From the NCBI GenBank assembly GCA_021323535.1, contig JAJONO010000049.1:1-56680 (forward strand): a stretch of DNA of 56,680 nucleotides. Reading direction: 5' to 3'. This document shows, in pieces, positions 1-56,680 of the stretch (the stretch's first letter is position 1; every line of letters begins with the position of its first letter). The stretch is from Bacteroidota bacterium (GTDB taxonomy: Bacteria > Bacteroidota > Bacteroidia > B-17B0 > Aurantibacillaceae). Made by a program: the position numbers and the translations under genes. Below the pieces are notes generated by a model. That model was not told where the DNA came from. It was given only the letters and a program-made list of their open reading frames with translations, and did not search any database.

Positions 1-2157
1 TGCCTTACCGATAACCTCCCTATTACAAGAATAAGTGATATCAGTATTGATCCCACTAATCCAAATACGATGTACATTTCTGTTTGTGATTTTGAATACA
101 TTGGTTTTGGCTTATATCTCAATGGAAGAAAGCGCCACACGCATTACGGACTCGGCGTTTATAAAACAACCGACGGAGGATCGACCTGGGCCCCAACCGG
201 ATTAACATTTCAGATGACCGATGGCGACGCTTCACTCATCCGCAAAGTTGCCATTCATCCTTCGAACACGAATACACTTTTGGCTTGCGGTGTAAGCGGA
301 ATGTATCGATCCATTAATGGCGGAACAACATGGACCAAGCAACTCGACTCACTTTTCTGGGATATGGTGCAGGATCCCGTAAATCCTAATGTTGTTTACG
401 CAGCCACAGGATGGGTTATGAATTCGAACATGGGACACGCGGCAATTTATAAGTCGACCAACTTCGGACAAACATGGACAATGTTAAACACTGGTATTCC
501 TTACCAAAACTCTGTACAACGCATTAAACTTGCCATTGCGCCAAGCGATCCTAATTATATTTACGCTTTATGCTCCGATAATCAATTTGGTTATTACGGG
601 ATGTACCAAAGTATAAATGCAGGAGCCAACTGGACCTTTAAAGCTCCGCTGTTAAATATTCTCGAATCAGGCCAGGGAACTTCTCAAGGAGGACAGGGGA
701 CCTATGATGTGGCTTTGTGTGTAGACGCAACCAATAAAAATAAAATTTACACTGGCGGAATCAATGTGTGGAGTTCATCTGACGGAGGAACAAATTTTGA
801 TCCCTGCAGTCACTGGACATTAAGTAATGGCGCAACACTTCACGGCGATATACATTACATTGACAGGCAACCTGGAACCAATGCTTATTTTGCCTGCAGC
901 GACGGCGGAATTTATAAAACAAACGCTATCATTCCAGGTGACTGGATCATGAACTGGCCAACAGTGTGGACCAATCTCAGCGATGGCATGCAGGTAACAT
1001 CGTTCTATCGTTTATCAAGTTCGAAAAATACTGCGGGAAGAATTGTAGCGGGAGCGCAGGATAACGCTTCGTTCTATTATGACGGTGCAACATGGAGCAC
1101 AATTTTTGGTGGCGATGGAATGGACAATTATCTGGATCCTTTAAGCACGCAGGATATCATTGGCTCAAGTCAGTATGGATATTTTTATTACAGCAACGAT
1201 GGCGGGCAAAGCAGCATTAGTGTAAATTCAAACCCGAATTCTGAGAGCGCAGAGTGGGTAACACCTGTGGCCGCAGACTATAATAATCCTGGGGTGTTGT
1301 ATGTTGGAAATACTAATCTCGCGAAATCGACTGATGGCGGACAAAACTGGAACGCATTGCCGATATTTGGCGCGCAGCTAACAGAAGTAAGCGCGCTTGC
1401 TGTTGCCAACACAAATAGCAATGTTATTTACGTTGCAAAACGTGTGAGATATGAATTCGGGTTAGATGGTACTGTTTTCCGCTCCACTGATGGCGGACAA
1501 AATTACACCAATATTACATCCAATTTGCCAGACACTTTGTATTACACAGGAATTGAAGCGAGTGAAACAAATCCCAACGAAGCGGTGGTTTGCATGGCCG
1601 GATTCGCTGCGGGATGTAAAGTGTTCAGAACCACCAGTGGCGGCGCAAGCTGGACGAATATTTCGTATAATCTTCCTAATCTTCCGGTGAACTGTATTAA
1701 ATATGTTCCTGCAACAGGACAAATTGTTGTTGCTACAGATATTGGAGTTTATATTCTGAACAGCGGTGCAACCAGCTGGGCAAATTACAGCATGGGATTA
1801 CCGAATGTTATAGTAAGTGATATTGAATTTAATCAGCCCGCAAATAAAATGTATGTCTCTACTTTCGGAAGAGGCATTTGGGAGACAAGCCTGAGTGTTA
1901 TTTCGGCGCTTCAGAAAAATAGTGTGGTACAAACTATTCAGTTCAATGTGTATCCTTCGGTAAGCAAAGGAAAATTTACGGTGGATGTACCTTATGGAAA
2001 AAACAAGCTCAGCGTTATTGATGTGATGGGGCGAATTGTATATCAATCTGAAATAGAGAAAACAAAAGAAATAGATTTAAAAGTAGTGTCAGGTTCTTAT
2101 TATGTAAGATTAGATAACGGAAGAGAACTCGGCGTAAAAAAAATCATCATAGAATAA
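1..2157 (+). CDS. T9SS-sorted protein with BNR/sortilin-type repeats, 5' end outside window
   Basis: The reading frame is open from base 1. Residues before the first ATG (position 70) already spell a repeat (ISDISIDPTNPNTMYI), so the true start lies upstream and this is the C-terminal part. At least eight Asp-box-like motifs of the form S-x-[DN]-G-G-x-[ST]-W are visible (for example STDGGQNWNAL, SINGGTTWTK, TTSGGASWTNI), as in VPS10/sortilin or BNR beta-propellers. The last ~75 residues (NVYPSVSKGKF ... KKIIIE) fit a type A T9SS sorting domain. The protein is therefore probably exported across the outer membrane and anchored or released there. No catalytic residues are evident; a glycosidase or binding role cannot be told apart. 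It converges on the response regulator gene, with 30 bp between stops. Confidence 0.85.
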   Translation, partial: CLTDNLPITRISDISIDPTNPNTMYISVCDFEYIGFGLYLNGRKRHTHYGLGVYKTTDGGSTWAPTGLTFQMTDGDASLIRKVAIHPSNTNTLLACGVSGMYRSINGGTTWTKQLDSLFWDMVQDPVNPNVVYAATGWVMNSNMGHAAIYKSTNFGQTWTMLNTGIPYQNSVQRIKLAIAPSDPNYIYALCSDNQFGYYGMYQSINAGANWTFKAPLLNILESGQGTSQGGQGTYDVALCVDATNKNKIYTGGINVWSSSDGGTNFDPCSHWTLSNGATLHGDIHYIDRQPGTNAYFACSDGGIYKTNAIIPGDWIMNWPTVWTNLSDGMQVTSFYRLSSSKNTAGRIVAGAQDNASFYYDGATWSTIFGGDGMDNYLDPLSTQDIIGSSQYGYFYYSNDGGQSSISVNSNPNSESAEWVTPVAADYNNPGVLYVGNTNLAKSTDGGQNWNALPIFGAQLTEVSALAVANTNSNVIYVAKRVRYEFGLDGTVFRSTDGGQNYTNITSNLPDTLYYTGIEASETNPNEAVVCMAGFAAGCKVFRTTSGGASWTNISYNLPNLPVNCIKYVPATGQIVVATDIGVYILNSGATSWANYSMGLPNVIVSDIEFNQPANKMYVSTFGRGIWETSLSVISALQKNSVVQTIQFNVYPSVSKGKFTVDVPYGKNKLSVIDVMGRIVYQSEIEKTKEIDLKVVSGSYYVRLDNGRELGVKKIIIE

Positions 2158-2187
2158 CTTTCCGGAAGTATTGATCATAAGTTATAA

Positions 2188-2877
2188 CTACAAACTCTCT
2201 ATAAACCTGAATCCGACCCCGTGTAAATTCTCGATGCTAACCTGTTTTTCGCTGGCCAGAATTTTTCTAAGCCGTGAAATAAAAACATCGAGACTTCTTC
2301 CCATAAAATAATCATCGGTTCCCCAGATAGCTTTTAGGATTTCTTCGCGTTTTAAAACTTTGTCCTTGTTATCAAGAAACAATTTTAATAACTGCGCTTC
2401 CCGTTGCGTGAGAACTGTTTTTTCTGATCCGTTTACCAGGGTATGATTTTCGCTGTTAAAATTTAGTTTGCCGATCTGGTAATTTAATTTTTCGGAAGGG
2501 GTATTTTTTATTGGCCGTTTTAGAAAGATATCAATTTTCAGAAGTAGTTCTTCGATGCTGAACGGTTTTACCAGATAATCATCGGCGCCCATACGAAGAC
2601 CTTTTATTCTGTCTTCTTTTAAAATTTTTGAAGAAAGGAACAGAATCGGAATATCGTTATTGATCTTACGAATGGAATGGGTGAGATCAAAGCCATCCAT
2701 TCCCGGAAGCATAATATCCAGAATACAAATATCAAAGTATTCTTTTTTAAAAATTTCAAAACAATTTTGTCCGTTTAAACAATGTGTTACCTCGTAATTA
2801 TTTTGTTCAAGATTGTCCTTGGTTAAAAACGCGAGTGTTTCATCGTCTTCGGCGTATAATATTTTTACTTTGCTCAT
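2188..2877 (-). CDS. OmpR/PhoB-family response regulator
   Basis: DNA-binding response regulator of 229 residues. The receiver domain (about 1-120) carries the acidic pocket E10-D11-D12, the phospho-acceptor D54 in CILDIMLPGMDGF, and the conserved K104 in LVKPF. A winged-helix DNA-binding domain follows (about 135-229: LTQREAQLLKLF ... RSLDVFISRLRKIL ... GVGFRF). Its ATG overlaps the stop of the upstream kinase gene in an ATGA, so the two are translationally coupled. It presumably receives phosphate from that kinase and controls transcription. The target genes cannot be read from the sequence. Confidence 0.92.
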   Translation of the reverse strand: MSKVKILYAEDDETLAFLTKDNLEQNNYEVTHCLNGQNCFEIFKKEYFDICILDIMLPGMDGFDLTHSIRKINNDIPILFLSSKILKEDRIKGLRMGADDYLVKPFSIEELLLKIDIFLKRPIKNTPSEKLNYQIGKLNFNSENHTLVNGSEKTVLTQREAQLLKLFLDNKDKVLKREEILKAIWGTDDYFMGRSLDVFISRLRKILASEKQVSIENLHGVGFRFIESL

Positions 2878-4136
2878 GCTTGTTTAGGAATAAGCAGGGA
2901 TATTGTAATGCCCTTTGTTAAATTATTAATAGCATTTATCTTCCAGCGGTGGAGCGTACATATTTTTTTAACGTAATATAATCCGAGGCCGAAGCCGTTT
3001 ACTTCATTACTACGACTGTTTCGTATTCTGTAGAATTTATCGAAAATATACGAGATGTTTTTCTGTGAAATACCAATACCATTATCGATAAATTCAAGCT
3101 GAATGGTATCGCTTTCTTCTGTGATTTTAATTGTAATTTCGGGAACGCCTTCACAATACTTGATTGAATTATCAATGAGATTGTAAATGATGTTGGAGAA
3201 GTGGAATTCATCCGCAAGTATGGCCACTTCTGTTTTATTTGAATCAACAAATGCTTTTAGCTGCGGATGTTTTAATTTGATATTTTCAATAATGTTGCTG
3301 ACCAAAGGAAGGACATGAATTTCTTTTTTCTCAATGTCGAGAGCATTGTGATCTGATTTTGCAATGTTGAGGATCTTTTCGATGTGATTGTTGAGTTTGG
3401 TGCTTTGCTGAATGATAATGTCGGTGTATTTTTCAAGTTTTTCATCAGACTTAATACTCTCCTGTTTTACCAGGTAATTAGATGCAATGAGAATGGAAGA
3501 GAGCGGGGTCTTAAACTCGTGTGTCATGTTATTAATAAAATCTTTTTGCAACTCAGAATATTTTTTTTGTTGCAGAATAGTAAAAATAGAATATACGTAA
3601 ATGACGAGTATCACAACGAGTATCAATGATAAAGCGATCCAGAAGGTAAGCGAACTTAAAAGATAGCTCGTTTCATTTGGGAAACGTATGGCGAAATAAT
3701 AAACGAGTCCCTTTTGTTTTGGGAAATGAAAGGACGATTTTTTGGCGGAACTGTCGCCGAACGAAACGTAATTTCCATAAACCATTTCATCGCTTTCGCA
3801 TTTATAAATGGCGTATTCGAAGTCGGTGAGAAGATTTGATTTCTGAAATTCTGTTTTAAGGCAATATTCTAAAACATCGGCATCAAAATCGTCGTTTACA
3901 TTTACAATGTAATAATCGTTGGATACTTTGTTAATAGGATTTTTAAGAGGGAGTTCACTTTTGTTGATCTCGTAAAGTTTATTCAAAACCTGAAGTAAAG
4001 TGATCTGGACTTTCTGCCCGAACTTTTTTCCTTCCGAATTAAAGGCATGTTTTGTCCATAATAATTGAACCGCGAGAATCCCGGTAATAGCAATCAGTCC
4101 GAGCACAATTACAATATTCAGGCGATTTATTTTCAT
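2874..4136 (-). CDS. membrane sensor histidine kinase
   Basis: Inner-membrane kinase of 420 residues. Transmembrane segments lie at about 9-27 and 163-186 and frame a ~135-residue periplasmic sensor region with no recognised fold. The cytoplasmic part has the H-box MTHEFKTPLSS with H206 as phospho-acceptor, then an HATPase domain with N-box (NLIDNSIKYC), G1 (DNGIGIS) and G2 (GFGLGLYYVKKI). There is no HAMP domain of obvious length between TM2 and the H-box. It is the first gene of a two-gene operon with the OmpR-type regulator. The stimulus is unknown. Confidence 0.92.
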   Translation of the reverse strand: MKINRLNIVIVLGLIAITGILAVQLLWTKHAFNSEGKKFGQKVQITLLQVLNKLYEINKSELPLKNPINKVSNDYYIVNVNDDFDADVLEYCLKTEFQKSNLLTDFEYAIYKCESDEMVYGNYVSFGDSSAKKSSFHFPKQKGLVYYFAIRFPNETSYLLSSLTFWIALSLILVVILVIYVYSIFTILQQKKYSELQKDFINNMTHEFKTPLSSILIASNYLVKQESIKSDEKLEKYTDIIIQQSTKLNNHIEKILNIAKSDHNALDIEKKEIHVLPLVSNIIENIKLKHPQLKAFVDSNKTEVAILADEFHFSNIIYNLIDNSIKYCEGVPEITIKITEESDTIQLEFIDNGIGISQKNISYIFDKFYRIRNSRSNEVNGFGLGLYYVKKICTLHRWKINAINNLTKGITISLLIPKQA

Positions 4137-4252
4137 CAGTTGAAGGGCTTTCTGATTATAATATTACCTAAAAATACACAGGATATTCTGCCATTAACAA
4201 TCCATTAACAAAGTTTTGAATTTGCTTAACAGCGGGGTCTTTAAGTGTGGTC

Positions 4253-4260
4253 TAACTTTG
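4253..4260 (+). promoter_or_regulatory. -7 promoter element for the DUF1573 gene
   Basis: TAACTTTG matches the Bacteroidota -7 consensus TAnnTTTG. It predicts a transcript starting near 4266 with a ~59-nt leader before the ATG at 4325. No TTTG at the usual 19-20 bp upstream is present, so only half the promoter is supported. Confidence 0.4.
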
Positions 4261-4324
4261 TGGTGTTCGCTACTTGCAAGAAGCACAGAACTTAGAATTA
4301 TTAATATTTAAAACGTAAAAAACC

Positions 4325-4741
4325 ATGAAAACAACTATCAAAATTACCACTCTGGCCCTGGCGGCTGTAATGATGTCATTTAAACCGGCTACAGTTACGG
4401 TTTCACAAAAAACCGTTTTTACGGAAGCTTTCACAAGTCCAACCATCAGCTGGAAATCGGATGATGTAAGTATTGGGGAAATTCCTCAGAGCAAACCTGT
4501 GGATATCATTTTTGAATTTACCAATACAGGGAAGGATCCTGTTATTATTTCGGAAGTAAAAGCGTCGTGCGGTTGCACAGCGGCTAATTATTCAAAACTT
4601 CCTGTGTTACCAGGACAAACCACCAAGATCACCGCAACTTTCAATGCCGCGAGTAAAGGAGTGTTCAAAAAAACAATTACAGTAACCACCAATGCTGAAG
4701 AGGCTCCGAAAGTGCTTTCTTTTTCGGGAACTGTTATTTAA
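4325..4741 (+). CDS. DUF1573 secreted protein
   Basis: Small exported protein of 138 residues. An N-terminal signal peptide (about 1-20) is followed by a single Ig-like/ASH-type domain. The DUF1573 hallmarks are visible: DIIFEFTNTGKDPVIIS, then VKASCGCTAANYSK and LPGQTTKITATFN. The CGCT motif is the usual family signature. In Bacteroidota such proteins are common single-domain envelope proteins of unknown function. The gene stands alone and converges on the CARDB/T9SS gene across a palindromic element. Confidence 0.85.
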   Translation: MKTTIKITTLALAAVMMSFKPATVTVSQKTVFTEAFTSPTISWKSDDVSIGEIPQSKPVDIIFEFTNTGKDPVIISEVKASCGCTAANYSKLPVLPGQTTKITATFNAASKGVFKKTITVTTNAEEAPKVLSFSGTVI

Positions 4742-4744
4742 GTA

Positions 4745-4812
4745 TTAAGCCACGAATTACACAGATTACACAAACAATTTTTGTGAAGTGTAGTGCAATT
4801 CGTGGCTTCTTA
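4745..4812. repeat. palindromic intergenic repeat, likely bidirectional terminator
   Basis: Perfect 12-bp arms AAGCCACGAATT (4747-4758) and AATTCGTGGCTT (4797-4808), with an inner CACAAA/TTTGTG stem. It lies exactly between two convergent genes. The words ACAGATTACACA link it to the element at 31323-31395, so it is one copy of a dispersed family. Confidence 0.75.
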
Positions 4813-4825
4813 ATCTATAGGAAGA

Positions 4826-5584
4826 TTATTTCTGTATCACCAGTTTTTCTGTTACCGTAGAATTCTTGCCGGTAAGTTTGCAGAAGTAGATTCCGTTTTC
4901 AAAATCGCTCACATCAATTTGTTTGGCATGTAAGGAAGACGCTCCTGCATGATCTCCGAATTTATCCATAGTAAGAATATTTTTACCGGTGATATCAAAA
5001 ATCTCCAGTTTTACATCTCCACCTTCACGCGTTGAGAAACTGAGCGTAGCTAAATCTTTTGCGGGATTCGGGTAAACCTTAAAGACGAGATCAGAAGCGT
5101 TTTTGTTTTCTTTGATCCCAACCAACGCTATAAAATTAAAACTCCCTGAAGATCCAGAACTGGTAACCAGGTTGTTTGTTTCGTTACTTTCCGATTCTTC
5201 ATCATTAGCATCAATAACAATTTTGAGGTAATACGTTCCTGTTTGTGTAAGCAAGGTATCCAGGTCAACATCACCTATGGTTAATGATTCGGTTGCACCT
5301 GCGGCTATTCCTAATCCATCGGTAACATTGTCTCCAATGAACCACGAACTACTGCCAATGTCAACGATAAATAAATTATTGGTAACCGAACCAAAGGTTG
5401 TAAGATTACCCTGATTTTTCATTACATAACTGATGTTTGAAAGAATAGCGGTTTGTCCATCGTAATTACACGAAAAAGAGTTAAGGATAAGATCCGCCGA
5501 CATTTGCGCCTTAGTTGTGTAGGCTGAAAGCCCTAGTAATGCAGCAAAAAAAAGTTTTCTGAGGGAATGTAAATTTTTCTTCAT
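4826..5584 (-). CDS. CARDB-domain protein with type A T9SS sorting domain
   Basis: Secreted protein of 252 residues. The signal peptide (about 1-26) is followed by a CARDB-like adhesion fold (about 28-145: ADLILNSFSCNYDG ... GTYYLKIVIDANDEESESNETNN). The SNETNN tail is typical of CARDB domains. The C-terminal 80 residues (FKVYPNPAKDLATLSF ... GIYFCKLTGKNSTVTEKLVIQK) form a clear type A T9SS sorting domain. It is probably a cell-surface or released protein with a binding role. It is monocistronic with its own promoter. Confidence 0.88.
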   Translation of the reverse strand: MKKNLHSLRKLFFAALLGLSAYTTKAQMSADLILNSFSCNYDGQTAILSNISYVMKNQGNLTTFGSVTNNLFIVDIGSSSWFIGDNVTDGLGIAAGATESLTIGDVDLDTLLTQTGTYYLKIVIDANDEESESNETNNLVTSSGSSGSFNFIALVGIKENKNASDLVFKVYPNPAKDLATLSFSTREGGDVKLEIFDITGKNILTMDKFGDHAGASSLHAKQIDVSDFENGIYFCKLTGKNSTVTEKLVIQK

Positions 5585-5603
5585 AGTATTAGAATTTATA
5601 CGT

Positions 5604-5634
5604 CAAAATTACCCCGGGAAGAAAAGAGGTACAA
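5604..5634 (-). promoter_or_regulatory. Bacteroidota promoter for the CARDB/T9SS gene
   Basis: On the minus strand, TTG (5634-5632), 20 bp, then TAATTTTG (5611-5604). This matches the -33/-7 consensus in sequence and spacing. The predicted start is near 5598, giving a ~14-nt leader before the ATG at 5584. Confidence 0.55.
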
Positions 5635-5722
5635 TCACTACCGGTAGGTATTTTGTCCCTCTGGGCTTTTAACATAGCATATGGGTTTTGGTTCTAACCG
5701 CAAAAAAAGAAAAACCGGATCC

Positions 5723-5741
5723 GCTTTCAGCCGCTGAAAGC
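5723..5741 (-). terminator. hairpin 3' of the NarL-type regulator gene
   Basis: GCTTTCAG and CTGAAAGC (8-bp perfect stem, 3-nt loop). On the minus strand it is followed within ~8 nt by a T-rich run. This would terminate the kinase/regulator transcript ending at 5826. Confidence 0.45.
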
Positions 5742-5825
5742 TATGTTTGTTTTTTTGAAGAATAAAAATCTCTTTGTCCTTTTAAGCGTATTGAAAAATT
5801 AAAACTATGTGGTTAATGAATACGA

Positions 5826-6470
5826 TTATTCTTCGAGAGAAATAAGATGATGCTGAAGTCCGTATTTGATAAGACTGATCAGTGTTTTTGTCCCTGTTTT
5901 TCTAAGGATGTTCTTCCGGTGAGTATCTACGGTATGAATGCTGATGAATAATTTTTCGGCGATCTGCACGCTCGAATATTCGAGGTAAATAAGTTTAAGA
6001 ATTTCGATTTCCCTTTCTGAAAGTTGTTCATTGTTCTTTTTTTCAGAAGAAGAACTTTTGATCTCTTTGATCAGATCTTTTATTTTATTGGAATAATACG
6101 TTCCATTAGCGAGAATATGATCAGTGGCTTTTAAAAGCTCGCGGCTTTCAGAATCCTTTAATAAATATCCTTCGGCTTCGGCCTGCAGAATTTCTTTTAC
6201 AAATTCAATATCGCTGTAAACCGAAAGTATGAGTATCCTGATTTCAGGATAAAGTTCTTTTATTTTTCGTGTGAGTTCTATTCCCGACATGCCGGGCATT
6301 CTGATGTCGGTAATAACAAGGTCGACGGGATTTTTTTTAATCAGGTTAAGCGCTTCGGTGGCGCTGTTCACAGATTTAACTTCTACATGACGTTCCGATC
6401 TTAGAATAGAGCTTAATCCGTCTACAACGATCTGATGATCATCTACTAGTAATATTTTTGACGAGATCAT
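5826..6470 (-). CDS. NarL/FixJ-family response regulator (LuxR HTH)
   Basis: Response regulator of 214 residues. The receiver domain has D10-D11, phospho-acceptor D55 in LVITDIRMPGMSG, and the switch/lysine region (LSVYSD ... GYLLKDS). The C-terminal LuxR-type helix-turn-helix begins near residue 148 (LSEREIEILKLI ... AEKLFISIHTVDTHRKNILRK). The start codon overlaps the stop of the upstream TPR kinase (ATGA), so they form a coupled pair. The output is presumably transcriptional. Confidence 0.93.
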   Translation of the reverse strand: MISSKILLVDDHQIVVDGLSSILRSERHVEVKSVNSATEALNLIKKNPVDLVITDIRMPGMSGIELTRKIKELYPEIRILILSVYSDIEFVKEILQAEAEGYLLKDSESRELLKATDHILANGTYYSNKIKDLIKEIKSSSSEKKNNEQLSEREIEILKLIYLEYSSVQIAEKLFISIHTVDTHRKNILRKTGTKTLISLIKYGLQHHLISLEE

Positions 6471-8524
6471 TTCTGAATGTCCAGTTTTATTTCAATTCTG
6501 CTTCCACCGGAATCGCTGCGTTTTATTTCATAAGAACCCTTGAACATGAGTATGCGTGATGTCATGCCTTTCCAACCCATTCCGTTTTTATCTTTAAAAT
6601 CTTCTTTGTCAAATCCTTTTCCATTGTCTTCCGCAACAATAAAAAGTTGGTTGTCTTTTTTTGAAAAGGTTATCGAAGCGGTTGTAGCCCCGGCGTGTTT
6701 AATGATATTGTTCACCAGTTCCTGTGTTATCCTGTAAATTAAAATGCCGGTAAGTTCCGGAAGATTTTCGTTAAGCTCGTCGGCTTTAATGGTGAGCTTA
6801 AGGTTACCGCTATTGTTTACGTTAGTGCTTAATTGAACCAACGCTTTTTTTAATCCCAGTTCCATTAACACATGCGGCATCAGGTCGTGCGAAATGGTTT
6901 TAACTTCCTGCGACGCTTGCTTTATGAGTTCAAGCGAAGCATCGATATGCGAAACATCCTGCCCTTCTTTAAATGCTGAAATTCGCAGTTTTAAGGTGGA
7001 TAAGATCTGGCCCAGGCTATCATGTAATTCTTCAGCTACTCTTTTTTGTTCATGTTCTTTTGTTTCTACCACAGCACGAAGAATATTTTCCTGCGTGATC
7101 ATTTTCTCTTTTTCATCTTTTCTTTTCTGAAATTGGCGATAGAGCAAGAATAAAAGAGATGTAACAGCTACGAAACAAATCAGCGCGGAAATCAGCAGCA
7201 GGTTTTTAGATTCTGATTGCTGTAATTGCAGTTCTTTAATGGTGGCTTCGGTTTTCAGAACCTTCAATTCTTCCTCTTTCCGATCCATTTCATTATTGAA
7301 CACAAGCTCTTCGATCTTTGATTTTTTTTCATTACTGAGAATACTGTCGTTCATCAAGGAATACAACTTGTGAAACTCATAAGCCTGTTTATAGTCTTTT
7401 AAAGCGGAGTAAATGTTGGATAGATTGTAAGCCGCCACTCTGATATCGTCATTGGAATGTGTCTGCTGCGCGAGCTCATAATAACTTTTAAATTTCTGAA
7501 GGGCCTCCTGCAATCTGCCGGAGTTAAGAAAGGCGTAACCTACATTGTTGAGAATAGCCAGTTTGTTACCTGTGTGTTCAACTTGTGAGTTGATCGAATC
7601 GGCACGATTAAGATAAAGTATGCCTTTATCATATTGGTCAATTCCGGAATATAACGCACCTATGTTAATGAGGGTGCCAACCATGGATCTTTTATCGCCA
7701 ATTTCCTCTTTTATTTTAAGTGACTTAAAAAAATAATCAAAAGCATCATTGTACTTTCCCTGATCATAATATACGCCACCTATTCCTTGCAGGCAATCGG
7801 CAAGGTGTTGTTTGTTCCTGTTAACTTCAAATACAGGTATGCACTTGCGATAATAATCAAGGGCCTTTTCGTAATTCGTTATCCTGTAATAAATATTTCC
7901 AAGGTTGTGTAAACAGGTTCCCATGCGATCGGGATCTTTCAGCTTTTCAAAGATATTGGAAGCTTTAAGAAAACAAGTTGTTGCACTATCAAACTGGGCC
8001 TTTAAAACATAAGTGTTTCCCATGTTGCAAAGTGCCGTGCCGGTGATTCGCTGTTTTGTTGAAGAGGTAGCATTTGAAATAGCTTTGTGAAAATGTTCAA
8101 TTGCTTTATTGTAATTAAGAACACCAGAATAATTTAATCCAATGGTGTTATGGATCATTGAAATGTATTCTTTGTCTCCTGTACTTTGGGCAAGAGCAAG
8201 TGCTTTAAAAAGAATTTCAAGAGACGCTTTGTAGTTAGATTCAGATTCAAGAACGGATCCGAGTCGGTTTAGGCTCATAATTCGGCCATGGTTGTAATTC
8301 AGTTTCTCCGATAACTCAAGTGCTTCTGTAGCGTAGTTTTTAGATCTCAGAAATTCACTATGCAAATAGGCTTCAGATAACCTGCAAAGAGTTGTTATTC
8401 GGTTAGTATCACCATTCTGTTTTTGTAAAACAGTGAGCAGGCTATCGGTGTAAATTTTACTTTGAGATAACAAGGTAAAAGGAAGAACTAAAAGGAGGAG
8501 GAATATGTGAGTGTATTTACGCAG
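6467..8524 (-). CDS. TPR-domain sensor histidine kinase (HisKA_3 type), start uncertain
   Basis: About 685 residues: a signal peptide (RKYTHIFLLLLVLPFTLLSQ), about seven tetratricopeptide repeats, a transmembrane segment (LLLISALICFVAVTSLLFLLYR), a coiled coil, a HisKA_3 dimerisation helix with phospho-acceptor His in AEELHDSLGQILSTLK, and an HATPase domain (ITQELVNNIIKHA, EDNGKGFD, GMGWKGM). The frame has no ATG before the signal peptide. The longest frame begins at TTG 8599, but that codon is in the loop of the upstream gene's terminator. I place the start at CTG 8524, next to the signal peptide; ATA codons at 8533 and 8539 are alternatives. A near-consensus -7 box (TATCTTCG, 8548-8541) supports transcription starting near 8534. 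It pairs with the NarL-type regulator. Confidence 0.85.
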   Translation of the reverse strand: MRKYTHIFLLLLVLPFTLLSQSKIYTDSLLTVLQKQNGDTNRITTLCRLSEAYLHSEFLRSKNYATEALELSEKLNYNHGRIMSLNRLGSVLESESNYKASLEILFKALALAQSTGDKEYISMIHNTIGLNYSGVLNYNKAIEHFHKAISNATSSTKQRITGTALCNMGNTYVLKAQFDSATTCFLKASNIFEKLKDPDRMGTCLHNLGNIYYRITNYEKALDYYRKCIPVFEVNRNKQHLADCLQGIGGVYYDQGKYNDAFDYFFKSLKIKEEIGDKRSMVGTLINIGALYSGIDQYDKGILYLNRADSINSQVEHTGNKLAILNNVGYAFLNSGRLQEALQKFKSYYELAQQTHSNDDIRVAAYNLSNIYSALKDYKQAYEFHKLYSLMNDSILSNEKKSKIEELVFNNEMDRKEEELKVLKTEATIKELQLQQSESKNLLLISALICFVAVTSLLFLLYRQFQKRKDEKEKMITQENILRAVVETKEHEQKRVAEELHDSLGQILSTLKLRISAFKEGQDVSHIDASLELIKQASQEVKTISHDLMPHVLMELGLKKALVQLSTNVNNSGNLKLTIKADELNENLPELTGILIYRITQELVNNIIKHAGATTASITFSKKDNQLFIVAEDNGKGFDKEDFKDKNGMGWKGMTSRILMFKGSYEIKRSDSGGSRIEIKLDIQK

Positions 8525-8573
8525 GTATATTTTTATCTGGCGAAGATATATGATTTTATAATCGCATGAACAG

Positions 8574-8618
8574 AAATAAAAAACCCCTGAAGCGGACAAA
8601 ATTCACTTCAGGGGTTTA
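8574..8618 (-). terminator. intrinsic terminator of the giant SprB-repeat gene
   Basis: A perfect 12-bp stem (AAACCCCTGAAG with CTTCAGGGGTTT) is followed on the minus strand by TTTATTTC. It lies 17 nt after the stop codon at 8635. The TTG at 8599 lies in its loop, which argues against that codon as the start of the next gene. Confidence 0.88.
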
Positions 8619-8634
8619 ATAATTTATGAATGGG

Positions 8635-11600
8635 TTATCGTAAGAGACTTACGTGACCTGTTTTTTCATGGATCTTACCTTTCATATCGGTAGTTACGAT
8701 CTTGTAGATATACACGTCGGCTTTCACTGAATTGTCAAGATTTCCTTTCTTCACATGTCCATCCCATCCCGTCGGGAAATCAGTAGTTGACCAGATAAGT
8801 TCGCCCCAACGATCAAAGATCTGTAAGCTGTAACGTCCTTCAATGATACCGAATCCTTTTGGCTGGAACACATCGTTAATGCCATCGTCGTTTGGACTGA
8901 ATGCATTAGGAACCCAGATATAGAACTCAGGATTTACTTTAATGTTAAGCGTTGTGTAATCCTTACAACCAAATGCATTCGTTGCTTCTAAGAACACGGT
9001 GTATGTTCCCGGTGAACTATATTCGAATGAAGGATTGGCCGTAGTTGTTGTATGTGTTGGTGCTGTACCTGTTCCGAAATCCCACAAGTAAGTTGCAGCA
9101 TTCTGCGAAGTGTTTACGAACTGAACAACAGGATCGAGTAAATCAACATCGTATTTATCCGCGTGGAAGTTAGCATAAGGATAATCGTGAACAGTAATGT
9201 AGTTAACAGCTACTGAATCAACACGGCAACCCTGGCTGCTTGTGATCTGTAACGCTACAGAATAAGTTCCTGCAGTGTTGTAAGTTACTTCGTAAGACTG
9301 ACCGCTTCCGCTTGGGCCAACACCTACGTTCCATAAGTAAGCATCGTTGGTTCCGTTAGATGCAGCGGTTAATTTTATTTTAAGAGGAACACAACCTTGT
9401 CTGATATCAGCCTGGAAGCTTCCTTTAGGAGTAGGATTTACATTTACAGTTACGTTAGCGGTAGCCGGAGTTGAACATCCGTCGCTGATTGTTACCTGGT
9501 ACATGTTAGGCGTAGTAGCGTAATTACCGAGTACCTGAGCGTAAGAGCTGGTGTGACCAGAGTTCCAGTTATAAGTATAAGGACCACCTTTACCAGGGCT
9601 TGTGATGTTAGCAAACACGTAAGTTTTTTCACCGTGACAAACCACTGTTGTAATACCTTCAGCTAATAACCTTGGAGACACATCAACAACTGTTGTAAGT
9701 GTTGATGTAAGACAACCTAATGCGTCAATTGCAGTTACACCGTAGTTGGTTCCGGTTGTAGGAGTAACTCCGTGCGGACCAGGACCAGTGAATGTACCAC
9801 CCGTCCACATATAATTGTAAGGAGGAGTACCACCTTGCGCAGCAGCGAATATATTATAGTTCTGACCGTAACAGATGCTTGCATTTGCAGCGGCAGTGAT
9901 CTGAACTGATGAAGGCTGAGTAATCTGAACGTTACCTCCGATCAAACAGTTGTTTCCGTCAGTTACAATCAGTGAATAACCACCCGCTGCCAAGTTACTT
10001 GCAGTTGCACTGTTTCCACCTGAAGGGATCCAGTTGTAGTTGTATGTTCCTGTACCACCACCGATGAGAGCATTTGCAGCACCGTTAGTGTATCCGTTAC
10101 ATGTAATGTTAGTTTGAGTAAGCGCTATTGAAAGAGCAGCAGGCTGAGCAATATTTGTAGTTGCAGTTACTAAACATCCGTTAGCATCTGTTGAAGTACA
10201 AGTGTAGTTACCTGCAGTTAAGCTAACAGCGTTAGCATTATTTCCACCATTTGGTGTCCATGTGTAAACGTAGTTACCAACACCGCCATTAAGAATCGCT
10301 TGAGCAGTACCACTATTACCACCGTTACAAAGCACGCTTGTAGATGTTACCGCGATGGTTACTACCGGAGGTTCGTTAATTGCTGTGTTTGCACTTGCAG
10401 GACAGCCGTTAGCATCCATAATATTTACAGTGTAAGGCCCGGCAGGAATACCGCCCGTTTGAGAAGCATTACCACCTGAAGGCATCCATGTATAAGTAAA
10501 TCCACCAACACCACCGCTTGCGTTAGCACTTGCAATACCATTACTTCCGCCAAAACAGCTTACGCTTGTAATCTGGCTGGCAGTTAATGAAACCGCGGGA
10601 GGCTGAAGAATATTTGCAACGGCAGATACTGTACAGCTGTTCATATCGGTTACAACTACAGTATAAGAACCCATTGGAAGATTTGCAGCAACTGAAGAGT
10701 TACCGGCAGCAGCAGGAGTCCATACAAAACTGTATGGGGCAGCACCAGCATTTGCAGTTACAGTTGCACCACCTGTAGTTCCTCCGTTACATAATACACT
10801 TGTAGTTGCCATACCTGAGATAGCAACTGCAGGAGGTGTAGCAATAAATCCAGTTACAGAGATAGGGCAGTTATTATTATCTGTTACAAAGCAGGTATAA
10901 GTTCCGCCGCTTAATCCGGTTGCAATGCTTGTACCTTGCCCGCCACCAGGTCCGGGAGACCAGGTATATGAATAAGAAGGCATACCACCATTAACAAGAA
11001 CTGTTGCGCTACCAGGAGTAATACAATTTGCAGATTGAGTTGTAATTGCTATTCCTAAAGCAGTAGGCTCAACAATTTGAGCAGTAGCAGTAGCAGGACA
11101 ACCATTCGCATCAATAATATTTATAGTATAAACACCGGCATTAAGGTTACTTGCAATAGCAGAGTTACCTCCGAAAGGCGACCAGTTATAAACGTATCCG
11201 CCAACACCGCCTGCAGCAATTGCTGTAGCCACACCATTACTACCACCGTTACAAAGAACGCTTGTAGTTTGTGCCGCAGTAACTGAAACACTAGTAGGCT
11301 GGATGATTTGAGCAGTTGCTGTTTTTGGACAACCGTTGGCATCAGCCGCAGTAACAGTGTATATTCCTGCAGCAAGACCATTGGCAACAGCGCCATTTCC
11401 ACCTGATGGCATCCATGTGTAAGTATATCCACCAACACCACCGCTGGCAATTGAAGTAGCTACACCATTAGTGCCACCATTACAAAGTACGCTTGTAGTT
11501 TGACTGGCAGTTAATGTTACTGAAGTAGGCTGAAGAATATTTGCAACAGCTGTTACAGTACAGTTGTTATTGTCTTTCACTAATACAGTATATGAACCAA

Positions 11601-14166
11601 CTGGCAGGTTAGAGGCAACAGGATTATTACCCGCTGCTGAAGCAGGAGCAGGAGTCCATGTATAACCATAGGGAGCTGAACCGCTATTTGCAGTTACAGT
11701 GGCGCTACCATTAGCTAAGTTGATACAGGTAACGCTTGTTGTTGCCATTGCTGCCACAGGGAACGAAGGAGGTCCTGTTACAATTCCTGTTGCAGTTAAT
11801 GTACAGTTTGTTGCGTCTTTAATTAATACTGTGTATGATCCCATAGCGAGACCCGGAGCAACTGCATTATTACCACCAGAAGGCGACCATGTATAAGTAT
11901 AACCAGGGTTACCACCATTGGTTAACACTGTGGCGCTACCAGGTGTTGTACAGTTTGCAGAAGACGTGTTAACAACAGCGCCCATTGCAAGAGGCTGGAT
12001 GATCAGTGCAGTTGCAGTTTTAGTACAACCGTTAGCATCAGCCATAGTTACCGTATAAAGACCAGCTGTTAAACCTGTAGCGAGGGCGTTATTACCTCCT
12101 GAAGGAGCCCAGGTGTAAACATATCCGCCAACACCACCGCTTGAAACGGCGCTTGCAACACCATTGCTTCCACCATTACAGCTTACACTTGTTACCTGCG
12201 ATGCAGTTAATGTTGTAGCAGAAGGTTGAACAATTGTGACAGTTGCCGATTTAGGACAACCTGTTGCATCCTGAATATTTACTGTATACGTTCCTGCAGT
12301 TAAGTTAATAGCGTTTTGACCATTACCGCCTGAAGGACTCCATGTATAAGTATATCCACCATTACCACCACTTGGGTTGGCTATGGCGGCACCGGTGTTT
12401 CCACCGTTACATAAAACACTTTGAGTCTGGCTCGCGGTTACAGAAACCTGGGTTGGCCCTGTTATAGCTACAGTTGCTGTTTTCTGACAACCGTTTACAT
12501 CTTTCATTGTTACAGTATAAATTCCAACAGTAAGATTATTTGCTATGGCTGCGTTGCCACCAAAAGGCGACCATGTATAAGTGTATCCACCCATACCACC
12601 TGCCGGAACCGCTGTTGCAATACCATTGTTTCCACCAAAGCAACTTACACTTTGTGTCTGACTAGCGGTTACTGAAACCGCAGTTGGTCCGGCTATATTT
12701 ACTGTAGCCGAAGAAGGGCAGCCATTCTGATCTTTAATACTTACTGTATATACTCCGGCAGTTAAACCGGTTGCGCTTTGCGCATTACCACCCGAAGGCG
12801 ACCATGTATATGTATATCCACCCATACCACCCACAGGAGTTGAATTTGCAGCACCAGTGGCGCCACCATTACAACCAACACTTGCTGTTTGAGCCGCAGT
12901 TACTGTTACTGTAGTAGGCTGAAGAATATTTACTGTTTGAGTCATAGGACATCCGTTAGCATCTTTTACAGATACAGTATAAATGCCTGCCGGTAAGTTA
13001 GGAGCGGTTGCAGCGTTGCCGCCAAAAGGACTCCAGGTATATGTATAACCAGGAGTACCGCCACCTACTAATGCCTGTGCCTGACCATTGTTACCACCAT
13101 TACAAGCAACTGAAGTAGGAGCTACTGCAATAACGATGTTGCTTGGATTAACAACCACGTTAACCGTTTTTGTGCCTGAACAACCGCCTGCGTTATAATT
13201 TAAAGTATACTGAGTTGTTGTAGCCGGTGCAACCTGGATTGGGTTTCCTGTTAATCCACCAGGCGACCAGTTAAATGTTCCACCAACAGGAGTTACTGTT
13301 GCGGTTAATGTAGCAGTTTGACCCGCACACACCGTAGCACTATTAATATTGATTACAGGGGTGCCAGGGAGATAACTGATAGTTACAGCTCCATTACCGG
13401 CTTTGTTACCTGCTACGCAGCCACCACCGGCAGGAGTCAAACTTGAACCTCCACCGCCGCCGCCGCCGCCGAGAGAACCTCCAGGGAAACAGTCGCTACC
13501 GCCACCGCCACCGCCGTACCATCCGCCGCCGCCGCCGCCGCCAGGACCGATATTATAACATGGATCAGGTCCACCAGCACCACCCTGACCTTGTGAACCA
13601 GCACCACCGGCTGTTCCACTTCCGATCCAAGGCGGTCCGCCAAATCCACCTGAAAATTGTGATCCACCACCACCTGGCTGACCAAAAGCCCAGCCGCCTG
13701 CGCCCCCGTTTGCGCATCCACCAAATCCACCAGCGGCATTTGTATTACCACCACCTACACCGCCACCGCCACCGGCAACGATTAATGAATTTGCCATGGC
13801 ATAAGGAGCAACAGCAATACTGCTGTACCCGCCACCTGCACCACCCTGGTTACCCGCACCAGCTCCGGCAGGTCCGTTTCCACCACCTGGCCAACCAGTT
13901 CCGGGGAAAGCACCCATACCACCGACCTTCACTTGAAGAACAGCTCCTGGAGTTACATTTAAAACACCTGTAACAGTAGCGCCAAGACCTCCTGGTCCGC
14001 CACCCTGTGCGCCCGCCACGCTAACGGTTAATTGGGTTACGCAGGCAGGTACTACAAAGTTTTGTATAGCACCTGTATAAGCAAAGTTTACAGTTGTAAT
14101 CTGGGCAAATAATCCTGTCTTGTATGTGGCCAAGAATAAGGATAGGGTAATTAATGCTTTTTTCAT
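8635..14166 (-). CDS. giant glycine-rich/SprB-repeat/PKD adhesin with type B T9SS C-terminus
   Basis: Secreted protein of 1843 residues. Order: signal peptide (1-21); a Gly-rich domain (about 55-260, long runs such as GGGGGGGGW); an Ig-like domain (about 270-342); fourteen SprB-type repeats (about 343-1415) with consensus SVxCNGGxNGxA ... GGYTYTWSPSGGN ... GxYTVxxxDxNGC; a fifteenth divergent Ig-like unit; a further Ig-like segment; two PKD-like domains (about 1582-1750, including YLWDFG and YSSPGTYTV). It ends in a gliding-motility-associated C-terminal domain (VPNAFSPNDDGINDVF ... FDRWGELIWSTT). SprB is the mobile gliding adhesin of Flavobacterium; this protein shares the repeat and terminal domain but is much smaller than SprB, so a surface adhesin or matrix role is inferred. 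It is monocistronic with a strong terminator. Confidence 0.93.
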   Translation of the reverse strand: MKKALITLSLFLATYKTGLFAQITTVNFAYTGAIQNFVVPACVTQLTVSVAGAQGGGPGGLGATVTGVLNVTPGAVLQVKVGGMGAFPGTGWPGGGNGPAGAGAGNQGGAGGGYSSIAVAPYAMANSLIVAGGGGGVGGGNTNAAGGFGGCANGGAGGWAFGQPGGGGSQFSGGFGGPPWIGSGTAGGAGSQGQGGAGGPDPCYNIGPGGGGGGGWYGGGGGGSDCFPGGSLGGGGGGGGSSLTPAGGGCVAGNKAGNGAVTISYLPGTPVININSATVCAGQTATLTATVTPVGGTFNWSPGGLTGNPIQVAPATTTQYTLNYNAGGCSGTKTVNVVVNPSNIVIAVAPTSVACNGGNNGQAQALVGGGTPGYTYTWSPFGGNAATAPNLPAGIYTVSVKDANGCPMTQTVNILQPTTVTVTAAQTASVGCNGGATGAANSTPVGGMGGYTYTWSPSGGNAQSATGLTAGVYTVSIKDQNGCPSSATVNIAGPTAVSVTASQTQSVSCFGGNNGIATAVPAGGMGGYTYTWSPFGGNAAIANNLTVGIYTVTMKDVNGCQKTATVAITGPTQVSVTASQTQSVLCNGGNTGAAIANPSGGNGGYTYTWSPSGGNGQNAINLTAGTYTVNIQDATGCPKSATVTIVQPSATTLTASQVTSVSCNGGSNGVASAVSSGGVGGYVYTWAPSGGNNALATGLTAGLYTVTMADANGCTKTATALIIQPLAMGAVVNTSSANCTTPGSATVLTNGGNPGYTYTWSPSGGNNAVAPGLAMGSYTVLIKDATNCTLTATGIVTGPPSFPVAAMATTSVTCINLANGSATVTANSGSAPYGYTWTPAPASAAGNNPVASNLPVGSYTVLVKDNNNCTVTAVANILQPTSVTLTASQTTSVLCNGGTNGVATSIASGGVGGYTYTWMPSGGNGAVANGLAAGIYTVTAADANGCPKTATAQIIQPTSVSVTAAQTTSVLCNGGSNGVATAIAAGGVGGYVYNWSPFGGNSAIASNLNAGVYTINIIDANGCPATATAQIVEPTALGIAITTQSANCITPGSATVLVNGGMPSYSYTWSPGPGGGQGTSIATGLSGGTYTCFVTDNNNCPISVTGFIATPPAVAISGMATTSVLCNGGTTGGATVTANAGAAPYSFVWTPAAAGNSSVAANLPMGSYTVVVTDMNSCTVSAVANILQPPAVSLTASQITSVSCFGGSNGIASANASGGVGGFTYTWMPSGGNASQTGGIPAGPYTVNIMDANGCPASANTAINEPPVVTIAVTSTSVLCNGGNSGTAQAILNGGVGNYVYTWTPNGGNNANAVSLTAGNYTCTSTDANGCLVTATTNIAQPAALSIALTQTNITCNGYTNGAANALIGGGTGTYNYNWIPSGGNSATASNLAAGGYSLIVTDGNNCLIGGNVQITQPSSVQITAAANASICYGQNYNIFAAAQGGTPPYNYMWTGGTFTGPGPHGVTPTTGTNYGVTAIDALGCLTSTLTTVVDVSPRLLAEGITTVVCHGEKTYVFANITSPGKGGPYTYNWNSGHTSSYAQVLGNYATTPNMYQVTISDGCSTPATANVTVNVNPTPKGSFQADIRQGCVPLKIKLTAASNGTNDAYLWNVGVGPSGSGQSYEVTYNTAGTYSVALQITSSQGCRVDSVAVNYITVHDYPYANFHADKYDVDLLDPVVQFVNTSQNAATYLWDFGTGTAPTHTTTTANPSFEYSSPGTYTVFLEATNAFGCKDYTTLNIKVNPEFYIWVPNAFSPNDDGINDVFQPKGFGIIEGRYSLQIFDRWGELIWSTTDFPTGWDGHVKKGNLDNSVKADVYIYKIVTTDMKGKIHEKTGHVSLLR
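9915..13140 (-). repeat. array of 14 SprB-type repeats within the giant gene
   Basis: Fourteen units of about 74-81 codons. Units 6, 7, 10 and 11 are variant types lacking parts of the CNGG core or having a longer Pro/Ala insert. Units 5-8 and 9-12 match one another in order, indicating duplication of a four-unit block. Confidence 0.85.
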
Positions 14167-14457
14167 TACATTAAAAATAATACAAATGATTACAAATGAG
14201 TGGTTCGTTAAGTAAGCCGGAAGGTGTCTTTACTCAATAGAATAACGTAAAACCCTTAGAAGGCATTTTCAGACCGAAAAACTAAAAATATTTAGATGTT
14301 TTTAGAAAACCGAAAGCGCATGTAGGTCGTAACAAAAATCCTGCCGTTTTTTCGCATCGAATTTTATCCTGGTTCTGTTTCTTCTATCTCAGTTCCTGCT
14401 TCTTGTATCTTGATTCTCAATGGAAACAGGATTCAAGATCCAAGAATGAGATTGTTG
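14167..14457. other. non-coding gap with self-complementary repeat
   Basis: No coding frame. The half nearest 14457 (about 14364-14455) is an imperfect inverted repeat built from short stuttered words: pyrimidine-rich CTGTTTCTTCTATCTCAG on the left, purine-rich GATTCAAGATCCAAGAATGAG on the right. It lies 3' of the haemoglobin gene, so it may act as a loose transcript end. Confidence 0.5.
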
Positions 14458-14814
14458 TTATTTTTTCAGGTGTTCCCACTTACTTTTAAATGTGAAAGCA
14501 AGAACACTTGCACGTTGTTTAGCTAATTCGGCCTTTTCGCCTCTATATAAAGCGTTAACTGTATCGAGCCATGTGTTGAGCCAGATATCAAACATGTGTG
14601 GCTTAATAGGCAGGGAAATATGTTTTTCGAAGACATTGGTTTTATAACCTTCTTCATCCAATAATACAAAAGCCCAGAAAGAGACAATATGCGGAATGTG
14701 TTTTTCGAAATCAAGTCCTTCGAACGGAGGTTTCATTTCTTCTATCGTTAAAAGCTTAGAATAAAATTCCCGGATCAGAAGTTCAATGTCTTTTCGGTTG
14801 GCAATATCGTGCAT
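14458..14814 (-). CDS. group III truncated haemoglobin
   Basis: Cytoplasmic haem protein of 118 residues, close to the usual ~130 of the family. The N-terminus MHDIANRKDIELLIREFYSK is typical of group III truncated haemoglobins, as are the ISLPIKPHMFDIWLNTWLDTV segment holding the candidate proximal histidine, and the C-terminal AKQRASVLAFTFKSKW helix. Family members bind O2 or NO; roles in nitrosative stress have been proposed. It is a single gene with a -7 element only 4 nt before the ATG. Confidence 0.85.
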   Translation of the reverse strand: MHDIANRKDIELLIREFYSKLLTIEEMKPPFEGLDFEKHIPHIVSFWAFVLLDEEGYKTNVFEKHISLPIKPHMFDIWLNTWLDTVNALYRGEKAELAKQRASVLAFTFKSKWEHLKK

Positions 14815-14818
14815 GATG

Positions 14819-14826
14819 CAAATTTA
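14819..14826 (-). promoter_or_regulatory. -7 promoter element of the truncated haemoglobin gene
   Basis: TAAATTTG on the minus strand is a perfect TAnnTTTG, ending 4 nt upstream of the ATG at 14814. Transcription would begin at or next to the start codon, predicting a leaderless mRNA. Confidence 0.4.
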
Positions 14827-14828
14827 GG

Positions 14829-14905
14829 AAGGATAAATGACAAAGGATAAAAAGATAAATGATTTGGATTTAAGTCTTTCATCATTTGTCTTTTATCTTC
14901 AATCC
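14829..14905. repeat. stuttered inverted repeat (GACAAAGGATAAATGA type)
   Basis: The left half repeats ATGACAAAGGATAAA and GATAAATGA; the right half has the complement TCATCATTTGTCTTTTATC. It belongs to the same word family as copies near 24765 and 28063. Confidence 0.6.
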
Positions 14906-14924
14906 ACTGGAAGAAAAAAAGGAC

Positions 14925-15323
14925 TCAGTTACGTGAAATCTCCAATATCACATCATTTCCTTTTGCACGCGAATGAATGCTTCCTATAACTGAATTTACT
15001 GAGGCAGAATTTTTTTTCAGCTTCATTTCACCTTCAGCTTTTGAATTGCCTAATTGGTCTTTTGCAATGACAGAATATTTATCGGGGCCCAATGTAAAGA
15101 TCAATGCTTTTGCCTCGAGGGAATCATCACCAAACCATAAACGTTCGTTTATATAAGGTATTTCTCCTTTATAATCATCCTGAATATATAACTGAAGTTT
15201 TGTAACCGAATAATCCAATGGTTGTGTTGAGTAAACATACACTTTGTGTTCAGGTCCGATTTTTCTACAACTTGAAAAAAGAAATAAAAGTAACAGAGAA
15301 GGAATATAAATTTTGGATCTCAT
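14925..15323 (-). CDS. small lipoprotein of unknown function
   Basis: 132 residues from the ATG at 15323. An upstream in-frame start at 15461 exists, but the added 46 codons fall in low-complexity repeat DNA. The N-terminus RSKIYIPSLLLLFLFSSCRK has a lipobox with Cys near residue 17, so the protein is a probable lipoprotein. The mature part (HKVYVYSTQPLDYSVTKLQ ... GNSKAEGEMKLKK) has no family I recognise. It may be a small beta-sandwich. Confidence 0.75.
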   Translation of the reverse strand: MRSKIYIPSLLLLFLFSSCRKIGPEHKVYVYSTQPLDYSVTKLQLYIQDDYKGEIPYINERLWFGDDSLEAKALIFTLGPDKYSVIAKDQLGNSKAEGEMKLKKNSASVNSVIGSIHSRAKGNDVILEISRN

Positions 15324-15403
15324 TTTAATAATGAAGACGTACTGTAAAGGTACAACCGCAAACGCCCGGAGTGACTGAGTTTTAGGTAAAAGGGAGATTT
15401 TGA

Positions 15404-15515
15404 GAGTTGAAAGATGAAGGTTGAAAGTTGAAAGAGACGGAAAGCAAGAAGCAGAAATCAAGAATCAAGAATCAAAAGTCAAGTCTGGATCTATGACAAA
15501 AGACTTATGATTAGC
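15404..15515. repeat. stuttered low-complexity intergenic repeat
   Basis: Repeats of GAGAGTTGAAAGATGAAGG, GTTGAAAG, then CAAGAATC (twice) and AAAAGTCAAGTC on the plus strand. Non-coding, strongly purine-biased, between two minus-strand genes. Confidence 0.6.
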
Positions 15516-15524
15516 AACTTGCGG

Positions 15525-16322
15525 CTATTTCAACTCCGGTTCGGCGTCTTCAGAGATCTTTACAGGGGCCTGGATGGATTCCAGAACTTCGGCCTGTTTT
15601 GGTTTTTTTCTAACCGTATTTGAACCTCCGGCAACAGATGACTGGCCATTCTTTCTCATAAGATGTTTTCTTACAAAACCTGTTTTGCCATCAGAGACTA
15701 TCTTAATAAAGTAATTGGTTTCTTCAAGTGCGGTATAATTCTGGTTTTTTCCGGCTGTTCCTAATACTTTAGACGCAATGTTAGGCGACTCGTAAACCTG
15801 TAAGGGTTCTGGCGATGTCCATGTACCTGCCGGAGGATTATTTGTTATGGCAGCCACAGTTGGAGTAGTAGTTGGATTCACCGCCACTGTATTCGTGATT
15901 ACCGGAGGCTGAGGTTTGACTGTATCTTGTTTTATTTCCGCTACGGTTTCTGTTGGTATGGCTTTGGCTGCATCAACTATCTTATTTTCGATCGGAACAA
16001 CAGTAGCCTGTTCTTGCTTTTTTGGTTCCTCCTGCATTTTATTGCTGGCGAGGGCCTCTGCAGGTTTATTCTTGATATTTATAAAGTTGAAGAGCAACAG
16101 AGAAAAACCTATAATAACGCCTCCGAATACAAAAGGCAGAATAAGTGTGCGGTTAATGTTGAAGTTAATGGCTGGCAGCGATGTTCTCTTCTGGCTGATA
16201 TGATGCTCGTCTGAATAATTTTCGAATTGAATCCACGCTTCTTCTTTATAAGGAACACTCATGTCCTTTAATTTGACACGAAGATTGCGTTCGTCTATTT
16301 CGTAATTAAAATGACTGCTCAT
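15525..16322 (-). CDS. single-pass membrane protein with SH3-like domain, probable anti-sigma-type regulator
   Basis: 265 residues in three parts: a cytoplasmic N-terminus (1-58, containing YKEEAWIQFENYSDEHH), one transmembrane helix (about 58-82, LILPFVFGGVIIGFSLLLF), and a Pro/Thr-rich stalk leading to a bacterial SH3-like domain (about 175-230, PLQVYESPNIASKVLGTAG ... GKTGFVRKHLMRK). The 5' end overlaps the sigma-like gene by 17 bp, so the two are translationally coupled. A sigma gene followed by a one-pass membrane protein is the classic ECF sigma/anti-sigma layout, hence the inference. No ZAS-type zinc motif is seen, and a direct cell-wall-binding role is equally possible. Confidence 0.7.
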   Translation of the reverse strand: MSSHFNYEIDERNLRVKLKDMSVPYKEEAWIQFENYSDEHHISQKRTSLPAINFNINRTLILPFVFGGVIIGFSLLLFNFINIKNKPAEALASNKMQEEPKKQEQATVVPIENKIVDAAKAIPTETVAEIKQDTVKPQPPVITNTVAVNPTTTPTVAAITNNPPAGTWTSPEPLQVYESPNIASKVLGTAGKNQNYTALEETNYFIKIVSDGKTGFVRKHLMRKNGQSSVAGGSNTVRKKPKQAEVLESIQAPVKISEDAEPELK

Positions 16323-16890
16323 ATTGTTGTTCTTTTAAACTTTTCTCAATATTTTTCTGAAGGTTATACCTTGCTTTTTCAAGATTACTCTTGGCGGTTT
16401 GTTCACTCGCTTCAAGTATCAGGGAACTGTCTTCCAGTGTATAATTTTCAATCACATGAAGATTAAAGATCAAACGTTGAGACGGTACCAGTTGTTGTAA
16501 AGATTTTACGAGAATGTCATTATCAATAGCGTTGAAGTCAATCAGGTCGTTCGCTTCAAACAGATCATAATTCTTGTTGTCCTTTGATGTAGCATAAACA
16601 GTGCTTGCTACGTAATATTCACTACGAATGTTTTTAATGAAGTCGACCACTTCCTGGATGAATTCTTTTTCCATGAAAGCATCAAGGTCAAACTGCGGGT
16701 TATTCTTCTGACGTTGTAATTTAAAAAGACAGGCATTGAACGCCGTATTGAACACCTCTGAGCTCTGAGCCGCGCTTTTGCTGTACCGTAATGAAATAGC
16801 GGAAAGTTTACCGAAATAGGTTTCGAAAAGATATTTCTTCACCGAAGCGTCATTCTTGTTTAATCCTGTTATTACTTCGGTAATGGACAT
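16306..16890 (-). CDS. ECF-like RNA polymerase sigma factor
   Basis: 194 residues. The C-terminal part (about 130-190) looks like sigma region 4: LQQLVPSQRLIFNLHVIENY, then LEDSSLILEASEQTAKSNLEKARYNLQK, the usual helix-turn-helix of ECF factors. The N-terminal half (ASVKKYLFETYFGKLSAISLRY ... FNTAFNACLFKL) resembles a weak region 2. The match is clear but not strong, so it may be a divergent member. It is the first gene of a pair with the overlapping membrane protein. A -7 box (TAGTTTTG, minus strand, 16951-16944) lies 53 nt upstream. Confidence 0.75.
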   Translation of the reverse strand: MSITEVITGLNKNDASVKKYLFETYFGKLSAISLRYSKSAAQSSEVFNTAFNACLFKLQRQKNNPQFDLDAFMEKEFIQEVVDFIKNIRSEYYVASTVYATSKDNKNYDLFEANDLIDFNAIDNDILVKSLQQLVPSQRLIFNLHVIENYTLEDSSLILEASEQTAKSNLEKARYNLQKNIEKSLKEQQYEQSF

Positions 16891-17351
16891 AGGGTGTGCG
16901 TTAGGTTATATAGGTTTTAAACGTAAGTTTTCCGTTTAAGTTTCAAAACTAAGGTATTTTTTATGCCAATTTAGCCCCAAATACTGGTATTCTTAGACTC
17001 CTGTCGTCCTTTTAAGCCTGTAAATACTGGAAACTTCGACCAAAGGCGTTTAGCAAATGCCGCCAATGCTCAGGAAAATGGAAAGCGACCGGTTAAATCA
17101 TAATTATACTTAAAAGAATTTTCTGATTGCGCAAACTCTTTCAGCGTTTTTTATCTTTGATTTATTACGGCACTGTAAATCAATTTGATTAAATGTTTTC
17201 AACGTTTTGAAGAGGATTTGAACATGTTTAAAACTCTACTCCCTTGTTAATTCAATTTACTCGGAGGCCAGACCTTTTTTTTAAATATTTGCATTTACAG
17301 AAATTTAGAATCCTCCATCAACTCATTATATAACTAAAAGAACTCTTAACT
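16891..17351. other. 461-bp divergent intergenic region upstream of nrdB
   Basis: No convincing gene. It separates the sigma gene (left) from nrdB (right) and must hold both promoters. Candidate -7 boxes are TAGTTTTG for the sigma gene (16951-16944, minus) and TATCTTTG for nrdB (17152-17159). A nine-codon frame at 17224 (MFKTLLPC) lies in the nrdB leader but has no supporting signal. I see no NrdR-like paired boxes. Confidence 0.5.
17127..17159 (+). promoter_or_regulatory. putative nrdB promoter
   Basis: TTG (17127-17129) and TATCTTTG (17152-17159) with a 22-bp spacer, slightly longer than the usual 19-20. The predicted leader before nrdB is ~185 nt, long for this genome, leaving room for post-transcriptional control. 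Confidence 0.4.
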
Positions 17352-18323
17352 ATGACAGAACCGATATTAGTCGAAAATAAGGACCGATTTGTCCTCTTCC
17401 CAATCAAGTACAAAGACATCTGGGAATACTATAAAAAAGCGGAAGCCAGCTTCTGGACCGCCGAAGAAATTGACCTTGCTTCCGATATCGCAGACTGGAA
17501 CAATAAGTTAAATGATAATGAGAAACATTTTATTAAGCATGTATTGGCTTTTTTCGCCGCCAGCGACGGTATCGTAAACGAAAACCTGGCCATTAACTTC
17601 CTTAATGAGGTTCAATACCCTGAAGCCCGCTGTTTCTACGGGTTCCAGATCATGATGGAAAACATCCACTCAGAAACCTACTCTTTATTGATAGATACTT
17701 ATATTAAAGATCCGGTTGAAAAGGACCGCCTTTTACATGCCGTGGATACCGTTCCATGTGTTGGTGAGAAAGCGGAGTGGGCCCTTCGCTGGATCAATAA
17801 CGGATCGTTTGCCGAGCGTCTTATCGCTTTCGCGGCCGTTGAAGGTATATTCTTTTCAGGATCGTTCTGCTCGATCTTCTGGCTCAAAAAACGTGGCTTA
17901 ATGCCGGGTCTGAGCTTCAGCAACGAACTTATCAGCCGCGACGAAGGCCTGCATTGCGATTTCGCCTGCATGCTTTACACGCACCATGTAAAAAACCAAT
18001 TACCAAAGGAACAGGTTACCAAAATCATTGTTGATGCAGTGAGCATTGAGAAGAAATTCGTGGTAGACGCTATCCCGGTAAAATTAATAGGAATGAATTC
18101 TGATCTCATGTGCCAGTACATTGAATTTTGTGCCGACCGCTTATTAGCGGCACTGGGATGCAGTAAATACTTCAACGCCTCAAATCCATTTGATTTTATG
18201 GAAATGATCTCGTTGCAGGGTAAAACCAACTTCTTCGAAAAACGTGTGGCAGAATACCAGAAAGCCGGCGTTATGGGTAAGAGCGAGGAAAATAATGTGT
18301 TTAAACTGGATGAAGATTTCTAG
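17352..18323 (+). CDS. nrdB: class Ia ribonucleoside-diphosphate reductase, small subunit
   Basis: Radical-generating subunit of ribonucleotide reductase, 323 residues. By alignment of motifs with the mouse R2 protein, the di-iron ligands are D45, E103, H106, E164, E198 and H201, and Y110 (in ENIHSETY) is the radical tyrosine. The segments EARCFYGFQ and [11 protein letters not shown] are near-identical to eukaryotic R2, the usual type in Bacteroidota. The C-terminus NVFKLDEDF is the tail that docks on the large subunit. nrdA follows 310 bp downstream on the same strand. The enzyme reduces NDPs to dNDPs for DNA synthesis in aerobic cells. Confidence 0.96.
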
Positions 18324-18633
18324 TTTAACATTGGTCGGTTAAAAAACCAACTTCAACTTTAGTGGCTTTAAATTGGGCCGGAACTTATATCCGGCATAGG
18401 ATTTTCAGCCTCTAAACCTAAAAAGGGGAACTAAAAACTAATTAACCACCAGATTGTTGAAATGTTAAGAAAGTACAAAACCGGAACCGCTAAAAGTGGT
18501 AGTAACTTGTAAGTCCGGACCTGTACCAAAGTAAAAAGGGAACTAAAGAATAAAAGAACCAGAACACTGAAGTAGATCAAAGATCACTTCAGTGTAAATT
18601 AAAAAACTCAAAAAACTAAAAAACCCAAGGCGT
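18324..18633 (+). other. structured nrdB-nrdA spacer
   Basis: Non-coding. It contains a GCCGGA/TCCGGC hairpin (18377-18395), a small ACCGC/GTGGT hairpin (18486-18500), the palindrome GTCCGGAC (18513-18520) and a strong hairpin at 18564-18595. The string AAAAAGGG(G)AACTAAA occurs twice, each after a CCGGA-containing palindrome, suggesting a degenerate tandem unit. No -7 box is seen, so nrdA is probably co-transcribed with nrdB. Confidence 0.55.
18564..18595 (+). promoter_or_regulatory. strong hairpin upstream of nrdA
   Basis: ACACTGAAGT and ACTTCAGTGT form a perfect 10-bp stem, continued past a 1-nt bulge by GATC/GATC around an AAA loop. No T-run follows, so it is not a normal terminator. It ends 38 nt before the nrdA ATG and could act on mRNA stability, attenuation or nrdA/nrdB stoichiometry. 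Confidence 0.6.
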
Positions 18634-21051
18634 ATGTTCGTAGTAAAAAGAGATGGCACCCGCGAGACAGTGAAGTTCGACAAGATCACTGCACGCGTAC
18701 AAAAACTAAGCTATAGCTTAGATCCCACCCATGTAGATCCGATACAGGTGGCTAAAAAAGTAATTGACGGCGTTTATGACGGCGTTACAACAAGCGAGCT
18801 GGATAACCTGGCTGCTGAAACGGCAGCTTCTCTTACGGTCCGACACCCTGATTACGCACAGTTGGCGTCGCGCATCGCAGTGAGCAACCTTCATAAGAAT
18901 ACGATCAAGAGTTTCTCGAAAACCATCGAGGCGCTTTATCACTATATCGATCCTAAAACAGATCTGCCTGCTTCACTTATTGCAGACGATGTTTACCAGA
19001 TCGTAATGGACAATGCGCATACGCTCGATTCATCTATCATTTACGACCGCGATTTTGGCTATGATTACTTTGGGTTTAAAACGCTGGAGCGCTCGTATCT
19101 CTTAAAGATGAACGCTAAAGTAGCCGAACGTCCGCAACACATGCTTATGCGTGTTGCTGTAGGTATCCACAAAAACGACATTGAGTCTGCCATCCGCACT
19201 TACAACTTAATGAGCGAACGCTGGTTTACACACGCTACGCCAACATTATTCAACGCCGGAACTCCAAAACCTCAGATGAGCTCTTGTTTCCTTTTACAGG
19301 TGAAAGAAGACAGTATCGACGGTATTTACGATACACTTAAACAATGCGCTAAAATTTCTCAGAGCGCAGGTGGTATCGGTATCAATATTCACAACGTTCG
19401 CGCTACAGGTTCTTATATCAAAGGAACGAACGGAACCAGCAACGGTATCATTCCAATGCTGAAAGTATACAATGAAACTGCACGTTACGTGGATCAGGGT
19501 GGTGGAAAACGTAAAGGTTCCATTGCAGTTTATCTCGAGCCATGGCATGCCGATATTTATGATTTCCTCGACATCCGTAAAAATCACGGTAAAGAAGAAA
19601 TGCGCGCGCGTGATCTTTTCACTGCTCTCTGGATCCCGGATCTTTTCATGAAGCGTGTTGAAGCTGAAGGTGACTGGAGCTTAATGTGTCCTAACGAGTG
19701 TCCTGGCCTGAGCGATTGCCACAGTGAAGCATTCGAAAAATTATATACAAAATACGAATCAGAAGGAAAATTCCGCAAACAAATCAAAGCCCGTGAACTT
19801 TGGGCGGCGATCATCGAAGCGCAAATCGAAACCGGAAATCCTTATATGTTATTCAAAGATGCTGCGAACTCAAAATCAAATCAGCAAAATTTAGGAACTA
19901 TTAAATCATCTAACTTATGTACAGAAATTATCGAGTACACAAGTAAAGATGAGGTGGCAGTTTGTAACCTGGCTTCTATTGCTCTTCCACGTTTTGTAGA
20001 TGAGAAAACAGGAACCTTCGATCACAACAGATTATTCGAAATTACTTACGTTGCTACGAAAAACTTAAACAAAATTATTGATCGTAATTACTATCCGATT
20101 CCTGAAGCACGCAATTCAAACATGCGTCACCGTCCTATCGGATTAGGTGTACAAGGATTGGCAGATGCGTTCATCTTAATGCGTTTCCCTTTCGATAGCG
20201 AAGAAGCGAAAAAATTAAACGCCGAAATTTTCGAAACCATTTATTATGCTGCATTAACAGCAAGTAAAGATCTGGCGAAAATTGAAGGAGCTTACGAAAG
20301 CTACCAGGGATCGCCAATTTCAAAAGGTGTGTTCCAGCACGATATGTGGAACGTTACTCCAAGCTCACGCTGGGAGTGGGATACACTTCGCGAAGAGATC
20401 TTAAAATACGGGGTGCGTAACAGCTTATTGTTAGCGCCAATGCCAACGGCAAGCACATCCCAGATCTTAGGAAACAACGAATGTTTCGAGCCATATACCA
20501 GCAACATTTACACGCGCCGTGTATTAAGCGGTGAGTTCGTGGTGGTGAACAAACACTTATTACGTGACTTAGTAAAACTTGGAATCTGGAACGACGGATT
20601 AAAAAATAAAATTATCGCGGCTAATGGTTCGGTGCAAAACATCAACGAGATCCCTGCTAACATCAAAGAACTTTACAAAACAGTTTGGGAAATTAAACAG
20701 CGTACCATTATTGACATGGCGGCTGATCGTGGTGCGTTCATTGACCAATCGCAGTCACTCAATTTATTTATCCAGGATGCCAACTTCGCGAAGATGAGCT
20801 CGGCTCACTTCTACGCCTGGAAAAAAGGATTAAAAACCGGTATGTATTATTTACGTACAAAAGCGGCGGCCGACGCTATCAAGTTTACAGTTGACCAGGA
20901 TGCATTACAGCAGCCTGCACAAATTCTTGGTAACGAAGATCAACTTCTTGTTGACAGAGGACAAAGCCACGTATTAACTTACGAAGAGCAACAAGCGCAA
21001 TTAAGTTGCAGCTTAGACAATCCTGAAGATTGTATTGCCTGCGGATCGTAA
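18634..21051 (+). CDS. nrdA: class Ia ribonucleoside-diphosphate reductase, large subunit
   Basis: Catalytic subunit of 805 residues, matching eukaryote-type R1. An N-terminal ATP-cone (about 1-90, [21 protein letters not shown]) gives allosteric activity control. The catalytic barrel holds the redox cysteine in MSSCFLL, the N-x-C-x-E active-site motif in SSNLCTEI, the partner cysteine in [11 protein letters not shown], and the radical-transfer tyrosine pair in MYYLRT. The C-terminal tail [14 protein letters not shown] holds the CxxC that is re-reduced by thioredoxin. The substrates are NDPs; the partner is NrdB upstream. A terminator follows at 21123. Confidence 0.96.
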
Positions 21052-21054
21052 TTG

Positions 21055-21110
21055 TGTCACTTCGAGCGCGTCACGCTGAGCGTAGTCGAAGCGCGAGAAG
21101 CGGTACTGAC
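21055..21110. repeat. dispersed TGTCACTTCGAGCG repeat, copy 1
   Basis: Starts 3 nt after the nrdA stop. Carries TGTCACTTCGAGCGCGTCAC, GCTGAGCGTAGTCGAA and GCGAGAAGC. Copies 2 (22381) and 3 (37614) share these words. An open frame from TTG 21052 is only this repeat plus the next ones and is not a gene. Confidence 0.8.
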
Positions 21111-21122
21111 AAAACAAATACT

Positions 21123-21153
21123 AACCTCTCTGGGAAATCAGGGAGGTTTTTTT
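21123..21153 (+). terminator. intrinsic terminator of nrdA
   Basis: AACCTCTCT and AGGGAGGTT form a 9-bp stem with one G-T pair and an 8-nt loop, followed by a run of T. It lies ~70 nt after the nrdA stop, beyond repeat copy 1. Confidence 0.8.
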
Positions 21154-21165
21154 GTTACTCTAACT

Positions 21166-21264
21166 TTTAACCACAAAGGCGCGCAAAGGATTCACAAAGT
21201 GACACAAGGGAATATCATCAGCTTAGTGCAACTTTGTGAAGATCTCTCGGTCACTTTGAGGTTA
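21166..21264. repeat. palindromic CACAAAGG-type repeat
   Basis: Nested inverted arms: TTCACAAAGT with ACTTTGTGAA (perfect 10 bp), and outer TAACCACAAAG with CTTTGAGGTTA. Related in wording to the element at 43340-43409. Confidence 0.65.
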
Positions 21265-21361
21265 GAAAACAGGGGAGGAGCATCCGTATTTTTACTGAAA
21301 ACCATCCGTGTTTTTACGTACTGAGCTTTTTAAGAACTAAGTTTTGTATAATTTCATTCGT

Positions 21362-21628
21362 ATGAAGCACACGAAACTTATTTTAGCCTTATGTCTTGTT
21401 GTAGTCTCGTTATTTGTTATTTCAAAGACCGACCGTCGTTTTAATTCCGCTTATGAACTAACAACAACAGAAACCTCCGTTTACATTTGCGACAGCGAAA
21501 GCGCGTATGCCTATCATGGAAAATCGACTTGCGGAGGTTTGAAAAGATGCAAGCAGGAAGTACTGAAAGTAACAAAGACCGACGCGGTAAATAAATACGG
21601 CAGGCAGGCTTGTAAGATGTGTTATTGA
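21362..21628 (+). CDS. small exported cysteine-rich protein
   Basis: 88 residues from ATG 21362. An uncleaved anchor or signal peptide (HTKLILALCLVVVSLFVIS) is followed by a compact domain: VYICDSESAYAYHGKSTCGG, then LKRCKQEVLKVTKTDA, then GRQACKMCY. The spaced Cys/His set (C, H, C, C, C, C) looks like a small zinc-binding module seen in short Bacteroidota proteins, sometimes attached to nucleases. Function is unknown. An upstream start at 21344 is possible but adds nothing. Confidence 0.7.
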   Translation: MKHTKLILALCLVVVSLFVISKTDRRFNSAYELTTTETSVYICDSESAYAYHGKSTCGGLKRCKQEVLKVTKTDAVNKYGRQACKMCY

Positions 21629-21672
21629 GCGGATGTCATTTTGATTCTGTTATACTTTCATTTACCTTTATT

Positions 21673-21680
21673 TATATTTG
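21673..21680 (+). promoter_or_regulatory. -7 promoter element of the 21694 gene
   Basis: TATATTTG, a perfect TAnnTTTG, 13 nt before the GTG start codon at 21694. No upstream TTTG at normal spacing. Confidence 0.35.
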
Positions 21681-21693
21681 TGATTGAACGAAA

Positions 21694-22362
21694 GTGAAAG
21701 TTTCTAGAATAATATTTATTTTCATCTCTCTTACTTTCTGTTCTTTTTTATCAATTACAAAATCCGACCTCGCCCGCGAAAACCTCCAAGGCAAGGTCAA
21801 AATGGTTGTAGAGTATGGGTATTATGAGGAGATTGACAAGGCACATTTGTCTATGATCACCGTGTCTAAGTATAATCAAAAAGGAAATCATGTTGAGACG
21901 TCGTACTTAAAGTCAGACAGTAGCTTAATGTCTAAAGCTGAAGCGCATCATTTACCAAACGGAGAAATTCGTAGTACTCATACCGTGCACAGTGAGGGCG
22001 AACATGATCTGGTACATAATCACAAGTACGATAAGAATTCTAACCGGATTGAAACAACAACTCTTAATAAGGAAGGAAAAGTGCAGACGGTGTTTCGTTA
22101 TACCTACAACGAAAAAGATCAGTTGATACAAGATGTCAGCGGTCCTCCCGGAGCTCCTGCCTTTCAGTTAAATTATTCTTATAACGATGCGGGCAATCTT
22201 GCCGAGATGAAAGAACTGGACCTGAAAACAAAAAAACCAGGCATGCACGTCTTTTATAAATATAAAGAGTTCGATAAAGAAAATAACTGGACACTTCGTG
22301 AAGATAGCATCAATGTGAAATCAAAGTGTTATACAATAAGGAGGATAGAGTATTTTCAGTAA
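21694..22362 (+). CDS. secreted RHS/YD-like repeat protein of unknown function
   Basis: 222 residues from a GTG start supported by the adjacent -7 box. The signal peptide (VSRIIFIFISLTFCSFLSI) is followed by short beta-hairpin repeats of the YD/RHS style (YNQKGNHVETSYLKSDSS, YDKNSNRIETTTLNKEGK, YNEKDQLIQDVS, YNDAGNLAEMKELD). Similar short periplasmic proteins occur widely in Bacteroidota. It is far too short to be an RHS toxin shell. Function is unknown. Confidence 0.7.
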   Translation: MKVSRIIFIFISLTFCSFLSITKSDLARENLQGKVKMVVEYGYYEEIDKAHLSMITVSKYNQKGNHVETSYLKSDSSLMSKAEAHHLPNGEIRSTHTVHSEGEHDLVHNHKYDKNSNRIETTTLNKEGKVQTVFRYTYNEKDQLIQDVSGPPGAPAFQLNYSYNDAGNLAEMKELDLKTKKPGMHVFYKYKEFDKENNWTLREDSINVKSKCYTIRRIEYFQ

Positions 22363-22380
22363 TAATATTAAAACATAGTA

Positions 22381-22444
22381 TGTCACTTCGAGCGCGTCAC
22401 CCTGAGCGCACCCTGAGCGTAGTCGAAGGGCGAGAAGCTGCACA
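22381..22444. repeat. dispersed TGTCACTTCGAGCG repeat, copy 2
   Basis: The same words as copy 1, plus an internal tandem duplication of CACCCTGAGCG. It lies just before the broken AlkB-like gene. Confidence 0.8.
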
Positions 22445-22460
22445 CACTACAGATTGAAAA

Positions 22461-22875
22461 ATGACTGGCATAACATATATAGAAACTTTTATCCCTAACC
22501 CCTCAGATCTCTTCAAAAAACTAAACGATGATGTGAACTGGGACAGCCGCATGCATGCCCGTAAAACAGCGAGCTACGGCGTAGCCTATAATTATTCGCA
22601 GATCAGTTATCCCTTCCAGGAAATGTTACCTGAACTTTCGGAGCTCTGTAAAAAAGTAAATGATACGATTGGTTTCTGTCATCATTTCTCTCGGAGAAAC
22701 ACGAACACTTCGTTTTAAAAACATGGCTGACGAGAATATTCAAAACGATTTTCTTCTTCCTTCAGGTTCGTTGGTGTACATGACGCAACAGGTTCAGAAA
22801 GAGTGGAAACATGCAATTCCTTCTTCTGAAACAGAGATGGCGAGGATGAGTTTGACTTTTAGGAGAATGAAGTAA
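22461..22875 (+). pseudogene. AlkB-like 2OG-Fe(II) dioxygenase, internally deleted and frameshifted
   Basis: Two frames make one broken protein. The first (22461-22718) reads ITYIETFIPNPSDLFKKLND and YGVAYNYSQISYPFQEMLPE, an AlkB-like N-terminus. Near 22675 the sense shifts to a second frame reading VIISLGETRTLRFKN, LLPSGSLVYMTQQVQKEWKH and RMSLTFRRMK, the AlkB C-terminus. By family knowledge about 50-60 residues that should lie between TIGF and VIISLG, including the HxD iron-binding motif, are missing. Only the distal His and the 2OG-binding Arg remain. The product would be inactive, so this is a deletion pseudogene of a DNA/RNA repair-type demethylase. Confidence 0.85.
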
Positions 22876-22914
22876 AGGGTCACTCTTAACATCGATAGGA
22901 ACACGATTACTTGA

Positions 22915-23092
22915 ATTTTTTTAACACAAAGGCGCCTCGCTTCCGCAAAGTCTTGATAATTATCGGAGCACAGAGGTTCATAAAGCGGTGTGTAAAATAA
23001 AGTGCGTTTCAGCTTACGCGAAAAACAAGGGTCACAAAGCTAAGCCGGACTTCTTTCTTTGCTGAACCTTGCGTAAACCTTTGCTGAACTTT
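22915..23092. repeat. degenerate CACAAAGG/GCGAAAC-type repeat remnants
   Basis: Contains TTAACACAAAGGCGCC, GGGTCACAAAGCTAAG and CTTTGCTGAACCTTGCG, then TTTGCTGAACTTTGCG. These are decayed copies of the family at 21166 and 43340. There is no gene; a GTG at 23095 opens a frame, but repeat DNA precedes it directly. Confidence 0.5.
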
Positions 23093-23160
23093 GCGTGAAA
23101 CGTATTCTCGAAATTAGTGGCACTTTCGGCGATGAAATTTTTATTACATTCGTCCTGATC

Positions 23161-24210
23161 TTGAAAGAATATTTCCAAATATTGGGTCTCCCCGAAACCG
23201 CCGACATTGGCCAAATCAAAAAAGCTTACCGCGACAAAGCAAAGAAGTATCATCCTGATTTTAATAAGGAGCCGGGAGCACAGCAAAAATTTATTGAGGT
23301 AACACAGGCTTATGATATTCTTCTTGATTATAAGTCAGGAAAATTCGTAAAAAAAGCATTCGCTAAAACTTCTTATACTCAAAGTACGAGTAAAGAAGAA
23401 ATTAAGCGACGAAAAAAAGAAGCGGCAATGAAACGTGCGCAGGAATTCGCTGAGATGCGATTCAGGGAGTTTTCCAAGACAGATTATTATAAAGTAGGAA
23501 ACGCCATGGAAGTGCTGATGAATCATTTTCTGTTTTTGCTTGGAATTTTTTTATATACAGTATTGCCGTTTATAATGTACGCTTATGGTGGCGCAGGAGC
23601 AGTAATTGGCGCTGTTGTTACCGCGGTAATTTCAATTCCAATCACATGGCCGGCTTTAAAAAATTTCAATCAGTTATGGGGAGAAGAGTTTGTTGAAGCG
23701 ATAAAAATTTTTCTGAAAAATAAAGTGATACAAGGGTTGCTGCTTTCAGCGTTAAATATATTGGTTTATTCCTGCTTTGCATTTAATACCGCAATTCCTA
23801 CGAGTGCCATCAATTTTATTTTTACGGTAGCCATGTTCGGTACTTTAGTATTCACTATTGTAAGGGAAAGAAACAATAAGTTTGTATTATCTTTTATTTA
23901 CGCGCCCGCTATTATTAATGCGTTCTTTCTTGTAAACTATACTTTAAGTTTTTTTCCTCAGAAAGAAACACATCACTATGAGAAATTCAGTATGGTTTCA
24001 GTTGGATCGCGTAGAGGCGATATTATTGGTGTTAATCTTTATCTTGATTCCGCAAAATATGAGGGGTATTATGGAGTCACCTATTTCCACGATAGATTTA
24101 CCGCTGAAATGCATCGTTGTGTAGAATACACTTTTAAAACAGGCATCTTCGGAATGCGCGTTTTAAAGAATCATGAATTCGTGAAATGTAAAACCGATTC
24201 TCTGAAATGA
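23161..24210 (+). CDS. J-domain membrane protein
   Basis: 349 residues from TTG 23161. That start makes the protein begin KEYFQILGLPETADIGQIKK, the proper edge of a J domain; the longer frame from GTG 23095 adds unrelated residues. The J domain (about 1-65) has the HPD motif (KKYHPDFN) needed to stimulate DnaK-type chaperones. A charged helix follows, then about five hydrophobic segments (FLFLLGIFLYTVLPFIMYAY, AVIGAVVTAVISIPI and others) and a ~100-residue C-terminal domain. It may recruit Hsp70 to the membrane. The client is unknown. Confidence 0.8.
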   Translation: MKEYFQILGLPETADIGQIKKAYRDKAKKYHPDFNKEPGAQQKFIEVTQAYDILLDYKSGKFVKKAFAKTSYTQSTSKEEIKRRKKEAAMKRAQEFAEMRFREFSKTDYYKVGNAMEVLMNHFLFLLGIFLYTVLPFIMYAYGGAGAVIGAVVTAVISIPITWPALKNFNQLWGEEFVEAIKIFLKNKVIQGLLLSALNILVYSCFAFNTAIPTSAINFIFTVAMFGTLVFTIVRERNNKFVLSFIYAPAIINAFFLVNYTLSFFPQKETHHYEKFSMVSVGSRRGDIIGVNLYLDSAKYEGYYGVTYFHDRFTAEMHRCVEYTFKTGIFGMRVLKNHEFVKCKTDSLK

Positions 24211-24226
24211 TAAATTTTGAGTGCAA

Positions 24227-24281
24227 AATGTTGAATGGGTACAATCGTTCATTTAACATTTAGAATTTATAATTCAACATT
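24227..24281. repeat. inverted repeat between convergent genes
   Basis: Perfect 10-bp arms AATGTTGAAT (24227-24236) and ATTCAACATT (24272-24281). It overlaps the stop codon of the acetyltransferase gene on the minus strand and may serve as a shared transcript end. Confidence 0.6.
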
Positions 24282-24753
24282 ATAAAACTTTAGTCATATT
24301 AATAAAATGACAAGGAATCTTTGTGTCGAGCTCTTTTGGTAATGGAGTGGTTCCGTTTTCGGCGTAACCAACCATGCGATAAAACGGCGGTAATTCTTTT
24401 CGTACACTCAAAATTTGAATGTCCATAAATTTAGCACCTTTCTCCCTCGCAAAATTTTCTGCTTCCTGGATGAGTTTAAATCCAAGTTTTTTTCCCTGGT
24501 GATCAGGATGAACCGCCAGCATTCCAAAATAAGAACGCTCGCCTCTCAGTTCAACATAAATAGAGGCGACAATTTTGTTTTCTTCTTCGGCTATTATAAA
24601 GTATCCCTTCGCGAATCTTTTTTCAAGATCGGTTTCATCGGTACGTTCGTCATCTTTAATGTAATGCTCCACTTCGTAGGCTTTGTTAATCACAGCCTTT
24701 AAAGCGACAATATCCTGCTTCTCTGCTAATCGTATGTGTGATGTGGTTTCCAA
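24280..24753 (-). CDS. GNAT-family N-acetyltransferase
   Basis: 157 residues from TTG 24753. The longer frame to 24825 would run through promoter and repeat DNA. Acetyl-CoA-binding motif A is clear: YFGMLAVHPDHQGKKLGFKLIQEAE. The N-terminus ETTSHIRLAEKQDIVALKAVI and the C-terminal GYAENGTTPLP complete a single GNAT fold. The substrate cannot be inferred. A perfect -7 box lies 7 nt upstream of the TTG, which supports this start. Confidence 0.85.
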   Translation of the reverse strand: METTSHIRLAEKQDIVALKAVINKAYEVEHYIKDDERTDETDLEKRFAKGYFIIAEEENKIVASIYVELRGERSYFGMLAVHPDHQGKKLGFKLIQEAENFAREKGAKFMDIQILSVRKELPPFYRMVGYAENGTTPLPKELDTKIPCHFINMTKVL

Positions 24754-24760
24754 TGCGGGA

Positions 24761-24768
24761 CAAAGATA
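24761..24768 (-). promoter_or_regulatory. -7 promoter element of the GNAT gene
   Basis: TATCTTTG on the minus strand, ending 7 nt before TTG 24753. It predicts a start of transcription at or next to the start codon and rules against the longer frame. Confidence 0.45.
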
Positions 24769-24928
24769 AGAAAATGACAAAGGATAAATTACTAATGATT
24801 TATGATTCTTAGCACATTTTACCATTTATTTGAATTTGTAAGCCACATGCAGTACGCTAAATGCCTTTAGGTATAAAGTGCGTTTTTTTGAGATTGTTCC
24901 TGAGCTATATTTAAAATAAATACTGGTT

Positions 24929-25390
24929 ATGAAAAAGAGTTTATTTTGTCTTCTTTTTATCCTGAATCATATGGTGTCAAAATCGCAATCGGCGGTTTCT
25001 CTGGATTTTGATGTCATACAACGTTACACATATTATAACAGTAGGTTCGGCTCTGCTCCATATATGATCAATGACATGTTTGACTATAATAATTTTCTTT
25101 ACAGGATGGAAGGAATCTATCCCCCCGAATGTAAAATAGATTTTGATAGTTATATGTTGGTGATTGTGCATATTAAAACACAACGTGGTGGCAGTTCGGT
25201 GCAATCTGTCAGCGAAACCAATACCTCTCTGCAAATTAAATTCAGTACATATGGCTCAATGCATTACGATCCTGAGGAAGGTGAGTATAATTGTCACGTT
25301 ATAAAAGTGAAGAAATCAACCTTGCCTATAGAAGTTGTTGTGAGTTCAAAAGTCAGTCCGTTCGACGGGACCTATCATCCAGGTTATTAG
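24929..25390 (+). CDS. secreted protein of unknown function, possibly PrcB-like
   Basis: 153 residues with a signal peptide (KKSLFCLLFILNHMVSKSQS). The mature part has the pattern IDFDSYMLVIVHIKTQRGGS, SVQSVSETNTSLQIKF, then CHVIKVKKSTLPIEVVVSSK, a beta-rich layout that recalls PrcB C-terminal domains. The resemblance is weak. A near-consensus -7 (TATATTTA, 24906) lies upstream. Function is unknown. Confidence 0.6.
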   Translation: MKKSLFCLLFILNHMVSKSQSAVSLDFDVIQRYTYYNSRFGSAPYMINDMFDYNNFLYRMEGIYPPECKIDFDSYMLVIVHIKTQRGGSSVQSVSETNTSLQIKFSTYGSMHYDPEEGEYNCHVIKVKKSTLPIEVVVSSKVSPFDGTYHPGY

Positions 25391-25453
25391 CCCAGCGGAT
25401 CTTTCTAAGTTACATCCTATCGCAGAATAGTAAAAAAGCGTTAAAATCTAATT

Positions 25454-25484
25454 TTTGGCACAACACGTGTAATTACTATCTTTA
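25454..25484 (+). promoter_or_regulatory. promoter of the 25500 gene
   Basis: TTTG (25454-25457), 19 bp, TATCTTTA (25477-25484), one mismatch from the -7 consensus. The predicted leader is ~10 nt. Confidence 0.5.
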
Positions 25485-25499
25485 ATTAAACGTAACAAC

Positions 25500-25889
25500 A
25501 TGAAAAATTTAATTTTAATACTACTCACCTGCTTATCCATCAGTGTTTTTGCACAGAAGAAAAAAAATCTTCCCGAAACATTTTATACCTGCTGGGCCGC
25601 TGCTTATGAAGAAGATGATCAAAAGGCAAATACCAAAGTTTATCGCCAGTGTGATTTCAAAAATTTTAAACCCAGTTTTTACAGGCAACGTTTCGTGTTT
25701 AAGAAAGACGGAACCTGCCAGGTGCTTATGATCGGCGAAACCGACGCGCATTATTTCCTGGATTGTAAATGGACCTACAACAAAAAGAAAGGTCTTGTTG
25801 CGATCACGGAAACAACAAAAAAACTGGAAATAGTGTTCCAGGTATTGTCTTCAGACGCTGAAGTGCTCAAAGTTAAAATGCTGAAGTAA
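25500..25889 (+). CDS. small secreted lipocalin-like protein of unknown function
   Basis: 129 residues with a clear signal peptide (KNLILILLTCLSISVFAQ). The mature domain alternates short beta strands (YRQRFVFKKDGTCQVLMIG, YFLDCKWTYNKKKGLVAI, KKLEIVFQVLSSDAEVLKVK), a layout common in small lipocalin-like Bacteroidota proteins. There are no catalytic motifs. It has its own promoter, and the phosphatase gene follows 59 bp downstream. Confidence 0.65.
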   Translation: MKNLILILLTCLSISVFAQKKKNLPETFYTCWAAAYEEDDQKANTKVYRQCDFKNFKPSFYRQRFVFKKDGTCQVLMIGETDAHYFLDCKWTYNKKKGLVAITETTKKLEIVFQVLSSDAEVLKVKMLK

Positions 25890-25948
25890 TTTAGAGGCTA
25901 AATGAGATAGATGATAGGTTTGTAAAAATCTGTATCTTTAAATCCTCA

Positions 25949-28060
25949 ATGAAAAAACTCATTTCCCTGATTTTATTGTTCGTGTGTTTGTCTGTTTATT
26001 CTCAGAATAAAAAGACCGATTCTCTTTTTCAGAAAATAAGAAATGGAAAAACCGATACCATTAAAGCCAGGGCCCGTTATGCCCTTATCGATCATTACAT
26101 CCACGTTGTCAACGAATACACCTTAGGAATTGCGCATTGCGATACCTTGATAGAATTCTCTAAGAAAAAGAATTTTAACCGTATGCAATGCAAGGCATGG
26201 ATCTACAGAGCCTATTGCCAGGAGTATCTTGGGAACTATGACGATGCCATTCATTCCGACAGCATGTGTATCCTGCATGCAAACAAACATGATCTGAAAC
26301 CGGAAGCCGCGAACGCTTATCAGAACATGGGAAATAATTTTGCGCATAAAGGCAATTATGCAAAGGCGCTGGAGCGTTTTCTTGGTTCCTTAAAACTTCA
26401 TGAGGAGATGAAGGACAGTATTTCCATGGCTACTATGTATCATAACTGTGCTATTGTGTATCGCAGAAATAACCAGCCTAAAAAATCAATCGAATTTTTC
26501 AGGAAAGCAGCGGCTATCCGGGAAAAGAAGAACGACAAAGCATACGCATCCACCCTGTGCAGTATTGGAAATTATTATCTTGAAAACGAACCCAATTTTG
26601 ACAGCGCTTATCATTATTACACCAAAGGATTAAAAATTGCCGAGAGCCTTTCTATTGCGCCAACAACTGCATTAATTAAAGAGAATCTCGGTAATCTTTT
26701 TATGAAGAAAAAGGATTACAAAACGGCGGAAAAATATTTCTTAGAGAATCTGACCATTTATGAAAGAATAGGTGAAAAGGAAGGATTAGGATACGCTTAC
26801 TATTCTTTGGCGAATCTTTATGCTGAAATGGGTAACAAGGAGAAAGCGCTCGACAATGCAAAAAAAGTTCTTGCAATCGCAGAAGAAATTAAAAACGCGG
26901 AAGAGATCAAATTGGCGTACAGTACCATTGCGGAATTATCTTCTATGTTTAAAGATTACCAGACAGCATTTAAATACAGAACCAAGGAAATGAAAATGAA
27001 GGATTCGTTATATAATGAGAGCGGATCCAAGGCCATGGCTGAAATGTCGCAGAAATACGAAACGGAAAAAAAGCAGCAGGAAATAAAATTACTCACCGAA
27101 AAAGGACTCAACCAGGATCTTGCTTTAAAGAACAGCAAACTCATGATGTATGGCGTAGGTGTTGTTGCTGTTCTGTTAATTGTGGTGGCCGTGATTTTAA
27201 TCCGTAGCAACAAAAACAAGAACGAAGCTAACAAACAACTCACGCATCAGAAACATGTGATCGAAGAAAAAAATAAAGAGATCACAGATTCTATTAAATA
27301 TGCGCAGCGGATCCAGAACGCTATTCTTCCTTCTATAGAACTGATAAAGTCAAAACTTCCTGATTCATTCATCTATTATTTACCGAAAGACATTGTGTCG
27401 GGAGACATTTATTATTTCCAGGCACTGGAAGTTGAAAGTTCATCTGTCTCTTCGGAACTAATTATCGCGGCGGTGGATTGTACCGGCCACGGTGTACCGG
27501 GGGCCTTAGTGAGCGTTATTGGTTTTAATGCATTAAACAGTGCCATCAAAGAATTTAAGATCAACGATCCGGGCGCTATTCTGGATAAAACAAGAGAACT
27601 TGTTGTTCAGACTTTCAATGCCACAGGAGGATTAAAAGATGGAATGGATATGTCTCTTATAAGTTTCCAAGGCAAAAGTCAGAATTCAAAAGAAAGGGTA
27701 ATTAAGTGGGCTGGAGCTAACAATCCTCTTTGGGTGCTTCGTAAAGACGCAACAGACATAGAAGAATACAAAGCAAACAAACAGCCCATTGGCTTTACCG
27801 ATTCTCCTCAGCCTTTTACAACGCATGAAGTGGTTTTAAATCCCGGAGATACAGTTTACATTTTTACCGATGGTTATGCCGATCAGTTTGGAGGCGACAA
27901 AGGAAAAAAACTGAAATCGGGCAGTATGAAAAAACTACTGGTTGACATTCAGAAACTTTCTATGGATAAACAAAAGGAAGTGGTGCATGAAGAATTTAAA
28001 AAGTGGAAAAGCTCTCTGGAGCAGGTAGATGATGTGTGTGTGATTGGAATCCAAATATAG
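25949..28060 (+). CDS. TPR-domain PP2C/SpoIIE-type serine phosphatase
   Basis: 703 residues. Signal peptide (1-19), six or more tetratricopeptide repeats in the periplasm (about 70-350, for example AYQNMGNNFAHKGNYAKALERF), one transmembrane helix (about 396-420, LMMYGVGVVAVLLIVVAVIL), a coiled coil, and a cytoplasmic SpoIIE-type phosphatase domain (about 470-703). The metal-binding motifs DIVSGDIYYF, AAVDCTGHGVPGALVS, DGMDMSLI, WAGANNPLW and YIFTDGYADQFGG are intact. It probably reads a periplasmic signal and dephosphorylates an anti-sigma antagonist-type partner. No partner gene lies next to it. Confidence 0.9.
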   Translation: MKKLISLILLFVCLSVYSQNKKTDSLFQKIRNGKTDTIKARARYALIDHYIHVVNEYTLGIAHCDTLIEFSKKKNFNRMQCKAWIYRAYCQEYLGNYDDAIHSDSMCILHANKHDLKPEAANAYQNMGNNFAHKGNYAKALERFLGSLKLHEEMKDSISMATMYHNCAIVYRRNNQPKKSIEFFRKAAAIREKKNDKAYASTLCSIGNYYLENEPNFDSAYHYYTKGLKIAESLSIAPTTALIKENLGNLFMKKKDYKTAEKYFLENLTIYERIGEKEGLGYAYYSLANLYAEMGNKEKALDNAKKVLAIAEEIKNAEEIKLAYSTIAELSSMFKDYQTAFKYRTKEMKMKDSLYNESGSKAMAEMSQKYETEKKQQEIKLLTEKGLNQDLALKNSKLMMYGVGVVAVLLIVVAVILIRSNKNKNEANKQLTHQKHVIEEKNKEITDSIKYAQRIQNAILPSIELIKSKLPDSFIYYLPKDIVSGDIYYFQALEVESSSVSSELIIAAVDCTGHGVPGALVSVIGFNALNSAIKEFKINDPGAILDKTRELVVQTFNATGGLKDGMDMSLISFQGKSQNSKERVIKWAGANNPLWVLRKDATDIEEYKANKQPIGFTDSPQPFTTHEVVLNPGDTVYIFTDGYADQFGGDKGKKLKSGSMKKLLVDIQKLSMDKQKEVVHEEFKKWKSSLEQVDDVCVIGIQI

Positions 28061-28137
28061 GACAAAGGATTAATGATAAAGGACAGATGACAGAGTATTG
28101 ATCTTTTATCATTTGTCATTAATCATTCGTCTCTTAA
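28061..28137. repeat. stuttered inverted repeat (GACAAAGGATTAATGATAAAGG type)
   Basis: The left half repeats GGACAAAGGATTAATGATAA and GGACAGATGACAG; the right half has the complement TTTTATCATTTGTCATTAAT. It lies between convergent transcripts. Confidence 0.6.
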
Positions 28138-28199
28138 CGAAGTTGGCTTCCAAATCGATAATGAACGCGTACTGAGATTTTGGCCTCCCGGCTTTGTGT

Positions 28200-28559
28200 T
28201 CATAGATTAGATGAAAAACTGATTTTGAACAATCGCTGCATTGGTTGAATAAACCAGCTTTTCTTATTTTTTTTACGGGCCAGTTGTATCGTTTTCATAA
28301 ATCCCGAAATACGGTTGCTGTCTGAATTCTCTTCAATCATTATTCCTTTTTTGCCATCGCTGGTCTCAATAGCAAAAAGAACAAAACTGTTCGCGGGGTC
28401 GTTTTCTTCTTCACCGGTATAAAATCCCGAGATCTTTACTTCATAAGGTTTGTAAACTCTGTTGTTCTCATTAATGATGTGACAGGCAGTGCAGGGACTA
28501 AAGTTCTCTGTAAATCCTTTTTTTCTGAGGTCCTCTATGCGTTGTATTTTTGTTTCCAT
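28200..28559 (-). CDS. small conserved Bacteroidota protein (often misnamed PRPP synthetase)
   Basis: 119 residues from ATG 28559; the longer frame to 28652 has an unlikely N-terminus. The pattern IEDLRKKGFTENFSPC, VYKPYEVKISGFYTGEEEND, then VLFAIETSDGKKGIMIEENS matches a family of ~100-residue Bacteroidota proteins commonly labelled phosphoribosylpyrophosphate synthetase. It is far too small for that enzyme and lacks the PRPP loop. True function is unknown. The C-terminus is ~25 residues longer than usual. Confidence 0.7.
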   Translation of the reverse strand: METKIQRIEDLRKKGFTENFSPCTACHIINENNRVYKPYEVKISGFYTGEEENDPANSFVLFAIETSDGKKGIMIEENSDSNRISGFMKTIQLARKKNKKSWFIQPMQRLFKISFSSNL

Positions 28560-28760
28560 AGTACTTGGTTTCTTTACATATAATGTTTCAAATATGATGC
28601 CAGCTCTGTTTGAGGAATAAAACGAGTCGCCTCTGTATCGTCTAACTGGCAAGGATTACAGGTGAACATGGTCCGGAATAGCATCTCTTTTATGGTGTAC
28701 TGAAAATACGGCTATGGAGTTGCAGCTAAGGGCGACTTTTTTCTTACATTCGGCTAGGAA

Positions 28761-29432
28761 ATGAACATTGCAGTAAAAAAAACTAAGAAAATAAAAGCGG
28801 TGGCTATTGTCGCCGGGCTTTTCATTTACTCTTATTTCTTTTATCTCATGATCACAATCACTGTCCAATACTTCCCCATCAGAACCGATGTGGCCTTCTT
28901 AAACATCAAGCAGGATTATGTTCACATGCCGCATTACCTCCTGGCCTTCTTCATTCACGTGTTCAGCTCATGTTTTGTATTACTCGCAGGTTTTACCCAG
29001 TTTTCAAAATACATACGCATGGAGTTTCCAAAGGTCCATAAACGAATGGGCTGGGTGTATGTGATCGTTACAGTTGGTCTGGCTGGCCCCTCGGGCCTTA
29101 TTATAGGAATTTACGCCAATGGAGGTTTAAGTTCGCAGATCGCTTTTTGTATGCTTGCCGTTTTATGGATTGTTTTCACAATGATTTCAGTTGTCAGGAT
29201 CATTCAAAAAAAAGTAACTTCACACCGGATATGGATGATCAGGAGCTTTGCCCTCGCTCTTTCCGCTATTACATTAAGAGCCTGGAAATATCTGCTGGTG
29301 GCCATGTTCCATCCAAAGCCAATGGACGTTTACCAGGTGGTAGCCTGGCTCGGATGGGTTCTTAACCTGGTCATAGCTGAAATAATAATTTATAAAACAA
29401 TAATACATGCAAGTAAAAAAACTGTTAAGTAG
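28761..29432 (+). CDS. DUF2306 multi-pass membrane protein
   Basis: 223 residues with about six transmembrane segments. The family signature is visible: FIHVFSSCFVLLAGFTQFSK, then KVHKRMGWVYVI, and VTSHRIWMIRSFALALSA with conserved His residues that could bind haem or metal. DUF2306 proteins have no established function. It opens an operon: the next start lies inside its 3' end (26-bp overlap). Confidence 0.8.
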   Translation: MNIAVKKTKKIKAVAIVAGLFIYSYFFYLMITITVQYFPIRTDVAFLNIKQDYVHMPHYLLAFFIHVFSSCFVLLAGFTQFSKYIRMEFPKVHKRMGWVYVIVTVGLAGPSGLIIGIYANGGLSSQIAFCMLAVLWIVFTMISVVRIIQKKVTSHRIWMIRSFALALSAITLRAWKYLLVAMFHPKPMDVYQVVAWLGWVLNLVIAEIIIYKTIIHASKKTVK

Positions 29433-30291
29433 TTTAATTGTTGTCACACTGCTTACTTCCTGCGGCAGCAACGAATCGCTGAAAGACAGAACAAGTGAAC
29501 TGGTTCCTGATCCTGAAGCTCAGCAAAAGGATCAACCAATAACTGTCATCCCCGGCAACGGATCTGATTCGGCTTTCATTGGCTATTATGTAGGTTATTT
29601 CGATGCTGTGAAAGTAAACGAGAAAAAATCACCAATGAAAACCAATAAGATCAACATCTCAGTGGATTCGGTAAGAGGTGAAAAAATCTACGGACATTCT
29701 GTTGTGGCAGGAAACAGCCGACCGTTTACGGGAAGCATCAAAGAAAGCGCTATAAAAACAGTTTATGATGTGATTGTAAAAGAGCCTGGTGACGATAAAT
29801 ATGATGGCGAGTTTTCGTTTGTATTAAACACAACAAGAAAGGAAGCAATGGGAAAATGGGTGGCCAATGATAAAAAACTAGCGGTTACTGAACGCTCGTT
29901 CAATCTCAGCAGAAAAAATTTTAAATACAATCCTGATCAAAAACTGGATGTAACGCATACGGAAATTTATAATACCGATGATGGTGACCAGTCGGAAGCT
30001 TTCACTGAGGACGCCGGAAAATTCAACGCATCCAATACTGAATTAAAATCGGAGGATGTAGAGAACATGTATAAAAGGGATCTCGAAGTCCTTAGAAACG
30101 CCATTTACGCGAGGCACGGTTATTCTTTCAAAAACAGGCAAATGAGAAATTTCTTTGATTATGTCGATTGGTACATTCCGGTTTCAACAAATATCACTTC
30201 TCAGTTAACCGTACTTGAGAAAAAGAATATTGAACTTATTAAACGCTACGAAGAACACGCCATTGCGTATTACGATGTTTACGGAAGATGA
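29407..30291 (+). CDS. YARHG-domain lipoprotein
   Basis: 294 residues. The lipobox LLTSCGS (Cys near residue 20) marks a lipoprotein. The C-terminal YARHG domain (about 215-290) reads DLEVLRNAIYARHGYSFKNR, then FDYVDWYIP and LEKKNIELIKRYE. YARHG domains occur in bacterial envelope proteins and are thought to bind peptidoglycan or neighbouring structures. The middle (about 50-175) is a beta-rich segment of no known type. It overlaps DUF2306 by 26 bp and the next gene by 4 bp. Confidence 0.85.
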   Translation: MQVKKLLSSLIVVTLLTSCGSNESLKDRTSELVPDPEAQQKDQPITVIPGNGSDSAFIGYYVGYFDAVKVNEKKSPMKTNKINISVDSVRGEKIYGHSVVAGNSRPFTGSIKESAIKTVYDVIVKEPGDDKYDGEFSFVLNTTRKEAMGKWVANDKKLAVTERSFNLSRKNFKYNPDQKLDVTHTEIYNTDDGDQSEAFTEDAGKFNASNTELKSEDVENMYKRDLEVLRNAIYARHGYSFKNRQMRNFFDYVDWYIPVSTNITSQLTVLEKKNIELIKRYEEHAIAYYDVYGR

Positions 30292-30773
30292 CAGGACAGG
30301 AGTTCTATGATAAAATAGCCACCTTGAATGAGCGGCAGAAAAGTCGCGATATGGAACAGTATCTCCTGGCGCTCTATTTATTAGTTCTCGAAAATAAAGA
30401 CCGCGACCCTAGTCTGGAATTATTTCTCGAATTATTTGATAAAGCTTTTGTTGGTGAACCATGGAAATTTGATCCCGCCTGGCTGAAAATAACTGAGCAT
30501 CCTGCCATAAGTAACGAAACCGATAGCATTAATTTTACTTTACAACTATTACGATTTCATATAACCGAGTTTCACAGAATGAGGGGAAAACAACTAGAGG
30601 ACAAACAAAGGTATTTTGGAGTAACATCCGAAACCGGTACCATCTGGTATAACTTCGACCCCTTTACTTATCTTGAACGTGGTTGCTGTGGAATGGGAGG
30701 TATTGAACAAGATCAGGAAATCACCTGGAACGACTTCGCTGATATTCTTGAAGGAGGAAGGGTTTACGAATGA
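30288..30773 (+). CDS. protein of unknown function in the kptA operon
   Basis: 161 residues, no signal peptide, probably cytoplasmic. Mostly helical (MTGQEFYDKIATLNERQKSR, LLALYLLVLENKDRDPS), then a motif-like TYLERGCCGMGGIEQDQEIT near the C-terminus with adjacent cysteines. I recognise no family. It overlaps the YARHG gene by 4 bp (ATGA) and kptA by 4 bp, so it is translated in step with both and probably functions with one of them. Confidence 0.7.
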   Translation: MTGQEFYDKIATLNERQKSRDMEQYLLALYLLVLENKDRDPSLELFLELFDKAFVGEPWKFDPAWLKITEHPAISNETDSINFTLQLLRFHITEFHRMRGKQLEDKQRYFGVTSETGTIWYNFDPFTYLERGCCGMGGIEQDQEITWNDFADILEGGRVYE

Positions 30774-31321
30774 TAAGTGAAAAACAAAATATTAAGATCA
30801 GCAAATTTCTTAGTCTCGTGTTGCGTCACAAACCTGAAGCAATAGGAATAACCCTTGACGAAAATGGCTGGACCAACGTTGACATTCTCATTGAGAAAGT
30901 AAACGCCGCCGGGACTTTTATTACACCCGCTGTTCTGAAACACGTGGTGGATACCAATTCTAAAAAACGTTTTGCTTTCAGCGATGATCTCAAAATGATA
31001 CGAGCCAGCCAGGGACATTCCATCGACATTGAACTTGGTTACGAGCCCAAAGAACCTCCTGCCATTCTCTATCATGGAACGGCAGAACCTTTTATTGAAT
31101 CCATTTTTAAAACAGGACTTGAAAAAAGAAAACGCCATCATGTGCATTTAAGTAAGGATTTTGAAACAGCCACGAAAGTGGGCCAGCGTCATGGTAAAGT
31201 TATTGTTCTGGAAGTGTTATCGGGAGAAATGCATAACGAAGGCTTCGAATTTTTTGTCTCCGAAAATAATGTCTGGCTCACGGATCATGTGCCGGTGAAA
31301 TATCTCAGAAAAAATCTATAA
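30770..31321 (+). CDS. kptA: RNA 2'-phosphotransferase (Tpt1/KptA family)
   Basis: 183 residues. KptA/Tpt1 removes an internal RNA 2'-phosphate using NAD+, giving ADP-ribose 1'',2''-cyclic phosphate and nicotinamide. The N-terminal lobe has KFLSLVLRHKPEAIGITLDE with the RH pair, and the C-terminal lobe has the NAD-binding YHGT and HHVHLSKDFETATKVGQRHG. Length and motifs are normal. Bacteria lack the tRNA splicing that Tpt1 serves in yeast, so the physiological substrate is unclear (RNA repair or ADP-ribosylation have been proposed). It is the last gene of a four-gene overlapping operon ending at a palindromic repeat. Confidence 0.92.
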   Translation: MISEKQNIKISKFLSLVLRHKPEAIGITLDENGWTNVDILIEKVNAAGTFITPAVLKHVVDTNSKKRFAFSDDLKMIRASQGHSIDIELGYEPKEPPAILYHGTAEPFIESIFKTGLEKRKRHHVHLSKDFETATKVGQRHGKVIVLEVLSGEMHNEGFEFFVSENNVWLTDHVPVKYLRKNL

Positions 31322-31322
31322 T

Positions 31323-31395
31323 GTTTTAGCCTCAGATTAACACAGATTACGCAGATAATAATCCGTGAAAATCAGCGGGAATCTGTGGCTAAAAC
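31323..31395. repeat. palindromic intergenic repeat (ACACAGATTACGCAG type)
   Basis: The arms GTTTTAGCC and GGCTAAAAC extend inward to 16 bp with one mismatch (CAGATT/AATCTG). It begins 2 nt after the kptA stop. The words ACACAGATTAC are shared with 4745-4812. Confidence 0.75.
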
Positions 31396-31489
31396 AGCAG
31401 AGAAAATTTGTTAAAATTTTTAACTAAAATTTCAGCTATCCTGGTATGGAAAATGCTTATGAAATGTATCTTAATTAAAAAGAGAGAAC

Positions 31490-32704
31490 ATGAAAGCAAA
31501 ACTATTTTTCAGCCTGTTTGTTTTTAGCACCGGTTTATTTGCCCAGGATTTCGTTAACGGTAATTTCGAAAACAATTTAGCGGGAAATGCCGATCAGATC
31601 AATTTATCCAACGCCGATCTTAATGCTAAACTTCCCGGGGTTACGGCCTTTGGGTCGTATGGTGATGTTGATATAATAACATCTAATGCCTATAGTGGAA
31701 GCGGTGCACAGGATAAAAGCTGGTACATTGCAATTACAGGAGGCGGAACTGATATCGTTGCTTTAAGTCTTACCAAACCTTTAAAGGAAGGAAGGAAATA
31801 TACCATTACGTTTTACGACCGTAAAGCCAGCAGCTATGAAGCTGTTCCTATCCAGGTAGGAGTTTCAGAGAATAATACTTCGTTCGGGCAAGCTGTTTTT
31901 ACCGCTTCGGCCAGTCCTTCATTAGATGTGTGGACAAAGCGCACGTTCACTTTCACGGCCCCTGCCAACGCTAATTATGTAACGGTGCAAATGTCAGGCG
32001 GCGAACTTCAGCACTGGGCGCACATTGATAATTTTACATTCGGAGAAGGAAAGTGTAACGAGACATTGAACGTTACTGCAAGTTCATATAGTGTGTATGC
32101 CGGCGAAACTGTGAGTATTACAGCAACCGGGTCTTCAAGTTACACATGGACATCTGCCTCACTGAAAAGTTCATTAACAGGAAGCATGATCACTGATACG
32201 CCTTATGGAAATTCAATTTATTGGGTAATGAGTAAACAGGACGATTGTCCGGCTTTGACCTCGAATGTTTCTGTAAGCGTCATTCAGCCCACCGTAAGTT
32301 ATGTGGTTCGTGATACAACTCCTGTAAAACCTGTTTTAAATTTCAACAAGGAAAATCTGAACGGCAAGAAAATTGCTGTAAGACACACCATTCACCGCGC
32401 TGAAAACGAACTGAAGATCATTATATGGGATAAAAATTATGTGGATGGCGATAAAGTATCCATTTATCTTAACGGAAAACTACTGGTGAAGAACTTTACA
32501 TTGAGTAAGATCAAGAAAGAGATCATTCTTCAGCTAGAGCCAGGAAGTAATTTCCTTATGATGGAAGCGATCAATGAAGGAACAGAACCACCAAACACCG
32601 CTGCTATTGGCATAACCAATATCTACAATTCCATTACAGTGATGTCTGATCTCAAAACGGTGGGGGCGGTCGAAATTATCTATACGCCTGTGGCAAAGAA
32701 TTAG
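31490..32704 (+). CDS. secreted multidomain protein, carbohydrate-binding-like
   Basis: 404 residues with a signal peptide (KAKLFFSLFVFSTGLFAQ). The first domain (about 20-190) looks like a galactose-binding-type jelly roll: DFVNGNFENNL, GRKYTITFYDRKASS, WTKRTFTFTAPANANYVTV, WAHIDNFTFGEG. A short Ig-like segment (about 193-270: NVTASSYSVYAGETVSITA) follows, then a beta-rich C-terminal domain (about 285-404: LNFNKENLNGKKIAVRHT). There is no T9SS sorting domain, so it is probably periplasmic or outer-membrane associated. Function is unknown. Confidence 0.7.
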   Translation: MKAKLFFSLFVFSTGLFAQDFVNGNFENNLAGNADQINLSNADLNAKLPGVTAFGSYGDVDIITSNAYSGSGAQDKSWYIAITGGGTDIVALSLTKPLKEGRKYTITFYDRKASSYEAVPIQVGVSENNTSFGQAVFTASASPSLDVWTKRTFTFTAPANANYVTVQMSGGELQHWAHIDNFTFGEGKCNETLNVTASSYSVYAGETVSITATGSSSYTWTSASLKSSLTGSMITDTPYGNSIYWVMSKQDDCPALTSNVSVSVIQPTVSYVVRDTTPVKPVLNFNKENLNGKKIAVRHTIHRAENELKIIIWDKNYVDGDKVSIYLNGKLLVKNFTLSKIKKEIILQLEPGSNFLMMEAINEGTEPPNTAAIGITNIYNSITVMSDLKTVGAVEIIYTPVAKN

Positions 32705-32729
32705 TTATTTTTACGTTAAACTTTTTATC

Positions 32730-33350
32730 ATGGCTAAAAAAGATAAACGTATCGATGATTACATTGCTAAATCGGCCGACTTTGCAAAACCGGTTTTAAA
32801 ACATTTTCGTGAATTGGTTCATAAAGCTTGTCCTGATGTTGAAGAAACCATGAAGTGGAGTTTTCCCCACTTTGATTATAAAGGTCAGGTGATGTGCAGC
32901 ATGGCCTCGTTCAAACAACACTGCGCGATAGGTTTCTGGAAAGCATCTTTGATGAAAAGCGGCGATTCACTTGTTGCCAAAGCAAAAACAGAAGAGGCCA
33001 TGGGTCATCTTGGAAAAATAACATCACTCAAAGATCTGCCCAAAGATTCTGTCATAACAAAATACATCAAGGAAGCCATGGATCTGAATGATAAAGGAAT
33101 TAAACTTTCTCCCAAAACAAAACCCACAGCTAAAAAAGAACTTGAAATTCCTGCATACTTCATGTCTGCGGTAAAGAAAAATAAAGCGGCACTGAAAACA
33201 TTCGAAGGATTCAGCAATTCCAACAAAAAAGAATATGTGACCTGGGTAACAGAAGCTAAAACCGAAGAAACCCGCAATACAAGATTAGAAACGGCCGTGG
33301 AGTGGATGAGCGAAGGGAAGATACGCCACTGGAAATACGCGAAGAAGTAA
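32730..33350 (+). CDS. YdeI/OmdA-like DUF1801 protein
   Basis: 206 residues, cytoplasmic. The N-terminal DUF1801-type domain (about 1-115: LVHKACPDVEETMKWSFPHF, then MASFKQHCAIGFWK) is joined to a C-terminal OmdA-like domain (about 135-206: IPAYFMSAVKKNKAALKTFE ... EETRNTRLETAVEWMSEGK). This matches the YdeI/OmpD-associated family. Biochemical role is unknown. The start lies 25 bp after the previous stop, so they may be co-transcribed. Confidence 0.85.
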   Translation: MAKKDKRIDDYIAKSADFAKPVLKHFRELVHKACPDVEETMKWSFPHFDYKGQVMCSMASFKQHCAIGFWKASLMKSGDSLVAKAKTEEAMGHLGKITSLKDLPKDSVITKYIKEAMDLNDKGIKLSPKTKPTAKKELEIPAYFMSAVKKNKAALKTFEGFSNSNKKEYVTWVTEAKTEETRNTRLETAVEWMSEGKIRHWKYAKK

Positions 33351-33400
33351 AAGTGCTGAGAGACTTCGCAAAAGTTTCACTCGCCCGGCAACTTCTGTAA

Positions 33401-33765
33401 AAAAGTAAAGGCTTCCCGCAGGAAGCCTTAATATCAGATGGTTTTTCCGGCATCTTAAGTCCTAGTGTTAGTAGGTTATAAGTGCCATATTCAATCGAAA
33501 TGGGCCTTTGGCTTTATCAATTGAAGTTCCATTCTTACAAGTACTCTTTCAAATACCGTGCCAATTGATTTTAAAAATATGGGCTCCCGTTAAGGAGCCC
33601 AATTTTGGATGATTTCCGGTATCTAAACCCAGTATGAAAAGATTTAAAGTTCCGGCTCCAATGTATTGTCATTTCTGACTTTACAATGAAATCATTCTTA
33701 CAGACATACATTCAAAAGGCATGCCTGTGTTGATAAGAGCTGATTGATTAAAAATGGGGAATTTT
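33401..33765. repeat. tandem pair of ~175-bp non-coding units with hairpins
   Basis: The 489-bp gap between genes holds two diverged copies in tandem (about 33401-33580 and 33571-33762). Each opens with a hairpin: AAGGCTTCC/GGAAGCCTT at 33408-33429, and GGGCTCC/GGAGCCC at 33581-33600. Both then carry GATGGTTTTTCCGGCATCTT or GATGATTTCCGGTATCTAA, then CATTCTTACA, then TTCAAA ... TGCC, and end in TGATT ... AAAAAT(AT)GGG. No coding frame is conserved. On the minus strand the hairpins are followed by T-rich runs, so the units could be small RNAs with intrinsic terminators. Confidence 0.65.
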
Positions 33766-33839
33766 TTGGGTAAAGTGTGGAATAAGACGCCTTTCATACT
33801 CTTTATGTAAATGCTTTTTCACTACATTTATCTTCCCCT

Positions 33840-35768
33840 ATGAGCAGGATATTTTGCCTTTTTTTGCTTTTCTTTTTTGCCTCTGAAAAATTCACTGCGC
33901 AACGAGCCCCCGATTTTTTACATAAACTCGAATCACGTAAAGATTTTGACATGATGAAAGGGGAGCCTCTCACCAAGAACTTTAATGGTATTGAATGTGT
34001 GAAGCTGGTGTATGTTGTTTCAAACAAAAAACTGTATTATCTCGAATCCAAACGTTACCGCTGGCACCATCTCTTCACCAAAGAAGTGCTGGGCGATATG
34101 GATGATTTAGAACAATTCAATCAGAAAAATTATAGCAATACTTCTTCCAGAAAATACATATTGGCTACATTCAATTACAATGTTAATACAAAAAATTATT
34201 TCCTGCAGTTCGCCGCCGCCGATAACCCCAGCGATGAACTTATCAATGAATTGGTAGATAAAGTAAAAAGTTCATTCTTTAAACAAGAGCAGTTTAAAAT
34301 TCTGCTTAACTCTACGGTTCTTCTTCGCAGGAAAAAAGAACTGGAAAAAAATCACCAGACAATGACCAGCGATGAACTTTTTAAGAACCAGGGTTACCAG
34401 GCTATTTACCAGGGCAGGACTTACGGTATTTTAAAATTCATTGATGCCGATTCTCTACAGCAAAATAAAAACTACTCTAATTGTATTCTCGTTTTAAAAG
34501 GTAATTCCAATATGATCCCGGTTTGCAAAGCGGTGGTCACAACAGAATTTCAAACACCACTGAGCCACATTTGTTTGCTTACTGCCAGCAGAAAAAGTCC
34601 TTGCGCGGCGCAGAAAGATGTTTTTATGAATACATCTTACCGGCAACTTCAGAATAAATTTGTAGAGGTCGTGGTAGGAAAAGAGGCTGTAAGTATAAAA
34701 CTTGCCGACCCGACACTTGTAAAAAATAAAAAGCCTGTCAAAAAATTAAAATTAAAAGTGGATACTTCCACGACAACGATTGCCGATCTTACAACCTTAT
34801 CTTACAAACAAAAATCTACTTATGGTTCTAAAGCATGTAACCTGGCTGAATTAAAAAAAATAAAGCACCAGAAACAAAATCTTAACACGCCGGCCAATGC
34901 GTTCGGGATCCCGTTTTATTACTATGCGCAACATATCAAAAAAAATAAAATACATGGGATCATCAGCGAAATGCTTCGTGATTCGGTGACAATGAAAAAC
35001 GATAGCCTTATCGAAAAACGCCTGAAACGTATCCGCCAGGGAATAAAAAATGTTCCTATTGATCCTGCCCTTCTTCAGAAAGTAAACGCCATGTGTATCG
35101 ACCGTTTTGGAAAGAACAAAACACGCTTTCGTTCTTCTTCTAATTGTGAAGATGAAGCCAACTTTAACGGGGCCGGACTTTACACCTCCGACACCGGAAT
35201 TCCTGGGGATACTTCCAAAAAAATTGAAACAGCTATAAAGAAAGTGTGGGCCAGTTTGTGGACGATGCGAGCTTTTAAAGAACGTGAATTTTTTAATGTG
35301 GATCATTCAACGGTTTTTATGGCTGTACTTGTTCATCCTGCATTTGATAATGAAGCGGTAAATGGTGTAGCAGTTACAAAAAATCTTTACCGCAGTTACG
35401 ATTTCGGATTTGTGATCAATATTCAGAAAGGTGAAGAAGAAGTGGTGGCGCCAAAAACAGGAACCATCTGCGAACAAGTGGTGTCATACATGAACAATAA
35501 CTTCGCCGATTTTTACAATAAGAACCGTACAGCCGACTGGATCAGTTTTTCCACGTTGAGTCCGGGTGTTTCATTGTTATCAAGCGAAGAATTATTGCAA
35601 CTAACCCAGCAGCTCGAAAGCATCAAAAAATATTTTTATGATCTGTACAAACTCTGGAGTAAAACCGAATATCGTGATTTTGCAATGGATGTAGAATTCA
35701 AGATCCTTGAAGGCCCCGATAAAAAACGAACAATTCTGTTCAAGCAGGCGAGACCTTATAATAATTAA
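33840..35768 (+). CDS. exported protein with swivel-His-like domain and dikinase ATP-grasp domain
   Basis: 642 residues. It starts with a signal peptide (SRIFCLFLLFFFASEKFTAQ). A region of no known type (about 25-190) precedes a phosphohistidine-swivel-like segment (about 190-290) containing TTEFQTPLSHICLLTASRKS; the TPLSH motif matches the His site of PEP synthase and glucan water dikinase. The C-terminal 340 residues (YGSKACNLAEL, RFRSSSNCEDEANFNGAGLY, FMAVLVHPAFDNEAVNGVAV, FKQARPY) are a PEP/pyruvate dikinase N-terminal ATP-grasp domain. The order swivel-then-ATP-grasp is that of glucan water dikinases, not of PEP synthase. The PEP/pyruvate barrel is missing. Substrate is unknown. Confidence 0.8.
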   Translation: MSRIFCLFLLFFFASEKFTAQRAPDFLHKLESRKDFDMMKGEPLTKNFNGIECVKLVYVVSNKKLYYLESKRYRWHHLFTKEVLGDMDDLEQFNQKNYSNTSSRKYILATFNYNVNTKNYFLQFAAADNPSDELINELVDKVKSSFFKQEQFKILLNSTVLLRRKKELEKNHQTMTSDELFKNQGYQAIYQGRTYGILKFIDADSLQQNKNYSNCILVLKGNSNMIPVCKAVVTTEFQTPLSHICLLTASRKSPCAAQKDVFMNTSYRQLQNKFVEVVVGKEAVSIKLADPTLVKNKKPVKKLKLKVDTSTTTIADLTTLSYKQKSTYGSKACNLAELKKIKHQKQNLNTPANAFGIPFYYYAQHIKKNKIHGIISEMLRDSVTMKNDSLIEKRLKRIRQGIKNVPIDPALLQKVNAMCIDRFGKNKTRFRSSSNCEDEANFNGAGLYTSDTGIPGDTSKKIETAIKKVWASLWTMRAFKEREFFNVDHSTVFMAVLVHPAFDNEAVNGVAVTKNLYRSYDFGFVINIQKGEEEVVAPKTGTICEQVVSYMNNNFADFYNKNRTADWISFSTLSPGVSLLSSEELLQLTQQLESIKKYFYDLYKLWSKTEYRDFAMDVEFKILEGPDKKRTILFKQARPYNN

Positions 35769-35780
35769 CTATTCTTAACT

Positions 35781-35870
35781 CAAAGGATAATGTAAAAGGT
35801 AAGATGTATAATGGAAAATGGAATGAACCACGTATTACATTATCCATTTTCCCCCTTCCATTTTACATTT
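35781..35870. repeat. stuttered inverted repeat (GGATAATGTAAAAGG / ATGGAAAATGG type)
   Basis: The left half is built from GGATAATGTAAAAGG, GATGTATAATGGAAAATGG; the right half is its imperfect complement (TTACATTATCCATTTTCCCC, CTTCCATTTTACATTTTG). Same words as 49945-50026. Confidence 0.6.
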
Positions 35871-35878
35871 TGTCTCCG

Positions 35879-35910
35879 TTTGCCGCTTCCCTATTAATTC
35901 CCTATCTTTG
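35879..35910 (+). promoter_or_regulatory. promoter of the ABC-F gene
   Basis: TTTG (35879-35882), 20 bp, TATCTTTG (35903-35910): a full match to the Bacteroidota consensus. The predicted leader is ~25 nt. Confidence 0.65.
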
Positions 35911-35940
35911 CACCCTTATTAAAATCAATTTCTTCAAGCA

Positions 35941-37875
35941 ATGATTTCTGTTAATGGTGTTACGGTAAGTTTCGGGGGCTATGCTCTTTTCGATAACATT
36001 TCTTTTTTAATTAACCCGAAAGATCGTATTGGTCTGGCCGGTAAAAACGGTGCAGGAAAAAGTACCATGCTTAAACTTCTGGCTGGAGAACAAAATCCAA
36101 CCAAAGGAGAAATTTCAATTCCTAAGGATTGCAAGATCGGGTATCTTCCGCAGGATATGATCCATCAGCATGGAAGAACAGTGATAGATGAAACTGCCAC
36201 TGCTTTCCAGGAAATTCTAAAGCTCGAAAAACGTATTGAAGAAATAAATCATCAGTTAGAAACACGTACCGATTACGAAAGCGAAGGGTATATGAAACTG
36301 ATCGAAGAACAAACAGAGATCTATACCCGCCTTGACATTATCGGCGCCGGAAATAAAGATGAGGAAATTGAAAAGATCTTAAAAGGTTTAGGATTCGAAA
36401 GAAAAGATTTTACAAGACAAACTGCTGAATTCAGTGGAGGCTGGAGAATGCGTATTGAACTCGCTAAATTGCTTTTACAGAAACCTGATATCCTCTTACT
36501 GGATGAGCCAACGAATCACCTCGACATTGAAGCCATTATGTGGCTGGAGGAATTCATGGAAACTTATGCAGGTTCTGTTGTGCTGATCAGTCACGATAAA
36601 ACATTTTTAGATACTGTAACATCACGTACCATTGAAATCGTAAATCAGAAAGTTTACGATTATAAAACAAATTACTCGCGTTATCTCGTATTAAGACAAG
36701 AGCGCATCGAACAGCAGGAAAACGCGCAGAAGAACCAGCAGAAGATCATTAACCAGACTGAGGTCCTTATTGATAAATACCGTGCAAAGGCAAGTAAAGC
36801 TTCTTTCGCGCAATCGTTGATCAAGAAACTCGACAGGATGGAGAAAGTGGAAGTGGATGATATGGATACAACATCTATGAATTTCCGTTTTCCACCTCCG
36901 GCTCATAGTGGTAAAATTGTGTTAACGGTTGAACATGCAGGAAAAAAGTACGGAGAAAAACAAATTTTCTCTGACGCATCGTTTATCATCACCAAAGGAG
37001 AGAAAATTGGATTGGTTGGAAGAAACGGCGAAGGAAAAAGTACCATGATGAAAATGATCGCGAAGAAAGTTCCTTTCGATGGAACTGTTCAACTCGGTCA
37101 TAGTGTGTTGATGGGATACTTTGAACAGGATCAGGAAGAAAAACTCGATCCCAAGAAAACAGTTTTTGAAACCATTGATGAAGCAGCGGTGGGAGAAGTT
37201 CGTAAACAGGTAAGAGGATTACTTGGTTCGTTCCTGTTCCGTGGCGACGATATTGATAAAAAAGTTCAGGTGTTAAGCGGAGGAGAGCGTGGGCGTTTAG
37301 CATTATGTAAATTATTGCTTGAGCCATACAATTTATTGTTGATGGATGAGCCAACGAATCACTTGGACATTCGATCGAAAGATATTCTGAAAAAGGCATT
37401 AATAGATTATGAAGGAACAGTAGTGATGGTAAGTCACGACCGTGATTTCATGAAAGGCATCTGCGACCGTTTATTCGAGTTCCGCGATGGAAAAGTAAAA
37501 GAACATCTTTGCGACATTGAAGAGTTCATGCAATTGCGTAAAGTGGAGCGCCTGAACGAACTCGATCTGGAAAAAAAGTCAAAAGATGACAAGTCAGAAG
37601 TCAAAAAGGTAGCTGTCACTTCGAGCGCAGTCGAAGCGGACACGAATAAACAAAAAGAAGCCGAACAAAAACAACTCCGCAGCCAGCTTAAAAAAGTGGA
37701 GGAAAACATCGAAACTCTTGAAAAGGAAATAGCCGATGCGGATGCTAAGCTTTCTGATCCGAAGCAATATGAAACTTTAATGAATGACCAGGCTTTCTTC
37801 ACCAAATATAATCGTTGGAAAAAGGAACTTGAAACAGCAATGGAAAAGTGGGAAGAGATTTCTTCGAAGCTTTAA
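35941..37875 (+). CDS. ABC-F family ATPase (ribosome-associated type)
   Basis: 644 residues, soluble, two ABC domains in one chain. Domain 1: Walker A GKNGAGKST, signature FSGGWRMRIELAKLL, Walker B DILLLDEPTNHLD. An ABC-F linker (about 235-320) follows. Domain 2: Walker A GRNGEGKST, signature LSGGERGRLALCKLL, Walker B NLLLMDEPTNHLD. A charged C-terminal coiled coil ends the protein (KQKEAEQKQLRSQLKKVEEN), resembling Uup-like members. ABC-F proteins act on the ribosome or in tolerance to stalling; they have no membrane domain. The linker before the coiled coil contains a dispersed repeat (residues about 558-566), an unusual in-frame insertion. Confidence 0.93.
   Translation: MISVNGVTVSFGGYALFDNISFLINPKDRIGLAGKNGAGKSTMLKLLAGEQNPTKGEISIPKDCKIGYLPQDMIHQHGRTVIDETATAFQEILKLEKRIEEINHQLETRTDYESEGYMKLIEEQTEIYTRLDIIGAGNKDEEIEKILKGLGFERKDFTRQTAEFSGGWRMRIELAKLLLQKPDILLLDEPTNHLDIEAIMWLEEFMETYAGSVVLISHDKTFLDTVTSRTIEIVNQKVYDYKTNYSRYLVLRQERIEQQENAQKNQQKIINQTEVLIDKYRAKASKASFAQSLIKKLDRMEKVEVDDMDTTSMNFRFPPPAHSGKIVLTVEHAGKKYGEKQIFSDASFIITKGEKIGLVGRNGEGKSTMMKMIAKKVPFDGTVQLGHSVLMGYFEQDQEEKLDPKKTVFETIDEAAVGEVRKQVRGLLGSFLFRGDDIDKKVQVLSGGERGRLALCKLLLEPYNLLLMDEPTNHLDIRSKDILKKALIDYEGTVVMVSHDRDFMKGICDRLFEFRDGKVKEHLCDIEEFMQLRKVERLNELDLEKKSKDDKSEVKKVAVTSSAVEADTNKQKEAEQKQLRSQLKKVEENIETLEKEIADADAKLSDPKQYETLMNDQAFFTKYNRWKKELETAMEKWEEISSKL
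37614..37639 (+). repeat. dispersed TGTCACTTCGAGCG repeat, copy 3, inside the ABC-F gene
   Basis: TGTCACTTCGAGCGCAGTCG then AAGCGG, matching copies 1 and 2. It is read in frame as VTSSAVEAD in the linker between ATPase domain 2 and the coiled coil. Confidence 0.8.
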
Positions 37876-38038
37876 TTTCCTTTGTCATTCCGAATTACTT
37901 TTATAGAAGCAGTTATTTGACAAATAATGTAAGATTGATGATTAATGACTTGTGAGGCTTTAATCATTTATCCAATTCTGCGTTATCCGAGCCATCTGCG
38001 TGAACTTTTTATCTCGCTCTGCGAAACTCAGCGAAACC

Positions 38039-38070
38039 TTTGCGAAACTCTGGGAGAAACCTTAGATTTG
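38039..38070 (+). promoter_or_regulatory. promoter of pssA
   Basis: TTTG (38039-38042), 20 bp, TAGATTTG (38063-38070): full consensus and spacing. The -33 element lies in a degenerate repeat (GCGAAACTCAGCGAAACC, then TTTGCGAAACTC). The -7 box ends 5 nt before the ATG, predicting a leaderless mRNA. Confidence 0.6.
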
Positions 38071-38075
38071 TTTAG

Positions 38076-38756
38076 ATGATCAAACGCAACATACCCAACA
38101 CGATCACCCTTGGAAATTTATTATGCGGTTGCCTCGCTATTGTAAAAGCATTTGAAGGCGATCTTGTCTGGGCGGCTTACCTGGTAGGTATCGCAGCGGT
38201 TCTTGATTTTTTCGATGGTTTCATCGCGCGTTTACTCAAAGTAACTTCTCCGATTGGAAAAGATCTTGATAGTTTATCTGATATGGTAACGTTTGGTGTT
38301 GTGCCTGGGATTATAATGTTTTTGCTATTAGGAAAAGGTTATATAGCATTTATTATTCCAATATTGTCATGTGTGCGTTTAGCCAAATTCAATAACGATT
38401 CCAGGCAGTCTGAATCTTTTATTGGAGTTCCTACTCCTGCCTTTGCAATACTAGTATGCTCATTGCCTTTGATAAAAGAGTTTCACCCGGAATCCTTTTT
38501 TATTACAGCAGTTAAAGATAATCCTTGGTTGTTAATTGTATTATGCTTTTGTAGTCTCCTCCTCGTAGCTCCCATCCCTCTCTTCGCCCTTAAATTCAAA
38601 CAATTTAAATGGAAAGGAAACGAGATCCGTTATATTTTTCTTCTCTTCAGTGTAGTGGTTTTAAGTTTGCTTCAATTCATCGGCATTCCTATTGTCATTA
38701 TTTCTTACGTTCTGTTCTCTATCGTTAACAATATCATTAAAAAGCAAAAGGTGTGA
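38076..38756 (+). CDS. pssA: CDP-diacylglycerol-serine O-phosphatidyltransferase
   Basis: Integral membrane enzyme of 226 residues that makes phosphatidylserine from CDP-diacylglycerol and L-serine, the first step to phosphatidylethanolamine. The CDP-alcohol phosphatidyltransferase motif D-G-x2-A-R-x8-G-x3-D-x3-D is complete from DGFIARLL to SLSD. The N-terminus IPNTITLGNLLCGCLAIV and about six further hydrophobic helices fit the type II PssA family. It has its own promoter and an unusual nested hairpin at its stop codon. No psd gene is in the window. Confidence 0.92.
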   Translation: MIKRNIPNTITLGNLLCGCLAIVKAFEGDLVWAAYLVGIAAVLDFFDGFIARLLKVTSPIGKDLDSLSDMVTFGVVPGIIMFLLLGKGYIAFIIPILSCVRLAKFNNDSRQSESFIGVPTPAFAILVCSLPLIKEFHPESFFITAVKDNPWLLIVLCFCSLLLVAPIPLFALKFKQFKWKGNEIRYIFLLFSVVVLSLLQFIGIPIVIISYVLFSIVNNIIKKQKV

Positions 38757-38800
38757 TCATCTCTATGTACGATTTCCGAAGGAAATCTGCTATGTCACAC
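38751..38800 (+). terminator. nested hairpin overlapping the pssA stop codon
   Basis: Outer arms GTGTGA (38751-38756, including the TGA stop) and TCACAC (38795-38800); inner perfect stem GATTTCC/GGAAATC around GAA (38771-38787). No T-run follows, so it may protect the 3' end or be a mobile repeat rather than a true terminator. Confidence 0.5.
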
Positions 38801-38834
38801 TGCTGCTAAATAAAGTTTAATAATTTAAAACTAT

Positions 38835-39314
38835 ATGTCTATGTGGTTAAAAAAGTGGAACATTTCGTTGATCTTAGGAACACTGTTGTTATTTCTGGGC
38901 TTTAACTCATTCTCTCAATCCGCCTCCACCACCGAAGGCGACCAGATCCTCGGCGTTTGGCTCACCGGCACCGGCAAGGCCCATATTAAAATAACCCGCT
39001 ACGGCGATAATAAATATGGCGGAAAGATCATCTGGCTCAAAGAACCCACGAGGGCAGATGGTTCCGTAAAAAAAGACGAAAAGAACCCTGATAAGGCCAA
39101 ACAGGCCAATACCATAATGGGCCTTAATAACCTGCTGGGCTTTACTTACGCCGGAGGTAAAGAATATGAAGGCGGCTCCATTTACGACCCCGAGAACGGT
39201 AAAACCTATAAATGCGTGATGACCCTCTCAGATGCTAATACCCTTAAGGTTCGGGGGTATGTAGGAATACAGATGCTTGGCCGAACCGACACCTGGAAGC
39301 GTGTTACTGAATAG
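38835..39314 (+). CDS. DUF2147 secreted protein
   Basis: 159 residues with a signal peptide (SLILGTLLLFLGFNSFSQS). The DUF2147 pattern is clear: DQILGVWLTGTGKAHIKITR, GGKIIWLKEP, YEGGSIYDPENGKTYKC, then LKVRGYVGIQMLGRTDTWKR. DUF2147 proteins form a lipocalin-like barrel in the periplasm or outer membrane and have no proven function. A second ATG at 38841 is an equally possible start. Confidence 0.85.
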   Translation: MSMWLKKWNISLILGTLLLFLGFNSFSQSASTTEGDQILGVWLTGTGKAHIKITRYGDNKYGGKIIWLKEPTRADGSVKKDEKNPDKAKQANTIMGLNNLLGFTYAGGKEYEGGSIYDPENGKTYKCVMTLSDANTLKVRGYVGIQMLGRTDTWKRVTE

Positions 39315-39396
39315 TGCATAAATACAGGCCCAAAAACCCCTTGTGTTTTAATAGGTTTTACTATATTAGCACCTCTTTAAAAAGGAATTTATACTA

Positions 39397-39651
39397 ATGA
39401 AATTTATCGCTGATATTGATGTAATGCCGCTTAAGGCTTTACTCGACCCGCAAGGAAAAGCTGTTACCGGCTCTATGAAAAATTTAGGTTTGCCTGAAAT
39501 TGATAACGTTCGCATTGGAAAACACATCACGCTCGAAATCGAAGCGGATACTGAAGCCAATGCAAAAACAAAAGTTGACGAAGCCTGCAAAAAATTACTT
39601 TGCAACCAGATCATGGAAGGCTACGAATTCAAACTGACCGCGGTGAAATAA
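39397..39651 (+). CDS. purS: phosphoribosylformylglycinamidine synthase subunit PurS
   Basis: 84 residues, the usual length. PurS joins PurQ and PurL in the PurSQL complex that makes formylglycinamidine ribonucleotide in purine synthesis. KFIADIDVMPLKALLDPQGK, GLPEIDNVRIGKHITLEIEA, and the C-terminal CNQIMEGYEFKLTAV fit the family. Neither purQ nor purL is nearby; it sits between a DUF2147 gene and metK. Confidence 0.85.
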   Translation: MKFIADIDVMPLKALLDPQGKAVTGSMKNLGLPEIDNVRIGKHITLEIEADTEANAKTKVDEACKKLLCNQIMEGYEFKLTAVK

Positions 39652-39654
39652 CCG

Positions 39655-39685
39655 TTTGATTATTTCGGTCAGAACATTACATTTG
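39655..39685 (+). promoter_or_regulatory. promoter of metK
   Basis: TTTG (39655-39658), 19 bp, TACATTTG (39678-39685): full consensus and spacing. The predicted leader is ~35 nt, too short for a SAM riboswitch. Confidence 0.65.
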
Positions 39686-39726
39686 AAAATTAAACAAAAC
39701 ACATAAAACAAAAACAACAACATCCT

Positions 39727-40980
39727 ATGGGATATTTATTCACATCAGAGTCAGTGTCTGAAGGACACCCGGACAAAGTAGCCGATCAGATCTCGGACGC
39801 GTTAATTGATAATTTTTTAGCTTTTGACCCGGAAAGTAAAGTAGCATGCGAAACTCTTGTAACAACAGGACAAGTGGTTTTAGCAGGAGAAGTAAAATCA
39901 AAAACATATCTCGATGTTCAGGATATTGCCCGCGACGTGATCCGTAAAATCGGTTACACCAAAGCGGAATACATGTTCGAAGCTAATTCATGTGGTGTGC
40001 TTTCAGCTATCCATGAGCAATCACAGGACATCAACCAGGGTGTTGAGCGTAAGAAAAAAGAAGATCAGGGCGCTGGCGACCAGGGTATGATGTTTGGTTA
40101 TGCAACCAATGAAACTGCTAACTACATGCCTTTGGCTCTCGACTTAGCTCACGGTATTCTTCTTGAACTGGCCGCTCTTCGTCGCGAAAACAAAGAAATT
40201 AAATATTTACGTCCTGACGCTAAATCGCAGGTAACGCTTGAATACGATGATAACAACCAACCGGTTCGTATCGACGCTATTGTTGTTTCAACACAACACG
40301 ATGATTTTGATTCAGAATCAAAAATGTTAGCGAAGATTAAAAAAGATATCATTGAAATTTTAATTCCACGCGTTAAAAAGAAATACGCGAAATACGCGAA
40401 GCTTTTCAACGATAAGATCAATTATCATATCAATCCAACCGGAAAATTCGTAATCGGTGGTCCGCACGGAGATACTGGCTTAACAGGTCGTAAAATCATT
40501 GTAGATACTTACGGTGGAAAAGGCGCTCACGGTGGTGGAGCTTTCTCAGGAAAAGATCCTAGTAAAGTTGATCGTTCAGCTGCTTATGCAACACGTCACA
40601 TTGCTAAAAACTTAGTAGCTGCAGGTGTTTGCTCTGAAGTTCTGGTTCAGGTTTCTTACGCGATCGGCGTTGCTAAACCAATGGGAATCTACATTAACAC
40701 TTACGGAACTGCAAAAGTGAAAATGACAGACGGACAAATTGCCAATATCGTTGAGAAAGTATTCGACATGCGTCCTTACTTTATCGAACAACGTTTAAAA
40801 TTACGTACGCCAATGTACAGCGAAACTGCTGCTTATGGACACATGGGACGTAAGAACGAAACTGTTACCAAAACATTTAAAACACCTGATGGAAAAACAA
40901 AATCAATGAAAGTTGAACTGTTTACATGGGAGAAGTTAGACTATGTTGACAAAGTAAAATCAGCATTCAAAATCAAATAA
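39727..40980 (+). CDS. metK: S-adenosylmethionine synthetase
   Basis: 417 residues. Makes S-adenosylmethionine from methionine and ATP in the cytosol. Family signatures are intact: [17 protein letters not shown] near the N-terminus, [12 protein letters not shown], and [18 protein letters not shown] with ATP and metal ligands. It is slightly longer than the ~385 of E. coli, with an insertion around 205-240 ([20 protein letters not shown]) that recurs in Bacteroidota. A strong promoter and terminator bracket it, so it is monocistronic. Confidence 0.96.
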
Positions 40981-40997
40981 TAGATCTTAACGAAAAT

Positions 40998-41027
40998 AAA
41001 GCCGTCTCTTATCAGGGCGGCTTTTTT
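40998..41027 (+). terminator. intrinsic terminator of metK
   Basis: AAAGCCGTC and GGCGGCTTT (with one G-T pair) around TCTTATCAG, followed by TTTTATT, 18 nt after the metK stop. Confidence 0.8.
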
Positions 41028-41047
41028 ATTACCTGATATTCGTGTTT

Positions 41048-41893
41048 ATGAAACAGTTGTTCTTAATCTGCGCTCTCTTATTTTCTCTTAAGAGTTTTCC
41101 TCAAGGCATTACAGGCTGCCAGAACGGAACCTGGGTTTGTGGCACCACTACTTTTACAATTGGATTAGATCAGGGATATGCATTCACAAGTTCATTGTCT
41201 GTGAGTAATCCGAATACGAACCCCCAGGCAATTAATAATGGTTGTTCACAGGCGGATGGACCTTATTCCTATTGGTTCTTTTTTAAGGTAATTAATACAG
41301 GTACTTTAGGGTTTTCATTTGGAGACACATCAACGGCATTTCCACAGGTAGGTTTTTATGATTGGAACTTGTGGTCGTACAGCCCAACAACGTGCTCTGA
41401 TATTTATGCAAATATTCATCCTCCAATGTCTTGTAACTGGAACAATGCGGCCAGCGGAGGTACGGGTATGGGTCTGATTCCGCCCGGCGGAGATCCTGGG
41501 AATTTTCAACCCGGAATTTCTGTAAATGCAGGCGATTCTTTTGCTCTGTTGTTTTCTAATTACAGCGCGGTCAACTACTCGGTTACATTATTAAGTACCG
41601 GAACAGCGAGCATTGGTTGTGGGGGAATAATTACCGGAATTGGAAATAATAATTTAAGCGAAGAAGTAAAAATCTTTCCTAATCCCGTTAAAAATAAAAT
41701 AACAATCAGTTTTGCTTTCCCTGCGGAAAGAAGTATCTGTTTATTGTCCGTGGATGGCAAAAAAATAATCGAAGAAAAAATTTCAGAAAGAAGTTTGCCC
41801 CTCCATTTAAGCCAACTAGAACAAGGCGTTTATATCCTCATTATTGAAGATGGATCCGGAAGAAAAATGAGTCGCCGTATCATAAAAGATTAA
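41048..41893 (+). CDS. T9SS-sorted secreted protein
   Basis: 281 residues from ATG 41048. The signal peptide (KQLFLICALLFSLKSFPQG) is followed by a ~180-residue Asn/Gly/aromatic-rich domain (CQNGTWVCGTTTFTIGLDQG ... PGNFQPGISVNAGDSFALLF) of no known type, possibly a beta-sandwich. The last 75 residues (VKIFPNPVKNKITISFAF ... QGVYILIIEDGSGRK) are a type A T9SS sorting domain. Surface or released protein; ligand unknown. Confidence 0.85.
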   Translation: MKQLFLICALLFSLKSFPQGITGCQNGTWVCGTTTFTIGLDQGYAFTSSLSVSNPNTNPQAINNGCSQADGPYSYWFFFKVINTGTLGFSFGDTSTAFPQVGFYDWNLWSYSPTTCSDIYANIHPPMSCNWNNAASGGTGMGLIPPGGDPGNFQPGISVNAGDSFALLFSNYSAVNYSVTLLSTGTASIGCGGIITGIGNNNLSEEVKIFPNPVKNKITISFAFPAERSICLLSVDGKKIIEEKISERSLPLHLSQLEQGVYILIIEDGSGRKMSRRIIKD

Positions 41894-41910
41894 TGACACA
41901 GGCAGAGTGC

Positions 41911-41935
41911 GCAGAGAGGATTACTTGTTCTCTGC
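41911..41935. terminator. hairpin between convergent genes
   Basis: GCAGAGA (41911-41917) and TCTCTGC (41929-41935). It is flanked by words of the CGCAGAG repeat family and lies between the T9SS gene and the thioredoxin-like gene. Confidence 0.5.
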
Positions 41936-41951
41936 GAGAACTTATCGAACA

Positions 41952-43256
41952 TTACTCCTCCAAAAACCCATCGTCAGTAGTTCCGCTATAAATGCTCTTG
42001 TCATACAATCCCATTTTAGGATCGTTGAGTGGAGTTAAGAAAAGTTCGCGATACACTTTTTCTACAAAATATTTTTTGTTGTTTCCTAAGCCAAGCTGTA
42101 ACCATTCAAGAATCGGAGCGTGAAGACGGACATCGTTTCTTACATTTTCTTTCGATAGATTATCGGAAATGTTGTACAAAGTATTTTTCAGTTCTTCTTC
42201 ATTGTATTTCTTTTTGGAAGCAATTAAAGCTTCAGTTGAAGAAGAAGGTTTCTCCCAGGTGAATCCTGATTTTTCGTAAGTACTGAAAGTTTCAGTGTTT
42301 ATGGGCGTTGCAGGCTTGATGTATTTTTTATTCCCGTTTGATTTTGTCGGCTGCATGTTATAAACCGCTTTGTAAACAGGAGCCTCTACTGCAAACTTTG
42401 CGGCTGATATTTCAGAAGCTTTCACAGCCGCTACAGGCGGAGTTGATCCTTTAGATGCGTTTTCTACAACGAGGCGGTTCCAGTCTTCGTTATTGAGATT
42501 GTCATTAAGCGTTGTATTTTTCAATTCTGTAATTCTTGTTTTCTGGTTTACTCTTAAATTCTTTACATAATTTTCGTCACACAATTGTTTCAGCCATTTC
42601 TGATAATAAGTGGCGCCATATAATCCCGGAAGCGCGTCCATAATTTCTCCATTGCTGTTTAACACCAGTTGCATGCTGTTTCCTGTAATGGTCTGAATTT
42701 GTTTTTTACCATCAGGATATTCAATGATCACCTTCGGAACCTGTATCACCGATTCCCAGCATAACACATATTTCTCTCTCAGAATTTGAGAAACAGTTTC
42801 ATCGCTGTAAAGAAGTGTTCTGAAAAAGCGGCTGTTGGCGCAACTGAAATCTTCGGTAAAATCGCCAAGCATTTCTAAACACAACACAGGTTTATTTTGT
42901 TTTTTTGCTTCTGCCAAAGCTTCATTCAGATTGGTGTGCCAGAATAATTTCGAAGCAATGGCGTCTTTTTGTCCGCTTACTTTATCGTACAGCTTCAGGA
43001 ATTTTTTATTGGATTTATAATTGGAGTAGGAGAGGTCATTGTTCCAGTATGTTTTATATAACCAGTTTACAGTCTCATAATTTCCGGCTCTTAATTCGGC
43101 AACCAGTTTTGCATCGGGCTCATTTTCTTTTGAGTTGAGGAAAGCGTCTACTTTTGCTTTTAAAGGATGAGTTTCTCCGCTGAATAATTTCCAGCTTATA
43201 CCGAACATGCTGCAGAGAACAACTGCAATTAATGGAAACAAATTCTTTTTCGCCAT
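41952..43256 (-). CDS. membrane-anchored thioredoxin-like protein without CxxC
   Basis: 434 residues. An N-terminal anchor or signal peptide (KKNLFPLIAVVLCSMFGISW) leads to a thioredoxin-like domain (about 105-235: LNEALAEAKKQNKPVLCLEM, then a loop GDFTEDFSCAN where the CxxC should be, then YSDETVSQILREKYVLCWES). The redox pair is absent, so disulfide chemistry is doubtful. A low-complexity linker and a conserved C-terminal block (YNEEELKNTLYNISDNLSKE, VRNDVRLHAPILEWLQLG, VEKVYRELFLTPLNDPK) follow. Function is unknown. Confidence 0.6.
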   Translation of the reverse strand: MAKKNLFPLIAVVLCSMFGISWKLFSGETHPLKAKVDAFLNSKENEPDAKLVAELRAGNYETVNWLYKTYWNNDLSYSNYKSNKKFLKLYDKVSGQKDAIASKLFWHTNLNEALAEAKKQNKPVLCLEMLGDFTEDFSCANSRFFRTLLYSDETVSQILREKYVLCWESVIQVPKVIIEYPDGKKQIQTITGNSMQLVLNSNGEIMDALPGLYGATYYQKWLKQLCDENYVKNLRVNQKTRITELKNTTLNDNLNNEDWNRLVVENASKGSTPPVAAVKASEISAAKFAVEAPVYKAVYNMQPTKSNGNKKYIKPATPINTETFSTYEKSGFTWEKPSSSTEALIASKKKYNEEELKNTLYNISDNLSKENVRNDVRLHAPILEWLQLGLGNNKKYFVEKVYRELFLTPLNDPKMGLYDKSIYSGTTDDGFLEE

Positions 43257-43339
43257 GACTTTAGTTTTGTATACTAAAATTATAGGAATTAGATTTTGAA
43301 AGAAAGGGATTAACGTTATTTAGGAAAAACCTTGATGCC

Positions 43340-43409
43340 TAACCGCAAAGAGCGCTATAATAATTAAATAAATTGTGTGCATTGCGAATTCTTAGCGCCT
43401 TTGCGGTTA
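43340..43409. repeat. palindromic AACCGCAAAG repeat
   Basis: The arms TAACCGCAAAG and CTTTGCGGTTA, continued past a 1-nt bulge by GCGCTA/TAGCGC, make a 17-bp stem. It lies just 3' of the phosphohexomutase gene and is the best-preserved copy of the CACAAAGG/CGCAAAG family. Confidence 0.75.
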
Positions 43410-43420
43410 AGCGTGGAGCG

Positions 43421-44827
43421 CTATCCCAACAACACCTTTTTGGTTTCCGCTAAAATTTCGTCTGTTATTTTTTTGTTGGCTCCTTCGGCGTATGTTCTCA
43501 ACACAGGCTCTGTTCCACTGGCGCGGATCATCATCCAGGTATTATCATCGAAGAAAAATTTCCAGCCATCGAGATCATCAATACGCTGCACTTTATATTT
43601 GCCAAATTCTTTATAGGCTCCGGCTTTGCAGTTGGCAAGAACTTTATTTTTTGTAGCCTCGTCAATGTAAAGATCATTACGTTCGAACCAGAATGTTCCC
43701 GTGATATCGTACACTTCCTGAATCAGTTCTTTTAAGCTTTTTCCTGTTTTTGCCATGAACTCCCAGATAGTTAATCCCATCCAGATTCCATCACGTTCAG
43801 GAATATGTCCCTTTATCGCGATTCCACCACTTTCTTCTCCGCCTACCAGAACATCTTCCTTTACCATAATACCGCAAATGTATTTGAAACCTATTTTCAC
43901 AACATCAAGTGGCAACCCATAATGTTCACACATGTTTTTAATTTTCACAGTGGTGCTGAACGCGGTTGCTACTTTTCCTTTTTGTCCTTTGTATTTTACG
44001 AGGTAATGGATCAATAATAAAATGATGTGATGCGAATCCACAAAATTTCCTTCGCTATCATAAAGACCAATCCTGTCGGCATCGCCATCGGTTGCCAATC
44101 CACATGAAATAGTTTTCTTTTCCTTAATAAAATTGCTGAACTCCTGGAGGTTTTTATGAATCGGTTCAGGCGCTTGTCCGTGAAACCCCGGATTATGATC
44201 GCTGTGTAAATGATAAATTTCAGGGAAGAGGCGTTTCATTACGCTTTGACCTGCACCATACATGCTGTCATATGCAAGGTTCATTTTTGAATTACGGATA
44301 GCAGGAATATCGAAACTATCTTCCACGTGTTTAATGTACATGTCTTCAAGAGGAACAATTTCCAATAAGCCTTTTGCTTTTGCTTCTTCAAGATTTACAG
44401 TTTCATAATTTGTGGCGGCTTTTTCGGGAATAATATCTTCAATTTCTTGAACCAGCTCGGGCCCTAGTGGCCCGCCATAATGTCCTTTGATCTTGTATCC
44501 GTTATACGATGGGGGATTGTGTGATGCAGTAACGATGATGCCAAGATTTGTTTTTAAACGCACCGCACCAAGTGAGATCATTGGAGTGCTGATAAAACCC
44601 TTGGCTAAAAACACTTTGATACCATTGGCCACAAATACTCTTGTGGTTGTTTCGGCAAAAAGTTCACCGGCAAAACGGCAATCGTGACCAACAACAACGG
44701 TTGGGTTCTTATAATTTTTAAGTAACCATTTAGAAGTTGCTTCGGTGACACGCGCCACATTTTCAACTGTAAAATCCTGAGCTATTATGGCTCGCCAGCC
44801 ATCGGTTCCAAATTTGATCTTTGACAT
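43421..44827 (-). CDS. alpha-D-phosphohexomutase (phosphoglucomutase/phosphomannomutase family)
   Basis: 468 residues, cytosolic. Moves phosphate between C1 and C6 of a hexose. All four signature loops are present: FGTDGWRA (N-terminal), the phosphoserine loop IIVTASHNPPSYNG, the Mg2+ loop GLATDGDADRIG, the sugar loop VGGEESGGIAIKGH, and the phosphate loop RASGTEPVLRTY. These do not tell glucose, mannose and glucosamine forms apart, so no gene symbol is given. It probably supplies sugar phosphates for envelope polysaccharides. Confidence 0.92.
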   Translation of the reverse strand: MSKIKFGTDGWRAIIAQDFTVENVARVTEATSKWLLKNYKNPTVVVGHDCRFAGELFAETTTRVFVANGIKVFLAKGFISTPMISLGAVRLKTNLGIIVTASHNPPSYNGYKIKGHYGGPLGPELVQEIEDIIPEKAATNYETVNLEEAKAKGLLEIVPLEDMYIKHVEDSFDIPAIRNSKMNLAYDSMYGAGQSVMKRLFPEIYHLHSDHNPGFHGQAPEPIHKNLQEFSNFIKEKKTISCGLATDGDADRIGLYDSEGNFVDSHHIILLLIHYLVKYKGQKGKVATAFSTTVKIKNMCEHYGLPLDVVKIGFKYICGIMVKEDVLVGGEESGGIAIKGHIPERDGIWMGLTIWEFMAKTGKSLKELIQEVYDITGTFWFERNDLYIDEATKNKVLANCKAGAYKEFGKYKVQRIDDLDGWKFFFDDNTWMMIRASGTEPVLRTYAEGANKKITDEILAETKKVLLG

Positions 44828-44892
44828 AATGAATGTAAAATAAGACTTTAAAAGTAGGAAAAAAACATTAAAATCCCTGAATGAGATGGCTA

Positions 44893-45720
44893 CTATTCAG
44901 TAATTGTAATTTTCATGCGGATGTCTTCAAGCGGGCGATCCCTTTTATCTGTTTTTACCGCGGCTATTTTATCAATGATAGTTAAACCCTCTATCACTTC
45001 GCCAAACACCGTGTAAGTGCCATCCAGGTGTGGTGTTCCGCCAATAGAAGTATACGTGTCTATTTGTTTCTGGTTAAATTTATATTCGGGTGTTTGCAGG
45101 TGAATGGTTTTAATGGAAGCCTCTATTTCCGTATTTATCATAGCAGCACTGTCACTTTTATTCTCATTTTTTAAACGATTGTATTTCTGCTTTAAAGCGG
45201 AACCTTTATCACTTTTCATAAAGGCGCGGGCGCAGTTGGTATAATGAGTAGTGTTGATCCTGTCCTCGTATTTTTTAAGATCCTCCATACTGCGTTTTTT
45301 CCCCATAACAATGTAAAACTGTGAGGCACTCGATTCAAATTTCGGATTAATATTATCGCTTTCGCGTGCCGCTGCCAGGGCCCCTTTTTTATGGATGATG
45401 CCTTCTTTGAATTCTGCCGGAAGGGTATAGCCAAGGTCGCCATGACCAAGTGAATCGCCGGCTTTGGCCTTTTTACTGAGGGGGTCGCCTCCCTGGATCA
45501 TAAAATTGTTGATGATGCGGTGAAACAGCAATGAATCGAGAGTTCCTTCCCGCACCAGTTTAAGGAAATTGGCTTTATGATAAGGCGTTTCCTCGTAAAG
45601 TTTAAGCTTCATTTTGCCAAAAGATGTCTCAATAATAATGGTTTCTTTACTCAGAGTTTGCCCGGCTACACTAAGCCACAGGGCATTTAGACATATCAGA
45701 CCCCCAATAATCTTTTTCAT
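44893..45720 (-). CDS. cyclophilin-type peptidyl-prolyl isomerase, exported
   Basis: 275 residues from ATG 45720. The signal peptide (KKIIGGLICLNALWLSVAG) targets the periplasm. The cyclophilin domain has LFHRIINNFMIQGGD with the catalytic Arg and Phe-Met-Gln core, SSASQFYIVMGKK, and YTVFGEVIEGLTIIDKIA. A ~75-residue insertion (about 160-235, YEDRINTTHYTNCARAFMKS and on) interrupts the fold between strands and is larger than in typical cyclophilins. It likely helps fold exported proteins. Confidence 0.9.
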   Translation of the reverse strand: MKKIIGGLICLNALWLSVAGQTLSKETIIIETSFGKMKLKLYEETPYHKANFLKLVREGTLDSLLFHRIINNFMIQGGDPLSKKAKAGDSLGHGDLGYTLPAEFKEGIIHKKGALAAARESDNINPKFESSASQFYIVMGKKRSMEDLKKYEDRINTTHYTNCARAFMKSDKGSALKQKYNRLKNENKSDSAAMINTEIEASIKTIHLQTPEYKFNQKQIDTYTSIGGTPHLDGTYTVFGEVIEGLTIIDKIAAVKTDKRDRPLEDIRMKITITE

Positions 45721-45726
45721 ATCAAA

Positions 45727-45743
45727 CAAATTTACTATATTTG
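45727..45743. promoter_or_regulatory. abutting divergent -7 elements
   Basis: TAAATTTG on the minus strand (45734-45727, for the cyclophilin) and TATATTTG on the plus strand (45736-45743, for the lipoprotein) are both perfect TAnnTTTG boxes, one base apart. RNA polymerase can probably serve only one direction at a time. The cyclophilin box is 6 nt from its ATG. Confidence 0.5.
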
Positions 45744-45763
45744 TTTAGCAAATTACATTTACA

Positions 45764-46132
45764 ATGAAACCACTAGTTATTATCGTTGCCGGGTTCCTGT
45801 TTTCTTTCCTGTTTTTTACTGGAACATCGTGCCAGAAGAACACCGATTGTAAAGCAACCGTAAGATGTGTAGATTCTTCAGGAATTGCTCACAGCGGGGC
45901 TAAAGTATTGTTATACGCAACCATTAAAACTGCCAATGGTGGTACTGTTGTGGCCGACGTTAAAGCTGATGGAACAACGGATGATGCAGGAGAAGTAAAA
46001 TTCACCTTCAAATTGCCTGCCATTTATGATATCAAGGCAACCGGTACCGTAGGAACAAAAACCATTTCCGGCACAGGAATTATTAAACTTGAAGAAGGTA
46101 AAGGTTCCGAAAAGACCATTACCCTCAAATAA
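45764..46132 (+). CDS. small lipoprotein with an Ig-like/CarbopepD-type domain
   Basis: 122 residues. The lipobox FFTGTSCQK marks a lipoprotein. The mature domain (about 28-122: CKATVRCVDSSGIAHSGAKV, then TTDDAGEVKFTFKLPAIYDI, then SGTGIIKLEEGKGSEKTI) follows the pattern of a CarboxypepD_reg or Ig-like beta sandwich. Probable envelope protein, function unknown. Short leader of ~15 nt; strong terminator downstream. Confidence 0.7.
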   Translation: MKPLVIIVAGFLFSFLFFTGTSCQKNTDCKATVRCVDSSGIAHSGAKVLLYATIKTANGGTVVADVKADGTTDDAGEVKFTFKLPAIYDIKATGTVGTKTISGTGIIKLEEGKGSEKTITLK

Positions 46133-46150
46133 GCTATAAAAACACATTTG

Positions 46151-46187
46151 AAAAGCCATCCAAAAAAGGATGGCTTTTATTTTTTTA
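46151..46187 (+). terminator. intrinsic terminator
   Basis: The 11-bp perfect stem AAAAGCCATCC/GGATGGCTTTT around six bases is followed by TATTTTTTT. 19 nt after the lipoprotein stop. Confidence 0.88.
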
Positions 46188-46227
46188 TTAAGAATATTTC
46201 TTTATTTTAGCCTTCATTTTAAAAAAA

Positions 46228-46923
46228 TTGCCCACGCTCAAACCTATACTAAAACCCCTTTTGTTGGTTTGCTCTGTTTTACTGATTCCATTTTTTTATG
46301 GATGCGGTGAAGAAGGAAAAACTCCAGCAGGAAAAGAAGAAGGTATCATTGAATTTGATACCAAAGGCGTGGATGAAAAACACCCTCTTTTCGGATTAGC
46401 GCCAAGTTCGGCCACACTCAAATACAAAGGCGATAAGTTCGCTATTGAAATGAGTACCATGGGAATGTTCAACACCTCCATTATTGGTGATCTTAAAGCT
46501 AAAACCATGGCTCAGACGGTTAAGTTCATGGATATTAAACAGGCTTGCATTGAGAACGAACAGCAGGTTGCTGATGATAATAAGGACTACGAAATTAAAA
46601 TTGAAGAAACCAGCGAAACCAAAAAAATCGCTGGCCGAAAATGTCATAAGGTAAAAGTTACTATGGTTAAAGATCCTTCTATTACTTTTGACGCCTGGTA
46701 TACCAAAGAACTTGGAATGGAAAACTGTAACGCGCTAAACCCTTATCACGAAGTAAAGGGCGTACTAATGGATTACAGGGCTAAAAAAATGGGAATGGAA
46801 ATGCATTTTCTTGCCAAGAAAGTAGATCTTGTTGAAGTGCCGGATAATACGTTCGAAATTCCGGCGTCACTCAAGATCGTATCAAAAGAAACCATGAAGG
46901 AATTCTTTGATAGCTTACAGTAA
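46228..46923 (+). CDS. DUF4412-type lipoprotein, first of three paralogues
   Basis: 231 residues from TTG 46228, the only start that keeps the signal sequence. The lipobox IPFFYGCGE indicates a lipoprotein. The mature fold alternates strands (GIIEFDTKGVDEKHPL, ATLKYKGDKFAIEMST, KIAGRKCHKVKVTM, ITFDAWYTKELG, KMGMEMHFLAKKVDLVEVPD). The KxIAGxxCxK and xWYTxxL words are shared with the two genes downstream. DUF4412 proteins are LolA-like in shape; function is unknown. Confidence 0.75.
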   Translation: MPTLKPILKPLLLVCSVLLIPFFYGCGEEGKTPAGKEEGIIEFDTKGVDEKHPLFGLAPSSATLKYKGDKFAIEMSTMGMFNTSIIGDLKAKTMAQTVKFMDIKQACIENEQQVADDNKDYEIKIEETSETKKIAGRKCHKVKVTMVKDPSITFDAWYTKELGMENCNALNPYHEVKGVLMDYRAKKMGMEMHFLAKKVDLVEVPDNTFEIPASLKIVSKETMKEFFDSLQ

Positions 46924-47015
46924 TCCTCTTTTCATGGCTTTTTGCCAATCCCACTAAAAAACCTCCATTTATCCGTTTTGAATATTTTAACAAAAGATAA
47001 TTTGTACTTTGGTCC

Positions 47016-47023
47016 TATCTTTG
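47016..47023 (+). promoter_or_regulatory. -7 promoter element of the 47056 gene
   Basis: TATCTTTG, perfect TAnnTTTG, 32 nt before the ATG. No well-spaced -33 is seen. Confidence 0.45.
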
Positions 47024-47055
47024 ATTAACTAACGATTAAACAAAAACAAAAAATA

Positions 47056-47781
47056 ATGAACAAAAAACTAATTACATCTGTTGCCTCGATTTTAATCGCA
47101 GGCGCCGCATTTGCCCAGGATTATACAATTAAGGCAAACGTAAAAGTAGACGGTCTTCCTCCTGAGTACGCCGCATTTGGCGAGTCTGAAAAAACAACAA
47201 CGATAAAAGGCGAAAAAACCAAAATTGAAATTGCCAGTATGATGGCAAGTTCTACTGAAGTTTTCGACGGTAAAAAAATGACTGTTATTACCGAAGCCAT
47301 GGGAAACAAAAGTGGCTGGACAGCTACTAAAGAAGAAATGGATAAAGTGAAAGAAGAGCCTAAGAAGGATGAGGTTAAACCTAAAGTGGAACTAACCAGC
47401 GAGAAAAAAACAATCGCTGGCTACGAATGTTCAAAAGCAGTTATTACGGCAATTGAACCTAAAGATAAGAAAGAAGTAAAATTCATTGTATGGTATACCG
47501 ATAAAATTAAAAAAGTATCGTCGGCCAGTTCAAAAAAACGTAAAGGCGGAATGGGTGGAGGAAGCATCGAATTTAAAGAGGTGCCGGGTTACGCTATGTC
47601 AACCGAATTTGAAATGGAAGCTCCTGGAATGGGTAAAATAAAATATGTTGAAACCGTTTCGGAAGTAAGCACAGCAGGAGTTGATGACTCCGCGTTTAAA
47701 ATCAGCACAGATGGTTATCCAATGAAAACGTATACTGAATACATGGAAGAAATGAAAAAAGCCATGGCAGCTGAAAAATAA
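47056..47781 (+). CDS. DUF4412-domain secreted protein, second paralogue
   Basis: 241 residues with a signal peptide (NKKLITSVASILIAGAAFAQ). The repeating pattern KVDGLPPEYAAFGESEKTTT, KGEKTKIEIASM, KKTIAGYECSKAVITAI, VKFIVWYTDKIKK, and FKEVPGYAMSTEFEMEAPGM fits the DUF4412 family. The middle is Lys/Glu-rich and low complexity (about 95-115). It is followed after 21 bp by the third paralogue, so they are probably co-transcribed. Confidence 0.8.
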   Translation: MNKKLITSVASILIAGAAFAQDYTIKANVKVDGLPPEYAAFGESEKTTTIKGEKTKIEIASMMASSTEVFDGKKMTVITEAMGNKSGWTATKEEMDKVKEEPKKDEVKPKVELTSEKKTIAGYECSKAVITAIEPKDKKEVKFIVWYTDKIKKVSSASSKKRKGGMGGGSIEFKEVPGYAMSTEFEMEAPGMGKIKYVETVSEVSTAGVDDSAFKISTDGYPMKTYTEYMEEMKKAMAAEK

Positions 47782-47802
47782 TCTCTGGCAGTATTAAACT
47801 AT

Positions 47803-48543
47803 ATGAAAACTTTATTTATTACTACCACGCTTGTGTTCGCAAGCGTGGTTTCTTTTTCGCAATCGCCTTACATTAAAAGTGTTTCCAGGATGGAAGGTGT
47901 TCCTGAAATTTTTCAGACTAAATCCACAACTATTTCCAAAGGAGATAAAATTAAAACAGAAATTGGAAAAGGTTCTGGCCAGACAACATACCTGCAGGAG
48001 GGAAATAAAGTGACTATTGTTTCTGCCGATTTGTGTTGCACAACAACAACAGAGGAAATGGCCAAAGAACCGACTAAAGGCTCGGGTTCTGGCAAGATTG
48101 AAAATGTGAAGACGGAATTTCCGGACGATACAACCACTTTTTTGAAACATAAGTGCAAAAAAGCGATCATCACATACGATATTAAAACGTCGATGATTAA
48201 GGTCACAAACACAATGGTTATCTGGTACACTACTGATATCCCTTCTCATAACGAGAATGCTTCTGTATCTGATTCGCAGGTAATGGAAGATTATGCGGAG
48301 CTTGCAAAGGCACTTGCGGGTATTAAGGGAACTATTTTATCTAATGTAAGTACTCCAAGTATGGGTACTGCGAGAGGAGTGACAGAAGCTGTGGAAATCG
48401 ATTACACTAAAACCGGCGAAGGAGATTTTACAATCGATACCAGTAAGTGTAAAAAAATGTTGACATATAAAGAGTTTGTGAAAGAATCAAACAAACGGGC
48501 TGCAAGAATGAATGCAATGAACTCGGGCATACGAATGCACTAA
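47803..48543 (+). CDS. DUF4412-type secreted protein, third paralogue
   Basis: 246 residues with a signal peptide (KTLFITTTLVFASVVSFSQ). It shares with its neighbour the VEGVPEIFQTKSTTISKGDK-type N-terminus (here MEGVPEIFQ), the Lys-Cys-Lys-Lys-Ala block (KHKCKKAIITYDI) and TMVIWYTTDIPS. Sequence divergence is high, so the duplication is old. It ends at a shared bidirectional terminator. Confidence 0.75.
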   Translation: MKTLFITTTLVFASVVSFSQSPYIKSVSRMEGVPEIFQTKSTTISKGDKIKTEIGKGSGQTTYLQEGNKVTIVSADLCCTTTTEEMAKEPTKGSGSGKIENVKTEFPDDTTTFLKHKCKKAIITYDIKTSMIKVTNTMVIWYTTDIPSHNENASVSDSQVMEDYAELAKALAGIKGTILSNVSTPSMGTARGVTEAVEIDYTKTGEGDFTIDTSKCKKMLTYKEFVKESNKRAARMNAMNSGIRMH

Positions 48544-48559
48544 CTCAGAAAAAATCACT

Positions 48560-48589
48560 AAAAAGGCTGCCCGGTTGAGCAGCCTTTTT
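48560..48589. terminator. bidirectional intrinsic terminator
   Basis: AAAAAGGCTGC and GCAGCCTTTTT, a perfect 11-bp stem with an 8-nt loop and T-runs on both strands. It lies between convergent genes (stops at 48543 and 48597). Confidence 0.88.
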
Positions 48590-48596
48590 CATTCAG

Positions 48597-49922
48597 TTAC
48601 TTTTCAATAAAAATAATCTTATACTCTTCCAGCTCTTTCAGAAGCGGTTCATAGATTTCTTTTTTTACAGGGATCTGAACACCGCTGAGCTTAAATTTTT
48701 TTGTCAGGAAATTTTTAACTGTCATGGCCAATGGTAAACCAACAGTCTGCGCCATAGCCGTGTAGTTCTGATCTTTTCCAATGACGGCAAGAGATGAACT
48801 TAATTTCTGAATGCCTGGTTTCGAAGGAAGGGTATATTCGAACTGGTGTTGCATTACGATCATGTCTTTATCGTTTTCTTTCAGCTTCCATTTTTCTTCC
48901 AGCAATGCCTGTAAGATCTGTGCAGGGGAACCTTCTTTCAATGTGATTTTTTTTCCTGAATACAATTCAAGATAATCCATCATTGTTTCGGTTTGAGTAT
49001 CCCATTCGCTACCGGCAAATTTTTTAAATTTCTCTTTTAATGTCCCTTCTCCTGCAGGCAAAAAAGAATTGAGAAGAGAAGTATAGGTGAGTTCGTTCGC
49101 GTGTGTAATTTTGCTTGTATCGTCGGTTAATCCGAGTTTTACAAACTGGTTCCATCCTTTACAATAACCTTGCTGACGAAGGGTTCCCCTCACCATAGTT
49201 TTTACAGAGCGTAAGCCGTAAACATCAACGTAACTGATACTGTCGCGGTTGGCATAAGCGTCAAATTTACCATAACCTTCCACTTCAATAGTTTCAATCT
49301 GCGAAAAGAGTCTGTTATAAGGAATAAATTTTATTTCTCCATTCTCGAGATATTGTGCGGTTCCTTGTCCGGCTAAAACAACGTTTCTGGGATTCCAGCT
49401 GAATTTGTATCCCCATGGGTTGTCATTACTTTCTGGCGCCACCAATCCTCCGCAGAACGATTTAAAACAAATAATTTCTCCACCTTCTTTCTGGATTTCA
49501 TCAATGATCTTCATAGCGCTTGCGTGATCAATTCCCGGATCGAGTCCGCATTCATTCAACAACAATACATTTTTATGTTTTGCTTCCTCATCGAGGGCTT
49601 TCATGTCGGCGCTCACATAACTGGCTGTGGCCATATGTTTGCCAAACTCTACGCAATCTCTTGCCACGCTTCCGTGCATGGTAGCGGGCAGCATAGAAAT
49701 AATAAGATCGTGTTCAAGAATTACCTGGCGCCTTTTTTCCTCGTTGGTAATGTCAAAACTAATAGCTGTACCTGAAGAATCTCCATGAAGTTTTTCTTCA
49801 GCGAGACGTTTGTCTACGTCCGCCACGGTTATTTTCCAGTCGTTAGACGGAGCATGCTTTAACAGATAATCGATAAGAGAGGTAGCCGAACGTCCGGCGC
49901 CAATAATGAGGATCTTAGTCAT
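48597..49922 (-). CDS. saccharopine dehydrogenase-like NAD(P)-dependent enzyme
   Basis: 441 residues, cytosolic. The N-terminal Rossmann fold has ILIIGAGRSATSLIDYLL and ITVADVD, followed by IISMLPATMHGSVARDCVEF and LNECGLDPGIDHASAM, both typical of saccharopine dehydrogenase/reductase (LYS9-like). The C-terminal domain (about 130-385) has KFSWNPRNVVLAGQGTAQYL and the VMQHQFEY segment. It may work in lysine catabolism via saccharopine, but the substrate is not certain. A second -7 box lies close upstream (49928-49944). Confidence 0.85.
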   Translation of the reverse strand: MTKILIIGAGRSATSLIDYLLKHAPSNDWKITVADVDKRLAEEKLHGDSSGTAISFDITNEEKRRQVILEHDLIISMLPATMHGSVARDCVEFGKHMATASYVSADMKALDEEAKHKNVLLLNECGLDPGIDHASAMKIIDEIQKEGGEIICFKSFCGGLVAPESNDNPWGYKFSWNPRNVVLAGQGTAQYLENGEIKFIPYNRLFSQIETIEVEGYGKFDAYANRDSISYVDVYGLRSVKTMVRGTLRQQGYCKGWNQFVKLGLTDDTSKITHANELTYTSLLNSFLPAGEGTLKEKFKKFAGSEWDTQTETMMDYLELYSGKKITLKEGSPAQILQALLEEKWKLKENDKDMIVMQHQFEYTLPSKPGIQKLSSSLAVIGKDQNYTAMAQTVGLPLAMTVKNFLTKKFKLSGVQIPVKKEIYEPLLKELEEYKIIFIEK

Positions 49923-49944
49923 ATCAGCAAAAGTAACAAATTTA

Positions 49945-50026
49945 ATGAATGGAAGATGTAAGAGGGATAATGGAAAATGTAATCATCATGCTACCTTTTC
50001 CATCTTCCATTTTACCTTTTCCATTT
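49945..50026. repeat. stuttered inverted repeat (ATGGAAGATGTAAG / ATGGAAAATG type)
   Basis: The left half is GAATGGAAGATGTAAGAGGG with ATAATGGAAAATGTAATC; the right half is ACCTTTTCCATCTTCCATTT with TACCTTTTCCATTTTATT. Shares words with 35781-35870. It separates the dehydrogenase start from the receptor stop. Confidence 0.65.
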
Positions 50027-50028
50027 TA

Positions 50029-52479
50029 TTAGAAGTCTACTTTCACGTAAAAGAGCGGAAGAAATCCTAATTGATAGTTCTTTACCAGTGGGTCTGCATT
50101 TAAATCAGCAGGATCGGGAGCATAACTTAACGCGAGAATATTCTTCGTTCCTAAAATATTAATGAGGTCGAGTGCAATCTCTGTTCCCACTTTTTTTCCG
50201 TTGATTTTATATGATACTCGGAAATCGAGACGGTTATAAGGACTGAACTGAAGTGTGTTTACTTTATCGTCCTGCGCCACAACATCCATAATAGCGTTGC
50301 TTGCGGCAATGTTCACCGGCGAATAACGTTTTCCTCCACCATAAGTAAATTTAGATCCGAAACTTAAAATATCTTTCTTACCCTTACCAACATTGAACTC
50401 TAATCCTCCCAATAAATTCATAGCGTAATTTCCGTTAAAGTCGGTGTTGTTCACTTTACCGTTACTTCCTGTATAGGTGCTGTTGAATAAACTTCCGCTG
50501 TACATGAAGAAGTAATGTTTGTGAAATATTTTCTCAACGGTGAATTCAATTCCGTAATTTTCTCCTGTACCAAGGTTCATCATGGTATGAACAGGGAAGA
50601 AGCGGTTAAACGTTGCGCCACGGTTCAGTAACGAAACACTTGATGGAACACTATAAACAGGTACGTTCCATAAGTATTGATAATACAATTCGGTTTTGAT
50701 TTTTAAATATTTTGTCGCAAAAATATCGTAACCTAAAACAACATGCTGGCTCTTACTAAAATCAAGATCTTTATTGGCAAGTTTCTTTTCTGTATTCGGA
50801 ACAACTACGTTATTCGTAACAATACTATCGGGTATAGCAAAATAAATATAGGTTGGCTGCATCTGGCTGTGTAAGCCATAAGCAAGACTCAGTACCTGGT
50901 TGGACCTGAACTGGTATCGGAAACTGACACGTGGTTCAACAGTTGCTTTTCCATTGAGCGTAAGATATTGCGAAAACACGCCACCATTAAAACTTAATTT
51001 CTCATTGAACTTGTGAACGAAGCTTACATATGGTTGCAATAAATAAAAACTGGTTTGTGTATTGATCCGCGTTTTAAAAGTTTTGTTCTCGATGGTTGCA
51101 GCAAGGGTATCATATAATGAGTTGACCTTTACTTTATCAAAGAAATTAATGTCGATGCGGTTAGCGAAGAATCCCGCTTTAATGCTGTTCCTGGGATTTA
51201 TTTTACTTTTTACATACCAGGCTAAAGTTGATTTGCCTTCATAAAAATCGTAATCCAGAATTTGCGGTAGAGTGTCTTTCGGTTTAAAATCTTTGTTACG
51301 CATAACAAGATAATGTTGAACGTCCAATGTCTGCACGCCGTAAGCAAGACTTGTTTTCATGATGGTTCTCGGATTGAGCGAATAAACATGATTTAAAATT
51401 CCAACTCCCATATTAGAGGCAAAGTATTGATCTCGGTTGAGGTCGCCATATAATTCCTTAGGCCGTTCAGAAGTTTTACTTAAAATAATTTTAATGTCGC
51501 TTAAGCCCCCGATACCACTAAAGCTAAATACGCCTGCGTTCTTTGTAGGGAAATTTAATCTCAGGCCAATATCCTGGTAACCCGGTACAGCGCTTGTTCC
51601 AATATTGAAATTTACGGCGCTGAATAATTTAAGAGTAGAGTAGCGGTAAGTCAATAAATAAGTGGCGCCGGTTTTTTTGCTGATCGGACCTTCCATCGCT
51701 AGTTCTGTTCCAAGAAAACCAAACTGAAACGTGCGCTCGTGTTTTTCGTTATTACCATTCCGAAGTTTAAGATCGAAAACACCACCGAGCGCATTTCCGT
51801 AATTGGCAGGAAAGGCTCCTGTATAAAATTCGCTGTTCGCTAAATATTTATTATTGATGATGCTTTGTGGCCCGCCCGCAGAACCCGCCACAGCAAAGTG
51901 ATTCGGGTTGGGAATGTCGATGTCTTCCATGCGCCACAATAAACCGGCCGGGCTATTTCCGCGTACAACAATATCGTTTCGTGAATCGTTGGTTCCCTGA
52001 ACGCCCGCAAAATTCTGGGCCATACGCGCGGGATCGTTTCGCGAACCGGGATAACGTTCTGTTTCCTCAATACTGAATGCTTTCATATTCACCGATTGCA
52101 TAGTACTCACCACATCGGTATCCTGCGAAGCTTTTACTTCCACTTCGTCCATGGCGACTGTATTTTCTTCCAGCTCAATGTTTAAAATAACTTCTTTACC
52201 CGATGTTACAATAATATCATTTACAGGAACAGATTTGTAACCGGTGTAAGTGAAGAGAAAAGATTGTCGCCCTACCGGAACACCTTGCAGTTTGTAATTT
52301 CCGTTATTATCTGCAGTGGCCACAATGGTGCCCATTGTACTTTTGAGCTGAACCACAGCGCCAGGTAATCCGATTCCGATTTCTTTATCTACTACTTTTC
52401 CTTTTACGGTTTGAGTTATCTGTGATTTTAAAACAGAAGAAAAAAGTAATGTAATTACAAGAGGGGTAATGATTCTCAT
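50029..52479 (-). CDS. TonB-dependent outer-membrane receptor
   Basis: 816 residues. Signal peptide (about 1-19), then a CarboxypepD_reg-like domain (about 22-110: VKGKVVDKEIGIGLPGAVVQ, NNGNYKLQGVPVGRQSFLF), a plug (about 125-235: RNDIVVRGNSPAGLLWRMED, YGNALGGVFDLKLRNG), and a ~22-stranded barrel ending in the aromatic YVKVDF. Typical Bacteroidota TonB receptors with this layout take up siderophores, vitamins or other large solutes. There is no SusD partner, so not a polysaccharide utilisation pair. The exbB-exbD-tonB-type genes 2.5 kb away could power it. Confidence 0.92.
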   Translation of the reverse strand: MRIITPLVITLLFSSVLKSQITQTVKGKVVDKEIGIGLPGAVVQLKSTMGTIVATADNNGNYKLQGVPVGRQSFLFTYTGYKSVPVNDIIVTSGKEVILNIELEENTVAMDEVEVKASQDTDVVSTMQSVNMKAFSIEETERYPGSRNDPARMAQNFAGVQGTNDSRNDIVVRGNSPAGLLWRMEDIDIPNPNHFAVAGSAGGPQSIINNKYLANSEFYTGAFPANYGNALGGVFDLKLRNGNNEKHERTFQFGFLGTELAMEGPISKKTGATYLLTYRYSTLKLFSAVNFNIGTSAVPGYQDIGLRLNFPTKNAGVFSFSGIGGLSDIKIILSKTSERPKELYGDLNRDQYFASNMGVGILNHVYSLNPRTIMKTSLAYGVQTLDVQHYLVMRNKDFKPKDTLPQILDYDFYEGKSTLAWYVKSKINPRNSIKAGFFANRIDINFFDKVKVNSLYDTLAATIENKTFKTRINTQTSFYLLQPYVSFVHKFNEKLSFNGGVFSQYLTLNGKATVEPRVSFRYQFRSNQVLSLAYGLHSQMQPTYIYFAIPDSIVTNNVVVPNTEKKLANKDLDFSKSQHVVLGYDIFATKYLKIKTELYYQYLWNVPVYSVPSSVSLLNRGATFNRFFPVHTMMNLGTGENYGIEFTVEKIFHKHYFFMYSGSLFNSTYTGSNGKVNNTDFNGNYAMNLLGGLEFNVGKGKKDILSFGSKFTYGGGKRYSPVNIAASNAIMDVVAQDDKVNTLQFSPYNRLDFRVSYKINGKKVGTEIALDLINILGTKNILALSYAPDPADLNADPLVKNYQLGFLPLFYVKVDF

Positions 52480-52694
52480 ACTGAATTTTTTTCAAAAGTA
52501 GTATGCAAGATAGGAGAATCTATGGCAAATAGTAAAAGTGGTAGAATTAGTTTTGCAGATTTCGCAAACAAACCTTGAAGGCGCAAACACTTATTGTAAA
52601 CCACATAGGACGCATAGAATTAATAAGGTATAACTGCAAAAAGGGTATGGTTTAAATAGTCTCTTCATTCTTTGTGGTGAAAAAGTGAAGCCAA

Positions 52695-52726
52695 AAAGAA
52701 AGGGTAGCTTTCGCTACCCTTTTTCT
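52695..52726 (-). terminator. terminator overlapping the transglycosylase stop codon
   Basis: GGGTAGC-GAAA-GCTACCC on the minus strand is a 7-bp stem capped by a GNRA tetraloop, extended by AAA/TTT pairs and followed by CTTTTT. The TAG stop codon lies in the left arm. Confidence 0.8.
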
Positions 52727-54225
52727 TTAATCCTGAGTTTTTGGCCCATTTTTAGGGCATTGTTATCAAGGTTATTGAGCGCTCTGATAGTTTTTGATGT
52801 AACGCCATATCGTTTTGCGATGGCGTAAATGGTTTCACCTTTTCTTACTTTATGGTAAACATAATCGCCAGAAGTTGAACTATTGTTTTCCGCAAGTTGT
52901 TTCTCGTCTTTATGAGGTTTAGCATTAGCAATATTTTTTCCGCTGCTGTCTGGTTTTATATCGAGGTTTTTAGTTTCTGATTTCTGAACCCTCACATATA
53001 CTGTTAACTTTTTACCAGTGCGTACACCTTTTTTACCAATGTAGTTCCAGTTTTTAAGATCGGCAACAGTAACGCCGTATTTACGCGCAATGCTGCTGAG
53101 TTTTTCTCCACCGCGAACAGTATGAATGCGTTTTACTTCTTCAATGTTTTCAACCACTTCTGAACCTGATAGTTGTTGAGCTTTAATAGCCGCGTAAATT
53201 TCCTGTTCGTTAGTTAAGAAAACACCGATTTTATTTTTCGGTAAACACATGGAGTTTCCTCCGGCAGGAATAATATTCTTGCGGTATTGAGGATTGAAGT
53301 ATAAGATCTCTTCTTTAGTTACATCTAATGCCTGTGAAAGCTGATCGAAGTTCATCTGTTCTTTTACAATAACAGTATCTACTTCAAAATATGTTTTACG
53401 TGGAAGAGAAGGATAAATGTTATGTTCTGGTCCGTAGCTCATCACATAATTTGCTGCGATAAACGCCGGAACATATCCCTGGGTTTCTGTTGGTAAATAG
53501 GGTCTTATCTCCCAATATGTTTTCTTACCACCGCTTCTGCGAATGGCTTTTGTAATGGTTCCTGGGCCTGCATTATAAGCGGCAAGCACCATTTGCCAAT
53601 CGCCAAACATATCATGTAAACTTTTTAAATATTCGGCTGCTGCAACTGTTGCTTTATACGGATTACAACGTTCATCAACGTAAGAGCTCACATTGAGTCC
53701 GTACATTTTTCCTGTAGGATACATGAACTGCCATAAACCTGTTGCGCCGGCACGTGAACGGGCATAAGGAATAAGAGCACTTTCAATAACAGCAAGATGT
53801 TTTAATTCCAGGGGAATGTTATAACGGTCGAACACTTCTTCAAACATGGGATAGTATAACTGGGCAACGCCCATCATACGGCTCACACTTTCGCGTTTAC
53901 GAACGGCGTAAAGATTAATGAAGCCTTTTACGTGTTCATTATAAACAAGGTCAAACGGCGAAACAGCATCCAGTTTAGCGAGACGGGCCTGGTAGGTATA
54001 GTCGTCGTATTTTGGAACGCTGTCCTGCGTAAACTTGTATTTATTGTTCTTTGGAAATACAGGCTTGTTAAAAGCTGTTGTGAACATCTTCTGGCTGGCT
54101 ATACTATCCAGCATGGCAGCGATTGGATCGTCGGCCCCTATGGAAACCGTAGGTGTCTGAGCCTCACCCGTTAAGCAAAGGCTTAGTAAAACCGCCGAAA
54201 CATAGTATTTAGTCTGTGAAATCAT
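52714..54225 (-). CDS. MltD-like lytic transglycosylase with LysM domains
   Basis: 503 residues. The signal peptide (1-22) is followed by an N-terminal region and an SLT catalytic domain (about 115-265): the catalytic Glu is in LAVIESALIPYARSRAGATG, followed by LWQFMYPTGKMYGL, YLKSLHDMFGDWQMVLAAYN and AGPGTI. A degenerate LysM-like segment (about 290-335), then two LysM domains (about 370-415 VRGGEKLSSIARKYGVTVAD, and 455-500 VRKGETIYAIAKRYGVTSKT) bind peptidoglycan. It cleaves glycan strands in the periplasm. MltD of E. coli has the same layout but a lipid anchor, which is not visible here. Confidence 0.93.
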   Translation of the reverse strand: MISQTKYYVSAVLLSLCLTGEAQTPTVSIGADDPIAAMLDSIASQKMFTTAFNKPVFPKNNKYKFTQDSVPKYDDYTYQARLAKLDAVSPFDLVYNEHVKGFINLYAVRKRESVSRMMGVAQLYYPMFEEVFDRYNIPLELKHLAVIESALIPYARSRAGATGLWQFMYPTGKMYGLNVSSYVDERCNPYKATVAAAEYLKSLHDMFGDWQMVLAAYNAGPGTITKAIRRSGGKKTYWEIRPYLPTETQGYVPAFIAANYVMSYGPEHNIYPSLPRKTYFEVDTVIVKEQMNFDQLSQALDVTKEEILYFNPQYRKNIIPAGGNSMCLPKNKIGVFLTNEQEIYAAIKAQQLSGSEVVENIEEVKRIHTVRGGEKLSSIARKYGVTVADLKNWNYIGKKGVRTGKKLTVYVRVQKSETKNLDIKPDSSGKNIANAKPHKDEKQLAENNSSTSGDYVYHKVRKGETIYAIAKRYGVTSKTIRALNNLDNNALKMGQKLRIKEKG

Positions 54226-54371
54226 GTTTTTGTTGATTAAAAGGGTGTCTGCACTTATTTAACGGTATATTCTTTAAAACGTTACAATTTAGTATAAATA
54301 TTTCGTAAATGCCAGATTTACAAGTTTAAAAAATTAAAAAAGAGGTTGGTCTTAATGAGATATTTAATTTT

Positions 54372-54379
54372 TAACTTTG
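54372..54379 (+). promoter_or_regulatory. -7 promoter element of the 54384 gene
   Basis: TAACTTTG, a perfect TAnnTTTG, ending 4 nt before the GTG start, so transcription would begin in or at the start codon. Confidence 0.4.
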
Positions 54380-54383
54380 CACT

Positions 54384-54824
54384 GTGAAAAAGAAAGAAAA
54401 AGAGGAGGTGCCCCTTGTCAGTATTGAAAGGAACGTAGCCCTGATAGCCTTGTGGTTATTGATTAACGGTGGAATTGTGTACTTAACTTATCGCCTGTTT
54501 TCGGTGATGAATCCCTGGGGTTTTATTGCGATGGTCCCAGCAGTAATTATGTCTTTTTTAACACTCTGGTTACTTTTAAATCCTTTCGCGGTGTTTTTTG
54601 AAGATAAGCTTGAATTCAAGCAGACATTTTTTAACAACTCTGTTATTTATTTTATTGATATAAAACAAGTGATCGAACTGAAGCACAATCGTCTCAAAAT
54701 CGTGTACAACGACGATGATGAGGATGCCTTTATTCTGTACGGTATTCGTGGTTCGCACCGTGCGCTTCTGAAGAAACACCTTGAGGAATTCGTTTCACAA
54801 AGTATAGAGAAACGTCCTAAATAA
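54384..54824 (+). CDS. small membrane protein with PH-like domain
   Basis: 146 residues from GTG 54384. Two transmembrane helices (about 18-37, VALIALWLLINGGIVYLTY, and 46-68, IAMVPAVIMSFLTLWLLL) precede a cytoplasmic beta-rich domain (FFEDKLEFKQTFFNNSVIYF, DIKQVIELKHNRLKIVYNDD, HRALLKKHLEEFV) in the style of bacterial PH (DUF304/YdbS) domains. Function is unknown. It is divergent from the transglycosylase, single-gene, with a terminator. Confidence 0.7.
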   Translation: MKKKEKEEVPLVSIERNVALIALWLLINGGIVYLTYRLFSVMNPWGFIAMVPAVIMSFLTLWLLLNPFAVFFEDKLEFKQTFFNNSVIYFIDIKQVIELKHNRLKIVYNDDDEDAFILYGIRGSHRALLKKHLEEFVSQSIEKRPK

Positions 54825-54837
54825 TCAAACGAATAAC

Positions 54838-54873
54838 AAGCCCGTCTACTTCTTAATAGCCGGGCTTTTTTAT
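54838..54873 (+). terminator. intrinsic terminator
   Basis: AAGCCCG/CGGGCTT stem, 16-nt loop, followed by TTTTTATTT, 14 nt after the stop at 54824. Confidence 0.8.
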
Positions 54874-54993
54874 TTCATGTAACCTTTCCGGCACTATTTA
54901 ATTATAATAAACATATCACTGTTTAAAATCCTTTTATGGTGCAAAATTACACGGCTCTTTAAAAACTAATTTCGTAACTAAAACCTTATTGTA

Positions 54994-55731
54994 ATGTTGC
55001 ATTTCATTCTTCAAACGAATACTGCTGTTAATGCAGTTGCCGATTCATTAAAAAACAATCCTGTTACCACTGGGATACAAACCGCGGGTGGCGGCGCAGA
55101 AATAACTGAAACAAAGATCAGCATCATGTCCATGATCATGAAAGGCGGACCCATCATGATTCCAATGGCCCTTCTTCTTGTAGTTTCGGTTTACATTCTT
55201 ATTGAACGTTTACTGGTGGTTGGAAAAGCTTCCAGGAGAAATGATGGTTTATTACCAGGACTAAAAGAAATGATCGCGTCGGGAAATATTGGCAACGCAA
55301 GAAGCATGTGTAAAAATGCAAACACTCCTGAGGGTGCCATGCTTGAACAGGGTGTGGCCCGTATTGGCCAGCCAGTTTCCGAAATACGTGAAGCAATGAA
55401 TAAAAGCGGCTCGAATGAGATCGGTAAACTCGAAAAAAATCTTAACGTTTTAAATATTATTGGAAGAATAGCCCCAATGTTCGGATTCATCGGAACCATC
55501 ATCGGGGTAATTACTATTTTTTACAGCATCTCCCTTGCAAAAACGGTTGAGATCGAAGTAATTTCTACAGGTCTTTATCAGAAAATGATCACCTCGGCAA
55601 GCGGGCTCGTTGTTGGTGTACTTGCGTTTGTTTGTTACCACTGGCTCAATGCACGCATTGATAAGCTCGCTCACAGAATGGAAGATGCGCAGATCAAGTT
55701 TTTAGATATGCTGAATGAACCTTCAAAATAA
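54994..55731 (+). CDS. exbB: MotA/TolQ/ExbB proton-channel protein
   Basis: 245 residues, inner membrane. Three transmembrane helices: about 51-73 (GPIMIPMALLLVVSVYILIE), 155-180 (IIGRIAPMFGFIGTIIGVIT), and 200-225 (ITSASGLVVGVLAFVCYHWL). The TM2-TM3 layout with G-rich PMFGFIGTIIG and TSASGL matches the MotA/TolQ/ExbB pore, which uses proton flow to drive TonB-dependent import. It is upstream of exbD and a TonB-like gene, so it is more likely ExbB than TolQ. A 40-bp palindrome separates it from exbD. Confidence 0.9.
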   Translation: MLHFILQTNTAVNAVADSLKNNPVTTGIQTAGGGAEITETKISIMSMIMKGGPIMIPMALLLVVSVYILIERLLVVGKASRRNDGLLPGLKEMIASGNIGNARSMCKNANTPEGAMLEQGVARIGQPVSEIREAMNKSGSNEIGKLEKNLNVLNIIGRIAPMFGFIGTIIGVITIFYSISLAKTVEIEVISTGLYQKMITSASGLVVGVLAFVCYHWLNARIDKLAHRMEDAQIKFLDMLNEPSK

Positions 55732-55743
55732 TTTTTAATGTTG

Positions 55744-55797
55744 AGTGATTAGTTTTTAATAAGCTTATTAAAAACTAATCACTAAAAACTAATCACT
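55744..55797. repeat. perfect 40-bp palindrome plus 14-bp direct repeat between exbB and exbD
   Basis: Bases 55744-55783 are a perfect palindrome (AGTGATTAGTTTTTAATAAG and its complement, centred on AAGCTT). The last 14 bases AAAAACTAATCACT are repeated at once (55784-55797). The exbD ATG follows 7 nt later. Confidence 0.9.
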
Positions 55798-55804
55798 CTA
55801 AGAA

Positions 55805-56209
55805 ATGGCTTTACGAAAAAAACACAGAGACGCAGAAGTAAGTACAGATTCATTAAATGATATCATGTTCTTTCTGTTGCTTTTCTTTCTCATCCTGTCA
55901 ACCATGGTGAGTCCGAACTCTATTAAAGTAAATCTCCCGAAATCGGAACCAACGGACAGGATCAATAATGAAATAAAACCAATTCACATTGCTATTACCA
56001 AAGACAAAAAATATTTTGTAAATAGTACAGAAGTGTTACCAACAAGCATGGAGACAGAAATTGCTAAACTTGCTTCCACACAAACAGAGCCCACAGTAGT
56101 AATGCACCTTGATAAAGAACTTTCTATACAGGATGAGATCGACATTATGACCATCTGCTACAAATTAAAGTGTAAAACCGTACTCGCTACCGCACCAACT
56201 AAAAATTAA
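55805..56209 (+). CDS. exbD: ExbD/TolR-family protein
   Basis: 134 residues. The N-terminal cytoplasmic segment (KKHRDAEVSTDSLNDI) is followed by a single transmembrane helix (about 19-36, IMFFLLLFFLILSTMV) preceded by the conserved Asp D19 that lines the proton path, and a periplasmic domain (NSIKVNLPKSEPTDRINNEI ... VVMHLDKELSIQDEIDIMTI). It partners ExbB and TonB in energising outer-membrane import. Confidence 0.9.
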   Translation: MALRKKHRDAEVSTDSLNDIMFFLLLFFLILSTMVSPNSIKVNLPKSEPTDRINNEIKPIHIAITKDKKYFVNSTEVLPTSMETEIAKLASTQTEPTVVMHLDKELSIQDEIDIMTICYKLKCKTVLATAPTKN

Positions 56210-56210
56210 A

Positions 56211-56680
56211 ATGGAGCTTACCAAACAGGAAGAAAATAAAAACAAAACCATTTCGGCAACAATTACGGCCTTGATCTTTGGCTTGCTTTTACTTTTCCTT
56301 ATTCTCTTTAATATCATTACGCCAAATCCTCCGTTTCCGGAAGGTGGCGGTGGTGGTGGACAGGAAATGGCCCTCGGCATGGTTGATATGGGAAGCGGTG
56401 ATATTGATTTCGGAAGCATGGGCGAAGTAAGGGATGTAGTTGCGAAAACAGAACCTGATGTAAAGAAAGAAGATGAGGTGGTTACAGATCCGGGTGGAGA
56501 AGATGTTAAGATTAAAAAGGAAGAAGATAAACCTGAGATCAAAAACAATGCTACGGTTATTACTCCTGTAAAACCAAACGCTGAACCAAAAAAGGAAAAA
56601 ACAGCCGCAGAAAAACTAGCCGAGAAATTCAAAAAAGAAACAGGTAAGAACGGGGGCGGACATGGAAACAACTCCGATCC
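56211..56680 (+). CDS. TonB-like energy transducer, cut off by window end
   Basis: At least 156 residues from ATG 56211; the frame is still open at the window end. A transmembrane helix (about 15-35, ATITALIFGLLLLFLILF) is followed by a periplasmic Gly-rich (GGGGGGQEMALGMVDMG) and Lys/Glu/Pro-rich stalk (EDEVVTDPGGEDVKIKKEED, KPNAEPKKEKTAAEKLAEK), as expected for TonB before its C-terminal receptor-contact domain. It is directly after exbD with a 1-nt gap, so it completes the ExbB-ExbD-TonB set. Confidence 0.8.
   Translation, partial: MELTKQEENKNKTISATITALIFGLLLLFLILFNIITPNPPFPEGGGGGGQEMALGMVDMGSGDIDFGSMGEVRDVVAKTEPDVKKEDEVVTDPGGEDVKIKKEEDKPEIKNNATVITPVKPNAEPKKEKTAAEKLAEKFKKETGKNGGGHGNNSD

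Follow-up and report, generated by a model that had tools for sequence, protein, structure and literature searches.

To our knowledge, the regulatory RNAs of Bacteroidota beyond Bacteroides and Flavobacterium are little charted. The Qrr small RNAs (sRNAs) of Vibrio are sigma-54-dependent. They are described as sibling sRNAs (PMC6075780), as are GlmY and GlmZ of enterobacteria, which are under sigma-54 control (PMC4211561). In Bacteroides thetaiotaomicron, FopS is described as a set of paralogous sRNAs with a single-stranded 5' stretch and a canonical sigma-ABfr promoter, and GibS as having a PM2 promoter with elements at -10 and -30 (PMC11697453, PMC7366714). In Flavobacterium psychrophilum, the motif SM4 comprises typical -24/-12 sigma-54 promoters, and a single sigma-54 is reported to serve a regulon of envelope stress and protein quality control (PMC9723704). 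Several RpoN paralogues with divided tasks are described in Rhodobacter sphaeroides (PMC12316311). Here we describe two tandem units, U1 and U2, which we consider rather likely to be sibling trans-acting sRNA genes read from a variant sigma-54-type promoter, most likely by the factor that we call RpoN2, within a stress-type regulon. Because kindred sibling sRNAs are known elsewhere, the RNA family would be new, but the kind to which it belongs would not.

The window, the whole stretch of 56,680 nt that we analyzed, belongs to a genome of about 5.3 Mb (G000). Its 489-bp gap at 33351-33839 is flanked by a gene for a 206-aa OmdA/DUF1801 protein (32730-33350), which is the convergent neighbor of U1, and by a gene for a 642-aa protein with a PPDK_N domain (33840-35768), both on the plus strand. 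On the minus strand, U1 reads as an sRNA gene of about 138 nt (33399-33536), with a predicted 5' end and a 3' end set at the end of its T run, and U2 as one of about 127 nt (33573-33699), again with a predicted 5' end. From box to T run the units extend from 33563 to 33399 and from 33726 to 33573, and 33727-33765 lies upstream of the U2 box. Each unit presents, in order, a promoter-like box, four bases, TTTGAA, eleven bases, and a predicted RNA starting AAGAATG. Aligned head to tail from promoter to terminator, U1 and U2 are 68% identical over aligned positions, and their alignment score of 127 was reached by none of 1000 dinucleotide shuffles (mean 55.4, maximum 82). Likewise, the plus-strand halves 33401-33575 and 33576-33765 scored 124 (shuffle mean 63.7, SD 6.7, maximum 92; 0/1000). 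An earlier note on this DNA had claimed two diverged units that align in order over their full length, and the comparison bears this out. A gapless repeat finder did not report the pair, as expected of copies that are diverged and gapped. While the units proposed in that note stand, its layout does not, since it placed the GC-rich hairpin first, and with the genes read on the minus strand this hairpin is the 3' terminator. The note had left the strand open and had not noticed the promoter-like box; we find minus-strand genes, each preceded by such a box. A gene for a KptA/Tpt1-type RNA 2'-phosphotransferase also lies near the sRNA locus (30770-31321, plus strand).

Synteny and covariance searches located ten copies in six genomes, namely three each in G000 and G012 and one each in G011, G028, G035, and G077, and two of the G012 copies (G012a and G012b) again stand in tandem. 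When the 381-bp element was compared with 40 genus genomes by blastn, it returned, besides itself, six short matches in five genomes (E 0.001-0.007). The first relative, a single unit upstream of a similar 642-aa gene in G011, was found by synteny, and no unit was seen by eye in the stretch upstream of this gene in G010, G021, and G030. A covariance model of three copies (R1), run over the 40 genus genomes, found the G028 copy, the tandem pair in G012, and a third copy in G000 (G000c), which lies on another contig and adjoins a SET-domain gene; the R1 matches L020, L021, L022, and L025 were rejected as terminator-only. A model of seven copies (R2), run over 87 genomes of the family, gave 12 matches outside its training set, the top three being candidates in G012, G077, and G035 and the other nine being rejected as terminator-only. 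These three distant members were added to a ten-copy model (R3) after their upstream sequence had been inspected. R3 gave strong matches in five of the 40 genus genomes (three in G000, three in G012, and one each in G011, G028, and G035), and the sixth genome with a copy, G077, belongs to another genus. U1 and U2 are matches of the covariance model but also part of its training set. The R3 rows that are not members, 32 plus two, were all rejected as terminator-only, and weak R3 matches in G038 and G002 (at the places of L033 and L034) were not counted as copies. In a class-wide set of 395 genomes, accepted copies were confined to G000 and G012, under stricter filters and in a sample that may omit the other four genomes.

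The neighborhood is conserved together with the RNA. In G000, G012, and G028, the sRNA lies between a gene similar to OmdA/DUF1801 (the likeness in G012 and G028 was judged by eye) and an ABC-F gene, with the 642-aa gene also intervening in G000, and in G011 the sRNA adjoins the 642-aa gene. An origin of the units as relics of a small MITE or REP-like mobile repeat would fit with several diverged copies, two of them in tandem. However, this synteny in four genomes, the presence of only three strong copies in the 5.3-Mb G000 genome, and the box and terminator kept by each copy make such an origin hardly credible. Moreover, blastn gave no match between the element and phages and, among plasmids, nothing beyond a match of 34 bases that lies over the terminator and recurs in five Klebsiella records (E 0.03), and the two inverted pairs reported by the repeat finder do not bound the units. 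The earlier note named no known RNA family, and Rfam 15 agrees, since neither the window nor any of seven member loci gave a match at the gathering score; its permissive mode gave four matches far below their cut-offs, the best at 23.5 bits against a cut-off of 55.

The copies share an RNA architecture in which a closing stem, P1, encloses two hairpins, the variable P2 and the conserved P3; a terminator consisting of a GC hairpin and a T run follows. P1 pairs AUGG with CCAU or AUGA with UCAU. In U1, its 5' side AUGG occupies 33529-33532 and its 3' side 33438-33441, as indicated by fold and covariation (helix 1), and P3, with an internal loop UAA/ACU and the 7-nt loop CUAACAC, occupies 33449-33486 (helices 2 and 3), all on the minus strand. 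While P3 stems vary, the loop CNNAYAC persists by eye in U1, G011, G028, G012b, G077, and G035; it is one base shorter in G012a and is departed from in U2, G000c, and G012c. The intrinsic terminator of U1 (33399-33429, minus strand) consists of a stem with a UGCG tetraloop and then TTTACTTTTTT, and that of U2 (33573-33600, minus strand) consists of GGGCTCCTTAACGGGAGCCC and then ATATTTTT, both recognized by sequence and fold. The terminator loop reads C(UGCG)G on the minus strand of U1 and C(UUCG)G in G011, G028, G012b, and G012c. Two further claims of the earlier note hold here: the hairpin bases differ while pairing is kept, with the sequences as it had written them and changes on both sides of helix 4, and T-rich runs follow the hairpins on the minus strand. 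In the nine bases after the hairpin, T is richer on the minus than on the other strand in nine of ten copies, the exception being G077 (6 against 7).

Minus-strand folding gave z scores of -4.75 for U1, -4.72 for U2, and -5.27 for the third of the first three copies, and -4.11, -3.62, -2.25, and -4.92 for four further copies, so that seven of ten were scored in all. The plus strand of the first three copies folds well too (-3.36, -4.10, and -4.74), and folding alone thus leaves the strand undecided. In alignments fitted to the structure, 93.9% of cells pair across seven copies, with 12 of 24 pairs changed on both sides, and 92.6% across ten copies, with compensatory changes at 16 of 24 pairs. 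Both pairing values were reached by 0/500 shuffles and were destroyed by sliding the partners. A MAFFT alignment of the first three copies, made from sequence only, held 5/24 double-changed pairs, a count reached by 7/500 shuffles. The three distant members do not give the full consensus when folded as single sequences, G035 and G012c departing from it most, and the membership of these two therefore rests on model score, box, and terminator. Homologous structured elements in related genomes and covarying base pairs in the aligned copies were both sought and found, supporting the earlier suggestion of a possible small-RNA family under selection on RNA structure.

These features bear on three other accounts of the hairpins. 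If they merely terminated transcription of the convergent gene and belonged to no separate RNA, their position directly after the stop of the OmdA gene would be explained, and the opposite-strand tracts do contain some T. However, conservation and covariation extend about 100 nt past the terminator, through P1 and P3, a box stands at near-fixed spacing, and weak terminator-like matches elsewhere lack that box, all of which makes this account very unlikely. A cis-acting leader, whether riboswitch or attenuator, is equally improbable. The combination of a structured junction with an intrinsic terminator after it does resemble a leader, and a same-strand gene lies downstream at G012c (about 90 nt) and G035 (about 25 nt), so a leader role could apply to those two; at eight of ten copies, U1 and U2 included, no same-strand gene follows. 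The next gene is convergent at U1, G028, G012a, G000c, G077, and, by eye, G011, and U2 and G012b are each followed by another unit before any gene is reached. It is extremely unlikely that the conserved AUG of P1 opens a tiny leaderless peptide gene. An ATG does lie a few bases past the predicted start in several copies, and short frames were seen by eye in U1, U2, G011, G028, and G012a. However, these frames vary by eye in length (about 4-20 codons) and in sequence, and the AUG is part of P1. The reading of U1 and U2 as sibling sRNA genes agrees with what is found in two genomes, where at least two homologous RNA genes each have their own promoter-like site and terminator: U1, U2, and G000c in G000, and three in G012.

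Upstream of U1 on the minus strand lie a -24-like box, TGGCAC (33558-33563), and a -12-like T-rich element without GC, TTTGAA (33548-33553), of a site class that also occurs in the sampled genomes. U2 has the sequence AGGCAT, whose first base is off TGGCAY, at 33721-33726 and TTTGAA at 33711-33716, likewise on the minus strand. A box [TAC]GG[CT]A[CTG] is present 13-20 nt before the model start in 10/10 members and in 0/28 of the weaker matches checked, which were 28 of the 34 non-member R3 rows, the other six having no locus. The box lies outside all covariance models, model position 1 being 14-18 nt downstream of it. The 12 R2 matches outside the training set offer a comparison that is less open to circularity: the best three have the box and the other nine do not, with a chance of about 2% each for the eight-position window. 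TGGCAY itself occurs in seven of ten copies, and the others read AGGCAT (U2), TGGCAG (G035), and CGGTAT (G012c).

The GG of the -24 element stands at a near-fixed distance from the predicted RNA start in all ten copies, 27 nt in nine and 28 nt in G011. A GG with a partner ten bases on and about 27 nt from the predicted start has the geometry of sigma-54, whose canonical promoter is given as TGGCACN5-7TTGCT (PMC12316311). The canonical -12 GC ten bases after GG is found in 0/10 copies, and we therefore do not file the site as a canonical sigma-54 promoter. It may well work like one despite the GC-less -12. No convincing shared activator site was found upstream of the copies. Inspection by eye revealed no consistent sigma-ABfr site (TAnnTTTG).

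The same class of site is enriched in the sampled non-coding DNA of the genomes that encode RpoN2. In samples of 149-531 kb per genome, TTT stood 3-5 nt after non-coding TGGCAY in 19/36 cases in G000, 6/13 in G011, 22/40 in G012, and 7/13 in G028, compared with 19/208, 11/133, 51/494, and 14/120 in coding DNA (Fisher p = 7.6e-9, 1.1e-3, 8.0e-11, and 8.6e-4, respectively). No significant excess was present in the samples of G030 (3/22), G032 (2/10), and G035 (1/14), and G077, which has no close RpoN2, showed a weak one (4/8, p 0.007). In the RpoN2 genomes, 34/54 sites were followed at 25-75 nt by the start of a same-strand ORF, compared with 11/48 other non-coding TGGCAY; in the four other genomes sampled, 4/10 bipartite sites lay before ORF starts, against 8/44. 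At offset 27, where the sRNAs begin, 37 of the 54 sites, a set that includes some sRNA sites, have an A. The -12 pair was TA in 17 of the 54 and GC in three, being absent as GC from 51.

Sites of this class often lie 35-60 nt before genes, some of them stress-like. A same-strand gene follows within 150 nt at 41 sites, and eight of the 41 downstream proteins were scanned: DUF2383, SDR, BON, OmpA/glycine-zipper, and DUF4142 pass their cut-offs, the scores for a dksA/traR zinc finger and for a shortened response regulator fall below theirs, and one protein has no match. A response regulator of full length, encoded downstream of a site of this class, passes its cut-off. The gene-linked sites are on the rpoN2 contig in 11/11 cases in G000 and 13/19 in G012, and off it in 6/6 in G011 and 4/5 in G028; the samples over-represent the rpoN2 neighborhood. 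Counting TGGCAYN{2,7}TTTRNA in 12 whole genomes did not separate the groups, since 12/12 exceeded the reversed control and most RpoN2-negative genomes did so by more than the RpoN2 genomes; the signal emerges once non-coding DNA and spacing are taken into account. G021 had the most matches in this count (325, against 117-230 in the others), perhaps reflecting a repeat family. Within the window, a same-class site, TGGCAT CATA TTTGAA, falls at 28557-28602 on the minus strand, and its box begins 43 nt ahead of the start codon (ATG) of a small gene (28203-28559, minus strand). This gene has no Pfam match, and similar genes in G011, G012, and G028 are also preceded by such a site.

All 40 genus genomes carry rpoN, and four of the six copy-bearing genomes (G000, G011, G012, and G028) encode a second, divergent, full-length sigma-54, RpoN2. 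In G000 it is 34% identical to RpoN1, and RpoN2 is 80-81% identical among the four with G000 as the reference. It has the AID, CBD, and DBD domains, as scanned in G000, and an RpoN box that we read as ARRTVVKYRE. The sRNA is present in all four RpoN2 genomes and, among the other 36 genus genomes, only in G035. By ABC-F identity, the four rank among the closest relatives, and their close relationship means that ancestry alone could yield this co-occurrence. G041 has a 50% RpoN2 homologue and no accepted sRNA copy. Eight of the 40 genomes (G002, G003, G009, G010, G013, G014, G016, and G031) encode a second sigma-54 of a different class, with RpoN1-like scores, and none of these eight has the sRNA.

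The rpoN2 gene (L082 8807-11407, minus strand) neighbors YtxH, holin-like, and iron-permease genes. In three genomes, the YtxH gene is preceded by a conserved CGGCACGATTATTCCATA, a possible self-control site. A second highly conserved non-coding element lies near rpoN2, at about 14767-14890 of L082 (G000:C16), 14434-14560 of L083, and 7311-7440 of L085. It lies behind its own TGGCAT...TTTA site and has a T run as well as a long stem formed by GGGGAGATGGA and TCCATCTCCCC; the L083 copy has no Rfam match.

The identity of the sigma factor is the weakest link of our interpretation, because G035 and G077 hold copies with the box but no close RpoN2. Together with the presence of rpoN throughout the genus, these two genomes favor an account in which the same sRNA genes are transcribed by ordinary sigma-54 (RpoN1) or another factor and RpoN2 merely occurs in the same clade. 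However, the single-rpoN genomes G030 and G032 lack the TGGCAY-N3-5-TTT signal, and the -12 GC expected of a standard sigma-54 is missing. We regard this account as unlikely, although it carries real weight.

The explanation that we favor, with RpoN2 as the most likely factor, can be set out as follows. U1 and U2 would be sibling minus-strand sRNA genes, each equipped with a separate promoter-like box and terminator. TGGCAY and the T-rich partner about ten bases on would be read by an RNA polymerase carrying a sigma-54-type factor, with transcription starting about 27 nt past the box. The transcript is predicted to fold with P1 closing P2 and P3 and to end at the intrinsic terminator. The promoter-like site ahead of each copy is unusual in type, and for this reason these regulators are probably switched on with stress genes, the sRNA being made alongside a stress-type protein regulon. 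It may then act in trans, and the P3 arm is the part most likely to do so, either by pairing with mRNAs or by binding a protein.

More tentatively, and with somewhat less confidence, we propose that in the second sigma-54 of a Bacteroidota clade the -12 preference has shifted from GC to T-rich/TA while the -24 TGGCAY is kept. It would command its own stress regulon, including structured sibling sRNAs and at least one conserved RNA beside rpoN2, and would thus form an orthogonal system with an RNA arm. The locus adds a structured RNA family unmatched in Rfam, along with a promoter class that can be tested. It also suggests that a sigma-54, once duplicated, can alter how it recognizes the -12 element and acquire a stress regulon that includes sRNAs of its own.

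Our literature search, made mainly at abstract level, turned up no recognized description of this RNA or of a second Bacteroidota sigma-54 that uses a GC-less -12. Comparing the family with the described systems, GlmY/GlmZ and Qrr likewise comprise several related RNAs per genome and a promoter element of the -24 kind. However, U1 and U2 have no Rfam match to either (folds were compared only through Rfam), lack the -12 GC, and belong to another phylum. According to their published outlines, FopS and GibS are similar in being paralogous sRNA families of Bacteroidota with an intrinsic terminator. Unlike FopS, the present family is structured from P1 on and has a -24-like box, with no consistent sigma-ABfr site by eye, and, unlike GibS with its PM2 promoter, it combines a closed junction with that box. 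Rhodobacter sphaeroides also has several sigma-54 genes, whereas its account as far as consulted (PMC12316311) does not link them to a GC-less -12 and leaves sRNAs unmentioned. The SM4 system of F. psychrophilum, as summarized in its report, likewise has a -24 element and a stress-type regulon, whereas the sites described here lack the -12 GC and the RpoN2 genomes encode a second sigma-54.
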